A stretch of 64,000 nucleotides of DNA from contig NZ_RBWV01000011.1 of the NCBI RefSeq assembly GCF_003634695.1, positions 1 through 64,000 of the forward strand, read 5' to 3'. Position numbers and translations under genes: made by a program. The notes below the pieces were generated by a model that saw only the letters and a list, made by a program, of their open reading frames with translations, was not told where the DNA came from and searched no databases. This stretch comes from Motilibacter peucedani (GTDB lineage Bacteria > Actinomycetota > Actinomycetes > Motilibacterales > Motilibacteraceae). Shown one piece after another: positions 1 through 64,000 of this stretch. Position 1 is the stretch's first letter, and each line of letters opens with the position of its first letter.

Positions 1-139
1 TCAGCAGCTCCACTCCACGCCGGGAGGTCCTCCCACATCAAGATCAATCAGATCGTGTCGTCACACGACCTCGACCAACGTGCCTGATCAGTACAGCTAG
101 CGACGTTGCCCGGCCTCGCCGGCGGGGAAAGAGGGCTGC
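1..139. promoter_or_regulatory. 5' flank of a small acidic gene, with a short dyad
   Basis: No coding sequence is supported here; the reading frames I followed are interrupted by stops. The stretch is less GC-rich than the surroundings and holds an inverted repeat TCGTGT-CGTC-ACACGA at 53-68, plus a possible -10 (TACAGC) near 92-97. It probably carries the promoter of the gene at 140. No regulator can be named. Confidence 0.3.
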
Positions 140-346
140 ATGAGCGAGCACGAGCTGGAGTCGGCGATGGACACGGGCAGCGGCGAGGGCGTGCCGGGCA
201 CGGTGCCGCCCGACGGCGAGGAGTCGATGATCGCGGCCGCCGACGAGGTCGTGGCCGCCGTCAGCGACGACGTGCCGCTGCACCGGGGCCAGGTGGCCGG
301 CGCGGACGCCGACGACCCGGACACCCCGGTGTTCAGGGAGCCCTGA
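140..346 (+). CDS. Small acidic hypothetical protein
   Basis: A 68-residue protein rich in Asp and Glu, without a signal peptide, membrane segment or recognisable motif. The ATG at 140 is preceded by a purine-rich GGGGAAAGAGGG that can act as ribosome binding site, and codon use is like the neighbours. It converges on hemB with only 4 nt between the two stop codons, so no separate terminator fits between them. Function unknown; I do not recognise the family. Confidence 0.6.
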   Translation: MSEHELESAMDTGSGEGVPGTVPPDGEESMIAAADEVVAAVSDDVPLHRGQVAGADADDPDTPVFREP

Positions 347-350
347 GCGC

Positions 351-1358
351 TCAGGCCCGGGCGAGCCAGCCCGCGACCTCGGCCGCCCAGTAGGTCAGCA
401 CGACGTCGGCACCGGCGCGCCGGATGCCCGTGACGGTCTCGAGCACGGTGCGGTCGCGGTCGATCCAGCCGCGCTCGGCGGCCGCCTCGACCATGGAGTA
501 CTCCCCCGACACCTGGTAGGCCGCGACCGGCACGTCGACGGTGTCGGCGACCGCGCGCAGGATGTCGAGGTAGGCGCTGGCCGGCTTGACCATCACCATG
601 TCGGCGCCCTCCTCGAGGTCGAGGAGCACCTCGCGCAGCGACTCGCGGGCGTTGGCGGGGTCCTGCTGGTAGGTCTTGCGGTCGCCGCGCAGCGAGGAGT
701 CGACGGCCTCGCGGAACGGGCCGTAGAACGCCGACGCGTACTTCGCCGAGTAGGCGAGCACCGAGGTGGAGGTGAAGCCGGCGGAGTCGAGCGCGGAGCG
801 GATGACGCCGACCTGGCCGTCCATCATGCCGCTGGGACCCACCACGTGGGCACCGGCCTCGGCCTGCACGACCGCCATCTCGGCGTAGCGCACCAGCGTC
901 ACGTCGTTGTCGACGCTGCCGTCGGCGGCGAGCACGCCGCAGTGGCCGTGGTCGGTGAACTCGTCGAGGCACAGGTCGCTCATGACGACCAGGTCGTCGC
1001 CGACCTCCTCGCGCACCGCGCGCAGCGCCTGCTGGAGGATGCCGTCGGGGTCCGTGCCGGCCGAGCCGACGGCGTCCTTGACCAGCGGGATGCCGAACAG
1101 CATGATCCCGCCGAGCCCGAGCGAGGCCGCCTCGGCCGCGGCCTTGCGCAGCGAGTCGAGCGAGTGCTGCACGACGCCCGGCATCGAGGCGATGGCCACG
1201 GGCTCGGACACGCCCTCGCGCACGAAGGCCGGCAGCACCAGGTGGCGCGCCTCGACCGAGGTCTCCGCCACGAGCCGCCGGACGGCGGGGGTGACCCGCA
1301 GCCGGCGGGGGCGTACGGCGGGGAACCCGCGAGTGGGCACGGCGGGGAACCCGCTCAC
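351..1358 (-). CDS. hemB: Delta-aminolevulinic acid dehydratase (porphobilinogen synthase)
   Basis: Condenses two 5-aminolevulinate molecules to porphobilinogen in the cytoplasm, the second common step of tetrapyrrole synthesis. The 335 residues contain both Schiff-base lysines, Lys206 (YSAKYAS) and Lys258 (VMVKPAS). The metal motif reads [14 protein letters not shown]: Cys130 and Cys140 are present but the middle Cys of the zinc type is Asp132, which fits a magnesium-type enzyme. The GTG start overlaps the cobA/hemD stop by 4 nt (GTGA), so it is the last gene of the coupled rex-hem operon. The N-terminus carries an 8-residue tandem duplication (GFPAV twice); a GTG at 1340 is an alternative start that would drop the first copy. 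Confidence 0.95.
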
Positions 1359-3184
1359 TTGGCGCGCCGGCGGGCCGAGGGCCGCTTCTCCGACGGGCGC
1401 AGCACCGGCTCGCCCGCCTCGGCCGCGGCGAGCCGCAGCGAGGTGCCGTAGTCGGCGAGCGCACCGGCCAGGGCCGCCACCGACGGCTCCGGCGCGAGCA
1501 CGTCGACGCGCAGCCCGTGCTCCTCGGCCGTCTTGGCGGTCGCCGGGCCGATGCACGCCACGACCGTGGTCGTGTGCGGCTTGCCCGCGATGCCGACCAG
1601 GTTGCGGACGGTCGAGGACGAGGTGAAGATCACCGCGTCGAAGCCGCCCGACTTGATCGCGTCGCGGATCGGGGCGGCCGGGGGTGCCGCGCGCACGGTG
1701 CGGTAGGCCGTGACGTCCTCGACCTGCCAGCCCAGCGCGGTGAGCCCTTCGACGAGGGTCTCGGTGGCGATGTCGGCGCGCGGCAGGAAGACCCGGTCGA
1801 TCGGGTCGAGCACCGGGTCGTAGGCCGGCCAGTCGGCCAGCAGCCCGGCCGAGGACTGCTCGCCCGAGGGCACCAGGTCGGGCACGATGCCCCACGAGCG
1901 CAGGTCGGCGGCGGTCTGCTCGCCCACCGCTGCCACCTTGATGCCCGAGAACGCGCGGGCGTCGAGGCCGTACTCCTCGAACTTCTCGCGGATCGCCTTG
2001 ACCGCGTTGCGCGAGGTGAACGCGATCCACTCGAAGCGGCCGGTGACCAGGCCCTTGACGGCGCGCTCGACCTGCTGCGGGGTGCGCGGCGGCTCGACCG
2101 CGATCGTCGGGACCTCCTCGGGGACGGCGCCGAACGTACGCAGCTGCTCCGAGAGCGTCCCCGCCTGCTCGCGCGTGCGCGGGACGAGCACCCGCCAGCC
2201 GAACAGCGGCTTGGTCTCGAACCACGAGAGCTTGTCGCGCTGGTTGACGACCTCGCCGACGACCACGACGACGCGGCCGGTGCAGCCGGACACGACAGGG
2301 GCGGCGTCGGCCGCCAGGCGACCGAGCGTCGTGACGACCGTCTGCTGGCTGGTGGTGGTGCCGTTGCAGGTGGCTGCCGCGGGGGTGCTCGCCGGGCGGC
2401 CAGCTGCGACGAGCCGCTCGGACACCGACGCGAGCGAGGCTTCGGCGCCCAGCAGCACCAGCGTGGCGCTGCCCGAGGCCAGCGCGTCCCACGAGACGCC
2501 CTTGGCGCTGACGTCGACGACGCGCACCTCCGGGGCCTTCGCCGAGGTGAGCGGCACACCGGCGTAGGCGGGCACGGCTGTCGCGCTGGAGACGCCCGGC
2601 ACGACCTCGAAGGGCACCTTGGCCTTGGCCAGCGCCGCGGCCGCCTCGGCGCCGTGGCCGGCGAGGAACGGGTCGCCGCTGAACAGCCGGGCGACCGCGC
2701 GGCCGTCGCGGGCGTGGCGGACCAGGACCCGCGCGAGCTCGGTGTCGGACGAGCCCGCCAGCGAGGTGTCGACGCGCTCGGCGTCGGGGCGCGCGTAGCG
2801 GGCGACGACGTCGGCGTGCAGCTCGAGCGAGCCGACGACCACGTCGGCAGCTCGGAGCACCTCGACCGCGCGCACGGTCAGCAGCCCGGGGTCTCCGGGG
2901 CCTGCGCCGATGAGGGCGACGGTGCCCACCGGCTTCGCGCCCGCCTTCGGCGCCGCGGCCCGCTTGGTGGTCTTGGCGGTCGAGGGAGCGGACCCGCCGG
3001 CGGTCGCCTGCGCGTCGGCGCCCTCGGGCACCGCGACGGCTGCGGCGTCGGCCTCGGCCGAGACGGTCACGACCGGGACGTCGGAGCTGACGGACACGGC
3101 GGAGACACCTCCGAGGTCGGCAGAGATCTCCACGGGAGCCTCGTTTCCGGTGTTGTTCTTCGTCGAGACGAGGCGGGTCGTCAC
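1355..3184 (-). CDS. cobA-hemD: Fused uroporphyrinogen-III methyltransferase / uroporphyrinogen-III synthase
   Basis: A 609-residue two-domain enzyme. After an Ala/Val/Lys-rich N-terminal extension of about 80 residues comes a SUMT-type methyltransferase domain ([11 protein letters not shown] near 90, GDPFLAGHG, and a third motif around [11 protein letters not shown]), then a HemD domain from about residue 345 ([28 protein letters not shown]). HemD closes hydroxymethylbilane to uroporphyrinogen III; the SUMT domain adds two methyl groups at C2 and C7 to give precorrin-2 for sirohaem or cobalamin. This fusion is common in Actinobacteria. The GTG start overlaps the hemC stop by 4 nt. I take this GTG rather than an upstream extension because it restores operon coupling. 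Confidence 0.93.
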
Positions 3185-4230
3185 GTGACACGCTCCCCAG
3201 TTAGGGGCCCGAGGTCGGGCAGGTGGGCGGAAGCGGGGGCGTCCGGGAGCGGCGACGATGACGCACTCGGGTCGAGGGAGGTCGTGGTGCCGGCCGCGGC
3301 CAGCGAGGGGGCGAGCTCGGCGGCGCCCGCCTCGAGCAGGTCGGCGGCGAGCCGGGCGCCGAGGGCCCGCGCGTCGGCGGGGCTCGCGCAGGGCCCGGTG
3401 ACGCTCAGCCGGAGCGCGTCGCCCGAGGACGAGGCGACGACGGCGCGCAGGTAGGCCTCGGCCCGGCCCTCGTCGTCCTCGCCGAGCTCGGCCAGGGCGC
3501 CGACGGGCGCGGAGCAGCCCGCCTCGAGCGCGGCCAGCAGCGAGCGCTCGGCCAGCACGGCGAGCCGGGACGCCGGGTCGTCGAGGGCGGCCAGCAGCGC
3601 TGCGGTCTCGGCGTCGTCGGTGCGGCACTCGACCGCGAGCGCGCCCTGCCCCGGGGCCGGCAGCAGCTGCAGCGGGTCGAGGGTCTCGGTGACCACGTCG
3701 GTGCGCCCGAGCCGGGCCAGGCCGGCGCGGGCGAGGACCACCGCGTCGAGCTCGCCGGAGCTGACGAACCCGAGCCGGGTGTCGACGTTGCCGCGCACGG
3801 CGACGACCTCGTGCCCGTGGCCCAGCGCGGCGATCTGAGCGGCCCGCCGGGGCGAACCGGTGCCGATGCGCGAGCCCGGGGGCAGCTCGGCCAGGGTCAG
3901 CCCGTCGCGGGCGACGAGCACGTCGCGCGGGTCCTCCCGCAGGGGCACGGCGGCGAGCGCGATGCCGGGCGCCGGCGCGGTGGGGAGGTCCTTGAGCGAG
4001 TGGACCGCGAGGTCGACCTCGCCGCGCAGCAGCGCGTCGCGCAGGGCCCCGACGAAGACGCCCGTGCCGCCGATCTGGGCGAGCGCGGCACGGGTCACGT
4101 CGCCGTAGGTGGTGATCTCGACGAGCTCGACCTCACGGCCGGTCGCAGCGGTGAGCGCGGCGGCGACGTGGCCCGACTGCGCGGTCGCGAGCGCGCTGCG
4201 GCGCGTGCCGAGCAGCAGCGGTGCGCTCAT
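3181..4230 (-). CDS. hemC: Hydroxymethylbilane synthase (porphobilinogen deaminase)
   Basis: Polymerises four porphobilinogens to hydroxymethylbilane. The 349 residues show [11 protein letters not shown] at the N-terminus, HSLKDLP around the catalytic Asp81, [11 protein letters not shown] and GNVDTRL for substrate binding, and Cys239 in EAGCSAPVG, which carries the dipyrromethane cofactor. The C-terminus has a low-complexity Ser/Ala/Pro tail of about 45 residues beyond the usual fold. The ATG overlaps the hemA stop by 4 nt (ATGA), so it is translationally coupled to hemA. Confidence 0.96.
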
Positions 4231-5534
4231 CGCCCCGGCTCCTCGACCGCGGCGCGGGAGACCGCCTCGGCCGGGCCCGGGCCCAGGTCGAACAGCTCGC
4301 GCAGGACCTCGGCGTAGGACACCGGCACCGGCTCGGCGGCCAGCTCCTTGACCCGCACGGTCGGCGCGTGCAGCAGCTTGTCGACGACCCGGCGCAGGGC
4401 GTGCGACACCTCGTCGAGCGTGCGCCCGTCGGCCTCGGGCAGCCGCCCGGTCAGCCGGTCGAGCTCGGCCTCGACGACCTGGTCGGCACGGGCCCGCAGC
4501 GCCACGACGGTGGGCGCGACGCTGGCCGCGAGCTGCCAGGCCAGGAACGCCTGCACCTCCGAGGCGACGATGGCGCGGGCGGCCGAGATGTCGGGGCCGC
4601 CGTCCTGGGCGGCCACCAGCTCGCCGATGCGCTCGAGGTCGACGAGGTGGACGCCCGGGATGTCGGCGACCGCGGACTCGACGTCGCGGGGCAGCGCGAG
4701 GTCGACCACGGCGTACGCGCCTCCGGCCCGCCGCGCGAGCGCCCGGCCGACCTGCTCGGCGGAGACGACGGTGCCGACGGCACCGGTGCACGAGACCACC
4801 AGGTCGGTGGCGGCGAGCTCGTCCTCGAGGGCCTCGAGCGGCGCGTAGCGGCCGCCGACGCTCTCGGCGACGCGCTCGCCGTGGGCGCGGGTGCGGTTGG
4901 CGACGACGATGTCGGTGACGCCGGCGCGCTGGAGCGTGGTGGCGGCGAGGGCGCTGAGCGAGCCGGCGCCGACGACGAGGGCCCGGCGCCCGACGAGCCC
5001 GTCGAGCACGCCCTCGGCGCTGGCGAGCCCGACGCCGACGACCGACTGCCCCGCGCGGTCGATGCCGGTGTCGGTGCGGGCGCGCTTGCCGACCCGCAGC
5101 GCGGTCTGCACGAGCTCGTTGAGGACGCGGCGCACGGTGCCGGCCTCCTGGGCGACGCGCAGGGCCTGCTTGACCTGTCCGAGGATCTGGCCCTCGCCGA
5201 CGACCATCGAGTCGAGACCGGCGGCCACGGAGAACAGGTGGGAGACCGCCCGCTCCTCGTAGTGGACGTAGAGGTGCGGGGTGAGCTCCTCGATCGACAT
5301 GCCCATGCGCTCGCTGATGAGCGCGCCCAGCTCGGCGACGCCGCCGTGGAACTTGTCGACGTCGGCGTAGACCTCGAGCCGGTTGCACGTCGCGATCGCC
5401 ACTGCCTCGGTCACGTGGACGCCGCTGACCGCGGCCGTCAGCAGCGCGGGCACCTCGGACCAGGGCAGCGCCGCGCGCTCGAGCACGGGCACCGGCGCGG
5501 TGCGGTGGGAGAGCCCGACGGCGAGCACGCTCAC
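4227..5534 (-). CDS. hemA: Glutamyl-tRNA reductase
   Basis: Reduces glutamyl-tRNA to glutamate-1-semialdehyde with NADPH, the committed step of the C5 haem pathway. The 435-residue protein has the expected length; catalytic Cys50 sits in ATCNRLEVY, the helical region contains [11 protein letters not shown], and the NADPH-binding Rossmann domain starts at [12 protein letters not shown]. The GTG start overlaps the rex stop by 4 nt, placing it second in the operon. This pathway choice implies a separate hemL gene for the next step; none is in this window. Confidence 0.97.
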
Positions 5535-6277
5535 GACGCGTCCCCCGCGGCGGCCAGGCCGAGCTCGGCGGGCAGCCGGCGCGAGTCGTGGAAGGCGAGG
5601 ATGGCCAGCTCGACCGAGAGGTCGACGCGGCGCACGTCGACGCCGTCGGGCACGCTCAGCGTGGTGGGCGCGAAGCTCAGAATGCTGGCGATGCCGGCGT
5701 CGACGAGCCGGTCGCAGACCGACTGCGCGGCGGGGCCAGGAGTGGTGATGACGCCGATGGCGGCCCCGGTGCGGGCGACCACCTGCTCGAGCGCGGCGAC
5801 GTCCTCGACGACGAGGTCGCCGACCGGCGTCCCCACCACCGCGGGGTCGGTGTCGAGCAGCGCGCTGACCCGGAACCCGCGCGAGCCGAAGCCGGCGTAG
5901 CCCGCGAGCGCCGAGCCGAGGTTGCCGGCGCCGACGATCACGACGGCGCGCTCGTGGGTGAGGCCGAGCATGTGGGAGACCCGCTCGGCGAGCGCCTCGA
6001 CGTCGTAGCCGACCCCGCGGGTGCCGGTCGGGCCGAGGTGCGAGAGGTCGCGGCGGACCACGGCGGACCCCACGCCGGCGAGGCCGGCCAGCTCGTCGGA
6101 GCTGACGGTGCGGGTGCCCCGGTCGGACAGGGCGCCGAGCACCCGCAGGTAGACCGGGAGGCGCGCGACGGTCGCGTCGGGTACGCCGGGGAGGAGCAGT
6201 CGCTCGGGCACGTCGGCTCCGAAGGCGGCTGCGGGAACGCGCTTCTCAGCGCTGCCCTCGCTCCGGCGTTCGGTCAC
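5531..6277 (-). CDS. rex: Redox-sensing transcriptional repressor Rex
   Basis: Senses the NADH/NAD+ ratio and represses respiratory and haem genes when NADH is high. The 248 residues show an N-terminal winged helix ([21 protein letters not shown]) followed by a Rossmann fold with [12 protein letters not shown], then the domain-swap helix at the C-terminus. The first 40 residues are a variable extension. It heads the rex-hemA-hemC-cobA/hemD-hemB operon, the usual actinobacterial arrangement. A GGGAG lies about 15 nt before the GTG, rather far, so a slightly later start is possible. Confidence 0.93.
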
Positions 6278-6319
6278 GGTTTGCGGCTCGCACTCCCTGG
6301 TGGGCGGGTTGGCGTGGCA

Positions 6320-6349
6320 AGGCTACGCAGCCGGACGGGCTACGACCAA
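6320..6349 (-). promoter_or_regulatory. Possible promoter of the rex-hem operon
   Basis: Reading leftwards, TTGGTC (6349-6344) and TAGCCT (6325-6320) are 18 bp apart and would start transcription about 35-40 nt before rex. No full Rex operator (TGTGAA-type dyad) is visible between 6278 and 6387, so autoregulation cannot be shown from sequence. Confidence 0.3.
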
Positions 6350-6387
6350 GTTTGACAACTGGGCCTCGGGCAACCTTGGGATCCAGC

Positions 6388-6639
6388 CTACTTCCGGCCG
6401 CGCCCGATCGCCTGCTCGAGCCGGGAGGCGTCGACGTGCCAGTAGTCCACGACGACGTCGTCGACGAGCACGACCGGGATCCGCTCCCAGTAGGCGTCGT
6501 GGAGCGCCGCGTCGTCGAGGATGCTGCGCTCCTCGTAGCCCTCCCCCAGCCGGCCGGTCACCTCGGCGACGACCTCGCGGGCCGCGTCGCAGAGGTGGCA
6601 GCCGGGCTTGCCGACCAGGACGACCCGCGGTGCGCTCAC
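6388..6639 (-). CDS. Glutaredoxin-like protein
   Basis: An 83-residue single-domain thioredoxin-fold protein of the DUF836 glutaredoxin-like family. The redox motif is CHLC at residues 14-17 within VGKPGCHLCDAA, and the cis-Pro loop is visible as RIPVVLVDD. A cytoplasmic role in thiol-disulfide exchange is likely, but the reductant is unknown. In mycobacteria a similar gene lies just upstream of hemA; here it is 110 nt upstream of rex on the same strand and may be cotranscribed. Confidence 0.85.
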   Translation of the reverse strand: MSAPRVVLVGKPGCHLCDAAREVVAEVTGRLGEGYEERSILDDAALHDAYWERIPVVLVDDVVVDYWHVDASRLEQAIGRGRK

Positions 6640-6679
6640 GCTCGCCGAGTCTGCCCCACGCGTGCCGCGGTCGCGTCGG

Positions 6680-7537
6680 ATGGACGCCGGGCCCCTGGTG
6701 TGGTTGCGTCAGGGCGTGCGGACGAGCGGGGGGACGGAGGGCGGCGCGGGTGCCGCTCTGCCCGACGACTTCCCGGTGACGGCACCGGCGCTCCCCGGCC
6801 GCGTGCTGTTCGACCAGCGCTGGCGCGACCTGGCCTTCCTGCACTGGCCGGTCGACCCGGAGGCCGTGCGCCGGTTCTTCCCGCCGGGCTGCGAGCCCGA
6901 CGTGCTGGGCGGCACGACGTGGGTGAGCCTGGTGCCGTTCGGCATGTCGGGCGCCGGGCTGGGCGAGGGCCGGCCGGTCCCCTGGCTCGGCTCGTTCCTC
7001 GAGACCAACGTGCGGCTCTACTCGGTCGACGCCGCCGGCCGGCACGGCGTCGTCTTCCGCAGCCTCGACGCGAGCCGGCTGCTCGTGGTGCTCGCCGCGC
7101 GGGTGGGCCTCGGCCTGCCCTACACCTGGTCGCGGATGCGCGAGCAGGAGGGCGCCGCCGCCCGGGAGTGGCGCTCCTCCCGGCGCTGGCCCGGGCCGCG
7201 AGGAGCCCGCACCAGCATCGCCCTCACCGTGGGTCCGCCGGTGGTGCCGACGCCGCTCGACGTCTTCCTCACCTCGCGCTGGGGCGCCCACACGCGGGTC
7301 GCCGGCCGTACGCTGTGGGTGCCGAACTCCCACGAGCCCTGGCCGCTGCGCGAGGCGGCGGTGACCGCGCTCGACGACGAGCTCTGCGCCGCCGCAGGGG
7401 TGCCGGTCGCCGGCCCGCCGCCGCTGGTGCGCTTCAGCGAGGGCGTGCGCACGGTGTTCGGGCGCCCGCAGCTCCTCCCCACGCCGGCCCTCGCCCGCTG
7501 GCGGCCGCGGCGCGTGGCGCTGGGGACGCGGACGTGA
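6680..7537 (+). CDS. DUF2071 family protein (YqjF-like)
   Basis: A 285-residue soluble protein with the DUF2071 signature: RVLFDQRWRDLAFLHWPVDPEAVRRFFPPG near the start and VRFSEGVRTVFGRPQLL at the end. The molecular function of the family is unknown. The ATG at 6680 is 40 nt from the divergent glutaredoxin start; an in-frame extension to 6608 would overlap that gene and was not chosen. The stop overlaps the next gene's GTG by 4 nt, so the two are coupled. Confidence 0.8.
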   Translation: MDAGPLVWLRQGVRTSGGTEGGAGAALPDDFPVTAPALPGRVLFDQRWRDLAFLHWPVDPEAVRRFFPPGCEPDVLGGTTWVSLVPFGMSGAGLGEGRPVPWLGSFLETNVRLYSVDAAGRHGVVFRSLDASRLLVVLAARVGLGLPYTWSRMREQEGAAAREWRSSRRWPGPRGARTSIALTVGPPVVPTPLDVFLTSRWGAHTRVAGRTLWVPNSHEPWPLREAAVTALDDELCAAAGVPVAGPPPLVRFSEGVRTVFGRPQLLPTPALARWRPRRVALGTRT

Positions 7538-8253
7538 GGGCACCACTGCGTACGCGTCGCGACCTCGCCCGCGCCTGGCACGCCGCCACGGCCGCGGTCT
7601 GCGCCGTCGCCCTGGCCGTGCAGGTGGGGCTGGTGGTCTCCGGGGCCTCGGTGCTCGTGACCGACGGGCCGGTGCCCGGCACCGGCACGCGGCTGTGGCG
7701 CTTCTTCGGCTACTTCACCGTCCAGAGCAACCTGCTCGTGCTGGTGACGGTCGCGTCCCTGGCGCTCGACCCGGCGCGCGACGGGCGGCTCTGGCGGGTC
7801 ACCCGCCTCGACGCCGTGGTGGGCATCACGGTGACCGGGGTCGTGCACTTCTTCTTCCTGCGCCCGCTGCTGCACCTGCACGGCTGGTCGGCGGTCACCG
7901 ACAAGCTGCTGCACGTGGTGGTGCCGCTGATGGCGGTCGCGGGCTGGCTCGCCCTGGGGCCGCGCGGGCGGACCGACGGGCGGACGGTCGCCGGCGCGAT
8001 GGCCTGGCCGCTGGCCTACGTCGTCTACACCGGCGTCTACGGCGCCTCCGCCCACTGGTACCCGTACCCGTTCGCCGACGTCGACCGGCACGGGTACGCG
8101 CGGGTGGCCGTCAACGGGCTCGGCGTGCTCGCGCTGCTGCTGGCCCTGTCGCTCGCCGCCCGGGCCCTGGACGGGCAGGCGCTGGACGGGCAAGGGCTGG
8201 ACGCACCGCGGAGCGGTGGCGCGCAGGGCACCACCGCTCCGGAGGAGGCGTAG
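7534..8253 (+). CDS. Pr6Pr family integral membrane protein
   Basis: A 239-residue membrane protein with about six hydrophobic segments. FFGYFTVQSNLLV near residue 60, HFFFLRPLLH in the middle and the HWYPYPFADVDRHGY loop towards the C-terminus match the Pr6Pr (FAR-17a/AIG1-like) membrane family, whose biochemical role is unknown. The GTG start overlaps the DUF2071 stop by 4 nt. The last 30 residues contain two LDGQ repeats in a polar tail. Confidence 0.82.
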   Translation: MRAPLRTRRDLARAWHAATAAVCAVALAVQVGLVVSGASVLVTDGPVPGTGTRLWRFFGYFTVQSNLLVLVTVASLALDPARDGRLWRVTRLDAVVGITVTGVVHFFFLRPLLHLHGWSAVTDKLLHVVVPLMAVAGWLALGPRGRTDGRTVAGAMAWPLAYVVYTGVYGASAHWYPYPFADVDRHGYARVAVNGLGVLALLLALSLAARALDGQALDGQGLDAPRSGGAQGTTAPEEA

Positions 8254-8262
8254 AGAGGAGCT

Positions 8263-8280
8263 CGCGGGCTCGCGCCCGCG
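8263..8280. terminator. Hairpin between convergent genes
   Basis: CGCGGGC (8263-8269), loop TCGC, GCCCGCG (8274-8280). It sits in the 33-nt gap between the Pr6Pr gene and the convergent bS22 gene, so it can serve both strands. No T-run follows, as is usual in this kind of genome. Confidence 0.5.
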
Positions 8281-8286
8281 GCGTCG

Positions 8287-8385
8287 CTACTTCTTGTTGC
8301 GGCGCTGGACGCGCGTCTTGCGAAGCAGCTTGCGGTGCTTCTTCTTCGCCATGCGCTTGCGACGCTTCTTGATGACCGAACCCAC
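8287..8385 (-). CDS. Small ribosomal subunit protein bS22 (AURKAIP1/COX24-domain)
   Basis: A 32-residue, extremely basic protein read as [20 protein letters not shown] then [12 protein letters not shown]. This matches the actinobacterial AURKAIP1/COX24-domain family, shown in mycobacteria to be the extra small-subunit ribosomal protein bS22. The start is GTG, supported by GAGGAG 7 nt upstream. The order HTH gene followed by bS22 on the same strand is the same as Rv0500A-Rv0500B. It is short enough to be missed by length filters. Confidence 0.93.
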
Positions 8386-8455
8386 GCGAGCTCCTCAACC
8401 AGACCGGACGGATCGACCTGCGCCCCGGCTCGGGTGGAGCAGGCGGGCAGTGATG

Positions 8456-8474
8456 CCCCGGCCAGCGGCCGGGG
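8456..8474 (-). terminator. Strong GC hairpin upstream of bS22
   Basis: CCCCGGCC (8456-8463), loop AGC, GGCCGGGG (8467-8474): a perfect 8-bp stem between the HTH gene and bS22, which share a strand. It may end the HTH transcript or attenuate readthrough into bS22. Confidence 0.5.
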
Positions 8475-8546
8475 ACGAGGGCTCAAGCGTACCTGCGCGC
8501 GGCACCCCTGCGTACCCGTACCGCGGGCGGGGGCACGGGCGCAGGG

Positions 8547-8771
8547 TCAGGCGGTGCCCATGAACGAGCCGCGCACGTAGTCGTGCACCGCCTGCTCCGG
8601 GACGCGGAAGGAGCGGCCGACGCGCACGGCGGGCAGCTCGCCCGAGTGCACCAGCCGGTAGACCGTCATCTTGGACACGCGCATGATGTCGGCCACCTCG
8701 GCGACCGTCATGAACCGCATCTCCCCCAGCGAGGCACCCTGGGGCCTCTCACCGCCGGCCTTGCCTGCCAT
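8547..8771 (-). CDS. Excisionase-like helix-turn-helix DNA-binding protein
   Basis: A 74-residue MerR/excisionase-type DNA-binding protein. The HTH spans about residues 20-70 (RFMTVAEVADIMRVSKMTVY, then RLVHSGELPAVRVGRSFRVP). It belongs to the conserved actinobacterial family found beside bS22 and often near proC (Rv0500A-like); no phage genes are nearby, so it is not a true excisionase. The ATG at 8771 has GGGAG about 10 nt upstream. A longer in-frame GTG start at 8825 exists but lacks a site and adds a low-complexity leader. Confidence 0.85.
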   Translation of the reverse strand: MAGKAGGERPQGASLGEMRFMTVAEVADIMRVSKMTVYRLVHSGELPAVRVGRSFRVPEQAVHDYVRGSFMGTA

Positions 8772-8846
8772 CGCGCACCGGACTCCCTGCTCCGGGCGGG
8801 TGCCGGCTTCCCCTCCGGCACGCACGTCACCCAGACGCCTGGCGCA

Positions 8847-8875
8847 AGAGTAGGGGCGAACGGGGCGGAAGTGAA
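8847..8875 (-). promoter_or_regulatory. Predicted promoter of the HTH gene
   Basis: On the minus strand TTCACT (8875-8870), 17-bp spacer, TACTCT (8852-8847). This is a reasonable housekeeping-sigma promoter about 75 nt before the ATG at 8771. Confidence 0.5.
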
Positions 8876-8915
8876 AGGCGGGCAGCGCAGATCCACCCGC
8901 TCGCCGCCCGCGTCC

Positions 8916-10157
8916 TCACAGCTGCGGGTCGAGCCCCCGGCTGGGGAAGACCGCGGTGCGGGTGGCGAGCACGGCCTGGTCGACCGGGTCGGCGGGGTCG
9001 TAGCCCTCGCTCCACGGGCGGAAGCCCGCGTCGGCGCCGTCGGTCATGCGCTGGGCCGGCGTGCGGCCGAAGCGCGAGCTGACGTAGTGGCGCCAGCCCT
9101 CGGGCGTCGGGGTCGCCGGGTCGATCGGGCGGTGCAGCGCGATGCCGAGCAGGTGGGCCCAGGCGCGCGGCACGACGTCGAGCACCTCGTAGCCCCCGCC
9201 GCCGGTGGCGAGCCAGCGCCCGCCGGCGTGGCGGTGGGCGAGGTCGTGGAGCATCGCGTAGGACCGGCGCTGCGCGTCGAGCGAGAGCCGCAGGTGCGCG
9301 AGCGGGTCCTCGAGGTGGCTGTCGGCGCCGTGCTGGGTCACGAGCACCTGCGGCGCGAAGTCCTCGAGCAGCGGGGGCACCACGGCGTCGAACGCGCGCA
9401 GCCACCCGGCGTCGCCCGTGCCCGCGGGCAGCGCCACGTTGACGGCCGAGCCCTCGGCCGCGCCGGTGCCCGACGAGCCGGGGAAGCCCGTGCCGGGGAA
9501 CAGCGACACCCCGCTCTCGTGCACCGAGACGGTGAGCACGCGCGGGTCGTCGTAGAACGCGGTCTCGACGCCGTCGCCGTGGTGGACGTCGACGTCGACG
9601 TAGGCGACGCGGGTGGCCCCCAGCTCGAGCAGCCGGGTGATCGCGATGGCGACGTCGTTGTAGACGCAGAAGCCGGACGCCGAACCGGGCATCGAGTGGT
9701 GCATGCCGCCGGCGAGGTTGACCGCGTGGAGGGTGTCGCCGCGCCACAGGCGCTCGGCCGCCTGCACGGTCGCGCCGACGTAGCGGGTGCTGACCGCGTG
9801 CATGTCGGCGAAGGCCGGGGTGTCGTCGCTGCCGACGCCGCGGCTGCCGTCGGCGCGCCACGGCGCAGCGCCCGCCTTCTTCACCTCGGCCACGAAGTCG
9901 TCGCCGTGCACGAGCGCGAGCAGCCGGTCGTCGGCGGGCGGTGCGGTGGTGGTCGTCACGCCGTCGAGCACGCCGAGCTCGCGCGCCAGCCGCATGGCGA
10001 GGTCGAGGCGCACCGGCGACATGGGGTGGCCCGGGCCGAAGTCGTAGTCGAGGAACCCCTCGTCCCACGAGACCTCGGTCGTGGGCGCGCCGCCCGGGTC
10101 GTCGCGACCCGGCTGGGGGTCGCGGACCTGGTCAGCACGGTGCGCCGTCGCCGTCAC
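8916..10157 (-). CDS. acuC: Acetoin utilisation protein AcuC / class I histone-deacetylase family hydrolase
   Basis: A 413-residue zinc-dependent deacylase of the histone deacetylase superfamily. Visible signatures: GPGHPMSPVR, the His-His pair in NLAGGMHHSM, zinc ligands in DVDVHHGDGV, and GADSHLEDPLAHL and GGGGY later. In Bacillus, AcuC removes acetyl groups from acetyl-CoA synthetase; here the substrate is inferred only. No acu or acs gene is nearby. The GTG start is supported by TACGGT at 10165-10170, 7 nt upstream, which fits a leaderless message. Confidence 0.9.
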   Translation of the reverse strand: MTATAHRADQVRDPQPGRDDPGGAPTTEVSWDEGFLDYDFGPGHPMSPVRLDLAMRLARELGVLDGVTTTTAPPADDRLLALVHGDDFVAEVKKAGAAPWRADGSRGVGSDDTPAFADMHAVSTRYVGATVQAAERLWRGDTLHAVNLAGGMHHSMPGSASGFCVYNDVAIAITRLLELGATRVAYVDVDVHHGDGVETAFYDDPRVLTVSVHESGVSLFPGTGFPGSSGTGAAEGSAVNVALPAGTGDAGWLRAFDAVVPPLLEDFAPQVLVTQHGADSHLEDPLAHLRLSLDAQRRSYAMLHDLAHRHAGGRWLATGGGGYEVLDVVPRAWAHLLGIALHRPIDPATPTPEGWRHYVSSRFGRTPAQRMTDGADAGFRPWSEGYDPADPVDQAVLATRTAVFPSRGLDPQL

Positions 10158-10164
10158 GCAGCCC

Positions 10165-10170
10165 ACCGTA
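10165..10170 (-). promoter_or_regulatory. -10 box, leaderless acuC
   Basis: TACGGT on the minus strand ends 7 nt before the acuC GTG, placing the transcription start at or next to the start codon. Confidence 0.55.
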
Positions 10171-10257
10171 CGCGTCGGTGCGGAGCGCGTCACCGGGCGT
10201 ACGCCCGCTGTTCTCCCGTTCGGAGCAGCGCGGCGGGCCGCTCGGGTGCTCGAGCGC

Positions 10258-10566
10258 CTAGGGCTGGGCGACGCGGAGCAGCAGCTCGAGCAGGACGCCC
10301 GCGGAGAGGACGACACCGAGCAGGCCGAGCAGCACGCCGACCCGGGTGACCGCCCGGTTCGTGGCCTCGCCCGCGGCGATGCGGTTGCTGCTCATCGCCC
10401 CGAGCACGAGGGCCGCCGCCCCGCACCAGAGCCCGCCCAGCACGGAGACCGACGTGAGCACCGCCAGCAGCCCGAGGCCGAGGGCGGTGAGGCCGAGCCC
10501 GTTGTGGGGCCGGCCGGGCGCCAGCTGTGCCGGTGACGGGGCGTGCATCTGCTGCTCGAGCGCCAT
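10258..10566 (-). CDS. Small DUF4190-like membrane protein
   Basis: A 102-residue protein with a Pro/Gln-rich soluble N-terminus and two hydrophobic segments (about residues 24-55 and 73-98), typical of DUF4190-like membrane proteins of unknown role. The ATG at 10566 has GGAG about 10 nt upstream; a longer in-frame start at 10644 would add a basic, disordered leader. It lies on the same strand as acuC, 100 nt upstream of it. Confidence 0.7.
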   Translation of the reverse strand: MALEQQMHAPSPAQLAPGRPHNGLGLTALGLGLLAVLTSVSVLGGLWCGAAALVLGAMSSNRIAAGEATNRAVTRVGVLLGLLGVVLSAGVLLELLLRVAQP

Positions 10567-10717
10567 CGCTCTGCTCCAGAGGGGGTGTGCCGTGGATGGT
10601 GGGACGGCCGTCGGAGTGCCCCGCACACGCCTGGCCGGCGGCACACCATAGCGGGACCGGGAGCGCGTGCGCCCCCGGTCCCGTCACGCCACGCAGAACG
10701 GCTGCTACCCAGCGGTG

Positions 10718-12100
10718 TCAGCCGTTGTCGCCGCCGCCCTGGGGGTCACCGGGCTCGGTGCCCTGCTCGGGGACCGTCGCGGTCGGGTCGCCCGTCGTGT
10801 CGGGCGTGCTGTCGGGCGCCGGCACGGCGAGGGCGTCGCGGCCGACGACGACCAGGCTGGGGGCGAAGGCGGCGGCCTGTGCCGCTGCGTACTCCCGCAC
10901 GTTGCCGGCGAGGTCGGTGACCTCGGCGCTCGGCGTCCACGTGCCCGACTCGGCGCACGCGTTGACCTCGGCCTTGCCGGCCCAGGTGCCCGACTGCGGC
11001 GTGCCCGAGGTGCGCGAGAGCTCGACCGTCACGCTCTGCTGGCCCGACGGGCTGGTCCAGGTGACCCGGCCGGAGACCACGCCGGAGAGCGCGTCCCTGG
11101 CCGACGCGGTGGCGCGGATGCTCGCGCCGCCACCGGTCACGTCGACCCGGGTCGGCGCGAGGGTCACCGCGGACAGCGTCGGGGCGAGGGCATCGGTGCC
11201 CGACACGACCGGGACGGCGCTGGTCCACCGCTTGGCCGCGATCGCCTTCGTGGTGTAGCCGCGCAGGTTGACCGCTGCGTCCATCACGGTGGCCTCGACG
11301 CTCCAGCGGGCGGAGCCGACCCAGCGCGGGACGACCACGTCGCCGGTCCACGTACCGGCGCGGGCAGTGCCGCCCGTGCGGCGCAGCAGCGCAGGCAGCG
11401 TGCTCTTGCCGCCGGCGCGGGTGATGCTGACGCCGACGAACGAGACGCCCGAGAGGTTGTCGGCCGCCTTGGCGGTGACGTGGACCTTCGCGGCCTTGGC
11501 CCGGCTGTCGGCCTTGGCCGGGGACAAGACCAGGGACGAGAGCGCGGGCGGTGCGACGTCGGGCGTCGACACGACGCTGAGCCGGCTCGGCCAGCCCTTC
11601 GCCACCACGTCGGCGGTCTGCATGAACTCGACGGCGCCGTGGGCGTCGGTGGCGAACAGCGACTGCACCGTCCACGCGCCGGGCACGACCCAGCGCGAGA
11701 CGGTCGCCGTGCCGCTGAAGGTGCCGTTCGTGGCGGTGCCGGCGGAGCGGGTGAGGGTGGCCGCTGCGTAGGACTGCTTGCCGCCGGGGCCCTTCGGCGA
11801 GGCGAGGACGACCTGCACCGAGCTGACGCCCGCGTCGTCGTCGGTGGCGCCGACGCTGACGGCGACCTTGCGCGGCGCCGTGCGGACGTCCACCCGCCCG
11901 GGCGAGAGGGCGAGCGAGGTGATCTCGGGCGGGGTGTAGACCGTGACGTCGCAGGCCGCGCCGGCCTGCGACGACCCGGCTGCCTGTGCGGTGCCAGGGG
12001 CGGCCGCGGCGATGCTCAGGACCGCCGAGGTCGTCACGGCCAGCGCGGCCACGGTGGCTCCCGCGGACCTCGCACGGGTGCCGTTGGGCTGGGCGTTCAT
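10718..12100 (-). CDS. Secreted protein with three Ig-like repeats
   Basis: A 460-residue exported protein. Residues 1-40 form a signal peptide ending PGTAQA. Three homologous repeats of about 120 residues follow (about 59-180, 181-303, 304-415), each opening with L.LSP/LAP..VDV, containing a D..SGV or DDDAGV turn, and closing with W.V/W.P ... D..G.... This is an immunoglobulin-like beta-sandwich pattern. The C-terminal 40 residues are Pro/Asp/Gly/Thr-rich; there is no LPXTG or membrane anchor, so it is likely released or loosely wall-bound. The ATG has AGGAGAG upstream. The ligand is unknown. Confidence 0.75.
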   Translation of the reverse strand: MNAQPNGTRARSAGATVAALAVTTSAVLSIAAAAPGTAQAAGSSQAGAACDVTVYTPPEITSLALSPGRVDVRTAPRKVAVSVGATDDDAGVSSVQVVLASPKGPGGKQSYAAATLTRSAGTATNGTFSGTATVSRWVVPGAWTVQSLFATDAHGAVEFMQTADVVAKGWPSRLSVVSTPDVAPPALSSLVLSPAKADSRAKAAKVHVTAKAADNLSGVSFVGVSITRAGGKSTLPALLRRTGGTARAGTWTGDVVVPRWVGSARWSVEATVMDAAVNLRGYTTKAIAAKRWTSAVPVVSGTDALAPTLSAVTLAPTRVDVTGGGASIRATASARDALSGVVSGRVTWTSPSGQQSVTVELSRTSGTPQSGTWAGKAEVNACAESGTWTPSAEVTDLAGNVREYAAAQAAAFAPSLVVVGRDALAVPAPDSTPDTTGDPTATVPEQGTEPGDPQGGGDNG

Positions 12101-12332
12101 GCTCCACTCTCCTGTGTCGGTAGGCGTTTCGTCCGTCCGGCGGTGCTCGCCGACTCCTGCCGACCACTCTTGTCGCGGGCCCGGAGCACGACCACCGCAC
12201 AGGCATGCCGACCGGCAGGGGTGCTGGCACCACCGCGCGACTGCGGCGTCGGCGGCCACGCCCCCACGCCCGACGGGGGTGCTCGCGCCGACCCACCTCC
12301 GTGACGACGCTGCTGGGCGCCGCTCCGGAGAG
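12101..12332 (-). promoter_or_regulatory. Long 5' region of the secreted repeat protein
   Basis: This gap lies between the secreted-protein ATG and the end of the CopC gene, on the same strand. On the minus strand two similar blocks occur, centred on GCGAGCACCCCCGTCGGGCG and GCCAGCACCCCTGCCGGTCG, about 50 nt apart. They resemble direct regulatory repeats. I checked for known c-di-AMP and c-di-GMP riboswitch cores and saw none. Confidence 0.3.
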
Positions 12333-12899
12333 CTAGCCCGCGCGCCGGCGCAAGAGGTCGAAGCCGAGGTACGCGAGGGCGAGCGCCGCGACCGCGCCGA
12401 CCAGGACCACGTGGCCGGCGTGGACGCCGAGGAAGGACGAGGTCTTCGCGGCGGCAGCGGCGGGCGCCGCCGTCGCGGGCGGCGCGGCTGCACCTGTGGT
12501 CACCTCGAAGGCCTCGTGGTCGCTGACGACGTGGCCGTCGGCGGACACGATGCGGTAGTCGACGGTGTAGGTGCCCTTCAGCGGCGTGCTCGGCACGCTG
12601 AGCGAGACGCCGATCGTCCGGTCGGTCACCTCCGGCACGCGGGCGTCGATGCGGGTGCCGGAGGGGTCGGTGACCGCGATGGAGGAGCCCAGCGAGCCCA
12701 CCGCCGCGTCGAAGGTCAGCGACACCTCGGCCGGCACCTCCCCGACCCGGGCACCGGCTGCTGGCGTCATCGAGAGCAGGTGGTCGTGCGCGGACGCGGG
12801 CGCGACGACCAGGAGCAACCAGCCGAGAGCAGCCACCACCACGGCACCGGCAGCCGCCAGCGCGCGCGGGACTGCACCGGTCCGTCCGTCGATCCGCAC
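12333..12899 (-). CDS. CopC-domain copper-binding protein with C-terminal membrane anchor
   Basis: A 188-residue exported protein. The signal peptide ends APASA, leaving His as residue 1 of the mature chain (HDHLLSMTPAAGARVGEVP), the copper-ligand arrangement of CopC; the second site motif SADGHVVSDHEAFEV is also present. A Thr/Ala/Pro linker leads to a single C-terminal membrane helix and RRR. It should bind Cu(II) outside the membrane. CopD is not adjacent. The GTG start is supported by TAGTCT 7 nt upstream (leaderless). It is divergent from the ECF metal transporter. Confidence 0.88.
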   Translation of the reverse strand: MRIDGRTGAVPRALAAAGAVVVAALGWLLLVVAPASAHDHLLSMTPAAGARVGEVPAEVSLTFDAAVGSLGSSIAVTDPSGTRIDARVPEVTDRTIGVSLSVPSTPLKGTYTVDYRIVSADGHVVSDHEAFEVTTGAAAPPATAAPAAAAAKTSSFLGVHAGHVVLVGAVAALALAYLGFDLLRRRAG

Positions 12900-12906
12900 G
12901 TGCTCG

Positions 12907-12912
12907 AGACTA
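12907..12912 (-). promoter_or_regulatory. -10 box, leaderless copC-like gene
   Basis: TAGTCT on the minus strand, 7 nt before the GTG at 12899. Confidence 0.55.
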
Positions 12913-13008
12913 AGGCGGCGTCGCCGGGCTCGCTGCCACCCGTCCGGCCCCGGCCCCGCTCCGAACCCCTCCACGTCGCTCGGTCCGCCTCTCGCGACCG
13001 CCGTCTTG

Positions 13009-13036
13009 TTGCAAACGCTTTGCAGGTGGATAGAGT
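13009..13036 (+). promoter_or_regulatory. Nur-like box overlapping the ECF transporter promoter
   Basis: TTGCAA-ACGCT-TTGCAG at 13009-13025 fits the Streptomyces nickel-uptake regulator (Nur, Fur family) consensus tTGCAa-N5-ttGCAA with one final mismatch, and contains the perfect dyad TGCAAA-CGC-TTTGCA. The first half (13009-13014) also works as a -35, with TAGAGT at 13031-13036 as -10 after a 16-bp spacer, so a bound repressor would block the polymerase. The consensus comes from established knowledge; binding here is inferred. Confidence 0.55.
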
Positions 13037-13075
13037 GTGCTGGAGGCGGTCGACCGCCCCGACCCAGGAGGCGCA

Positions 13076-14176
13076 GTGCACATCCCCGACGGCTACCTCA
13101 GCCCCCAGACCTGCGCGGTCGGGTACGCCGTGGCCGCCCCGGTCTGGTACCTCGCCTCCCAGCGCGTGACCAAGGTGGTCAAGACGCGCAACGTGCCGCT
13201 GCTGGCCGTCTTCGCGGCGCTGAGCTTCCTCGTCATGATGTTCAACATCCCGATCCCCGACGGCACGACCGCCCACGCGGTCGGAGGGGTGGTGGTGGCG
13301 ATCGTGCTCGGGCCCTGGGCTGCGGTCATCGCCGTCTCGGTCGCCCTGCTCTTCCAGGCCCTGCTGTTCGGCGACGGCGGCGTGCTCGCCTACGGCGCCA
13401 ACGTCGTCAACATGGCGATCCTGCTGCCGTTCGTCGGCTACGCCGTCTACCGGTTGGTCGCCGGCCGCTCTCCGCTCGACTCGACCCGCCGCGTGGTCGC
13501 CGCTGCCGCCGGCGGCTACGCCGGCATCAACGCCGCCGCCCTGGCCGCGGCCGTGGAGTTCGGCATCCAGCCCGACCTGTTCCGCACGAGCTCGGGCGCC
13601 CCGCTCTACTCGCCCTACCACCTGTCCCAGACCATCCCCGCGATGGCGCTGCCCCACCTGACCTTCGCCGGGGCCGCCGAGGCGATCCTCACCGGCGGCG
13701 TCCTGGCCTACCTCGCGCGCGCCGACGTCCGGCGCCTGGTGCCGAGCCACCCGGGTGTCCCGCTGAGCGCGGGCGACGCACCCTCGCCCCGCCGGCACCG
13801 GGTGCTGACGCCCGGCCGGGTGACCGCCGCGTTCCTCGCGCTGGCGGTGGTCCTGACCCCGCTCGGGCTGCTCGCCCCAGGCGGTGCCTTCGGCGAGGAC
13901 AGCCCCGCCGACCTCGACCTCGGCAGGGCCGGGATCGACGCCGTGCCGGCCGGCCTGGAGAAGTACAACGGCTTCTGGTCCCACACGCTGCTCGGCGGCT
14001 ACGGGTTCTCCGACGGCCAGCACGCGACGCTGGCCTACCTGCTCTCGGCCGTCGTCGGCATCGCCGTCGTCGCACTGCTGGTCTTCGCCGTCGCCAGCGC
14101 GGTCGGCACCGTCAGCCGCCGCCGCGGCGGCAGCGGCGACGCCACCGCAGACGTACCCGTCGGGACGTCGGCGTGA
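13076..14176 (+). CDS. cbiM: ECF transporter substrate-binding and N component (CbiM/NikMN fusion)
   Basis: S-component of a cobalt/nickel ECF transporter, fused to a PDGLE-type small component; 366 residues. The mature N-terminus begins MHIPDGYLS, whose His2 and backbone bind Ni/Co, with a further His in GTTAHAVGG near residue 68. About six to seven membrane helices make up the CbiM part (1-220). After a loop, a helix and the VPAGLEKYNGFWSHTLLGGYGF segment (about 285-325) plus a last helix form the N-component. The start GTG at 13076 follows AGGAG. It is first in a coupled cbiM-cbiQ-cbiO operon. Nickel is favoured over cobalt because of the Nur-like box and the His-rich ATPase. Confidence 0.92.
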   Translation: MHIPDGYLSPQTCAVGYAVAAPVWYLASQRVTKVVKTRNVPLLAVFAALSFLVMMFNIPIPDGTTAHAVGGVVVAIVLGPWAAVIAVSVALLFQALLFGDGGVLAYGANVVNMAILLPFVGYAVYRLVAGRSPLDSTRRVVAAAAGGYAGINAAALAAAVEFGIQPDLFRTSSGAPLYSPYHLSQTIPAMALPHLTFAGAAEAILTGGVLAYLARADVRRLVPSHPGVPLSAGDAPSPRRHRVLTPGRVTAAFLALAVVLTPLGLLAPGGAFGEDSPADLDLGRAGIDAVPAGLEKYNGFWSHTLLGGYGFSDGQHATLAYLLSAVVGIAVVALLVFAVASAVGTVSRRRGGSGDATADVPVGTSA

Positions 14177-15111
14177 GCGCTACCGCTCCGGTCGCGACGC
14201 GTACTCCTGACTGGCTCCTGCAGGGCGAGGTGGGGCTCTGCCCGTGCGGCTGCATCGGCCGGCGGCGCAAGGGCTCCTTCGTCGAGAAGACCCTCACCGG
14301 CGGCGCCCAGCTGCTGCGCCAGGTGATGTTCAGCGAGGACGTCGCGGCCCGCGGCGGCCTGCTCCAGCGCCTCGACCCGCGCACCAAGCTGGTCTCGCTG
14401 TTCGTGCTGCTCGTGGCGGTGGGCCTGGTGCACAACGTCGGGGTGCTGCTCGCCGCCTACGCCGTCACCCTCGTGCTCGCCGCCGCCTCCCGCCTGCCGC
14501 TGGGCTTCTTCGTCAAGCGGGTGTGGCTGTTCGTGCCGGTGTTCACCGGCATCGTGGTGCTGCCCGCGACGCTCTCGGTGGTGACCTCCGGGCACGTGGT
14601 GGTCGAGCTGTGGAGCTGGCACGGGCACCCGCAGGGCCTCACCAGCCAGGGGCTCACCTCCGCGGCTCTCGTGGTCGCCCGGGTGGCCACCTCGATCTCG
14701 CTGGTCGTGCTGCTGACGCTCACCACGCCGTGGGTGCGGCTGCTGGCCGCGCTGCGCGCGGTCGGGGTGCCGCGGATGTTCGTGCTGGTCATCGGCATGG
14801 CCTACCGCTACGTCTTCCTGCTGCTCGCGACGGTGACCGACATGTACGAAGCCCGCAAGGCCCGCACGGTCGGCTCCCTCGGCTCGGGCGCCACCGCTCG
14901 CAGCTTCCTCGCCTCGTCGGCCGGTGCGCTGTTCGGCAAGTCGCACCACCTCTCCGAGGAGGTGCACCTCGCGATGGTCGCGCGCGGCTACCGCGGCGAC
15001 GCCAAGACCCTCGAGGCGGCGCGCTTCCGGCCGGCCGACGCGCTGGCTGCCGCCCTCACCGTGGCCCTCGCCGCGGCGACCTACGGGGGAGACCTGCTCG
15101 TTGGCCGCTAG
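14173..15111 (+). CDS. cbiQ: ECF transporter transmembrane T component (CbiQ/NikQ)
   Basis: Couples the ATPase to the S-component; 312 residues with about five membrane helices. The coupling helices are seen as MYEARKARTVGS and EEVHLAMVARGYRG (Ala-Arg-Gly motifs). Unusual is an N-terminal extension of about 65 residues with a Cys cluster GEVGLCPCGCIGRRRKGSF before the usual LDPRTKLV start; it may bind metal. The GTG overlaps the cbiM stop by 4 nt. Specific metal not determined by sequence alone. Confidence 0.9.
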   Translation: MSATAPVATRTPDWLLQGEVGLCPCGCIGRRRKGSFVEKTLTGGAQLLRQVMFSEDVAARGGLLQRLDPRTKLVSLFVLLVAVGLVHNVGVLLAAYAVTLVLAAASRLPLGFFVKRVWLFVPVFTGIVVLPATLSVVTSGHVVVELWSWHGHPQGLTSQGLTSAALVVARVATSISLVVLLTLTTPWVRLLAALRAVGVPRMFVLVIGMAYRYVFLLLATVTDMYEARKARTVGSLGSGATARSFLASSAGALFGKSHHLSEEVHLAMVARGYRGDAKTLEAARFRPADALAAALTVALAAATYGGDLLVGR

Positions 15112-16024
15112 CAGCCGGTGGCACCGCCACCGCCACGACGACCACAGCCACCCGACGGGCCCGCACGCCGACCACGTGCACGGCGAGGGCGGTGAGCACC
15201 TCCACCTCGAGGTGCCGGCCGGCCTGCACGGGTCGCAGCCGCTGCCTGCTGACGCCCCCGCCGACGCGGTGCTGGTGGGGCGCGGGCTGAGCTTCTCCTA
15301 CCTCGAGCGCTTCCCCGCGCTCGACGGCGTCGACCTCGACGTGCTGCGCGGCGAGAAGCTGGCGCTGCTCGGCGCCAACGGCTGCGGCAAGTCGACGCTG
15401 CTGCGGGTGCTCGACGGCCTGGTGTTCCCGACCGCAGGCACGCTGCACGCCTTCGGGGAGCAGGTCACCGAGGACTCCCTCGAGGACGAGCAGCTCTCCG
15501 CGGCCTTCCGCTCGCGGGTGGGCTTCGTCTTCCAGAACTCCGACACGCAGGTCTTCTCGCCCACGGTGCGCGAGGAGGTCGCCTTCGGCTGCCTGCAGAT
15601 GGGGCTCGACCGCGACGAGACGCTCGCCCGGGTCGCCGACGTGCTCGAGATGCTCGGCATCGCCGAGCTCGCCGACCGCGCGCCGTTCCAGCTCTCGGGC
15701 GGGCAGAAGAAGCGCGTCGCCATCGCCTCAGTGCTCGTGATGAACCCCGAGGTGCTGCTCTTCGACGAGCCGACCGCGGCGCTCGACCCGCGCACCCAGC
15801 ACTGGCTCACCGAGCTGCTGGTCGAGCTCAACGAGGCCGGCAAGACCATCGTCCTCGCGACCCACGACCTCGAGGCGCTCGACGTGCTCGCCGACCGGTG
15901 CGTGGTGTTCTCCGAGGACCACCGTGCGGTCTGCGTCGGCACGCCCGACGCCGTCCTCGCCGACCGCGACCTGCTGCTCTCGGTCAACCTCGTGCACGAG
16001 CGCAGCGCCCGGCTGCGCGGCTGA
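15101..16024 (+). CDS. cbiO: ECF transporter ATPase (CbiO/NikO) with His-rich N-terminus
   Basis: ABC ATPase that powers the transporter; 307 residues. Walker A GANGCGKST, Q-loop QNSDTQVF, signature LSGGQKKR, Walker B VLLFDEP and the H-loop THDLEAL are all present. The first 45 residues carry 11 histidines (HRHRHDDHSH, HADHVHGEGGEHLH), likely a metal buffer. I chose the TTG at 15101 because GGGGGAG precedes it by about 9 nt and it overlaps the cbiQ end by 11 nt; a GTG inside the His-rich segment is the alternative. Confidence 0.88.
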   Translation: MAASSRWHRHRHDDHSHPTGPHADHVHGEGGEHLHLEVPAGLHGSQPLPADAPADAVLVGRGLSFSYLERFPALDGVDLDVLRGEKLALLGANGCGKSTLLRVLDGLVFPTAGTLHAFGEQVTEDSLEDEQLSAAFRSRVGFVFQNSDTQVFSPTVREEVAFGCLQMGLDRDETLARVADVLEMLGIAELADRAPFQLSGGQKKRVAIASVLVMNPEVLLFDEPTAALDPRTQHWLTELLVELNEAGKTIVLATHDLEALDVLADRCVVFSEDHRAVCVGTPDAVLADRDLLLSVNLVHERSARLRG

Positions 16025-16063
16025 GCGCCGCTGCTCGGTCGCCGCTCCCCGGCGGGCGCCGCG

Positions 16064-16069
16064 TACGGT
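16064..16069 (+). promoter_or_regulatory. -10 box, leaderless ggt
   Basis: TACGGT, 7 nt before the GTG at 16077. Confidence 0.55.
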
Positions 16070-16076
16070 GCGGACC

Positions 16077-17525
16077 GTGAAGAGGCAGGCGGGCGTCGCC
16101 GCGGGCAACGCCGACACCGCGCGGGCCGCGGTCGAGGTGCTGCGAGCCGGTGGCACCGCCGTCGACGCGGTCGTGGCCGCCGGCTTCGCCTCGGCGGTCT
16201 CCGAGCTCACGCTCACCGGGCTCGGCGGCGGCGGCTTCCTGCTCGTCGACCGGCCGGGCGAGCGCCCGGTGGTGCTCGACGCCTTCGTCGCGGCGCCCGG
16301 GCGCGGAGCGCGGCGCGAGCCGGAGATGGCGCCGGTGACCGTGCACTTCGAGGACGCCGACCAGGTCTTCCACGCCGGGTGGGGCTCGGTCGCCGTGCCG
16401 GGCTGCCTCGACGGCTACCTCGCCGCCCACGCCCGGTGGGGAGTGCTGCCCCTCGCAGACGTCGTCGCGCCCGCCCGCCGGCTCGCGCTCGAGGGCAGCG
16501 TCCTCGACGGCATCCAGGCCGGCCTGCTCGTTCTGCTGCGCGAGATCCTGCTGCTCAGCGCGGAGGGCCGCGAGCTCGTGGCGCCGCGCGGCGAGCTGCT
16601 GGCTCGCGGGCAGCGGCTGCACAACGAGGCCTACGCCGCGCTGCTCGCCGAGGTGGCCGCGGGCCGCACCCGCAGCCTGGCCGACGCGCGCTGGGCCGCG
16701 CCGTTCGCGGCGGCGGCCGCCGCGGGCGGCGGTGTGCTCACGGTCGACGACCTCGAGGCGTACGCGGTGGTCGAGCGCGCCCCGCTGCACCTGGAGCACC
16801 CGGCCGCCGGCGTCGTGACCAACCCGCCGCCCTCGGTCGGCGGCTCCCGCGTCGTGAGCGCCCTCGCCGAGCTCGCGGGCAGCGGCGACGACGACGAGGG
16901 CGCCTGGGCGCACCGGCTGGCGGCCGCACTCGTACGCATCTCGGCCCGCGAGCCGGGCGCCGGACCGCAGGCGCTGCGCGGCACCACCCACGTCAGCGTC
17001 GTCGACGCCGACGGCACCGCCGCCTCGATGACGACCTCCAACGGCAGCTGCTCCGGCGTCTTCGTGCCCGGCACCGGCGTGCTGCTCAACAACATGATGG
17101 GCGAGCTCGACCTGCACCCCGAGGGCCTGCACGCGCTCGAGCCCGGCACCCGCATCGGCTCGATGACGGCGCCCACGGTCGTGCGGAGCGCCGACGGGTC
17201 CGTGACGGCGCTGGGCACCGGCGGCAGCGAGCGCATCCGCAGCACGATGACCTGCGTGCTCTCGCGCCTGCTCGACCGGGGGGCCGGGCTCGAGGACGCC
17301 GTGCGGGCACCGCGCCTGCACTGGGACGGCGGGCGGCTGCAGGTCGAGCCGGGACTCGCGGCCGACGTGGCGCGCGGGCTCGCCGACGCGTACGCGGTGC
17401 AGACCTGGGCGCGCCCCGACCTCTACTTCGGCGGGGTGCACGCCGTGCGCCGCTCCTCCGACGGCACCACGACCGCCGTCGGCGACGAGCGGCGCGGCGG
17501 GGTCGCGGCGGTCGTCGAGCTCTGA
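16077..17525 (+). CDS. ggt: Gamma-glutamyltransferase / gamma-glutamyl hydrolase family protein
   Basis: An N-terminal nucleophile hydrolase that should self-cleave before Thr303 (ALRG-TTHVSVVD), giving large and small subunits; NNMMGELDL and GTRIGSMTAPT are family signatures in the small subunit. 482 residues, slightly short. There is no signal peptide: the protein starts directly with KRQAGVAAGNADTARAAVEV, so it is probably cytoplasmic, unlike exported enterobacterial enzymes. Substrates may include glutathione-like or other gamma-glutamyl compounds. The GTG start is supported by a TACGGT 7 nt upstream. Confidence 0.88.
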   Translation: MKRQAGVAAGNADTARAAVEVLRAGGTAVDAVVAAGFASAVSELTLTGLGGGGFLLVDRPGERPVVLDAFVAAPGRGARREPEMAPVTVHFEDADQVFHAGWGSVAVPGCLDGYLAAHARWGVLPLADVVAPARRLALEGSVLDGIQAGLLVLLREILLLSAEGRELVAPRGELLARGQRLHNEAYAALLAEVAAGRTRSLADARWAAPFAAAAAAGGGVLTVDDLEAYAVVERAPLHLEHPAAGVVTNPPPSVGGSRVVSALAELAGSGDDDEGAWAHRLAAALVRISAREPGAGPQALRGTTHVSVVDADGTAASMTTSNGSCSGVFVPGTGVLLNNMMGELDLHPEGLHALEPGTRIGSMTAPTVVRSADGSVTALGTGGSERIRSTMTCVLSRLLDRGAGLEDAVRAPRLHWDGGRLQVEPGLAADVARGLADAYAVQTWARPDLYFGGVHAVRRSSDGTTTAVGDERRGGVAAVVEL

Positions 17526-17549
17526 GCCGCGGTGCGCGAGGATCAGGGC

Positions 17550-18095
17550 ATGACCAGCAGCGCCGTGACCGCCGTCAGCCGCGACGGGTCCCACCGGTTC
17601 AGCAAGCTCGTCGTCGAGGCGGTCCGGCTGGTCGAGGGGCTCGGCGTCGAGGGCGACTCGCACGCCGGCGCCACCGTGCAGCACCTGTCCCGCGTGCGGC
17701 GGGACCCGACGGCCCCCAACCTGCGCCAGGTGCACCTGATCGCCGCCGAGCTGCTCGAGGAGCTCGTCGCCGACGGCTTCGACGTCGGCCCCGGCCAGCT
17801 GGGCGAGAACGTCACGACGAGCGGGGTCGACCTGCTGGGCCTGCCGCGCGGCACGCGGCTGCGGCTGGGCGCCGACGCGGTCGTCGAGGTCACCGGGCTG
17901 CGCAACCCGTGCGTGCAGATCGAGCGCTTCCGCACCGGGCTGCTCGAGGTCGTGACGCCGCGCCGCCCCGACGGGAGCGTCGAGCGCCGGGCAGGCGTCA
18001 TGTCCGTGGTGCTCGCGGGCGGCGAGGTGCGGCCCGGCGACCCGGTGGTGGTCGAGCTGCCGCCGGAGCCGTGGTCGCCGCTCGTGCCGGTCTGA
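17550..18095 (+). CDS. MOSC domain-containing protein
   Basis: A 181-residue stand-alone MOSC domain, the C-terminal fold of molybdenum-cofactor sulfurases and of YiiM-type proteins. GDSHAGATVQH, GQLGENVTTSGVDLLGLP and the conserved Cys in LRNPCVQIERF are visible; that Cys is thought to bind the Moco. The substrate is unknown; YiiM-like proteins reduce N-hydroxylated compounds. The ATG at 17550 follows GAGGATCAGGG. It converges on the exporter genes with 3 nt between stops. Confidence 0.88.
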   Translation: MTSSAVTAVSRDGSHRFSKLVVEAVRLVEGLGVEGDSHAGATVQHLSRVRRDPTAPNLRQVHLIAAELLEELVADGFDVGPGQLGENVTTSGVDLLGLPRGTRLRLGADAVVEVTGLRNPCVQIERFRTGLLEVVTPRRPDGSVERRAGVMSVVLAGGEVRPGDPVVVELPPEPWSPLVPV

Positions 18096-18098
18096 GGC

Positions 18099-19279
18099 CT
18101 ACTCCTGGCGGAGCGCGACGACGGGGTCGAGCCGACCGGCCCGCCGCGCCGGCGCGACGCCGAAGATGACGCCGACCGCGACCGAGACGCCGAACGCGAG
18201 CAGCGGCGACCACCAGCTGATGACAGCCGGCAGCGGGCTCACGTAGTCGACGAGCAGCGAGCCGCCTACCCCGACTCCGATGCCGACCACGCCGCCGACG
18301 GTGGTGAGCAGCACGGCCTCGGCGAGGAACTGGGCCAGGATGTCGCGCTGCCGGGCGCCCAGAGCCATGCGCAGGCCGATCTCCCGAGTCCGCTCGCGGA
18401 CGCTCACCAGCATGATGTTGGAGACGCCGACGCCTCCGACGACCAGCGAGATCGCCGCGATGGCCGAGAGCACCAGGGTCAGCAGGCTGAGGATCGTGCC
18501 GACCGTGCCGAGGATCTGGGCCTGCGAGACCGCGGAGAACTCCTCGCCGGGGTACTCCTGCTGCAGCGCGGCCACCAGCTGCGGCTGCAGCCGGTCGACG
18601 TCGTCGCTGCGGGCCGCCTTGACGGCGAGCGCGTCGATGCGGCGCACACCGAAGAGCCGCTGCGCCGAGGTGACCGGCACGTGCACCTCGACGTCGCGGC
18701 TCACGCCGAAGGCCGAGCCCTGGCTGGCGAGCACGCCGATGACGCGGAAGCGCACGCCGCCGATCGTCACGAAGCGCCCGAGCGGCTCGCGGTCGGCGAA
18801 GAGCTGGTCGGCCACCGCCGAGCCGAGCACCGCGACCCGGCGCCGGGTGCTCACGTCCGTGGCGGAGAGGTAGACCCCGCGTCGCAGCGGCTCGTTGAAG
18901 ACGAAGGGCACGTTCTGGTTGGTGCCGCTGACGGTCGCGAACACCGACTTGGCACCGGCGCGCACCTGCTCCCCCGAGGTCACCGTCACCGCGACCGCGC
19001 GCTTGTCGCCGACCACCCGCGCGAGCAGGTCGACGTCGGAGAGCTGCAGCCTGCTGACCGAGGGCGCGGCGCCGAACTGGAACTTGCCGGGCACCACGAG
19101 CAGGAGGTTCGACCCCAGTCCCTCGACCTGCTGCTCGACCTGCTGGCGGGCACCGCTGCCGATGGCGACGAGCAGCACCACCGCGCTGACGCCGACGACG
19201 ACGCCGACCATCGTCAGCGCCGAGCGCAGCCGGTTCGCGCGCAGCGCGTCGAGGGCGACGCGCAGGGCCTCGAGCCCGG

Positions 19280-19283
<4 letters not shown>
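18099..19283 (-). CDS. MacB-like ABC transporter permease
   Basis: A 394-residue FtsX/MacB-type permease: N-terminal helix after a RANRLRSALTMVGVVVGV motif, a periplasmic-type MacB_PCD domain (about 45-240), then three C-terminal helices with the conserved VRERTREIGLRMALGARQRD coupling segment. With the ATPase and membrane-fusion protein upstream it forms a tripartite exporter for small molecules or peptides. The GTG overlaps the ATPase stop by 4 nt. Confidence 0.92.
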
Positions 19284-19971
<688 letters not shown>

Positions 19972-19975
<4 letters not shown>

Positions 19976-21369
19976 GCCACGTGCTGGCCGTCGTGCACGC
20001 GGTCGGCCCCGCTCACGACGACGCGCTCGCCCGCCTCCACGCCCGAGACGACCTGCACGAGGTCCTCGCCCTGCGCGCCCAGCGACACCATGCGCCGGCG
20101 CAGCTCGTGGCCCTCGGCGACCCAGACGGCGTCACGGTCGCCGACCTTGAAGACGGCGGCCGCGGGCACCGACACCGCGTCCTTCGCCGTGCGCACGCGC
20201 AGGTCGACGACGGCGCTCATGCCGGGGCGCGGCGTCGGCGCGTCGGAGCCGTCGGGCGTGACGGCGTCACCCAGCCGCAGGCGTACGCGGTAGGAGACGC
20301 TGCCCGCCGCGCTGGAGGCGGGGTTCGCCTCCACGGAGGTCACGGAGGCCTGGTACGTCGTGCCCGGCACCGCGTCCAGCTCCACGCCCGCGCGGGTGCC
20401 GCGCTGCACGAGCAGGATGTCGGTCTCGTCGACCTCGGCGCTCAGGCTCACGTCGGAGTCGTCGGTCACGGTCAGCAGGGACGCACCGCTGCTGACCGGC
20501 AGTCCCTCGGCGATCACGGGCGTGCCGGCGCCGCCGGAGGACCCGCCCGCCACCGCGCCGGCGGCGCTGCCGAGCAGGTCGCTCGCCTGGCCGGCCAGCC
20601 CGGAGGGCAGCGCGCTCAGCGCGTCGTCGAGGCCGCTCGTGCCGGATCCGGCACCGGCCGCGCCGAAGGTGACGACGCCCGCGACGGGCGCGCGGACGAC
20701 CAGGCTGTCAACGGTCGACTGGGCGACGGCGATCGCGGCTCTCGTCTGCAGGCGCTGGGCGTCGACGAGTGCGGCGGCCGCGGAGGTCAGGCTGCTCGCA
20801 CCGGCGTTGAGGCGGTCGAGCGAGTCCTGCGCCGCCTGCTGGGCGACGGCGAACTGCGACTCGGCCGAGGTGACGGTCGCCAGCGCCTGTGCCCGGGCGG
20901 CCGGGTCGGGGATCGCCTCGGCCGCGGCCCGCGCGCTCGCGAACCCGTCGGCCGCAGCCTTGGCCGTCGCTGCGGCCTGGCGCTGCACCGACGCGGGCGC
21001 GCGCAGGTCCACGGCGCCGGGGGTCGAGCGGGCCAGCTGGGCGTCGGCCTGGCGGGCCTGCTCGAGCCGGGCGCGGGCCGTCGGCGAGTCGATGCGGAGC
21101 AGCACCTGGCCCTGCTCGACGCGGGCGCCGTCGGCGACGCGCAGCTCGGCGACCGTGCCCTGCGCAGGGCTGGTCACCGTCACGGCGGCCCGGGCGACGA
21201 CCTGGCCGGGCGCCTCGACGACCTCGCGCACCGTGGCACGTCCGACCGTGGCGAGCGTCGGCGAGGTCTCGTCACCGCCGGAGGTCACGGCCCACGCGGC
21301 GGCACCGACGAGGACGACGGCCGCCAACGGGACCGCGAGCACGGCGGCCCGGCGCTTCCCGCGGGACAT
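19972..21369 (-). CDS. MacA-like membrane-fusion (HlyD-type) adaptor
   Basis: A 465-residue adaptor anchored by one N-terminal helix (AAVLAVPLAAVVLVGAAAW). A biotinyl-lipoyl-like half motif (VTSPAQGTVAELRVADGARV) is followed by a long Ala/Gln-rich coiled coil (about 110-230), the second half motif (VRAPVAGVVTFGAAG), then beta-barrel domains. The membrane-proximal domain ends the chain. First gene of the three-gene exporter operon. The ATG at 21369 is chosen; a GTG two codons earlier is equally possible. Confidence 0.88.
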
Positions 21370-21454
21370 GTCCACAGGCTACGTCGGCGCGGCGTGCCCC
21401 GCCCGCCCGCGCAGTGCGACCTCGCTCACGCGCACCTCGCCCTACCCGCACCCG

Positions 21455-21517
21455 CGATGATCATGGGCTCGTCCGCACGACACGCGGACGTGCCTCCTGA
21501 GAACCCCATGATCATCG
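21455..21517. repeat. Nested hairpin between divergent genes
   Basis: Perfect 13-bp arms CGATGATCATGGG (21455-21467) and CCCATGATCATCG (21505-21517) enclose a second dyad GTCCGC (21471-21476)/GCGGAC (21484-21489). It lies between two divergent genes, so it is not a normal terminator. Each arm contains the palindrome ATGATCAT. It may be a REP-like element or an operator. Confidence 0.6.
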
Positions 21518-21540
21518 TCAGGGCGAGGGGGTTGCGGCCG

Positions 21541-21570
21541 AGAGGTACATCGATGTACAACAGAGGTACA
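21541..21570 (+). promoter_or_regulatory. Palindromic operator candidate of the PhyH gene
   Basis: A perfect 14-bp palindrome GTACATCGATGTAC (21545-21558) is combined with a 9-bp direct repeat AGAGGTACA at 21541 and 21562, 21 nt apart (two helical turns). It ends 20 nt before the ATG, so a bound protein would block transcription or initiation. The regulator is unknown. Confidence 0.5.
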
Positions 21571-21590
21571 CCACGACGGAGAGGGACACG

Positions 21591-22412
21591 ATGACGCTCG
21601 AGACCATCGACCGCGAGGCCATCACCACCGCGATCACCCGCGACGGCATCACCGCGTGCAAGGGCGCGTTCAGCGTCGAGTGGGCCGACGCGATGCGCGA
21701 GGACATCCTCGCCGCGTTCGAGGAGGCCTCGGCCCGCGAGCACGGCGCCGTCGGCCGCGGCCCGAACCGCTACTACGTCGAGATCCACCCCGAGCAGCTG
21801 CGCGGCTTCGTCGACATCGTGATGCACCCGTGGTTCCGCGCGGTCAGCGAGAGCATCCTCGGCCCCGACTGGACCGTCGTCGAGCTCGGCTTCGACATCC
21901 CGTTCGCCGGCGCCATGAACCAGCCGTGGCACCGCGACTTCCCGGCGCCGGTCGAGACCTACCGCGACCACCGCCTCACCTCGCTCGCCTTCAACCTCAC
22001 TGCGGTCGACACCGCCGAGGACATGGGCCCGTTCGAGATCGCCCCCGGCACGCAGTACGAGTCGGGCCTCGACTGGAAGCACCAGATGTTCCCCGACCGC
22101 GAGGAGTGGAGCCGCTTCGAGTCGCTCGCCCAGCGCAAGTACCCCCAGCGCGGCGACATCTCGGCCCGTTCGGCGCTGACGATCCACCGCGGCACGGCCA
22201 ACCAGTCCGAGAAGAGCCGCCCGGTCCTGGTCGTCGGCGTCGACGCCCCCGGCGCCGGCCACGACGCCCTGCACGACACCGCCGTGACCAAGGGCTACTG
22301 GGCCGGCCTGCCCGAGGAGGTGCGCCAGCACCTGACGGCGCGCGTCGTGGACACGCTCACGCCCATCACGCAGAAGCACGACATCGAGGGCCTGGTGATG
22401 GGCGAGGCGTAG
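21591..22412 (+). CDS. Phytanoyl-CoA dioxygenase (PhyH) family Fe(II)/2-oxoglutarate oxygenase
   Basis: A 273-residue oxygenase of the PhyH family. The iron triad is visible as His and Asp in QPWHRDFP and a distal His in LTIHRGTANQSEKSRP, where the following Arg probably holds 2-oxoglutarate. It lacks the diagnostic features I know for ectoine hydroxylase. The gene stands alone: divergent from the exporter and convergent with proC, 3 nt from its stop. Its substrate is unknown. GGAGAGGG precedes the ATG. Confidence 0.85.
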   Translation: MTLETIDREAITTAITRDGITACKGAFSVEWADAMREDILAAFEEASAREHGAVGRGPNRYYVEIHPEQLRGFVDIVMHPWFRAVSESILGPDWTVVELGFDIPFAGAMNQPWHRDFPAPVETYRDHRLTSLAFNLTAVDTAEDMGPFEIAPGTQYESGLDWKHQMFPDREEWSRFESLAQRKYPQRGDISARSALTIHRGTANQSEKSRPVLVVGVDAPGAGHDALHDTAVTKGYWAGLPEEVRQHLTARVVDTLTPITQKHDIEGLVMGEA

Positions 22413-22415
22413 CCC

Positions 22416-23213
22416 TCAGCCGGCACCCATCTCGCGGCTGCGGTCGCGGGCCGCCTCGAGAGCGTCGAAGACGGCGGCCCGCAGACCGTGGGCCTCGAGC
22501 TGGCGCAGTGCCGCGATGGTCGTACCGCCGGGCGACGTGACCTGGTCCCTGAGCTCGGCGGCGCTGCGTCCGGAGTCGCGCAGCATGGCGGCCGCACCGT
22601 ACGCCGTCTGCGCCACCAGCTCGCGCGCCATCGCGCGCGGCAGCCCGAGCAGCACGCCCGCGTCGACCATCGCCTCGGCGTAGAGGAAGTGGTAGGCCGG
22701 CCCGCTCCCGGCGAGCGCCGTCGCCGCGTCGAAGAGCGTCTCCTTGACCCGCACCGAGCGCCCGACCGGCGCCAGCAGCTCCTCGACCGTGGCCAGGTGC
22801 TGCTCGCCGGCGTACTGCCCGGCGGTCAGGACGTTCATCGCCTCACCCACGCTGATGGGCGTGTTGGGCATGACCCGCACGACGGGCACCGGCCGGTGCA
22901 GCCGCTCCTCGTAGAACCGGGTCGGCAGCCCTGCCGCGATGGAGACCAGCAGCGACTGCGGCGTGACCGCGTGCGCCAGCTCCTCGACGAGCCCGGCCAT
23001 GTCGACCGGCTTCACGCCCAGCACGACGACGTCGGCGCCCGCCGCCTCCTCGGTGCTCACGGTGCGTACGCCGTGGCGCGCCAGCAGCTCGGCCGACCGC
23101 TCCTCGCGGCGGGTGGTCACGACGACGTCGCTCGCGGGCGTCCCGCTCCGGAGGAGGCCGGCGAGGATCGCCTCGCCCATCGTCCCTGCGCCCAGCACCG
23201 CGATCGAGGTCAT
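22416..23213 (-). CDS. proC: Pyrroline-5-carboxylate reductase
   Basis: Final step of proline synthesis: reduces pyrroline-5-carboxylate with NAD(P)H. 265 residues, the family length. The N-terminal Rossmann motif is VLGAGTMGEAIL; VVRVMPNTPISVGEAM and LAGSGPAYHFLYAEAM are substrate-site signatures, and DQVTSPGGTTIAAL marks the C-terminal dimer domain. The ATG at 23213 was chosen because a longer frame runs through the palindromic intergenic region. Confidence 0.96.
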   Translation of the reverse strand: MTSIAVLGAGTMGEAILAGLLRSGTPASDVVVTTRREERSAELLARHGVRTVSTEEAAGADVVVLGVKPVDMAGLVEELAHAVTPQSLLVSIAAGLPTRFYEERLHRPVPVVRVMPNTPISVGEAMNVLTAGQYAGEQHLATVEELLAPVGRSVRVKETLFDAATALAGSGPAYHFLYAEAMVDAGVLLGLPRAMARELVAQTAYGAAAMLRDSGRSAAELRDQVTSPGGTTIAALRQLEAHGLRAAVFDALEAARDRSREMGAG

Positions 23214-23231
23214 GGCGGGAGCGTAGCCAGC

Positions 23232-23292
23232 CCCACGACGTCGTGGTGCCCCATGGCCCTGGGGCGGCGACCAGGGACCACGACGTCGTGGG
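23232..23292. repeat. Composite inverted repeat between the ABC-2 permease and proC
   Basis: Arms CCCACGACGTCGTGGT (23232-23247) and ACCACGACGTCGTGGG (23277-23292) are perfect 16-bp complements. Each arm is itself palindromic (CCACGACGTCGTGG), and an inner GCCCC/GGGGC stem lies between them. It starts directly beside the permease stop codon, so it can act as its terminator. The two palindromic cores, 45 bp apart, could equally be a tandem operator upstream of proC. Confidence 0.65.
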
Positions 23293-24030
23293 TCAGGGGG
23301 TGCGCCGGCGCAGCGTCGCCGCGCCGAGGGCGAGCGCGAGGACGGTGGAGCCCACCACCACGAGGCAGTCGCGGGCCGCCGTGCCGCCGAAGCCCGTGCT
23401 GGTGGACAGCTCCCCCATCGCATCCGCGGCGTAGGTGAGCGGCAGCACGTCGCTGAGCAGCTCCAGCCCGCGCGCCATCTGCTCGCGCGGCGCGATCAGC
23501 CCGCACAGCAGCACCTGCGGCAGCACGACGGCGGGCAGGAACTGCACCGCCTGGAACTCGGTCGCCGCGAAGGCGCTGACGAGCAGGCCCAGCGCGACGC
23601 CCAGCAAGGCGTCGAGCACCGCGACGACCAGGAGAGACCAGACCGGTCCAGCGATGTCCAGTCCTAGGAGCTGCAGCGACACGACCGTCGCGATGACGCC
23701 CTGGAGCACGGCGACGACGGCGAAGCCCAGTGCATATCCTGCGATCAGGTCGAGCTTCGAGATGGGCATCGTCATGAGCCGCTCGAAGGTGCCCGACGTC
23801 CGCTCGCGCAGCGTGGCCACGCTCGTCACGAGGAACATGCTGACGAACGGGAAGATCCCGAGCAGGGCCGGCCCGACGCGGTCGAAGACGGCCGACTGCG
23901 ACGAGAAGACCGCGGACAGCAGCCACAGCAGCACGCACGGGACGAGCAGGAGGAGGGCGACCGTACGCGGGTCGCGCCGGAGCTGCCGCAGCACCCGCAG
24001 CGCCGTGGCGGAGGTCCGGAGGACGCTCAT
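23293..24030 (-). CDS. ABC-2 type exporter permease
   Basis: A 245-residue integral membrane protein with six predicted helices and the ABC-2 signature TSGTFERLMTMPISKLDLIAGY between helices 2 and 3. It pairs with the ATPase upstream, coupled by a 4-nt ATGA overlap. Such pairs export drugs or lipids; the substrate is not predictable. A TetR gene upstream on the same strand suggests inducer-responsive efflux. Confidence 0.92.
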   Translation of the reverse strand: MSVLRTSATALRVLRQLRRDPRTVALLLLVPCVLLWLLSAVFSSQSAVFDRVGPALLGIFPFVSMFLVTSVATLRERTSGTFERLMTMPISKLDLIAGYALGFAVVAVLQGVIATVVSLQLLGLDIAGPVWSLLVVAVLDALLGVALGLLVSAFAATEFQAVQFLPAVVLPQVLLCGLIAPREQMARGLELLSDVLPLTYAADAMGELSTSTGFGGTAARDCLVVVGSTVLALALGAATLRRRTP

Positions 24031-24752
24031 ACCAGCGCACCTCCCTGACGCTCGACGAGGGCGAGGAACGCGGACTCGACGTCGTCGGTCGAGGTGGTGG
24101 TGAGCAGCTCGGCCGCGCTGGCGTCGGCGAGGAAGCGCCCGTCCCGCATGAGGAGCAGCCGCTCGCAGCGCTCGGCCTCGTCCATGACGTGGCTCGAGAC
24201 CAGCAGCGTGCAACCACCGCGTGCCAGTTCGCCGAACAGCTGCCACAGGTCGCGGCGCAGCACCGGGTCGAGGCCCACGGTCGGCTCGTCGAGCACCAGC
24301 AGCTCGGGGCGGCCGAGCAGTGCCGCCGCCAGCGAGACCCGCGCGCGCTCGCCCCCGGACAGGCGGCGTACGAGGGTGCCGGCGTGCCGCGAGAGGCCGA
24401 CCGCCTCGACCACGTCCCGCACCTGGCCGGGCGGGGCTCCGAGCAGCACGGCGAAGTAGTCGAGGCCCTCGCGCACCGTCAGGTCGGCGTAGACGCTCGG
24501 CGCCTGGGTGACGTAGCCGACGCGGCTGCGCAGCTCGGGAGAGCCGGCCGGCGCGCCGAGGACGCGCACGGAGCCGGACTCGACGACCTGCGCACCGACC
24601 ACGGCGCGCATCAGGGTCGACTTCCCGCAGCCGCTGGGGCCCAGCAGTCCGGTGATGGAGCCCGTGCGGACCGAGCAGCTGACGCCCGGCAGCACCGGCC
24701 GCCCACCGCGCCGGACCACGAGGTCGCGCACCTCCACCGCGTTATTCACCAT
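24027..24752 (-). CDS. ABC-2 type exporter ATP-binding protein
   Basis: A 241-residue ABC ATPase: Walker A GPSGCGKST, Q-loop VTQAPSVYADLT, signature RRLSGGERARVS, Walker B LLVLDEPTVGLDP and H-loop SSHVMDEAERC. The ATG at 24752 lies inside a palindrome that probably binds the TetR protein encoded just upstream. The region before it has no clear Shine-Dalgarno, so the message may be leaderless or start a few codons later. Confidence 0.93.
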   Translation of the reverse strand: MVNNAVEVRDLVVRRGGRPVLPGVSCSVRTGSITGLLGPSGCGKSTLMRAVVGAQVVESGSVRVLGAPAGSPELRSRVGYVTQAPSVYADLTVREGLDYFAVLLGAPPGQVRDVVEAVGLSRHAGTLVRRLSGGERARVSLAAALLGRPELLVLDEPTVGLDPVLRRDLWQLFGELARGGCTLLVSSHVMDEAERCERLLLMRDGRFLADASAAELLTTTSTDDVESAFLALVERQGGALV

Positions 24753-24762
24753 GTGATGAATA
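24743..24762. promoter_or_regulatory. TetR-type operator overlapping the ATPase start
   Basis: TATTCACCAT/GTGATGAATA: a 20-bp dyad with 8 of 10 pairs matched, unusually AT-rich for this genome. It covers the ATPase start codon and sits in the 31-nt gap after the TetR gene. Repression of the exporter by that TetR is inferred. Confidence 0.6.
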
Positions 24763-24783
24763 TTGACCCGCGGTGCGGGTCTG

Positions 24784-25398
24784 TCAAGGGACCTGCGGCC
24801 CCAGGTAGCGCTGCACGGTCGGGGCCACCAGGGCCACCACGTCCTCGTCGGTCGCGCCGGCCAGCGGCTCCACCGCCACCACGTGCCGCAGCAGCCCGAG
24901 CCCCACCAGCTGCGCGGCCGCCGCCTGCACGCGCAGCTCGGCGTCCGGGCCGTCGACCCGCGGGACCACGAGAGGCAGCAGCACCTCCCCGACGAAGCCG
25001 CGGAGCAGCTCGGCGCCCGTGGCGCTGCCGGTGGCGGCCGACAGCAGCGCGACGAAGGGACCGCGGCCGGCCGGGTCGGCCCAGACGCCCAGGAAGAAGC
25101 GCACCAGCCGCTCCCCCACCGACTCCCACGGCCCGTCGACCACTGCGGGCAGCGCCTGGCGGGGGTCGAAGGGCAGGTCCATCGCCGCGACGAAGACCTC
25201 CTCCTTGCCCGCGAAGTAGTGGTGCACCAGCGAGGGGTCCACACCGGCGGCTCGGGCGATCGCGCGCAGGCTCGCCCGGTCGTAGCCCTCGGCGCCGAAG
25301 ACCTCGCGCGCGGCGGTGACGATGCGCTCGTAGGCGTCGGAGCCGCCCGCCGGGCGCCCCGGTCTCCTGCGAGGCGTGCCGGAGCCGGGCGGGCTCAC
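24784..25398 (-). CDS. TetR/AcrR family regulator
   Basis: A 204-residue regulator. The HTH is at about residues 25-65 ([44 protein letters not shown]); the C-terminal ligand domain includes [19 protein letters not shown], as in the TetR_C family seen in many actinobacterial efflux regulators. It lies directly upstream of the ABC-2 exporter on the same strand, with a candidate operator between. The GTG overlaps the Ppx stop by 4 nt. Confidence 0.9.
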
Positions 25399-26324
25399 TG
25401 CTGCAGCGCGTCGAGCCGGCGCAGGATGATGCCCTCGCGCAGCGCCCAGGGCGAGATCTCGAGCTCCTCGACGCCGAGCAGGTCCATCGCCGCGTGGGCG
25501 ACGAGAGCCCCGGCGGCCAGCTGGGGTGCACGGTCCTCGCTGACCCCGGGCAGCGCCAGGCGCTTGCGCAGCGGCATGCCCGGCAGCCGCTCCGCCCAGT
25601 CGGCGAGGTCGTCGCGGCGCAGGACGCGGCGGACGTAGGGACCGTCGGCGTACGGCGCGGCGCCCGTGATCCGCGCCAGCGACCGGAACGTCTTCGACGA
25701 GCCCACCGCCCGGTCCGGTGCTCCCGCGAGCAGCACGTCGCGCACCTCGCGGCCGAGCTCCGCGCGGATGTGCTTGCGCAGCGCCTTCACGTCGGAGCTC
25801 GACGGCGGGTCGCCGTGCAGCCAGTCGCGCGTCAGCCGCCCGGCACCGAGCGGCACGCTGAAGGCAGTTGACGGGTCCTCGTCCATGCCCGCCGCGACCT
25901 CGAGGCTGCCGCCGCCGATGTCGAGGACGAGGAGCCGGCCGGCAGACCACCCGAACCACCGGCGTACGGCCAGGAACGTCAGCCGCGCCTCGTCACCTCC
26001 GGGCAGCACCTGCAGACGCACACCGGTCTCGGCGTGCACGCGGGCCAGCACGTCCTCGCCGTTCGGCGCCTCGCGGATCGCCGAGGTGGCGAACGCGAGC
26101 ACCTCCGAGACGCCCTGGTCGTCGGCCATCCGGCACGAGTCCTGCACGAAGCTCAGCAGCGCGTCGGAGCCACCGGCGTTGATGCGCCCGTCGGCGTCGA
26201 GCTGCTCGGCCAGCCGCAGGGGCATCCGGTGCGAGAACGCCGGCAGCGGCCGGGCACCGGGGTGCGCGTCCACCACCAGCAGGTGGACGGTGTTGGACCC
26301 GACATCGAGGACTCCGAGGCGCAC
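25395..26324 (-). CDS. Ppx/GppA family exopolyphosphatase-like phosphatase
   Basis: A 309-residue protein of the sugar kinase/Hsp70/actin superfamily: [16 protein letters not shown] is the phosphate-1 motif, [11 protein letters not shown] and [12 protein letters not shown] (phosphate-2) follow. The short length matches mycobacterial Ppx1 types that hydrolyse short-chain polyphosphate, with or without pppGpp. Its position near proC recalls Rv0496. The GTG start is supported by TACCCT 7 nt upstream. Confidence 0.92.
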
Positions 26325-26331
26325 GCACAGG

Positions 26332-26337
26332 AGGGTA
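26332..26337 (-). promoter_or_regulatory. -10 box, leaderless ppx-like gene
   Basis: TACCCT on the minus strand, 7 nt before the GTG at 26324. Confidence 0.55.
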
Positions 26338-26391
26338 CGCAGTGGCGCCGCCCCGACGAGCGCTGACCACGGTGCCCGCGACCGGCGCGGC

Positions 26392-26397
26392 TAGGGT
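26392..26397 (+). promoter_or_regulatory. -10 box, leaderless Cys-rich protein gene
   Basis: TAGGGT, 6 nt before the GTG at 26404. It supports that GTG over the one at 26398. Confidence 0.55.
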
Positions 26398-26403
26398 GTG
26401 CGC

Positions 26404-27153
26404 GTGCCCGAGGTCTCCCTGGATTTCCCCCGCGCGTGGGTCGAGTTCGCCGACCCGGACGATGCGGAGCAGGTGTTCCGCTGCGACCTGACGTGGCTGA
26501 CCTCGAGCTGGACGTGCATCTTCGGCTCGGGCTGCGCGGGCATCTACCGCGACCGGCCGCTCGACGGGTGCTGCACGCTGGGCGCCCACTTCGCCGACAA
26601 GGCCGACGAGAAGCGCGTCGCGGGGTTCGTCAAGCAGCTGACGCCGGCGACCTGGCAGCTGCACGGCAAGGGCCGCGCCCACTGGGTCGAGGTCGACGAC
26701 GAAGGCGCCCGCAAGACCCGGGTCGTCGACGGCGCGTGCGTCTTCCTCAACCGGCCGGGCTTCGAGGGCGGCTACGGCTGCGCGCTCCACAGCCTCGCGC
26801 TCGAGCGCGGCATGGAGCCGCTCGAGACCAAGCCGGACGTGTGCTGGCAGCTGCCCGTGCGGCGCACCTACGAGCGGGTCGAGCGCCCCGACGGCACCGA
26901 GGTGCTCATCACCTCGATCGGCGAGTACGACCGCCGCGGGTGGGGCCCCGGCGGCCACGACCTCGACTGGTATTGCACCGGCAACACCGAGGCGCACGTC
27001 GGGCGGGAGCCGGTCTACGTGTCCTACGCCCCGGAGCTGCGCGAGCTGATGGGCGCCGCGGCGTACGCCGAGCTGGTGCGCCACTGCGAGGCGCGGCTCG
27101 CCTCGCCGCTGGTGATGGTGGCGCCGCACCCCGCCGACGCGACGGTCCGCTAG
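26404..27153 (+). CDS. Conserved Cys-rich protein, Rv0495c-like
   Basis: A 249-residue soluble protein with about ten Cys, including [46 protein letters not shown] and late WYCTG and RHCEA. The pattern suggests a metal or Fe-S site like the YkgJ/DUF3109 cysteine-cluster proteins. Position beside a Ppx-type gene matches mycobacterial Rv0495c, which I take to be its homologue. Function not established from sequence. Its stop TAG overlaps the convergent NUDIX stop within the shared CTAG. Confidence 0.7.
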
Positions 27154-27827
27154 TCCACGACCGTGGGCAGCGAGGGGTCGAGCCACGAGCGGTGGCAGAT
27201 CTCGAGCTCCTCGCGCGACACCCGCGCCAGCGAGAGCGGCGGCAGCTGGTCCATCGCGAACCACCCGACGTCGAGGATCTCCTTGGCGTCGCGCGTGCCG
27301 GTGCCGCGGTCGAGCACCTCGCACACGAAGAACAGCTTGTAGACGGTGACCGGCATGCGCGGTTCGTGGCCGCGGGTGTCGCGGTCGAGCAGGGCAGCGA
27401 GCCGCAGGGCGCGGGCTTCGACGCCGGCCTCCTCGGAGATCTCGCGCAGCGCGGAGCGCGTGGGCGGCTCGAGCGGGTCGCACCAGCCGCCGGGCGGGGT
27501 CCAGAGACCGTCGGAGCGCTCACGCACGAGGAGCACGCGGTCCCGGTCGTCGAAGACCACGCCGCGCACATCGACCTTGGGAGTGGCGTGGCCGCCGTCG
27601 GGGTCGACCAGTGGTGCGAGCTCCTCCATCGGTCCGGGGGTCACGAGCGCGCGCAGCGCCTCGGCGACGTCGGCCACCTGCGCGTAGCGGGCCCGGTCGA
27701 AGACGTCGCGGTTGTAGTGGAGCCCGGTCTGGGCGATGGCGGCCAGCTCGACCACCGCGCGCCGCACCGCCTCCCCCGCGTCCAGCTCGCCGTGCGGTCC
27801 GGACGCGGGTCCCTCGGGTGCTGCCAC
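27150..27827 (-). CDS. NUDIX hydrolase with N-terminal NUDIX_N domain
   Basis: A 225-residue hydrolase. Residues 1-60 form a small helical NUDIX_N-type domain ([20 protein letters not shown]), typical of ADP-ribose/ADP-sugar pyrophosphatases. The NUDIX box is complete: [20 protein letters not shown] followed by EAGV (Gx5Ex7REUxEExGU). Likely cleaves a nucleoside diphosphate linked to another group, needing Mg2+. It overlaps the convergent gene's stop by 3 nt. Confidence 0.9.
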
Positions 27828-27852
27828 GCCGGCAAGTCTGCCGGGCGCCGGC

Positions 27853-29088
27853 TCAGCGCCGGGCGCGGACCCCCTGCACCACCAGCGCCGAGAGCGCCAG
27901 CACCGCGACGAACGCGCCGTAGACGACGACCGTCGGGTGCAGCCCGAACGAGGTCGTGGCGAAGCCCGCAGCGACGGCCGGCACGCTGAAGGCGACGTAG
28001 GAGATGACGAACGCGGCGGCGAACAGCTCGCCGCGCTCCTCGGGAGCGGCGATGCGGGCGAGGGTGCCGAAGCCGCCCAGCGCAGCGGCGCCGAAGCCGA
28101 CACCGGCGACGACGGTGCCGACCGCTGCGACCACGTCGGAGCTCGCCTCGAAGCCGCCCAGCGTGACGAGCATGCCGACCAGGAGCAGGCCGGAGGCGAT
28201 GGTGAGGATGCGGCCGAGCGACAGGCCGCGCAGGGTCACGGTCGCCACCGCGCCGACGCCGCACAGCAGCGTCACGACCAGACCGCCGACGAGGTGGCTG
28301 CTGAGGCCGAACTCCGCGACCGCGACCGACGGGCCGAGCGAGAGGTAGAGGCCGCCGAGGGCCCAGCTCGCCACGAGGACCGGCACGAGGCCCAGCACCT
28401 CGAGCCGCAGGCGCGGCGGCACGGCCACCCGGGGGCGCAGCGAGGCACGGGCGCCCGGGCGCAGCGTCGAGGTCTCCGGCAGCAGCCAGGCAGCGACCGC
28501 GGCGGCGGCGACGCCGGCCAGCAGCACCGCGTAGACCAGGTGCGTCGGCGCCGGCGCGTACTGCACCAGGGCTCCGCAGCCGAGCGAGCCGAGGGCGAGC
28601 CCGGCCAGCGGTGCAGCGCCGTTGACCACGCCGGCGCGCGTCGGGGCGTGCGCCGGGTTGAGGTCGGCGAGCGCGGCGCCCAGCGTGGTCATGGCCGCGC
28701 CGGTCGCGATGCCCTGGGCGACGCGGGCGACGGCGAGCACGGTGACGTTGCCGGCGCCGAGGAAGAGCCCGAGCGCCACTGCCTCGAGCGCGACGGCGGC
28801 GAGCAGCACCGGACGGCGGCCCACGTGGTCGGACAGGGCGCCGACGACGAGCAGCGAGCCCAGCAGGCCGGCGACGTAGACGGCGAAGACCACGGTCAGC
28901 GTCGTGGCGGAGAAGCCCCAGTCGTGCTGGTAGACGACGTAGAGCGGCGAGGGTGCGCTCGAGGCGGCCATGAAGAGGACCAGGGTCGCGGCGACGGCGA
29001 CGAAGGCGGCGGGGTGCGCGAGCCGCGTGCGCCGCAGCGGCTCTCGGGTGCCGAGGTCGGTGCGGGCCGGCGTGGTGGCGGTGGACAC
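27853..29088 (-). CDS. MFS drug-efflux type transporter
   Basis: A 411-residue major facilitator protein with twelve hydrophobic segments. Motif A is seen as GALSDHVGRRPVLL between helices 2 and 3, and motif C-like GAAPLAGLALGSLGCG in helix 5. It is divergent from a TetR regulator that is its likely repressor. AAGGAG lies about 12 nt before the GTG. Probable drug:H+ antiporter; substrate unknown. Confidence 0.9.
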   Translation of the reverse strand: MSTATTPARTDLGTREPLRRTRLAHPAAFVAVAATLVLFMAASSAPSPLYVVYQHDWGFSATTLTVVFAVYVAGLLGSLLVVGALSDHVGRRPVLLAAVALEAVALGLFLGAGNVTVLAVARVAQGIATGAAMTTLGAALADLNPAHAPTRAGVVNGAAPLAGLALGSLGCGALVQYAPAPTHLVYAVLLAGVAAAAVAAWLLPETSTLRPGARASLRPRVAVPPRLRLEVLGLVPVLVASWALGGLYLSLGPSVAVAEFGLSSHLVGGLVVTLLCGVGAVATVTLRGLSLGRILTIASGLLLVGMLVTLGGFEASSDVVAAVGTVVAGVGFGAAALGGFGTLARIAAPEERGELFAAAFVISYVAFSVPAVAAGFATTSFGLHPTVVVYGAFVAVLALSALVVQGVRARR

Positions 29089-29111
29089 GAGGTGCAGCTC
29101 CTTCGCGCAAA

Positions 29112-29151
29112 GATCGATGCGTTAAGGCCGACGCTAGCAGACGCAGCGATC
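29112..29151. promoter_or_regulatory. Inverted repeat between MFS and TetR genes
   Basis: GATCGATGCG (29112-29121) and CGCAGCGATC (29142-29151) match at 9 of 10 positions. They lie in the 89-nt divergent gap and could bind the TetR product. Inferred operator only. Confidence 0.4.
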
Positions 29152-29177
29152 AGTGCGATAGTGGAGAAGTGACGAGC

Positions 29178-29756
29178 ATGCCAACAGCGCAGACCCTCGA
29201 AGAAGTCCCCGGCACTGCCCGCCCGGGCGGCCGGTCCGCGCGCGTGCGGGCAGCGGTGCACCGCGCGGTGGAGGAGCTGCTGGCCGAGCTGCCGCCCGAC
29301 GCGCTCAGCGTCCCCCTCATCGCCGCCCGGGCCGGCGTGCACCCCACCACCGTCTACCGGCGCTGGCCCACGCTGGGCGACCTGCTCGCCGCGGTCGCGG
29401 CCAGCCGGTTCAGCGGCGACCTCGTCACCCCTGACACCGGCACGCTGCGCGGCGACCTCGAGACGTGGGTGTCCGACGTCGCGACCGACCTCGCCGACCC
29501 CGACGCGCTCGCGGTGATGCGCGCAGCCGTCGCCGCCGGCACGCAGGGTGGGTGCGCCTGCGTCGCCGACCGGCACGCCCAGCTCGCCGCGATGCTCGAG
29601 CGCGAGCAGGGCCGGGGTGGCTCCGCACCCGGCCTCGAGGCCGCCGTCGACTCGCTGCTCGCGCCCCTCTACTACCGCGCGATCTTCACCGAGGCCGCCG
29701 CGCCGCCCGACTGGGCGCGCGAGCGCGTCGACGCGCTGCTCGGCGCCCGCTCGTGA
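29178..29756 (+). CDS. TetR/AcrR family regulator
   Basis: A 192-residue regulator: HTH at about 25-70 (AAVHRAVEELLAELPPDALS, VPLIAARAGVHPTTVYRRWP), then an all-helical ligand domain with two Cys (GGCACVADRH). Divergent from the MFS transporter. The ATG at 29178 is favoured because GGAGA lies 10 nt upstream; a GTG three codons earlier is possible. Its stop overlaps the next GTG by 4 nt, so a NUDIX hydrolase is co-expressed. Confidence 0.88.
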   Translation: MPTAQTLEEVPGTARPGGRSARVRAAVHRAVEELLAELPPDALSVPLIAARAGVHPTTVYRRWPTLGDLLAAVAASRFSGDLVTPDTGTLRGDLETWVSDVATDLADPDALAVMRAAVAAGTQGGCACVADRHAQLAAMLEREQGRGGSAPGLEAAVDSLLAPLYYRAIFTEAAAPPDWARERVDALLGARS

Positions 29757-30322
29757 GCGCGGACTCCGCCACCTGCGCCGACCGGCCGGAGGGCGCGGCC
29801 TACGCGCTGGTGCCGGCGGCGTACGTCGTGCTGCGTCGCGGCGACGGGCCCGGTGAGGTGCTGCTGCAGCTGCGCCAGGGCACGGGCTACCTCGACGGGC
29901 ACTGGGCGTGCGGCGCGGCCGGGCACGTCGAGGCCGGCGAGTCGGTCGTGCAGGCGGCGGTGCGCGAGGCGCGCGAGGAGCTCGGCGTCGAGCTGTCGCC
30001 CGACTCGCTGCGCCCGCTGTGCGGCATGCACCGCTCGGGCGGCACCGGCCTGGCCGTCGACGAGCGCGCCGACTTCTTCTTCGAGGCGCGCGAGTGGGCC
30101 GGCGAGCCGGCGCTGCAGGAGGCCGACCGGGCGGCCGACCTCCGGTGGTACGCGCTCGACGCGCTGCCGGAGCCGGTCGTGCCGCACGAGCGGCTCGTCC
30201 TCGAGCACCTGCTGCGCGGCACGCTGCCCGCGGTGCTCGCCGTCGGGTTCGAGCCCGCCGACGCTCGGCCCGTCGTCCACAGCGCGCCCGTCGCGGACCA
30301 CCCTGTCGGTGGGAGCGCCTAG
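29753..30322 (+). CDS. NUDIX hydrolase
   Basis: A 189-residue NUDIX protein with the box GHVEAGESVVQAAVREAREE followed by LGVE. The surrounding fold (LLQLRQGTGYLDGHWACGAAG, then RADFFFEAREW) resembles the 8-oxo-dGTP/house-cleaning class, but the substrate is not determined. GTG start coupled to the TetR gene by a 4-nt overlap. Its stop codon TAG is also the first three bases of the radA -10 box. Confidence 0.88.
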   Translation: MSADSATCADRPEGAAYALVPAAYVVLRRGDGPGEVLLQLRQGTGYLDGHWACGAAGHVEAGESVVQAAVREAREELGVELSPDSLRPLCGMHRSGGTGLAVDERADFFFEAREWAGEPALQEADRAADLRWYALDALPEPVVPHERLVLEHLLRGTLPAVLAVGFEPADARPVVHSAPVADHPVGGSA

Positions 30323-30325
30323 GGT
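30320..30325 (+). promoter_or_regulatory. -10 box, leaderless radA
   Basis: TAGGGT, 7 nt before the radA ATG; its TAG doubles as the stop of the preceding gene. Confidence 0.6.
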
Positions 30326-30332
30326 CGGCGGC

Positions 30333-31784
30333 ATGGCGACCAAGGCTGCGGCGAGGACGAAGGACCGGCCGGCCTACGCCTGCTCCGAGTGCGGCTGGAC
30401 GACGGGCAAGTGGGTCGGCCGCTGCGGCGAGTGCTCGGCGTGGGGCACCGTGCAGGAGACCGGCCCGAAGGCTGCAGGCAACACCTCGGCCGGGCCCGTC
30501 TCCGCACCGGCCCGCCCGATCGCCGAGGTCGAGGTCGAGACGACGCGCGCCCGGCCCACCGGCATCGGCGAGCTCGACCGGGTGCTCGGCGGCGGCCTCG
30601 TGCCCGGGGCCGTCGTGCTGCTCGCCGGCGAGCCGGGGGTGGGCAAGTCGACGCTGCTGCTCGAGGTCGCGGCCCGCTGCGCGGCGCCCGACCGCCCGAC
30701 GCTCTACGTCAGCGGGGAGGAGTCGGCCGGCCAGGTGCGGCTGCGCGCCGAGCGCGTCGACGCGCTCGACCCCCACCTGCTGCTCGCCGCCGAGACCGAC
30801 CTCGGCGCGCTGCTGGGCCACGTCGACGCCGTCTCGCCGGCGCTGCTGGTCGTCGACTCGGTGCAGACGATCGCCTCGGCCGAGGTCGACGGCTCCGCCG
30901 GCGGCGTCTCCCAGGTCCGCGAGGTCGCGACGGCGGTCATCCGGGTGGCCAAGGAGCGCGGCATCGCCACCGTGCTCGTCGGCCACGTCACCAAGGACGG
31001 CAGCATCGCGGGCCCGCGCACGCTGGAGCACCTCGTCGACGTCGTGCTGCAGGTCGAGGGCGAGCGCTCCCACCCGCTGAGGCTGGTCCGTTCGGTCAAG
31101 AACCGCTACGGCCCCACCGACGAGGTCGGCTGCTTCGAGCTCGGCGAGAGCGGCACCACCGAGCTGGCAGACCCCAGCCGGCTGTTCGTCTCGCGCCACG
31201 AGGGCGACGTGCCCGGCACCTGCACGACCGTCGCGCTCGAGGGGCGTCGCCCGCTGCTGGCCGAGGTGCAGGCGCTGGTCGCCCCGTCCAAGCTGCCCAG
31301 CCCGCGGCGCACCACCAGCGGGCTCGAGGGCGCGCGGGTCGCGATGATCCTCGCCGTGCTCGAGCGCCGGGTGGGCGTGCGGCTGCACGACCAGGACGTC
31401 TACGTCGCGACGGTGGGCGGCGTACGCCTCGCCGAGCCCTCCTCCGACCTCGCCGTCGCCATCGCGGTCGTCAGCGCCCAGCACGACGCGCCCCTGCCGC
31501 AGACGCTCGTCGCCTTCGGCGAGATCGGGCTGGCCGGCGAGATCCGGCACGTCGCCGGCATCGAGCGCCGGCTCGCCGAGGCGGCCCGGCTGGGCGCCAC
31601 GGTCGCGCTCGTGCCGCCGGGGTCCTTCGTCGCGCCCCCGGGCATGAAGACCTACCCGTGCGGCAACCTCATGGTCGCGGTCCAGCACGTGCTCGGCATC
31701 GGCGAGAAGGCCAAGAGCGCGCTCGCGGCGGGCATCGCGACCACCCCGGCTAGACTGTCGCTGATCCCAGCCGGCGACGGGTGA
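30333..31784 (+). CDS. radA: DNA repair protein RadA
   Basis: A RecA-like branch-migration ATPase that processes recombination intermediates; 483 residues. Zinc finger Cys17, Cys20, Cys31, Cys34 ([18 protein letters not shown]), Walker [10 protein letters not shown] at 99-107, the RadA-specific KNRYG motif, and a C-terminal Lon-protease-like domain with [19 protein letters not shown]. The message seems leaderless. It precedes disA, as in mycobacteria, and a TAGACT near its 3' end (31751) may give disA its own promoter. Confidence 0.97.
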
Positions 31785-31800
31785 CCCAGCGAGGAGACCA

Positions 31801-32889
31801 GTGGCAGCGAGCGACCGGCAGACGACGGACGACCCCCTGCGCTCCATCCTCGCGCTGCTCGCACCCGGCACCCAGCTGCGCGAAGGCCTCGAGCGCATCC
31901 TGCGCGGGCGCACCGGAGCCCTGGTCGTGCTCGGCTACGACCGCAACGTCGAGGCGCTGTGCACCGGCGGCTTCCAGCTCGACGTCGAGTTCTCCTCCAC
32001 CCGCCTGCGCGAGCTGTCCAAGATGGACGGCGCCGTCGTCTGCGACGCCGAGGTCACCAAGATCCTGCGCGCCGCCGTGCAGCTCGTGCCCGACCCCTCG
32101 ATCCCGACCGAGGAGTCCGGCACCCGGCACCGCACAGCCGAGCGGGTGGCCCGCCAGCTCGGCGTGCCGGTCGTCTCGGTGAGCCAGTCGATGTCGATGG
32201 TGGCGCTCTACGCCGCCGGCCGGCGCTACGTGCTCGAGGACTCCACCCAGATCCTGAGCCGGGCCAACCAGGCGCTCGCGACCCTCGAGCGCTACAAGCT
32301 GCGCCTCGACGAGGTCTCCGGCACGCTGTCGGCGCTCGAGATCGAGGACCTCGTCACCGCCCGCGACGTCAGCACGGTCGTGCAGCGCCTCGAGATGGTC
32401 CGCAAGATCGCCCACGAGATCGAGGGCTACGTCGTCGAGCTCGGCACCGACGGGCGCCTGCTCTCGCTCCAGCTCGAGGAGCTGGTGGCCGGCGTCGACG
32501 CCGACCGCGAGCTCGTCGCCCGCGACTACCTCCCGTCGGGGCGCCGGGCGCGCACCGTCGAGGACGTGCTCACCGAGCTCGACGGCCTCGACGCCGCCGG
32601 CCTGCTCGACCTGGCGGCCATCGCCCGGGCCATCGGCTTCGGCACCGCCGGCGACGGGCTCGACGCCGCGGTCAGCCCGCGGGGCTACCGCCTGCTCGCC
32701 AAGGTCCCCCGCCTGCCGGCCACGGTGGTCGACCGGCTGGTCGAGCACTTCGCCAGCCTGCAGAAGCTGCTCGCCGCCAACATCGACGACCTGCAGGCCG
32801 TCGAGGGCGTGGGCGAGTCGCGCGCCCGCACGGTGCGCGAGGGCCTCTCCCGCCTGGCCGAGTCCTCGATCCTCGAGCGCTACGTCTGA
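31801..32889 (+). CDS. disA: DNA integrity scanning protein DisA, diadenylate cyclase
   Basis: Makes c-di-AMP from two ATP and scans DNA for branched structures; 362 residues. The DAC domain (about 1-150) has KMDGAVVCD and the catalytic GTRHRTAER motif. A helical spine (150-285) and C-terminal HhH domain ([20 protein letters not shown]) follow. Starts at GTG with GAGGAG 8 nt upstream. Genetic neighbourhood radA-disA-(membrane protein)-mutY is as in Mycobacterium. RadA inhibits DisA in Bacillus. Confidence 0.97.
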
Positions 32890-32910
32890 CGGTCGGGCGC
32901 CCGCGCTCGG

Positions 32911-33312
32911 TCAGCTCGGGGGTGCGAGCCCCGACAGCGCCGGCAGGTCGACGTAGAACACCCGCCCGGCGGCCCCGCCCGAGCGGCGCAGCACCGCCTG
33001 CACGTAGACCGGCATCGGCTCGTCGGGCAGCGTCTCGTCGAGCTCGAGCGCCTCGTCGTCGACGACCGCGAACACGCCGTCCACGACCACGCCGACCTCG
33101 CCCCCGGGCATCACCAGCACGTCGGCGCGGGCCTCGTGCTCGCGCAGGTCGACCAGCGGGAGCCGTTGGCCCTCGTGCTGCATGCCCGCGGTGATGGGCG
33201 CCCGGAGCCCGGACAGCGGGGCGACCTCGGCGTCGCGGACGATGCCGTCGACCTCGTCGTCGCGCACCGTCATCACGCGCTGGCCGACGAGGAACGTGAC
33301 CCACTGCCCCAC
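32911..33312 (-). CDS. CheW-like domain protein
   Basis: A 133-residue single CheW-type domain: WVTFLVGQRVMTVRDDEVDG at the start, APLSGLRAPITAGMQHEGQRLPLVDLRE in the middle, and GVVVDGVFAVVDDEALELDE near the end. CheW couples receptors to CheA, but no other chemotaxis gene is in the window. GAGGAG sits 7 nt before the GTG. It could also be a CheW-like scaffold in a non-flagellar pathway. Confidence 0.78.
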   Translation of the reverse strand: MGQWVTFLVGQRVMTVRDDEVDGIVRDAEVAPLSGLRAPITAGMQHEGQRLPLVDLREHEARADVLVMPGGEVGVVVDGVFAVVDDEALELDETLPDEPMPVYVQAVLRRSGGAAGRVFYVDLPALSGLAPPS

Positions 33313-33374
33313 GCCGACTCCTCCTGTCACGACTGCTGGAGCAGGCAGCGTACGCGGCGCTCCTGCGCCCCTCG

Positions 33375-34097
33375 TCAGCGGAGGACGAAGCGCTTGGGCG
33401 CGCTGGTGAGCGTCCCCACGCGGGCGGTCACCGTGTAGGTGCCGGCCTTGGCGCGCGCCCGGCCCGGCCCGCACTTGCCCGGCCCGGAGCGCTTGCCCGA
33501 CCAGGTCACCGAGCGCGGCGTGAACGTCGTGCCGGCGGCCAGGGTGCGCACCGACGAGCTGCCCTTCGAGGTGCAGTCGTCGGAGTTCCAGATGCGGTCG
33601 GGACCCGAGCGGACCTCGAGCGAGAGCGCGGCGGTGCCGACGTCGCGCGTGCACGGGGTCGAAGAGTTGTTGGTGACGGTGAACGAGAGCCGAGGGGTGG
33701 CGCCCGCGCGGTAGGCGCTGGCGTCGGTGCCGACCACGACGCGGAGCTGGCGGTCGGAGCAGGTGCCGCCGGGCGCCGGCGTGGCCGCGGGCGTGGCGCC
33801 GGGCGTGCTGCTCGGCGCGGTGGACGGGCCGCCCGACGGGTCCGCCGCCGCGGAGGCGTCGGCGCCGCTGCTGGGCGCGGCCGACGGGTCGTCGAGCCCG
33901 CCGCCGAGCGCGGAGCCGGTGGAGGCCGCCGGCGTCGAGGAGTCCGCCGTCGGGTCCGCCGACGCGTCCTTCCCGCCGCCTGCGCCGGTGCACGCCTTCA
34001 GCAGCACGACGAGCACGACCAGCACGCCTGCGACCACCAGCGCGCGGCGCCGCCAGTAGACGTTCGGCGGCTCGGGGCCGACCGGTTGCAGGACCAC
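33375..34097 (-). CDS. Membrane-anchored extracytoplasmic protein (Rv3587c-like position)
   Basis: 240 residues: short basic N-terminus (VYWRRRA), one membrane helix (about 18-34), a long Ser/Ala/Pro/Gly linker (about 40-110), then a beta-rich domain of about 125 residues with four Cys (TCSD, TPCTRDVG, DDCTSK, KCGPG) likely forming disulfides outside the cell. It lies between disA and mutY as Rv3587c does in M. tuberculosis. Function unknown. GTG supported by TAGCCT 6 nt upstream. Confidence 0.75.
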   Translation of the reverse strand: MVLQPVGPEPPNVYWRRRALVVAGVLVVLVVLLKACTGAGGGKDASADPTADSSTPAASTGSALGGGLDDPSAAPSSGADASAAADPSGGPSTAPSSTPGATPAATPAPGGTCSDRQLRVVVGTDASAYRAGATPRLSFTVTNNSSTPCTRDVGTAALSLEVRSGPDRIWNSDDCTSKGSSSVRTLAAGTTFTPRSVTWSGKRSGPGKCGPGRARAKAGTYTVTARVGTLTSAPKRFVLR

Positions 34098-34103
34098 GAG
34101 CGG

Positions 34104-34109
34104 AGGCTA
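34104..34109 (-). promoter_or_regulatory. -10 box, leaderless membrane-protein gene
   Basis: TAGCCT on the minus strand, 6 nt before the GTG at 34097. Confidence 0.5.
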
Positions 34110-34160
34110 GGGCTCGCGCGCGGGCGCGGTGCGCTCCCACGCCGTACGATCCGACGCGCC

Positions 34161-35081
34161 ATGCCTGTCTCACCCCTGCACGCGCCGCTGCTCGACTGGT
34201 ACGCCGCGCACGCCCGCGACCTGCCGTGGCGCCAGCCGGGCGTGAGCGCCTGGGACGTGCTGGTCAGCGAGGTCATGCTGCAGCAGACGCCGGTCGCGCG
34301 GGTGCTGCCCGTGTGGCTGGAGTGGACGGCGCGCTGGCCGACTGCGGCGGCGCTCGCCGCCGAGGCGCCCGGCGAGGCCGTGCGCGCGTGGGGCCGGCTC
34401 GGCTACCCGCGCCGGGCGCTGCGGCTGCACGCCGCGGCGGTGGTCGTGACCGAGCAGCACGGCGGCGAGCTGCCCGACGAGCTGGCGGCACTGCGTACGC
34501 TGCCGGGCGTCGGCGCCTACACCGCGGCCGCGGTGCTCTCGTTCGCCCACGGACGGCGCCACGCCGTGCTCGACACCAACGTGCGCCGGGTGCTCGCGCG
34601 GGTGGGCGACGGCGTCGAGAACGCCGGCCCGAGCGCCACCGCGGCGGAGTACGCGCGCGCCGAGGCGCTCTTGCCCGACGACCCGGGCGAGGCCGCCCGC
34701 TGGGCGGTCGCCACGATGGAGCTCGGTGCGCTGGTCTGCACCGCCCGGGCACCGCGGTGCTCCGAGTGCCCGGTCGCCGACGCCTGCCGGTGGCGGGCCG
34801 CCGGCTACCCCGCTGCCCAGACGCAGGCGCGGCGGCCGCAGGCGTTCGCCGGCACCGACCGCCAGGTGCGCGGGCGGCTGATGGCGGTGCTGCGCACGGC
34901 GTCGGAGCCGGTGCCGCGCGACCTGCTCGACGAGGCCTGGCACCTGCCCGAGCAGCGCGAGCGCGCGCTCGCCGCCCTGGCCGCCGACGGGCTGGCGAGC
35001 GAGCTGCCCGACGGGCGGTGGTGCCTGCCGGGCACGCACGGGCCGGCTGCAGCAGGGGTGGCACCCGCCGGAGCGGGGTAG
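34161..35081 (+). CDS. mutY: A/G-specific adenine glycosylase
   Basis: Removes adenine mispaired with 8-oxoguanine; 306 residues. Catalytic Glu37 in SEVMLQQTPV, HhH motif LPGVGAYTAAAVLSF followed by LDTNVRRVLAR with the catalytic Asp, and the [4Fe-4S] Cys set CTARAPRCSECPVADAC. The C-terminal NUDIX-like 8-oxoG recognition domain is replaced by a short winged segment, as in many Actinobacteria. The ATG at 34161 is chosen over an upstream frame because TACGAT at 34145-34150 is a plausible -10. Confidence 0.94.
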   Translation: MPVSPLHAPLLDWYAAHARDLPWRQPGVSAWDVLVSEVMLQQTPVARVLPVWLEWTARWPTAAALAAEAPGEAVRAWGRLGYPRRALRLHAAAVVVTEQHGGELPDELAALRTLPGVGAYTAAAVLSFAHGRRHAVLDTNVRRVLARVGDGVENAGPSATAAEYARAEALLPDDPGEAARWAVATMELGALVCTARAPRCSECPVADACRWRAAGYPAAQTQARRPQAFAGTDRQVRGRLMAVLRTASEPVPRDLLDEAWHLPEQRERALAALAADGLASELPDGRWCLPGTHGPAAAGVAPAGAG

Positions 35082-35090
35082 GCGGAGCCC

Positions 35091-36356
35091 GTGGTGGAAG
35101 GACCGGCGTCCGGCGGAGCGCCCGATCTCGTGCACCGCGAGGTCGGCCTGGCGCCCGAGCCTGCGAGCGTGCGCCGGGCCCGGCACGCCGTCGAGGACAC
35201 GCTGCGCCGCGCCGGCCAGGCCGAGGACGTCGTCGACACCGCGGCCCTGCTGGTCAGCGAGCTGGTGACCAACGCCGTCGTGCACGCCCGCTCGTCGGTC
35301 GGGATCACGGTCACCGTCAACCGACGGGGCGTCGTGGTCGAGGTCGCCGACCACAGCCCCCACCTGCCCGTGCAGCGCAGCTTCACCACCGACGCGACGA
35401 CCGGCCGCGGTCTCGAGCTGCTGCAGGCGCTCTCCGTGCAGCACGGTGCCCGGCGCACCGACTCCGGCGGCAAGGTCGTGTGGTTCGCGCTCGGGCAGCC
35501 GCAGCCCGAGCGCGCCGAGCAGGCGGCGCCACAGCCGGAGCCGAGCGTCGAGGTGCGCCTGCTGCACCTGCCGGTCGGCCTCTACGCGACGTTCCTCGAG
35601 CACGCGGCGTCGCTGCTGCGCGAGCACCTGATGACGGCGCTCGACGAGGCCACCCGCGCCGACGCCTCCGAGGCCGACGACGCCGCGGCCGGCAACGAGG
35701 CGCTGACGGTGCTGGCCGAGGCGGTGGCGCCGTCGCTGGCGGCGGCCGCGCCGGGCGCGAGCTCCGTCGACGCGCGGGCCCAGCTGCCGCGGTCCGCCGT
35801 GCCGCGGTTCCTGACCCTGCAGCGCGCCCTCGACCGGGCCGTCGCCCAGGCGGCGGCCGGGCTGCTGCTGGCGCCGGCGAGCCAGCCCGAGATCCGCCGG
35901 CTGCGCATCTGGTGCTGCGACCAGGTCGTCAACCAGGCCATGGGCGCGGATCCCGAGCCGTGGAGCCGGCTCGACGCGAGCGCGGCGCCGATGGCGCGCG
36001 AGTCGCCGGCGTGGGACACCTCCTCGGTGACCGCGTCGGACCGCGCGCTGCTGGCCGCCGACGACGCCAACCGGATCCTGGCGGTGAGCGCACCCGCCGC
36101 CGAGCTGCTCGGCTGGTCGCGCGAGGCGCTGGTGGGGCGCCGGCTGGTGGCGATCATCCCGCCGCGGATGCACGAGGCCCACATCGCCGGCTTCGTCCGC
36201 TTCCTGCTCACCGGCGAGCGCCACGTCGTCGGCCGCCGCGTCGAGATGCCCGCGCTGCGCCAGGACGGCAGCGAGGTCCAGGTCGGCCTGCTCGTCGAAG
36301 CGCACCGCCTGCCCTCCCAGCGTACCGTCCTCGTCGCCGAGCTCGACCCCGCCTGA
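35091..36356 (+). CDS. RsbW-like ATPase fused to a C-terminal PAS domain
   Basis: 421 residues. Residues 15-137 form a HATPase_c_2 domain of the anti-sigma-factor kinase type: N-box LLVSELVTNAVVHARSS, VEVADHSPHLP, and the G2-like TTGRGLELLQAL. A helical region (150-300) follows, and a PAS fold (about 308-418; ILAVSAPAAELLGWSREALV, then GRRLVAIIPP) ends the protein. There is no SpoIIE phosphatase or anti-sigma-antagonist nearby. A signal-responsive regulator of a sigma factor is inferred; the order ATPase then PAS is the reverse of most such fusions. GGCGGAG precedes the GTG. Confidence 0.82.
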   Translation: MVEGPASGGAPDLVHREVGLAPEPASVRRARHAVEDTLRRAGQAEDVVDTAALLVSELVTNAVVHARSSVGITVTVNRRGVVVEVADHSPHLPVQRSFTTDATTGRGLELLQALSVQHGARRTDSGGKVVWFALGQPQPERAEQAAPQPEPSVEVRLLHLPVGLYATFLEHAASLLREHLMTALDEATRADASEADDAAAGNEALTVLAEAVAPSLAAAAPGASSVDARAQLPRSAVPRFLTLQRALDRAVAQAAAGLLLAPASQPEIRRLRIWCCDQVVNQAMGADPEPWSRLDASAAPMARESPAWDTSSVTASDRALLAADDANRILAVSAPAAELLGWSREALVGRRLVAIIPPRMHEAHIAGFVRFLLTGERHVVGRRVEMPALRQDGSEVQVGLLVEAHRLPSQRTVLVAELDPA

Positions 36357-36369
36357 ACCCTCCCCCAGC

Positions 36370-36426
36370 GTTGGCACGATGTGACTCCTTGCCAATCCGA
36401 TTGGCAAGGAGTCACATCGTGCCAAC
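36370..36426. repeat. Long palindrome, copy 1 (bidirectional terminator candidate)
   Basis: Perfect 28-bp arms at 36370-36397 and 36399-36426 around one central C. The left arm begins GTTGGCACGATGTGACTCC and ends GCCAATC. A C-run (36362-36366) and a G-run (36429-36434) lie outside and can pair too. It sits between the + strand PAS gene and the - strand clpC. A nearly identical copy is at 58262-58316. Confidence 0.85.
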
Positions 36427-36514
36427 CAGGGGGGGTACGCCGGCGGCACCGCAGACGCGAGACGGGCCGCCTCCCCGGGTGGGGAGGCGGCCCGTCCTGG
36501 CCGTGCGGGTGGGG

Positions 36515-39004
<2,490 letters not shown>

Positions 39005-39306
39005 TGCACGCTCCTCACGAAGCGGATCGGACCGGGCGCTCCTAGCGAGCGCCTGTCCTTCCGCATGCTAGCCCCGACGACTCGTCCGTGCGTCGCTGCG
39101 TCCGCCCCTGTCGCTCCCCCGGCCCATGCGCCCGACCGGGGAGGAAGGGGACGGAGCGCGGACGAACCGCCACATCCGTACGAGTCGAAGGGGTCAACGA
39201 GCACCCGGGCGGCACCATTCCGGCGCCGCAGCGCAGACGGGTACGCCAGGGGCGAACGGCCCCCGGCGCACCCGTCGTCAGCGCTGCGCAGGTCGAGAGG
39301 CTGGGC
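39005..39306 (-). promoter_or_regulatory. clpC promoter region and lsr2 terminator
   Basis: No gene is seen in these 302 bases. Near clpC, TAGCAT at 39070-39065 (minus strand) is a likely -10. Between it and the ATG lies the dyad GGCGCT-CCTAGCG-AGCGCC (39035-39053), containing CGCTCCTAGCG, one base off the ClgR consensus CGCYNANRGCG. Near lsr2, 39244-39268 folds as CGCCAGGGGC-gaacg-GCCCCCGGCG and probably ends its transcript. Confidence 0.45.
39244..39268 (-). terminator. lsr2 terminator hairpin
   Basis: CGCC-A-GGGGC, loop GAACG, GCCCC-C-GGCG: nine paired bases with one mismatch, about 40 nt after the lsr2 stop on the minus strand. Confidence 0.6.
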
Positions 39307-39660
39307 TCAGCCCGCGGCCTTCTCGTACTCCTCGATCACGTTGCTCGGGATGCGGCCGCGGTCGCTGACCGTGTAGCCGTTCTCGCGGGCCCACTCGCGG
39401 ATGCTGGCGCTGTCGCCGCGTCGGGAGGGGGCGGCCGGCGCGGAGGCGCGGCTGGTGCGGGTGCGCGTGCCGCCGCCCGAGCGCCCGCCGGTGCGGCGCC
39501 CGGCGCCGACGTAGGGGGCGAGGGCGTCGCGCAGCGACGCGGCGTTGTCGGCGTTGAGGTCGATCTCGTAGGTCACGCCGTCGAGGGCGAATGTCACCGT
39601 CTCTTCGGCGGGACCGCCGTCGATGTCGTCCTCGAGCGTGACGACAGTGCGCTGCGCCAT
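39307..39660 (-). CDS. lsr2: Nucleoid-associated protein Lsr2
   Basis: Xenogeneic silencer that bridges AT-rich DNA; 117 residues. The N-terminal dimer domain (MAQRTVVTLEDDIDG, VTFALDGVTYEIDL) is followed by a basic linker and the C-terminal DNA-binding domain IREWARENGYTVSDRGRIPS with the minor-groove RGR motif. ATG with GAAAGG upstream. The 130 bp before it are AT-rich for this genome and include TGC-TATAGG, an extended -10 (39711-39703), so autoregulation is possible. Confidence 0.95.
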   Translation of the reverse strand: MAQRTVVTLEDDIDGGPAEETVTFALDGVTYEIDLNADNAASLRDALAPYVGAGRRTGGRSGGGTRTRTSRASAPAAPSRRGDSASIREWARENGYTVSDRGRIPSNVIEEYEKAAG

Positions 39661-39792
39661 TGTGGTGCCGGCCTTTCTCGGAATGTGTTCGGGAAATGCC
39701 AACCTATAGCATCACGGCGCCATTGTGCTAGACGGGAAGGGCGCCGAGCATTGCGCCGAATGGACTACTCCGGGCAATTGTCACGAGCACAA

Positions 39793-39906
39793 CTACTCGC
39801 GGTCGTCATTGCTCCGACCGTCCGTGGCGCGGAATGCGAAGACGAGAAGACCGATGAAGGCACCGGCGATGACGACGGTGGGGACGAGCGCGGCGAGTAC
39901 GTTCAC
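39793..39906 (-). CDS. Tiny single-helix membrane protein
   Basis: A 37-residue peptide: VNVLAALVPTVVIAGAFIGL followed by LVFAFRATDGRSNDDRE. One membrane helix with a charged C-terminal tail facing the cytoplasm. It is placed between the GNAT gene and lsr2 on the same strand; short membrane proteins are seen at this position in other Actinobacteria. There is no clear ribosome binding site. Function unknown. Confidence 0.55.
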   Translation of the reverse strand: MNVLAALVPTVVIAGAFIGLLVFAFRATDGRSNDDRE

Positions 39907-39959
39907 CGCACCAGTCTCGCACCGGCTCGGAGCAGGCGCCGACGCTGCGCCCAGGCGTT

Positions 39960-40472
39960 TCAGAGGTGGCGGATCATGCGGGTGTTGCCGAGGGTGTTCG
40001 GCTTCACCCGCTCGAGGTCCAGGAACTCGGCGACGCCCTCGTCGTAGGACTCGAGCAGCGCGGCGAACACCTCCGGCGAGACCGGCGTCCCCTCGAGCTC
40101 GACGAAGCCGTGGTGGCCGAAGAACCCGACCTCGAAGGTGAGGCAGAACACCTTGGCGACGCCGAGGGACGCAGCCTGCTCGAGCAGCTGGGAGAGCAGC
40201 GCGCCGCCCACGCCCAGGCCGCGTACGCGTTCGGAGACCGCGAGCGTGCGCACTTCGGCGAGGTCCTCCCAGAGCACGTGCAGCGCGCCGCAGCCCACGA
40301 CCTGTTGGTCCTGCTCGGCGACCCAGAACTCCTGCACGTCCTCGTAGAGCGTGACGGTGGCCTTGGAGAGCAGCCGGCGGTCGTCGGCGTAGGCGTCGAC
40401 GAGCCGGCGGATCTCGCGCACGTCGGAGGTGCGCGCCCGCCGCACGCTGACCAGCCCGCGCCGCTGACCCAC
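39960..40472 (-). CDS. ArgA-like amino-acid N-acetyltransferase (GNAT)
   Basis: A 170-residue GNAT protein: RRARTSDVREIRRLVDAYAD at the N-terminus, acetyl-CoA pyrophosphate loop VSERVRGLGVGGALL, then VFCLTFEVGFFGHHGFVELE. It matches the short ArgA-type N-acetylglutamate synthases of Actinobacteria (Rv2747-like), which start arginine synthesis. The arginine substrate is inferred from this similarity. Downstream of lysS with 9 nt between, so probably co-transcribed. GTG start. Confidence 0.85.
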   Translation of the reverse strand: MGQRRGLVSVRRARTSDVREIRRLVDAYADDRRLLSKATVTLYEDVQEFWVAEQDQQVVGCGALHVLWEDLAEVRTLAVSERVRGLGVGGALLSQLLEQAASLGVAKVFCLTFEVGFFGHHGFVELEGTPVSPEVFAALLESYDEGVAEFLDLERVKPNTLGNTRMIRHL

Positions 40473-40481
40473 GAGCGGGCT

Positions 40482-41996
40482 CTACTGCCCGGGCCGCACG
40501 AGCGGGAACAGCACCGTCTCGCGGATGCCCTTGCCCGTCAGCATCATGAGCACGCGGTCGACGCCGATGCCGAGGCCGCCGGAGGGCGGCATCGCGTACT
40601 CCAGCGCCCGCAGGAAGTCCTCGTCGAGCACCATCGCGTCGACGTCGCCGCCCGCGGCCAGCAGCGACTGCGCGGTGAGCCGGGCACGCTGCTCGACCGG
40701 GTCGACGAGCTCGGAGTAGGCGGTGCCCATCTCGGCGCCGAAGGCCACCAGGTCCCAGCGCTCGGCGACCCGCGGGTCCTGCCGGTGCGCCCGGGTCAGC
40801 GGCGAGACGTCGGTCGGGAAGTCCTTGTAGAAGGTGGGGAGCACGGTGTGCTCCTCGACCAGGTGCTCGTAGAGCTCGAGCAGCACCTGCCCGCGGCCCC
40901 ACTGCGGCGCCAGGGGCACGCCGGCCTTCTCGGCCAGGGCGCTCAGCTCCTCGAGCGTGGAGTCGTTGGTGACCGGCTCGCCGAGGGCGTCGGAGATCGC
41001 GTCGTTGACGGTCACGACCCGCCAGTCGCCGCCGATGTCGTGCTCGGCCACCTCGCCGTCGTCGCCGGTGTGGCGGACGACGGTCGAGCCGAGCGCGTCG
41101 CGCGCGGTCTGCTGGATCAGCTCGCGGGTGAGGGTGAGCATCGTGTCGTAGTCGCCGTAGGCCTCGTAGGCCTCCAGCATCGTGAACTCGGGGTTGTGGC
41201 TGGAGTCCGCGCCCTCGTTGCGGAAGTTGCGGTTGACCTCGAAGACCTTCTCGACGCCACCGACGACCAGCCGCTTGAGGTAGAGCTCGGGCGCGATGCG
41301 CAGGAAGAGCTCGAGGTCGTAGGCGTTGATGTGGGTCGTGAACGGGCGCGCGTTCGCGCCGCCGTGGATCGTCTGGAGCATCGGGGTCTCGACCTCGACG
41401 TAGCCCCGGGCGTGCATCGTCTCGCGGATGGAGCGCACGGCGGCGCTGCGGGTGTGGAGCATCCTCCGCGACTCGGGGTTGACGATCAGGTCGACGTAGC
41501 GCTGGCGCACCCGGGCCTCGGGGTCGGTCAGGCCCTTGTGCTTGTCGGGCAGCGGACGCAGCGACTTCGAGGTGATCGCCCACGAGTCGGCCATCACGCT
41601 GAGCTCGCCGCGCCGGCTCGAGATGACCTCGCCCTCGACGCCCACGTGGTCGCCCAGGTCGACGTCGCTCTTCCACGCCTGCAGCCGCTCGGGCCCGAGG
41701 GCGTCGAGCGAGAGCATGACCTGCACGTCGCCCGTGGCGTCGCGGATCGTGGCGAAGCAGAGCTTGCCGGTGATCCGGTTGAGCACGACCCGGCCGGTGA
41801 CGCCGACGCGCTCGCCCGTGCGGGTGTCGGGCTCCAGCCCGGCGTGCCGCTCGCGCAGGGCGGCGATCGTGGTCGTGCGCGGGAAGCCGACGGGGTACGG
41901 GTCGACGCCCTCCGCGCGCAGGCGCGCGAGCTTCTCGCGGCGTACCTGCTCCTGCTCGCTCAGGGTCGGCTCGCTGGCGGGGGTCGTGTCACTCAC
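40482..41996 (-). CDS. lysS: Lysyl-tRNA synthetase, class II
   Basis: Charges tRNA-Lys; 504 residues. N-terminal OB-fold (GERVGVTGRVVLNRITGKLC), then class II motifs: motif 1 around RGYVEVETPMLQTIHGGANA, motif 2 EVNRNFRNEGADSSHNPEFT, motif 3 GLGIGVDRVLMML. The GTG start (41996) gives a 26-residue acidic leader before the OB fold. Intact and housekeeping. Confidence 0.97.
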   Translation of the reverse strand: MSDTTPASEPTLSEQEQVRREKLARLRAEGVDPYPVGFPRTTTIAALRERHAGLEPDTRTGERVGVTGRVVLNRITGKLCFATIRDATGDVQVMLSLDALGPERLQAWKSDVDLGDHVGVEGEVISSRRGELSVMADSWAITSKSLRPLPDKHKGLTDPEARVRQRYVDLIVNPESRRMLHTRSAAVRSIRETMHARGYVEVETPMLQTIHGGANARPFTTHINAYDLELFLRIAPELYLKRLVVGGVEKVFEVNRNFRNEGADSSHNPEFTMLEAYEAYGDYDTMLTLTRELIQQTARDALGSTVVRHTGDDGEVAEHDIGGDWRVVTVNDAISDALGEPVTNDSTLEELSALAEKAGVPLAPQWGRGQVLLELYEHLVEEHTVLPTFYKDFPTDVSPLTRAHRQDPRVAERWDLVAFGAEMGTAYSELVDPVEQRARLTAQSLLAAGGDVDAMVLDEDFLRALEYAMPPSGGLGIGVDRVLMMLTGKGIRETVLFPLVRPGQ

Positions 41997-42019
41997 CCGC
42001 CCAGGGTACCGAGCCCTTT

Positions 42020-42070
42020 GTCCGAACCCGCGCGCCGCCGACCTGCGGCGATGCGGCGGCGGGTTCGGAC
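42020..42070 (-). terminator. Long nested hairpin after pgi
   Basis: Perfect 12-bp arms GTCCGAACCCGC (42020-42031) and GCGGGTTCGGAC (42059-42070), with an inner CGCCGC/GCGGCG stem. It begins 10 nt after the pgi stop on the minus strand and lies before lysS. A likely pgi terminator. Confidence 0.7.
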
Positions 42071-42079
42071 GCAGCGGTG

Positions 42080-43720
42080 TCAGCGGCCGCGCAGGGAGCG
42101 GTAGCGGCGGATGAGCGCGTTGGTCGAGCTGTCGTGCGCCAGGTCGGCGTCGGAGCCGGCGGTCAGCTCGGGTGCGATCCGCTTGGCGAGCACCTTGCCC
42201 AGCTCGACGCCCCACTGGTCGAAGCTGTTGATGCCCCAGATCGTGCCCTGCGTGAAGACCTTGTGCTCGTAGGTCGCGATGAGCTGGCCCAGGGTGCGCG
42301 GGGTGAGCTCGGGGAGAAGGATAGAGTTCGTGGGCCGGTTGCCCTCGAAGGTCCGGTGCGGCACCAGCTCCTCGGCGACGCCTTCCTCGCGCAGCGCCTC
42401 GGGGGTCTTGCCGAACGCCAGCGCCTCGGGCTGGGCGAAGTAGTTGGCCATCAGCAGGTCCTGGTGCTCGCCGACGTCCTCGGCCGGCCGGGCGATGCCG
42501 ATGAAGTCGGCCGGGACCATCGTCGTGCCCTGGTGGATCAGCTGGTAGTAGGCGTGCTGGCCGTTGGTGCCGGGGGTGCCCCACACGATCGGGCCCGTCG
42601 GGGCGTCGACCGGCTGCCCCGACAGCGTCACCGACTTGCCGTTGGACTCCATGTCGAGCTGCTGGAGGTAGTCCGCGAGCTTGTCGAGGTACTGGCTGTA
42701 GGGCAGCACGGCGTGCGTCTGGGCGCCGAAGAAGTCGCGGTACCAGATGCCGATCAGCCCCAGCAGCACCGGCACGTTGCGCTCGAGCGGCGTCGTGCGC
42801 ACGTGCTCGTCGATCTCGTGCATGCCGGCGAGCAGCTCGCGGAAGCCGTCCGGCCCGACCGCCACCATCAGCGAGAGCCCGATCGCGCTGTCGAAGGAGT
42901 ACCGGCCGCCCACCCAGTCCCAGAAGCCGAACATGTTGGCGGTGTCGATGCCGAACCCGCCGACCGCCTCGGCGTTGGTCGAGACCGCGACGAAGTGCTT
43001 GGCGACGGCCGACTCGTCGCCCAGCTGCCCGACCAGCCAGTCGCGTGCGGTCGTGGCGTTGGTCAGCGTCTCCAGCGTCGTGAACGTCTTGGAGCTGACG
43101 ATGAACAGCGTGGTCGCCGCGTCGAGCCCGCGGGTCGCCTCCGCGATGTCGGCACCGTCGACGTTGGAGACGAACCGGCACTCGATCTCGCGCTGGGTGA
43201 ACGGCTTGAGCGCGGTGTAGGCCATGGCAGGCCCCAGGTCGGAGCCGCCGATGCCGATGTTGATGACCGTACGGATGCGCTGGCCCGTGTGCCCTACCCA
43301 CTCGCCGCTGCGCACGGAGTCGGCGAACGCCGCCATCCGGTCGAGCACCTCGTGCACCTGCGGCACGACGTCGACGCCGTCCACCTCGACGACCGCCCCC
43401 CGCGGAGCGCGCAGCGCCGTGTGCAGCACCGCGCGCCCCTCGGTCGTGTTGATCTTCTCGCCGGTGACCATCGCCTCGAACCGCTCGGCGACCCCCCGCT
43501 CGCGGGCCAGGTCGACCAGGATCTCCAGCGTCTCGGCGGTCAGCCGGTTCTTGCTGTAGTCGACGAACAGGTCGCCGGCGCTCGCGGTGAAGGTCTCGCC
43601 GCGCGTCGGGTCCTGCTCGAACAGCTCGCGCAGGTGCAGGTCCTTGACCTGCTCGTAGTGGGCGTTGAGCCGGGCCCACGCCGCGGCGTCGGTGAGGGGG
43701 GTCTGCTCCGAGGTCGTCAT
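42080..43720 (-). CDS. pgi: Glucose-6-phosphate isomerase
   Basis: Interconverts glucose-6-phosphate and fructose-6-phosphate; 546 residues. Signatures [40 protein letters not shown], and the C-terminal [11 protein letters not shown] with the catalytic Lys. GGGAGG lies before the ATG. It follows uidA on the same strand, separated by 46 nt, so glucuronide-derived sugar could enter central metabolism from the same transcript; that link is inferred. Confidence 0.97.
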
Positions 43721-43766
43721 GCAGTCATCCTCCCGCCGCTCCGCCGCGCCTAACCAGCGAGGTGCC

Positions 43767-46859
<3,093 letters not shown>

Positions 46860-46863
<4 letters not shown>

Positions 46864-47633
46864 CGGTTGCGCTCGAACGCCAGCCGGAGGCCGTGCAGCG
46901 TGAGCCACGGCTCGTGCACGTCGATGGTGGCCGACTCCGCCAGCACGAGCGGTGCGAGACCGCCCGTGGCGATCACGGTCACGTCGTCGGGGTCGTCGGC
47001 GAGCTCGCGGGCCATCCGCTCGACGATGCCGTCGACCTGGCCGGCGAAGCCGAAGACGATGCCGGACTGCAGCGCCTCGACGGTGTTGCGGCCGATGACC
47101 GAGCGCGGGCGGGCGATCTCGACCCGGCGCAGCTGCGCGCCGCGCGACCCGAGCGCCTCGACGGAGATCTCGACGCCCGGGGCGATGGCCCCGCCGACGA
47201 ACTCGCCGCGCACCGACACCGCGTCGAAGGAGGTGGCAGTGCCGAAGTCGACGACGATCGCCGGCCCGCCGTGCAGGGCCACGGCGGCCAGCGTGTTGAG
47301 GATGCGGTCCGAGCCGACCTCCTTGGGGTTGTCGGTGAGCACCGGCACCCCCGTCTTCACGCCCGGCTCGACGATGACGCTCGGCACGTCGGCGTAGTAG
47401 CGGGCGCAGAGGTCGCGCATCTCGTGGAGCACCGCCGGCACGGTGGAGCAGACCGCGATGCCCTCGACCACCGGCTGCATCGAGCTGCCGGCCAGCAGCG
47501 AGCGCAGGACGACGGCGATCTCGTCGGCCGTGCGGCGAGGGTCGGTGGCGATGCGCCAGTGCTCGACGACCTCGGCACCGTCGAAGAGCCCCAGCACCAT
47601 GTGGGTGTTGCCGATGTCGATGGTCAGCAGCAC
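46860..47633 (-). CDS. coaX: Type III pantothenate kinase
   Basis: First step of CoA synthesis from pantothenate; 257 residues. N-terminal phosphate motif MLLTIDIGNTHMVLGLF, VGSDRILNTLAA, and FGTATSFDAV with the catalytic Asp before it (IVVDFG). It joins panC, nadB and nadC in one run. GTG start; its stop is coupled to the LarA-type gene. Confidence 0.96.
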
Positions 47634-47638
47634 GTCGC

Positions 47639-48541
47639 TCAGCCCTTCTCGCCACGGGCCGGCAGCCCGTGCAGGTCGAGCCCGATGTCGAGCACCTGCG
47701 CCGAGTGGGTCAGCGCTCCGACGGCGAGGTAGTCGACGCCCGTCTCTGCGACGTCGCGCGCGCTGCGCAGCGTCAGCCCGCCGCTGGCTTCGAGCCGCGC
47801 CCGGCCGGCGACGAGGGCGACGGCCCGCCGCAGGTCCTCGACCCCCATGTTGTCGAGCAGCACCAGGTCGGCGCCCGCCTCCACAGCCAGCACCGCGTCC
47901 TCGACCGTGTCGGCCTCGACCTCGATCGGCAGCCGCGGCCAGCGGCTGCGCACCGCCTCGAACGCGGCCACCACTCCCCCGGCCGCGACGACGTGGTTGT
48001 CCTTGACCATCGCGGCGTCGGAGAGCGACATGCGGTGGTTGACGCCGCCCCCGCAGCGCACGGCGTACTTCTCGAGGATGCGGAGGCCTGGCGTGGTCTT
48101 GCGGGTGTCGCGGATCTCGGCACCCGTGCCGCGCACGGCGTCGACCCAGATGGCCGTCAGCGTCGCGATCCCCGACAGCCGACCCATGAGGTTGAGGGCG
48201 GTGCGCTCGGCCGTGAGCACGGCGCGGGTCGGCCCGGCGACGGTGGCGACCGCCGTGCCCGCCGCGACGACGGTGCCGTCGCGGACCACCGGCTCGAGGA
48301 CCGCACCACCGGCGAGCTCGAAGACCGCTGCGGCCACGGGGATGCCGGCGATCGCACCGTCGGAGCGGGTCACCAGGTCGCCCGCGGTCAGGGCGTGCTC
48401 GTCGACGGTGGCGACCGTCGTGACGTCCACGCCGCCGTCGAGGTCCTCGTCGAGGGCCCGCTGCACGATGTCGACGACCCGCTCGGGGTCGAGGCCGGCG
48501 TTGGTCAGTGCGGCGCGGGTCTCGGGGCGCAGCTCGCTCAT
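47639..48541 (-). CDS. nadC: Nicotinate-nucleotide pyrophosphorylase (carboxylating)
   Basis: Converts quinolinate and PRPP to nicotinate mononucleotide; 300 residues. TAERTALNLMGRLSGIAT, RDTRKTTPGLRILEKYAVRC, GGVNHRMSLSDAAMVKDNH and LEASGGL are all present. ATG overlaps the nadB stop (ATGA). The gap to coaX is only 5 nt. Confidence 0.97.
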   Translation of the reverse strand: MSELRPETRAALTNAGLDPERVVDIVQRALDEDLDGGVDVTTVATVDEHALTAGDLVTRSDGAIAGIPVAAAVFELAGGAVLEPVVRDGTVVAAGTAVATVAGPTRAVLTAERTALNLMGRLSGIATLTAIWVDAVRGTGAEIRDTRKTTPGLRILEKYAVRCGGGVNHRMSLSDAAMVKDNHVVAAGGVVAAFEAVRSRWPRLPIEVEADTVEDAVLAVEAGADLVLLDNMGVEDLRRAVALVAGRARLEASGGLTLRSARDVAETGVDYLAVGALTHSAQVLDIGLDLHGLPARGEKG

Positions 48542-50196
48542 CCCAGCCGTCCCGGGGAGCGCAGCGGGCGCGGGCGCGTCGAGAGGGAGCCGGCGGTCAG
48601 GGTGGTCACGAGGTGGGTCCTCCAGGTGTCGTCGTCGCGCTCGGGATGGTCCTCGCGCCAGTGCGAGCCGCGCGTCTCGGTGCGCGTGCGCGCCGCGAGC
48701 GTCAGCGCCGAGGCCACGGTCAGCAGGTTGGTGGCCTCCCACGCCTCGATGCCGCGGGCCGCTCCGGTGCCGGCCGCGAGGGTACGCAGCGCCTCCGCGG
48801 TCGCCGCGAGGCTGGCTGCCGAGCGCAGCACGCCGGCGCCCTCCGACATCGCCCGCTGCAGCGGCGGGCGCGCGCTGCGGTCGAGCAGCCCCGCGGGACG
48901 GGTCTCCGCCGCCGGCTCGCCCTGCGGCGGGAGGCTCGTGCCGCCGAAGGAGTCGGCGATGCGCGCCGCGAAGACGAGCCCCTCGAGCAGGGAGTTCGAC
49001 GCGAGCCGGTTGGCGCCGTGCACGCCGGTGCACGCGACCTCGCCACAGGCGTACAGGCCCTCGACGCTCGTGCGCCCCTCGAGGTCGGTCAGCACCCCGC
49101 CGCTGGCGTAGTGGCACGCGGGGACGACGGGGATGAGGTCGTGCACCGGGTCGACGCCGTGCTCTCGGCAGCTGGCGAGGATGGTGGGGAACCGGCGCCG
49201 CCACGTCTCCTCGCCGAAGTGCCGGCCGTCGAGCCAGACGTGGTCGGTGCCGGTCTCGCGCATGCGCCGCAGGATCGCCTTGGCCACGACGTCGCGGGGG
49301 GCGAGGTCGGCCATCGGGTGCACGCCCTGGAGGAACCGGACCCCCTCGTCGTCGACGAGGAACGCCCCTTCACCGCGGACGGCCTCGGAGACCAGCGGCT
49401 GCTGACCACCGGAGACCTCCCCGAGCCACAGCACGGTCGGGTGGAACTGCACGAACTCGAGGTCGGCCACCTCGGCACCGGCCCGCAGGGCGAGGGCCAC
49501 GCCGTCACCGGTCGACACCGACGGGTTGGTCGTGGAGGCGTAGACCTGGCCCAGCCCGCCCGTCGCCAGCACGACCGCGCGCCCGAGCGCGGCACCGACG
49601 CCGTCGCGGATCCCCTCGCCGATGACGTGGAGCGTCACCCCGCAGGCACGGCCCCCCGCGGTCGTGAGCAGGTCGAGCACCAGCGCGTGCTCGACCACCT
49701 CGACCTCTGGGTCGGCGTGCACGGCGGCGATGAGCGCGCGCTCGACCTCGAGCCCGGTCGCGTCGCCGCCCGCGTGCACGATGCGGTCGCGGTGGTGGCC
49801 GCCCTCGCGGGTCAGCGACAGCGCACCCGCGGCGTCGCGGTCGAGCCGGGCACCGAGGTCGATCAGCTCGCGCACCCGGCGCGGGCCCTCGGTGACCAGG
49901 ACGCGGACCGCGTCCTCCTCGCACAGGCCGACGCCCGCGACGAGGGTGTCGTCGAGGTGCTCCTCCGGCGAGTCGTCGGGAGCCAGCGCCGCCGCGATGC
50001 CGCCCTGCGCCCAGCGGGTGGAGCCGGCGTCGAGGAACGTCTTGGTGACGAGCAGCACCGAGAGCCCGGCGCGACGGGCGCCCAGTGCCACGGTGAGTCC
50101 CGCGATGCCACTGCCGACCACGACCACGTCGGCGCGCGCGGTCCAGCCGGGCTCCGGTGCGTCGAGCCGCTGCGGCAGCCCCTCGACGGTCGTCAT
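48538..50196 (-). CDS. nadB: L-aspartate oxidase
   Basis: FAD enzyme oxidising aspartate to iminoaspartate for quinolinate synthesis; 552 residues. FAD motif [37 protein letters not shown] and [20 protein letters not shown]. The usual partner nadA is not in this segment. ATG overlaps the panC stop by 4 nt. Confidence 0.97.
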
Positions 50197-51035
50197 GCGG
50201 CCGACCCGAGCCGCACGGGCACGTTGTCGATGAGCCGGGTGGTGCCGACGCGGGCGGCGACGAGCAGGCGGGCCTCGCCGCCGCGCGGGTCCGCCGAGAA
50301 GCCAGGCCCGCGCAGCTCGAGGTAGTCGACGCGTACCCCCGACGCACCGGCCAGCACCTCGCGTCCCGCCGCGAGGACCGCCTCGGACCCCCGGGCGCCC
50401 TGAGCAGCGCCGGCCTGCAGGGCACGCGACAGCGCGAGCGCCGCCGCCCGCTCGTCGGCCGAGAGGTAGCGGTTGCGGCTCGAGAGGGCCAGCCCGTCGG
50501 GCTCGCGCACGGTGGGCACGCCGACGACCTCCACGCCGAGCGACAGGTCGGTCGCCATCGCCGTGACCAGCGAGAGCTGCTGCCAGTCCTTCTCGCCGAA
50601 GAACGCGAGCTGCGGGCGCACGAGGTTCATCAGCTTGAGCACCACCGTGAGCACGCCCGCGAAGTGCCCCGGCCGGGAGGCGCCCTCCAGGTCGCTCCCG
50701 GGCGGCCCGGGGTCGACGCGCACGACCGGCTCGCGGGGGTAGACCTCGGCCGCCGAGGGGGCGAAGACCACGTCGACCCCCTCACGGCGGCAGACCTCGA
50801 GGTCGTCGTCGAGCGTGCGCGGATAGCGCTCGAAGTCCTCCCCCGGCCCGAACTGCAGCGGGTTGACGAACACCGTCACGACGACGGTGCCGGTGTCGCC
50901 GACGCGGGCCCGCGCGGCGCGCACGAGAGCGGCGTGCCCCGCGTGCAGGGCGCCCATCGTCATGACGACGGCGAGCGGGCCGCGGCCCTCGAGCGAGGTA
51001 CGCAGTGCTGCCGTCTCGTGCACCAGTGCGGTCAT
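50193..51035 (-). CDS. panC: Pantoate-beta-alanine ligase (pantothenate synthetase)
   Basis: Joins pantoate and beta-alanine with ATP; 280 residues. HxGH-type motif [34 protein letters not shown] and LSSRNRYLS are intact. The region of its ribosome binding site and start (GGAGGGCCCGATGAC) is a near copy of the end of the upstream gene, see findings. Confidence 0.97.
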
Positions 51036-51054
51036 CGGGCCCTCCCGGCTCTCG

Positions 51055-51963
51055 TCATCGGGCCCTGCCGGCCAGGACGTCGAGCAGCGGCTCGGCCCGC
51101 TCGGGCGCGAGCACCCCGGCCGCCAGCGCGCGGTCGGCGGTGAGCCGGGCGAGGGCGACGTAGGCGGCCGCCGCCTCCGGCGAGACCAGCCCCAGCTCGT
51201 GGACGTGCGAGGCCACGGTGCCGGCGTCGCCGCGCGCCACCGGGCCGGTCAGGGCCAGGTCGCCGTTGCGCAGGGCGCCGTCGAGGGCGGCCGACAGCAG
51301 CGGCGCCACGAAGCGGGCCGGCTGCTCGATGCCGCAGGTGACCAGCAGGTCGAGCGACTGCGCCACCAGCGTCACGAGGGAGTTCGCAGCACCTGCGAGC
51401 GCCGCGTGGTAGAGCGGGCGCAGCGACTCGGGCACGCCCTGCGGCTCGCCGCCCATCTCCACGACCAGCGCCTGGCCGATGGGCACGAGCGGCTCGGGCG
51501 CGGTCACCGCGAAGGGGCAGCCCGCCAGGCGCGAGAGGTCGACCGGCGTGCCGGTGAAGGTCATCGCCGGGTGGATCGCGAGCGGCAGGGCACCCGCCTC
51601 GACCGCCGGCTGGAGCACGCCGACGCCGTGCCGGCCGCTGAGGTGGACGAGCAGGGTGCCGGGGCGCACGGCGCCGACCTCGGCCAGTCCGCGGGCCAGG
51701 GGTGCCAGCTCGTCGTCGGGCACGGCGAGCACGGCGAGTCCCGCACGCGACACGACGTCGGCGGGCGGGAGCAGCGGCACGCCCGGCAGCAGCGCGGCGG
51801 CGCGCGACCGGCTGGCCTCCGAGACGCCCGAGGCGGCCACGACCCGGTGGCCGGCGCCGCCGAGCGCCGCACCGATGACCGCACCGGCCCGGCCCGTGCC
51901 GACGACGCCCACGTCGAGGCGGGCGGGCCGCGCACGGGCGGCGGGTGACGCGGGCAGCGGCAT
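51055..51963 (-). CDS. DUF2520 / Rossmann-like dehydrogenase-type protein
   Basis: 302 residues: an NAD(P)-type Rossmann domain ([20 protein letters not shown]) and a helical C-domain with the DUF2520 signature ([29 protein letters not shown]). Overall it resembles ketopantoate reductase or ProC-like dehydrogenases. Frequent pairing with panC suggests a role around pantoate formation, but no activity is proven. First gene of the panC-nadB-nadC-coaX run. The ATG at 51963 lies 77 nt from a divergent methyltransferase start. Confidence 0.85.
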
Positions 51964-52040
51964 GGGGGTTCACGTTCCAGTCCACGAGGGGTACCAGACG
52001 GCCTGTCCCGGCCAGCCTATCCGGGCGCCAGACTGCTCGC

Positions 52041-52937
52041 GTGCTCCTGACCTGGCGCGAGGCGACGGCGGCCGCGCTCTACGGCCGCGGAGGCTTCTAC
52101 GTGCGCGAGGAGCCACGCGCGCACTTCCGCACCTCGGCGCACGTGCCGTCGTTCGCCCGCGCGGTCGCCGCCCTGGCCGACCGCCACGGGCTGCGCACCG
52201 TGGTGGACCTGGGCGCCGGCGGCGGCGAGCTGGTCGCCGGCCTCGCCGCCCTGCAACCCGACCTGGCGCTGCACGGCGTCGACCTGGCTCCCCGGCCGGT
52301 GGGCCTGGCTCCGGCCGTGGGCTGGACGGCCGAGCTCCCCCGCTGCGACGGTGCGCTCGTCGTCGCCAACGAGTGGCTCGACTCCGTGCCGGTCGACGTC
52401 CTCGAGCAGACCGGCGACGGCCCGCGGCTGGTGCTCGTCGACCCGCGGACGGGCGGGGAGGCGCTCGGCGACGCGCCAGCTCCGAACGACCTCGCCTGGC
52501 TCGACCGCTGGTGGCCGCTGCGCCGGGTCGGCGAGCGCGCGGAGGTGGGGCTCCCGCGCGACGCTGCCTGGGCCGCGGTCGTGCGCGCCGTCGACGGGGT
52601 CGCCGTGGCGGTCGACTACGCCCACACCCGCGACGAGCGGGCAGCGGGCGCGTACGCCGACGGCACCCTGCGCGCGCACCGCGGCGGCCGCCTGGTGCGA
52701 CCGGTGCCGGACGGGTCGTGCGACGTGACGAGCGCCGTCGCGCTCGACGCGGTGCAGGCCGCCGGTGAGCAGGCGGGGGCGACCACGCTGGCGGTGTCCT
52801 CCCAGCGGGACGCGATGGACGGGCTGCTGGAGGCGGGCGGCCTCCAGCAGCGGCTCGAGCGGGCCGAGCTGCGCGACCCGGCCGCGCTGGGCGGGTTCAC
52901 GTGGCTGGTGCAGCGGTGCGGCGTACGCGTGCAGTGA
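52041..52937 (+). CDS. MidA/NDUFAF7-family SAM-dependent methyltransferase
   Basis: 298 residues of the COG1565 family. SAM motif DLGAGGGELVAGLA near residue 55, the family GRGGFYVREEPRAHFRTS N-terminus, ANEWLDSVPVDV. Human NDUFAF7 methylates an Arg of the complex I subunit NDUFS2 (the NuoD homologue). A solo NuoD gene lies 4 kb downstream, so that it modifies NuoD is a good inference. GTG start; CAGACT 6-7 nt upstream resembles the leaderless -10 used elsewhere here. Confidence 0.85.
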   Translation: MLLTWREATAAALYGRGGFYVREEPRAHFRTSAHVPSFARAVAALADRHGLRTVVDLGAGGGELVAGLAALQPDLALHGVDLAPRPVGLAPAVGWTAELPRCDGALVVANEWLDSVPVDVLEQTGDGPRLVLVDPRTGGEALGDAPAPNDLAWLDRWWPLRRVGERAEVGLPRDAAWAAVVRAVDGVAVAVDYAHTRDERAAGAYADGTLRAHRGGRLVRPVPDGSCDVTSAVALDAVQAAGEQAGATTLAVSSQRDAMDGLLEAGGLQQRLERAELRDPAALGGFTWLVQRCGVRVQ

Positions 52938-52992
52938 CGGGCGTTGCACGCGCCGTCTGCCGTCATCGCCGAGCCCTGAGCGGGCCGCCGGC

Positions 52993-53823
52993 TCAGCCGG
53001 AAGCAGCCACCGGCTCGGCGACCGCGATGCGGTGGGTCACGTAGGTGAGCACGGCCAGGCTGACGGCGGCGAGCACGACGTAGCCGACCATCGTGTGGAC
53101 GCTGTCCCAGGCGGTGTGGATGCCGACCACGACGACGACTGCGACGACCACACGGCGTACGCCTGCCGCTGACCACCCGCCCGCCGCGGCCGACCAGAGC
53201 GCCGCTGCGGCGATGCCGGTCCAGGCCATGTGACCGGCCGGGCTGAGGATCCCGCGCACCAGCAGCAGGTTCTGCACCGCACCGATGTCGCCGCCGCTCT
53301 GGAGCAGCGTCACCATGCCGTAGCCCATGGTCTCGAGGGCGGCGAACCCCGCTCCTGCGGCGACTCCGAGCAGCAGCCCGTCTGCGCGTCGCCGCCACGG
53401 GCGCAGGAAGAGCACCGCCGCAGGCAGCAGCAGCTTCGCGAACTCCTCGATCGCTGCAACCCCGACCATGGGCAGCACGCCGAGCGTGCGCAGCGTCTTG
53501 TACTCCAGCGACCCGGCCACGACCGTACCGATCAGTCCACCTAGCACTGCGGTGGTCCAAACCGTGCCAACCGGCACGTCGAACGCCAGCCGGCGCCCGT
53601 AGACGAAGGTGGTGAACGCGGCAGGCACGGCGGCGGCGCCCAGCAGGATCACCGACGGGAGGAAGTTGGGGTTCTGCGTGCCCACCAGCGTGCGCTCGTC
53701 GGCGACGAAGAAGGCGCTGCCGATGGCGAGCACGAGCAGCCACCCGTGCCGCGCCGCGCGCGTGAGCGGCGGCCCGGCAGGGCGCCCTGAGCGCGGCTGG
53801 TCGGTGCGGATGGAGGTGGTCAC
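52993..53823 (-). CDS. PrsW-family intramembrane metalloprotease
   Basis: A 276-residue membrane protein with about eight helices. The active-site set is present: IEEFAKLL (EExxK), GFAALETMGYG (FxxxE), SPAGHMAWTGI and GIHTAWDSVH. In Bacillus PrsW cleaves anti-sigma RsiW; actinobacterial homologues are poorly studied. No sigma or anti-sigma gene is adjacent, so the substrate is unknown. AGGAG 7 nt before the GTG. It converges with the methyltransferase gene. Confidence 0.88.
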   Translation of the reverse strand: MTTSIRTDQPRSGRPAGPPLTRAARHGWLLVLAIGSAFFVADERTLVGTQNPNFLPSVILLGAAAVPAAFTTFVYGRRLAFDVPVGTVWTTAVLGGLIGTVVAGSLEYKTLRTLGVLPMVGVAAIEEFAKLLLPAAVLFLRPWRRRADGLLLGVAAGAGFAALETMGYGMVTLLQSGGDIGAVQNLLLVRGILSPAGHMAWTGIAAAALWSAAAGGWSAAGVRRVVVAVVVVVGIHTAWDSVHTMVGYVVLAAVSLAVLTYVTHRIAVAEPVAASG

Positions 53824-53953
53824 GGCATGCTCCTGACACGGCACGGATGCGTGGAGCGCCGATACCCGCCGGAGCGGCCACCAACCCGGGGCCGCTGGTC
53901 CGGCCGCCCAGCGGGCAGGGCGTCGCGGAGGGGACCCGGAGCGGGCCGGCGCC

Positions 53954-55189
53954 TCAGCGGACGGTGACGGACAGGCCTTCGAGCGTGCGGATGATGTAGC
54001 CGCGGCCCCACACGGGCTCGGAGGCGATCGCCAGGCCCGGCACCCGCTGCACCAGCTCGCTGAAGATCGCGCCCAGCTCGAGCCGCGCGAGCGGCGCACC
54101 CAGGCAGTAGTGGATGCCGGCACCGAAGGAGATGTGCGGGTTCGGGGTGCGGCCGACGTCGAACCGCTCGGGGTCGTCGAAGCGCGCGGGGTCGCGGTTG
54201 GCCGAGCCGAACAGCAGGGCCGCCTGGGTGCCGCGGGGCACGGGGATGCCGGCGATGTCGGCGTCCTCGAGCGCCCAGCGGGAGAACAGCTGCAGCGGCG
54301 TGCTGTAGCGCAGCAGCTCCTCGACGGCGGTGGGCAGCAGCGCGAGGTCGCCCCGCAGCCGCTCGAGCTGGTCGGGGTGCTGGAGGAGGGTGGCGGTGCC
54401 GTTGGTGGTCACGCCGACGGTCGCCTCGTGGCCGGCGTTGAGCAGCAGCACACAGGTGCCGACCAGCTCGTCCTCGGTGAGCCGCTCGCCCTCGTCGACC
54501 ACCTCGGCGAGGGCGGTGACCAGGTCGTCCTGGGGGTGCAGGCGACGGTCGGCCGCGAGGTCGCGCAGGTAGGCGGCGAACTCGCCGGCCGCCTGCACCG
54601 CCCCGCGCTGGTCGTCGACGGTGGGGTGCAGCTCGTACATCCGGCACATCGCGTGCGACCACGGCAGCAGCAGCCCGCGGTCGGACTCCGGCACCCCCAG
54701 CAGGTCGGCGATGACCGCGACGGGCAGCGGCTCGGCGACCGCCGATCGCAGCTCGACGGCCGAGCCGTCGCTGCCGGCGTCGAGCAGCGCGTCGACCAGG
54801 CGGGCGGCGATGGCCTCGACCTTCGGACGCAGGGCGGCGACGCGCGCAGGGGTGAACGCCTTGGACACCAGGCGCCGCAGGCGGGTGTGGTCGGGCGGCT
54901 CGGTGTCGAGCATGCCGTCGCGCACGACGTCCCAGAACGGCGCGAGCTCCTCGGGCTCGTCGGGCCGGCCCATGTCGGCGTGCGTGGCGACCTGGAGGTA
55001 GCTGCGCCCGAAGCGACGGTCGCGCAGGACGGCGTCGATGTCCTCGTGGCGAGCGACCAGCACCTGGCCGGTCTGCGCGGCCCAGGCCACGGGGGCGCTC
55101 TCGCGCAGCTCGGCGTAGACGGGGTAGGGGTCCACGACGAACGCCCGGCGGGTGGGGTCGAAGGCGGCGGGCGCGGCGGGTACCTGCAT
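53954..55189 (-). CDS. Cytochrome P450
   Basis: A 411-residue soluble class I P450. The I-helix is AGHEATVGVTT, ExxR is EELLRYS, and the haem Cys lies in FGAGIHYCLG. CYP number cannot be assigned from sequence by eye; it resembles actinobacterial CYP107/CYP125-like families in layout. No ferredoxin or biosynthetic genes are nearby. ATG start, weak ribosome binding site. Confidence 0.92.
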   Translation of the reverse strand: MQVPAAPAAFDPTRRAFVVDPYPVYAELRESAPVAWAAQTGQVLVARHEDIDAVLRDRRFGRSYLQVATHADMGRPDEPEELAPFWDVVRDGMLDTEPPDHTRLRRLVSKAFTPARVAALRPKVEAIAARLVDALLDAGSDGSAVELRSAVAEPLPVAVIADLLGVPESDRGLLLPWSHAMCRMYELHPTVDDQRGAVQAAGEFAAYLRDLAADRRLHPQDDLVTALAEVVDEGERLTEDELVGTCVLLLNAGHEATVGVTTNGTATLLQHPDQLERLRGDLALLPTAVEELLRYSTPLQLFSRWALEDADIAGIPVPRGTQAALLFGSANRDPARFDDPERFDVGRTPNPHISFGAGIHYCLGAPLARLELGAIFSELVQRVPGLAIASEPVWGRGYIIRTLEGLSVTVR

Positions 55190-55202
55190 GGTGGAGCAGA
55201 GT

Positions 55203-56564
55203 CTAGAGCCCGGCGGACCGTCCGCCAGCCGGTTGCGCCCACCGCTCGGGCCTCGCCCGGGCGCGCGCAGCCCGGGTGCGCTCGACCTCGGTCGCGAGCA
55301 GTGCCGCCGCCTCGGCGGCGTCGCGGTGCGGCACCAGCGGAGCGATGTGGGGCGGCAGGTCGACGTGCAGCGTGACCAGGCCGAGCCGGCGCTGCAGCGG
55401 GCCCTGCACCACCCGCAGCGACTGCACCTTGGCGTGCGGCACGACGTCGAGCACCACCCGGAAGGCGCCGTGCCGGGCCAGCAGCACCTCGTCGTCGCCG
55501 CCCACGCCGAGCGCGCGCCAGCCCAGCGGGTCGAGCCAGCGGGCCCGGCGGGGAGCGGGCACCAGCGGGACGGCGAGGCGGTCGTGGTCGGCGGGCCCGA
55601 CCTCCGCACCCAGCACCAGGCGTACCAGCTGCTCGGCCTCCGCGCGCGGCGCGACCGGCAGCAGCGTGCCGGTGAGCGCCTGCGCCTTCTGCCCGTAGCC
55701 CGCGACCGCCACCTCGAGCCGCACCCAGCCCCACGGGCGCCACAGCACCGGTGCCACCACGCGGATCGCCTGCACCCGCCCCGGCGGCACCGTCTGCTGG
55801 CGGCTCTCGAGCAGCCCGTGGCGCAGCCGCAGCCCGTCGGCGGAGCCGGAGACCTCGAAGCCGGCGTCGGCCTGGCCGCGGACGAAGAACTGCTGCACCG
55901 GCACCACGAGCGCCGGGAGCACGAGCGCGAGCGGCGCCGCCGTGCGCTGCCAGGCCGACAGCGCCACCGCGGCGCCGATCACGAGGCCGGCCACCAGGGT
56001 CGGCGCCGAGAGCACGAGCGAGGCGACGTAGCGGCCCCACGGGACCGCGTGGAGCAGGTGCTCCGGCGCCTCCTCGTGCACCGGGGCCCCGGCGGCGGGG
56101 TCGGCGTGCTCGGCGGCGACGAGGCCCGCGGCGCGGGCGAGCAGCTCGGCGCGCAGCGCGCGGGCCTCCTCCTCCGAGAGGTAGGCGAGCCCGCCCTCGC
56201 TCGAGCTGGCGCCCACCACCTCGAGCCGCAGCTCCGCGAGCCCGACGAGGCGGGCCAGCAGCGGGCGTACGACGTCGACCGCCTGCAGCCGGTCGAGCCG
56301 CACGCGACGGGAGCGGCGCACGACGATCCCGCTGTCGACGCGGAGGTCCTCGCCGTCGAAGCCGTACGTCGTGGTGCGCCACGCGAGCCACCCGGCGACC
56401 GCGGCGACGGGCACCGCGCCCGCCAGCGCGAGCAGCGCCCAGCGGGCCGGGCCGTGGCGCTCGAGGCCCACCTGCTGGGCGACCACGACGGCGAAGGCGA
56501 CGAAGATCTTCCAGCCGCGGATGAACGGCGTGAGCGGGTGCAGGCGCCGCAGGGGCTGCGTCAC
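55203..56564 (-). CDS. Membrane protein with bacterial PH domains (YdbT-like)
   Basis: A 453-residue membrane protein with two hydrophobic regions near the N-terminus and two more at about 165-230, and up to three bacterial PH (bPH2) modules: RVRLDRLQAVDVVRPLLARL, RQQTVPPGRVQAIRVVAPVL, and VVPHAKVQSLRVVQGPLQRR. Families with tandem bPH2 domains are linked to envelope stress in some bacteria; function here unproven. GTG coupled to the next gene's stop by 4 nt. Confidence 0.85.
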   Translation of the reverse strand: MTQPLRRLHPLTPFIRGWKIFVAFAVVVAQQVGLERHGPARWALLALAGAVPVAAVAGWLAWRTTTYGFDGEDLRVDSGIVVRRSRRVRLDRLQAVDVVRPLLARLVGLAELRLEVVGASSSEGGLAYLSEEEARALRAELLARAAGLVAAEHADPAAGAPVHEEAPEHLLHAVPWGRYVASLVLSAPTLVAGLVIGAAVALSAWQRTAAPLALVLPALVVPVQQFFVRGQADAGFEVSGSADGLRLRHGLLESRQQTVPPGRVQAIRVVAPVLWRPWGWVRLEVAVAGYGQKAQALTGTLLPVAPRAEAEQLVRLVLGAEVGPADHDRLAVPLVPAPRRARWLDPLGWRALGVGGDDEVLLARHGAFRVVLDVVPHAKVQSLRVVQGPLQRRLGLVTLHVDLPPHIAPLVPHRDAAEAAALLATEVERTRAARARARPERWAQPAGGRSAGL

Positions 56565-57049
56565 AGGCCGGCGGCCCGAGCCTCGCCACGGGCGGCGAGC
56601 CGGTCGCGCAGCCGGGCCGCCTCGGCGGGCACCAGCCCGCGGATCACCGCGTCGGTCGTCGCCGCTGCCGTGTGCAGCTGCACCGTCGCGAGCCCGGCCA
56701 GCCGGTGCACCGGGTCGGCGGTCACGTCGACGAACTGCATGCGGCCGTAGGGCACGACGGTCAGGCGGCGCACGAGCAGCCCCTTGCGGAGCAGCAGGTC
56801 GTCGGCGCGCTCGGCGTAGGCCCACGAGGCGACGTTGCGCCCGACCAGCACCCAGACCAGGGCGGCCGCGAGCACGCCGACCAGCACGGCGAGCCCTGCC
56901 CAGGTCGTGCCCGCGAGCAGGCCGAGCCCGACGGCGACCAGCACCGTGACGAGCAGCAGCGCGCCGCAGCCCAGGGCGCGGCGCACCGTCGCGAGGCGCG
57001 GCGACACCGGTCGCCACTCGACGTCGAACGGGTCGAACGGGTCGTCCAC
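56561..57049 (-). CDS. Small membrane protein with bacterial PH domain
   Basis: A 162-residue partner of the protein above: acidic N-terminus, two helices (about 27-70), then one bPH2 module (RRLTVVPYGRMQFVDVTADP). The two genes form a translationally coupled YdbS-YdbT-type pair, common in Actinobacteria and Firmicutes. GTG start; TACGCT lies 7 nt upstream, so leaderless. Confidence 0.85.
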   Translation of the reverse strand: MDDPFDPFDVEWRPVSPRLATVRRALGCGALLLVTVLVAVGLGLLAGTTWAGLAVLVGVLAAALVWVLVGRNVASWAYAERADDLLLRKGLLVRRLTVVPYGRMQFVDVTADPVHRLAGLATVQLHTAAATTDAVIRGLVPAEAARLRDRLAARGEARAAGL

Positions 57050-57056
57050 GACCGGC

Positions 57057-57062
57057 AGCGTA
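57057..57062 (-). promoter_or_regulatory. -10 box, leaderless PH-domain operon
   Basis: TACGCT on the minus strand, 7 nt before the GTG at 57049; it lies in a 29-nt gap shared with the divergent nuoD-like gene. Confidence 0.5.
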
Positions 57063-57078
57063 GCCAGGTCGTGCGAGC

Positions 57079-58233
57079 ATGCCCGCCGTGAGGACTCTGC
57101 GGGTGGGCGTCGGCGCGGCGACGGGGTGGGGGCCGGAGGCGGCCGACCTCGTGCTGCCCATCGGCCCGCAGCACCCGTCGGCCCACGGCGGGCTGCGGCT
57201 GCACCTGCGCGTCGAGGACTCCGTCGTCGCGGCCGTCGAGCCCGAGGTCGGGTTCATGCACCGCGGGGCCGAGAAGCTGTTCGAGGCGCGCGACTACCGC
57301 CAGGTGATCGTGCTGGCCAACCGCCACGACTGGCTCTCGGCCTTCGCCAACGAGCTCGGCATCGTGCTGGCCGCCGAGCGGATGCTGGGCATGGAGGTGC
57401 CGCCGCGGGCGGTGTGGGCGCGCACCGCCCTGGCCGAGATGAACCGCGTGCTCGGCGCGCTGATGTTCCTCGCCAGCCCGCCGGACCCTGCGCGCCCGGA
57501 GGGAGACACGGTCACCGACCCCGCGGTGCTCGCCCTGCGCGAGCCGCTGCAGCGGGTGCTCGAGGCGGTGTCGGGCGGCCGGGTCCACTTCATGCTCAAC
57601 CGCGTCGGCGGGCTGAAGGAGGACCTCCCCGAGGGCTGGCTGCCCGAGGCGGTGCACGCGCTGGAGGACGTGCGCAGCGGCCTCGACGCCGCGTGCGCGG
57701 TCGTCGCCGCGCCGGCGTTCCGCGACCGGCTGCGCGGGCTGGGCGTGCTGACGCGGGAGGACGCGCTGACCTACGGCGTGAGCGGGCCGGTCGCCCGCGC
57801 GTCGGGGATCGACGCCGACCTGCGGATCGACGCGCCGTACCTCGCCTACGGCGAGCTGGAGGTGCCGCGCACTCGCCGGGTGGAGGGCGACGCGCTCGCG
57901 CGCTGGGAGGTGCTCGCGGAGTCGGCGCGTACGGGTCTTGACCTCGCGCTCGCGGCGCTGGCCCGCGTGGAGCCGGGGGAGTTCGCGGTGCGGCTGCCGA
58001 AGGTGCTCACCGTGCCCGAGGGCACGGCCTACTCGGTGACGGAGAACCTGCTGGGGCTCAACGGCTACTACCTGGTCTCGCGCGGCGGCAAGGTGCCGTG
58101 GCGGCTGAAGCTGCGCAGCGCGTCGTTCGGCAACGTGCAGGCGCTCGAGGCGCTGCTGCCTGGTACGCCGGTGGCTGAGCTCGTGCCGGTGCTGACCTCG
58201 CTCTTCTTCATCACCGGCGACATCGACCGCTGA
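57079..58233 (+). CDS. nuoD: Solo NADH-quinone oxidoreductase NuoD-type subunit
   Basis: 384 residues of the complex I 49-kDa family: [45 protein letters not shown] at the end. No Ni-binding CxxC pairs, so it is of the complex I rather than hydrogenase type. No other nuo gene is in the window, so this is a second stand-alone NuoD as known in some Actinobacteria. The Arg after GPQHPxxHGGL is the position I expect NDUFAF7-type enzymes to methylate. Role in a partial or alternative complex is unknown. Confidence 0.88.
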
Positions 58234-58261
58234 CGCACCCGGGCACGCCCCACCCCCTGGT

Positions 58262-58316
58262 TTGGCACGATGTGACTTCTTGCCAATCAGATTGGCAAGG
58301 AGTCACATCGTGCCAA
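58262..58316. repeat. Long palindrome, copy 2 (bidirectional terminator candidate)
   Basis: 27-nt arms at 58262-58288 and 58290-58316 around a central A; the only irregular pair is a T58278-G58300 wobble. Sequence equals copy 1 at 36371-36425 except two bases (58278 and the centre). Outer CCCCCTG (58253-58259) and CAGGGGG can extend the stem. It lies between the + strand nuoD-like gene and the - strand binding-protein gene. Confidence 0.85.
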
Positions 58317-58340
58317 CAGGGGGCTGGGCGGAGGGGCGGG

Positions 58341-59417
58341 CTAGGACGCGGAGGTGAGGCCGCCGTCGGAGCTGAAGACGAGCCCGAGGCTGACCTTGCC
58401 GGTCTTGAGGGCCGTCATGGTGAGCGGGCCACCGGCGTCGAGCGCGGTGAAGGAGTCGAACTTCAGCCCGTAGCTCGACTCGAGGCCGGGCTGGCAGAAC
58501 GGGCGGGTCGGGCACTCCGGCGGGCCGCCGAGCACCAGGCCGGAGCCGCACTTCGCGGCGAGGTCGGACAGCGTCTTGACGCCGTTGGCCTCGGCGAAGG
58601 CGGTGGTCACCGCGAACGCGTTCTGGTCGGCCGCCTCGGCCGGCTTGCCGATCGTCAGGCCGACCTTCTTGGCCAGCGGGGTCAGCGCGGCGACCGTCTT
58701 GTCGAGGTCGGGGCTGGCCAGCGCGGTGGCCTTGGGGCCGTTCTGCGCCTTGTTGATGAACTCGGTGAGCGTGCCGACGTACTCCGGCACGACCTGGATC
58801 TGGCCCTTCTCGAGCGCGGCGAGGTAGACCTCGCGGGCGCCGATGGTCTGGGTCTTGGCCTTGAAGCCGGCCGCGTCGAGGACGGCGGCGTAGATCTCGG
58901 CGACCGTCTGGTTCTCGGCGAAGTTGGCGGCGCCCACCGTGATCGATCCCGAGCCGCCGGAGAGCCCGCTGTCGAGGCCCTTGTCCTTGACGTAGGCCTT
59001 GGCGACGTTCGGCGAGGTCTTGCGCTCGGCGCTGACCTGGCGGTTGAGCGAGACCAGGTCGTCGGTCGTCAGGACCGAGGACACCTTGTCGAGCGCTGCG
59101 GTCAGCGCCGGGGTGGCCGCCTTGGCGTTGATCGCCGGGACGATGTTGTCGACCGTCTGCAGCTTCTTGTCGTCGGTGAGGACGACGAGCTCCTTGCCGG
59201 CGACCGGCTTGCAGTCGGCGGTGCCGCCCGCGGGAGCAGCCGACGCGTCAGTGCTGGCGCCGCCGCTCGAAGCCGAGCTCGACGCCGCGCTCGGGGCGGC
59301 CGCCGAGGAGGCAGGCGCACCGCCCGAGCCGCTGGACGATCCAGAGTCGCCGCAGCCGGCGAGCAGCATGCCGCTCGCAGCGAGCACTCCCGCCGCCAGT
59401 CCAAGTCGTGTGCGCAT
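58341..59417 (-). CDS. Osmoprotectant ABC transporter substrate-binding lipoprotein, circularly permuted OpuAC fold
   Basis: A 358-residue lipoprotein: lipobox LLAGC with Cys22, then a Ser/Ala linker to about 68. Residues 75-148 (VVLTDDKKLQTVDNIVP, KVSSVLTTDDLVSLN, VAKAYVKDKGL) correspond to the C-terminal end of normal OpuAC proteins, yet they come before the usual N-terminal half (GSITVGAANFAENQTVAEIY from 157). The chain stops at LGLVFSSDGGLTSAS, just where the normal protein would run on into the VLxDDK segment. It should bind glycine betaine, choline or a similar compound. GAGGACC precedes the ATG. Confidence 0.88.
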   Translation of the reverse strand: MRTRLGLAAGVLAASGMLLAGCGDSGSSSGSGGAPASSAAAPSAASSSASSGGASTDASAAPAGGTADCKPVAGKELVVLTDDKKLQTVDNIVPAINAKAATPALTAALDKVSSVLTTDDLVSLNRQVSAERKTSPNVAKAYVKDKGLDSGLSGGSGSITVGAANFAENQTVAEIYAAVLDAAGFKAKTQTIGAREVYLAALEKGQIQVVPEYVGTLTEFINKAQNGPKATALASPDLDKTVAALTPLAKKVGLTIGKPAEAADQNAFAVTTAFAEANGVKTLSDLAAKCGSGLVLGGPPECPTRPFCQPGLESSYGLKFDSFTALDAGGPLTMTALKTGKVSLGLVFSSDGGLTSAS

Positions 59418-59474
59418 GGGTGTGAGGTCCTCTCGTGTGTCGCCCCGCCTTGGCCAGGCAGCGCGCGGCACCAG

Positions 59475-59507
59475 TCCGGTTGTTCCCGGACCGTGGCCAT
59501 ATGCCAC
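59475..59507 (-). promoter_or_regulatory. Dyads upstream of the binding-protein gene
   Basis: TCCGG-TTGTTC-CCGGA (59475-59490) and GTGGC-CATAT-GCCAC (59493-59507) lie in the 154-nt gap between the UspA and binding-protein genes. They may be operators or part of an internal promoter; CATATG is a possible -10 on the minus strand. Confidence 0.3.
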
Positions 59508-59571
59508 CGCACGCGGCGGCTGGCCGCAAGTCCGTTCCGCACTGCAGCCTAGTGGAGCGGATCGGTCAGCT

Positions 59572-60015
59572 TCAGGGTACGACCGTGACCGGCCAGCGCC
59601 CGGCCCGCACCAGGCGCACGGCCAGCGACCCGACGATCCGGTGCCCCGCGCTCGCGGAGGCGCCGACGACGACGGCGTCGGCGCGTACCTCGTCGGCGAT
59701 CCGCGAGAGCTCCGTGAACGCGTCGCCGCGGGCGCTGCGGAACTGCGCACGCACGCCGGCGTGCTCCGCGCCCCACTCGACCTGCTTGGCGATCTGCTCC
59801 GCGTTCTCGTCGAGCGTCGCCTCGACGACGCCGATCGCGCCGGGCACGAGGCCCGCCATCGCCATGCCGCCGACGACGTGGACGACGAGCAGCTCGGCGC
59901 CCTGGCGGCGCGCGAGGCCGGCCGCGTAGGCGCCGGCACGCATCGAGGTGGGCGAGCCGTCGATGCCCACGACGATGATGGTCGGGCCGTCGTTGCCGAG
60001 CTCGAAGCCGTTCAC
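59572..60015 (-). CDS. Universal stress protein (UspA) family
   Basis: A 147-residue single UspA domain: IIVVGIDGSPTSMRAGAYAA at the start and DAVVVGASASAGHRIVGSLA near the end. The ATP-binding motif Gx2Gx9G(S/T) is partly degenerate (GASASAGHRIVGS), so ATP binding is uncertain. The GTG is coupled to the permease stop by 4 nt, so it belongs to the osmoprotectant operon and might sense or report stress there. Confidence 0.88.
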   Translation of the reverse strand: MNGFELGNDGPTIIVVGIDGSPTSMRAGAYAAGLARRQGAELLVVHVVGGMAMAGLVPGAIGVVEATLDENAEQIAKQVEWGAEHAGVRAQFRSARGDAFTELSRIADEVRADAVVVGASASAGHRIVGSLAVRLVRAGRWPVTVVP

Positions 60016-60752
60016 GCGCCGGACGCGGCGAGCGCCGGGTCCTCCGGCGCCTCGGCCAGCACGGCGGCAGCCCGCCGCCGGCGGCGCGGCGGGCGCAGGC
60101 TGGCCGGCGTCAGCGACCGCTGCAGCCCGGCGAGGCCGAGCTCAGCGACGACCGCGAGCAGCGAGACGAGGAGCCCGCCGGCGAGGGTCTCGCCGTAGTC
60201 CTGCGTGCTGAAGCCCTCGTTGATGATCGTGCCGAGGCCGCCGCCGCCCACCAGCGCGGCCAGGGTCGCGGTCGCGATCACCTGCACCACAGCCGTACGG
60301 ATGCCGGCGGCGACGAGCGGCAGCGCCAGCGGGAGCTCCACCCGGCGCAGCACCTGCCCGCCCGACAGGCCCATCGCCGTCGCGGCCTCGACGAGGTCGG
60401 GGTCCACCCCGCGCATGCCGACGTAGGCGTTGGCGAGCACGACGGGCGCGGCGAACAGCGCGAGGGCGATGACGGTCGCCCGGTCGCCGAAGCCCACCGG
60501 CGTCGAGACGAGGATCGTGAGCACCGCGAGCACCGGCACCGCACGGGAGACGTTGGCCGCCGCGACCGTGAACGCGCCGCCGCGCCCGAGGTGGCCGAAG
60601 CCGATGCCGAGCGGCAGCGCGACGAGCGAGGCGAGCCCCACGGAGAGCCCGGTGATGCGCAGGTGGTCGACCAGCAGCTGCACGACGCCGTGCTGGCCCT
60701 TCCAGTTGAGCGGGTCGTTGAGCCAGACGACCGCGTCGTGGACGTAGCTCAC
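60012..60752 (-). CDS. Osmoprotectant ABC transporter permease (OpuBB/ProW-like)
   Basis: 246 residues, about six helices. The inner-membrane ABC loop is EAATAMGLSGGQVLRRVELP. A WLNDPLNWKGQHGVV N-terminal segment typical of OpuBB/OpuCD precedes the first helix. Second of two permeases, coupled to the first by a 4-nt GTGA overlap. Confidence 0.93.
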   Translation of the reverse strand: MSYVHDAVVWLNDPLNWKGQHGVVQLLVDHLRITGLSVGLASLVALPLGIGFGHLGRGGAFTVAAANVSRAVPVLAVLTILVSTPVGFGDRATVIALALFAAPVVLANAYVGMRGVDPDLVEAATAMGLSGGQVLRRVELPLALPLVAAGIRTAVVQVIATATLAALVGGGGLGTIINEGFSTQDYGETLAGGLLVSLLAVVAELGLAGLQRSLTPASLRPPRRRRRAAAVLAEAPEDPALAASGA

Positions 60753-61414
60753 GAGCGCCCCCTCGCCCAGGGCGTGACCGCCCGCGAGACGCCCAGCAGC
60801 AGCAGGTCGAGCACCAGCGCGAGCGCCACGCACAGCAGCGAGTTGGTGAGGATCTCGGCCCGGTAGAAGTTGTTGTTGAACCCGCGCAGGATCAGCTGGC
60901 CGAGCCCGCCGTAGCCCACCACGACGCCGACGGTGACCAGCGCGACCGTCGAGACGGTGGCCAGCCGGATGCCCGCCATGACCGCGGGCATCGCGATCGG
61001 CAGCTCGACACGCAGCAGGACGCGCAGCGGGCCGTAGCCCATGCCGCGGGCGGCCTCGCGCACGTCGTCGGGCACGGCGTCGAGGCCGGCCAGGGTGTTG
61101 CGCACCAGGATGAGCAGCGCGTAGAGGACCAGCCCGATCAGCACCGTGCGCGACCCGATGCCGGTGTAGGGCGCCAGCAGGGCGAACAGCGCCAGCGACG
61201 GGATCGTGTAGACCACTCCGGAGAGCCCGATCACCGGCGCGCGCAGCACGCCGAAGCGTCGTGCCAGCATCGCCAGGGGCACCGAGACGAGGGTCGCCAC
61301 GACCACGGTTTCGAGGGTCAACGTGACGTGGTGCTCGAGAGCGGTGAGGATGTCCGTGCGGTTGTCACGCACGTAGCCCCAGTCCAGCCACGGGTTGGGG
61401 GCGGAGGAGGCCAC
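60749..61414 (-). CDS. Osmoprotectant ABC transporter permease (OpuBB/ProW-like)
   Basis: 221 residues, about six helices; ABC loop EAARGMGYGPLRVLLRVELP and FNNNFYRAEI towards the end. Pairs with the other permease as a heterodimer. The GTG start at 61414 is supported by TAGCGT 6 nt upstream (leaderless). First gene of the minus-strand part of the transporter; the ATPase is divergent. Confidence 0.93.
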   Translation of the reverse strand: MASSAPNPWLDWGYVRDNRTDILTALEHHVTLTLETVVVATLVSVPLAMLARRFGVLRAPVIGLSGVVYTIPSLALFALLAPYTGIGSRTVLIGLVLYALLILVRNTLAGLDAVPDDVREAARGMGYGPLRVLLRVELPIAMPAVMAGIRLATVSTVALVTVGVVVGYGGLGQLILRGFNNNFYRAEILTNSLLCVALALVLDLLLLGVSRAVTPWARGRS

Positions 61415-61420
61415 GGATGG

Positions 61421-61426
61421 ACGCTA
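61421..61426 (-). promoter_or_regulatory. -10 box, leaderless permease operon
   Basis: TAGCGT on the minus strand, 6 nt before the GTG at 61414. It would lie within an ATG-extended form of the divergent ATPase gene, which argues for the later ATPase start. Confidence 0.55.
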
Positions 61427-61470
61427 CCCCGGTGCGGTCGCAGACCGCCACGCCAGGCGGGGGCGACCCG

Positions 61471-62628
61471 ATGATCCAGCTCGTCGGCGTCGGCAAGAGG
61501 TACGCAGACGGCACCGACGCGGTGCGCTCGCTCGACCTCTCGGTCGACCGCGGCGAGCTCGTCGCGCTGGTCGGGCCCTCGGGCTGCGGCAAGACCACGA
61601 CGCTCAAGATGGTGAACCGCCTGATCGAGCCGAGCAGCGGGCGCATCCTGCTCGACGGCGACGACGTCACGAAGGTCGAGCCCAACGGCCTGCGCCGGCG
61701 CATCGGCTACGTCATCCAGTCCGGCGGCCTGTTCCCCCACAAGAGCGTGCTCGACAACGTCTCGACCGTCCCGCTGCTGCTCGGCTGGGACCGCTCGAAG
61801 GCCCGCGCCCGCTCGCTCGAGCTGCTCGAGCTCGTCGGGCTCGACCCCGCCGTGCACGCCAAGCGCTACCCGCACCAGCTCTCGGGCGGCCAGCGCCAGC
61901 GCGTCGGGGTGGCGCGCGCCCTCGCCGCCGACCCGCCCGTGCTGCTCATGGACGAGCCGTTCAGCGCGGTCGACCCGATCGTGCGCGACCGGCTGCAGCT
62001 GGAGTTCCTGCGCCTGCAGGAGGAGATCCACAAGACGGTGGTCCTCGTGACCCACGACATCGACGAGGCCGTGCGGCTCGCCGACCGCATCGCGGTGCTC
62101 TCGCAGGGCGGCAAGCTCGAGCAGTACGACGCGCCCGCCACCGTGCTCGGCGCGCCGGCCACCGACTTCGTCGCGTCCTTCGTCGGCGCCGACCGCGGGC
62201 TCAAGCGGCTCTCGGTCACCGGCATCGCCGCCACCGACCTCGAGTCCCCGCCGGTCGTCTACGCCTCCGACAGCCTCGCCGCCGCCGAGGAGACGCTGCG
62301 CGGCGAGGGCGCCGCCTGGGCGGTCTGCCTCGACGAGCGGGGGACGCTCAAGGGCTGGGTGGGCCTGCGTGACACGGCCGGCGGCGTCGCGACGGTGGGC
62401 GAGGTCTGCCACCGCATGGAGGCGTGGGTGCCGGCCCGCGCGACGCTCAAGCAGGCGTTCCAGGAGATGCTCCAGCACGACGCCGGCTGGGTCGCGGTGC
62501 TCGACGGCGACAGGTACGTCGGGGTGCTGACCCCGCGCACCCTCCACGAGGCGCTGCGACGCAGCGTCGACGCGGACGCCCTCGGCGTCCCCCTCGAGCA
62601 CACCGAGGTCGACAACGTCCCGAGCTGA
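61471..62628 (+). CDS. Osmoprotectant ABC transporter ATP-binding protein with CBS domains
   Basis: 385 residues from the ATG at 61471 (GGCGGGGG upstream). Walker A GPSGCGKTT, Q-loop QSGGLFPHKSV, signature LSGGQRQR, Walker B VLLMDEP, then from about residue 240 two CBS modules (PPVVYASDSLAAAEETLRGE, and MEAWVPARATLKQAFQEML). CBS domains gate Opu transporters by ionic strength or bind c-di-AMP in Firmicutes. An ATG at 61417 would extend the protein but leaves only 2 nt to the divergent permease start. Confidence 0.93.
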   Translation: MIQLVGVGKRYADGTDAVRSLDLSVDRGELVALVGPSGCGKTTTLKMVNRLIEPSSGRILLDGDDVTKVEPNGLRRRIGYVIQSGGLFPHKSVLDNVSTVPLLLGWDRSKARARSLELLELVGLDPAVHAKRYPHQLSGGQRQRVGVARALAADPPVLLMDEPFSAVDPIVRDRLQLEFLRLQEEIHKTVVLVTHDIDEAVRLADRIAVLSQGGKLEQYDAPATVLGAPATDFVASFVGADRGLKRLSVTGIAATDLESPPVVYASDSLAAAEETLRGEGAAWAVCLDERGTLKGWVGLRDTAGGVATVGEVCHRMEAWVPARATLKQAFQEMLQHDAGWVAVLDGDRYVGVLTPRTLHEALRRSVDADALGVPLEHTEVDNVPS

Positions 62629-62638
62629 GCGCTTCCGC

Positions 62639-62677
62639 TAGGGTCCCTCGCCGGCAGCAGGCCGGCAGCAGGCCGGG
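62639..62677 (+). repeat. 11-nt tandem repeat in a 5' leader
   Basis: TAGGGT (62639-62644) looks like a -10; after it the unit GCCGGCAGCAG occurs twice in tandem and half again (62650-62677). The repeat lies in the leader of the SDR gene. Confidence 0.5.
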
Positions 62678-62700
62678 AACGGCGGTGGGGAGGAGCGCAG

Positions 62701-63396
62701 GTGCGGGTCGCGGTCGCCGGGGGTTCCGGCGTGGTCGGGCGGCTGGTCGTCGCCGAGCTCGCCCGGGGAGGCCACGACCCCGTCGTCGTGGCGAGGAGCG
62801 CGGGCGTCGACCTGCTGACGGGCGCCGGGCTCGAGGGGGCCCTGACCGGGTGCACCGCCGTCGTCGACGTCTCGAACGTCGCGACGACGAGCGCACGGCG
62901 CTCGCGGGCGTTCTTCGCCAGCGCCACCCGCCGCCTGCTCGACGCGGCGGCGGACGCCCGGGTCGAGCACGTGCTCCTGCTCTCGATCGTGGGCGTCGAC
63001 GAGGTCGACCTCGGCTACTACCAGGGCAAGCGGCTCCAGGAGCAGCTCGTGCGCCGCAGTCCGCTCCCCTGGACCGTGCTGCGGGCGACGCAGTTCCTGG
63101 AGTTCCCCGGCCAGGTGCTCGACCGCTCCAGCGGGCCCGTCGCCCTGGTCCCGCGCATGCGCAGCCAGCCGGTTGCAGCGCGGGAGGTCGCGGCGCACCT
63201 CGTGAGCCTCCTGGCGCAGCCGCCGGCGGGCGACGCAGTCGCGATCGCGGGCCCCGAGCAGCACGAGGTCGTCGACCTGGCCCGGGAGCTGCTCGAGGCG
63301 CGCGGCTCCCACCGCCGGGTGGTGCCCGTGCGACTGCCCGGGGCGGTGGGGAGGGGCCTCGCCGGCGGGATGCTGCTCCCCGCGGCGAGCACGTGA
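62701..63396 (+). CDS. NAD(P)-binding SDR/NmrA-like protein, C-terminus frameshifted
   Basis: 231 residues: VAVAGGSGVVGRLVVAELAR at the N-terminus, VLLLSIVGVD, YYQGKRLQEQLV and LPWTVLRATQFLEF. It matches atypical SDRs of the NmrA/HSCARG type. In this family the chain normally ends in a TWxEFL-like segment. Here the stop comes first and the segment TGTTTWREFLRH is read in another frame just after (63391-63440), so a one-base change near 63370-63395 has cut the tail. GGGAGGAG precedes the GTG. Confidence 0.8.
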   Translation: MRVAVAGGSGVVGRLVVAELARGGHDPVVVARSAGVDLLTGAGLEGALTGCTAVVDVSNVATTSARRSRAFFASATRRLLDAAADARVEHVLLLSIVGVDEVDLGYYQGKRLQEQLVRRSPLPWTVLRATQFLEFPGQVLDRSSGPVALVPRMRSQPVAAREVAAHLVSLLAQPPAGDAVAIAGPEQHEVVDLARELLEARGSHRRVVPVRLPGAVGRGLAGGMLLPAAST

Positions 63397-63447
63397 CGGG
63401 CACGACGACCTGGCGGGAGTTCCTGCGCCACGAGGGCTGACCGGGAC

Positions 63448-63453
63448 TAGCGT
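63448..63453 (+). promoter_or_regulatory. -10 box, leaderless SRPBCC gene
   Basis: TAGCGT, 7 nt before the GTG at 63461. It favours that GTG over the one at 63452. Confidence 0.55.
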
Positions 63454-63460
63454 GCGGGGC

Positions 63461-63919
63461 GTGTACTCGACGACGACGTCCCGGAGCGTCCGCGCCTCCC
63501 CGCGCGCGGTCTACGACGCGCTGCTCGACCCGCAGGCGGTGTCGCGCTGGCGGGTGCCCGAGGGCATGAGCGCGCACGTGCACGAGTTCGACGCCCGTGA
63601 GGGCGGCCGCTTCCGGGTGTCCCTGACCTACGCCTCCGGCTCGGCGCAGGGCAAGTCCGGAGAGCACACCGACACCTACTCCGGCCGCTTCGTGCGGCTG
63701 GTGCCGGACGAGCAGGTCGTCGAGGAGCTCGCGTTCGAGACCGACGACCCCGAGCTGGGCGCCACCATGACCATGACCACGACGCTGAGGGCCCACGACG
63801 GCCGCACCGAGGTGGTGCTCGTGCACGACGGCGTCCCGGACGCGGTGGCGCCCGCCGACAACGAGACGGGCACGCGGATGGCGCTCGACAACCTCGCCCG
63901 CCTGGTCGAGGGGCGCTGA
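63461..63919 (+). CDS. SRPBCC / AHSA1-type START-domain protein
   Basis: 152 residues with the AHSA1 layout: VRASPRAVYDALLDPQAVSR, GGRFRVSLTY, TYSGRFVRLVPDEQVVEELA and a last helix NETGTRMALDNLARL. This fold binds hydrophobic ligands; the ligand is unknown. Not linked to known regulators here. It converges with a gene running off the end of the window. Confidence 0.85.
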   Translation: MYSTTTSRSVRASPRAVYDALLDPQAVSRWRVPEGMSAHVHEFDAREGGRFRVSLTYASGSAQGKSGEHTDTYSGRFVRLVPDEQVVEELAFETDDPELGATMTMTTTLRAHDGRTEVVLVHDGVPDAVAPADNETGTRMALDNLARLVEGR

Positions 63920-63922
63920 GGC

Positions 63923-64000
63923 TCAGGCCGCCGGCGGCGTACGGGTCAGCACCCGCTCCACGCGCCGGTCGGGCACCAGCCAGAGCAGGGCGACCAGCAC
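63923..64000 (-). CDS. C-terminus of a further gene, probably membrane protein (partial)
   Basis: The last 78 bases read in one open frame on the minus strand, ending TGA at 63923: VLVALLWLVPDRRVERVLTR then TPPAA. A hydrophobic stretch followed by a basic tail suggests the end of a membrane protein. Too short to identify. Confidence 0.45.
   Translation of the reverse strand: MLVALLWLVPDRRVERVLTRTPPAA

Follow-up and report, generated by a model that had tools for sequence, protein, structure and literature searches.

The substrate-binding protein (SBP) encoded at positions 58341-59417 of the window, by which we mean the whole 64,000-nucleotide stretch of Motilibacter peucedani DNA analysed here, is a true circular permutant of the OpuAC/ProX fold, as confirmed by domain matches, rotation of the sequence and the copy number of its parts. 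We consider it likely that this is a functional, lipid-anchored SBP of an OpuC/OsmF-type importer, which was permuted once, in place, and was later probably stapled by a disulfide bond. The gene, its parts and its neighbours are listed in Table 1.

Table 1. The permuted SBP gene, its parts and the neighbouring genes, in window coordinates.
Feature	Position	Strand	Basis
Circularly permuted OpuAC/ProX-type substrate-binding lipoprotein, 358 aa	58341..59417	-	Intact ORF, Pfam, rotation
Signal peptide and lipobox LLAGC (residues 18-22), lipidated Cys22	59352..59417	-	Sequence
Ser/Ala/Gly linker, residues 23-68	59214..59351	-	Sequence
Cys69	59211..59213	-	63/65 permutants; DSSP strand 67-68 (AF2 model)
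Old C-terminal part, residues 75-148, now N-terminal; lobe I	58974..59195	-	PF04069 187-256; AfProX 200-273
Junction linker, residues 149-157, fusing old C- and N-termini	58947..58973	-	Canonical relatives start/stop here
Old N-terminal part, residues 158-353, now C-terminal	58359..58946	-	PF04069 2-182
Cys290, lobe II loop TLSDLAAK-C-GSG-LVLGG; predicted partner of Cys69	58548..58550	-	64/65 permutants
ECPTRPFC motif, Cys302/Cys308, probable second disulfide	58494..58514	-	Each in 64/65 permutants
Universal stress protein (Usp) gene, between permease 2 and SBP	59572..60015	-	PF00582
Permease 2	60012..60833	-	PF00528; synteny
Permease 1	60749..61414	-	PF00528; synteny
ProV/OpuCA-like ATPase with CBS domain, divergent	61417..62628	+	PF00005, PF00571; TIGR01186 just under cut-off
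nuoD-like gene, conserved neighbour marking the slot	57079..58233	+	PF00346; synteny

An earlier note on this DNA had proposed that the OpuAC halves occur in reversed order, in one copy each, and the searches bear this out. The order of the PF04069 matches is swapped, with residues 158-353 corresponding to profile positions 2-182 and the preceding segment (window 58986-59192 on the minus strand, approximately residues 76-144) to positions 187-256. When the halves were swapped back in silico, PF04069 matched as one stretch, 2-256, at 154.9 bits compared with 140 for the unrotated protein (gathering cut-off, 21.2 bits). Similarly, the rotated sequence aligned with Archaeoglobus ProX (AfProX; 1sw1) over nearly its full length in one stretch (4-275 to 7-273, E 5.7e-20), and the unrotated protein aligned in two stretches, out of order. 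The homology of residues 75-148 to the OpuAC C-terminal region, on which the proposal turned, is thus established by both PF04069 and AfProX. The protein comprises the full PF04069 domain in an order other than the canonical N-to-C one and is accordingly filed as a permuted variant. A profile search of the M. peucedani genome recovered a single copy of each permuted piece and no second or frameshifted copy downstream, such as would have spoken against permutation; the only other PF04069 protein, encoded on another contig, has the canonical order and belongs to a different subfamily (L001:1336-2337). Single-copy parts, rotated order, joined old termini and full-length homology upon rotation together define a circular permutant. 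An artefact of assembly, frameshifting or gene prediction is practically inconceivable and was rejected, given that many independent assemblies, with 84 ORFs between them, show the identical order, the ORF is intact and there is no second copy. The new N-terminus has indeed been fitted with a lipobox and a Ser/Ala linker, as had been suggested, and also includes Cys69. The signal peptide with its lipobox qualifies the 358-aa protein as a bacterial lipoprotein, and a simple pattern detects a lipobox in all 82 permuted ORFs checked.

The permuted form is present in 5 of the 39 other genomes searched as relatives, with the canonical form in most of the others that had a match. A scan of GTDB species genomes yielded 80 loci; sorted by the order of their parts, the ORFs comprise 84 permuted, 24 canonical and 3 partial ones (a few genes are counted twice). 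More than 75 relatives of M. peucedani carry the swapped-order protein, including members of Motilibacter, Demequina, Cellulomonas, Actinotalea, Isoptericola, Krasilnikoviella and Luteimicrobium, as well as Actinoplanes, Micromonospora, Asanoa, Plantactinospora and others. The survey of homologues envisaged in the earlier note thus revealed a common break point, which is identical across all permuted ORFs. The recurrence of these ORFs in many genomes leads us to reject a one-off oddity; several actinobacterial families have the permuted order as their standard form. In trees built with the parts in canonical order and with Cys69 and Cys290 omitted, the permutants form one clade nested among canonical relatives (SH-aLRT support of 95 in a quick tree; 99/95 in a careful tree), and in the careful tree L039 is the basal permutant (support 99/95). 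Nei-Gojobori dN/dS values of 0.05-0.22 across six species pairs indicate that the permuted protein is under purifying selection. As for the suggestion that the permutation arose through duplication, the permutation itself holds and a tandem-duplication origin is plausible, with no tandem-duplicated intermediate seen among the loci examined.

The genomic context points to rearrangement of a resident gene. Two permeases and a ProV-like CBS ATPase adjoin the SBP, the arrangement of an OpuC/OsmF-type ABC importer; against the OsmF equivalog NF049931, the protein scores 74.1 bits, well below the curated cut-off of 400. The slot consists of the divergent ATPase, permease 1, permease 2, the SBP and the convergent nuoD-like gene. 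In sister lineages, it is occupied by canonical orthologues (L180, L183, L184, L185 and L193), and in L189, L190 and L191 by the permuted SBP. Since canonical orthologues of sister lineages reside in the identical slot, the gene was rearranged in place and the transporter was kept. The ATPase and both permeases are retained at most permuted loci whose contigs extend far enough.

Several other features of this region deserve mention. In same-genus and same-family loci, the gap between the permease and SBP genes is too short for the Usp gene. The stand-alone nuoD-like gene (57079-58233), which has a NuoD-family paralogue at another site in the genome, adjoins this ABC transporter in many actinobacteria. 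A near-perfect 55-bp palindrome, with 27-nt arms and a 1-nt centre, lies between convergent genes at 58262-58316 and again at 36371-36425. Its 16-nt end has 27 exact matches in the genome (none for the reversed control), and the palindrome resembles a dispersed repeat of the hairpin or terminator kind.

In type II SBPs, two crossovers connect the lobes, and the lobe assignments made here follow the general architecture of these proteins. A single rearrangement within the resident locus, in a shared ancestor of several actinobacterial lineages, best explains the data. In it, the old termini, which both lie in lobe I, were joined via a short Gly/Ser linker, and the chain was cut between GLVFSSD (lobe II) and LVVL (lobe I), at the second inter-lobe crossover, so that the backbone now connects the lobes just once. 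The protein would otherwise be an ordinary Venus-flytrap binder, presumably delivering its ligand to the two permeases.

The lost connection may have been restored by two cysteines. Cys69 sits eight residues ahead of the new first strand, and Cys290 occupies the loop that connects helix TLSDLA to strand LVLGG. The two residues co-occur: among 65 aligned permutants, C69 is found in 63 and C290 in 64, with L039 lacking both and L106 having lost C69 and kept C290; the pair is absent from the canonical relatives inspected. In the AF2 model of the window protein (mean pLDDT 95.2, pTM 0.91), DSSP assigns short strands to residues 67-68 and 290-292 (7-8 and 230-232 in model numbering), neither of which is present in the AF2 model of L039 (pLDDT 93.7). 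The models suggest that the new N-terminus pairs with the Cys290 loop, except in the cysteine-less L039; if the two strands pair in an antiparallel manner, C69 would face C290. Co-occurrence and the predicted strands lead us to infer that, subsequent to the permutation, a disulfide between C69 and C290 was acquired. Both cysteines would have arisen after the basal branch, an order read from one MAG, L039, the sole permutant without either, and the set would form an ordered series from canonical through permuted without cysteines to permuted with cysteines. The disulfide would most likely staple the N-terminal tail to lobe II, and the membrane anchor with it, and so give back the second covalent link between the lobes that the permutation had cut. 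We further infer that the anchor shifted to lobe II and that this brought a functional benefit. An altered hinge, which the earlier note had raised, is a reasonable expectation, in that the break severs an inter-lobe crossover for which the conserved cysteine pair probably substitutes.

The family contains other cysteines as well. C302 and C308 of the ECPxRPFC motif are also present in close canonical relatives. In L082, both are replaced together (EFPERPFG), and this joint loss suggests that they form a bond of their own. L013 and L014, both of canonical order, have a different extra cysteine near domain position 24, and L013 has a further one in its lipoprotein linker (SLCGG), perhaps another way of stapling the anchor segment.

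A phylum-wide search uncovered a second type of permutant, of order N2-C-N1, in which the mature chain begins with LVLGGPPECP and ends with LSDLA (L147:3100-4105, L148:6698-7685, L149:6099-7224, L153, L154 and L145). Of 24 genomes from another class, 6 encode it, with an operon of its own, and its members are also lipoproteins. Its break coincides with the loop in which the window type has Cys290. A common origin of the two types was rejected (the forced clade lowers logL by 155; AU p 2e-26); within the second type, single versus several origins gave an AU p of 0.29. B. subtilis OpuAC (2b4l), which we take to be a lipoprotein, is likewise swapped relative to L001 and to L. lactis OpuAC, and its break maps, within alignment resolution, to the Cys290-equivalent loop. 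Two independent permutations thus appear to start at this loop, and a third, that of the window type, appears to be stapled to it. It is possible, and we offer it tentatively, that there has been recurrent selection to anchor the membrane-tethered SBPs of this family at one spot on lobe II, with three permutations converging there and a disulfide taking the place of a crossover in the present case.

The rearrangement could instead be neutral, having been tolerated and spread by descent with anchoring and hinge unchanged, and with the cysteines merely steadying a frayed end. We regard this as conceivable but rather doubtful. A single origin followed by inheritance accounts for the distribution, the synteny is unaltered and the permeases are the same; permuted periplasmic binding proteins can also remain functional, as shown by Treponema TpMglB-2, which binds glucose normally (PMC4990184). 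Neutrality fits less well, however, with retention of the cysteine pair over deep divergence, and the breaks of an independent permutation and of B. subtilis OpuAC at the C290 loop amount to convergence beyond expectation. We favour an in-place permutation that was probably followed by stapling.

The description of the protein as osmoprotectant-binding stands as a family label only. The aromatic cage and carboxylate site of AfProX, which we take to be formed by K13, Y63, T66, Y111, R149, Y190 and Y214, is just partly kept. Y63, T66 and R149, together with D109, are retained as Y213, T216, R305 and D264, and A164, N266 and V89 stand in place of K13, Y111 and Y214, respectively (mostly V, S or T at position 89 among the permutants); Y190 falls outside this mapping, its equivalent probably being F348. 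With K13, Y111 and Y214 not retained, it is uncertain whether betaine is the ligand. These replacements, along with the Usp gene inside the operon of the window, could be read as signs that the protein has left substrate uptake for another role, such as sensing or regulation. Such a departure seems improbable to us: the SBP stays beside its permeases at most loci, Y213, T216, R305 and D264 are kept, and the motifs are common to close canonical relatives.

It is uncommon for a natural circular permutant to have unpermuted orthologues that occupy the same chromosomal slot. The before-and-after series allows a test of whether SBP evolution is driven by tether position or by hinge connectivity, and the permutants offer a natural template for engineered permuted SBP biosensors. 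Their existence is also of practical concern, since order-dependent annotation splits or under-scores permuted proteins.

Comparison with known systems places the protein close to ProX. The best Foldseek matches are AfProX structures (1sw1/3mam), with TM-scores of 0.4-0.56 that cover the larger half only, Foldseek being order-dependent. AfProX, OpuCC, EgtUC and OsmF/YehZ share the same fold and family, with AfProX the best match in both sequence and fold, but all have the canonical order and lack the Cys69/Cys290 pair; AfProX also lacks the ECPxRPFC cysteines, and its cage residues differ from those of the permutant. B. subtilis OpuAC is also a circular permutant when compared with L. lactis-type OpuAC, although it belongs to another subfamily and its break is not at the SSDGG/LVVL crossover as in the window protein. 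A PLoS One 2010 paper on L. lactis OpuA makes no mention of permutation. Treponema TpMglB-2 (Tp0684) is a circularly permuted, lipid-anchored SBP as well, but it has a type I sugar-binding fold and a different break, with no disulfide staple described in the text consulted; its authors consider that tethering may favour the permuted topology (PMC4990184). Neither this break point nor the staple, nor the in-place orthology, is described in the open-access literature searched. The second actinobacterial permutant shares the OpuC-type family, the operon type and the permuted lipoprotein form with the window protein but differs in its N2-C-N1 order, its break in loop 290 and its independent origin. 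Permutation in OpuAC proteins is itself already known, CPSARST having detected such relations between glycine-betaine-binding proteins, 2b4l, 1r9l and 1sw1 among them (PMC2395249), whereas the break point, the staple and the convergence look new.
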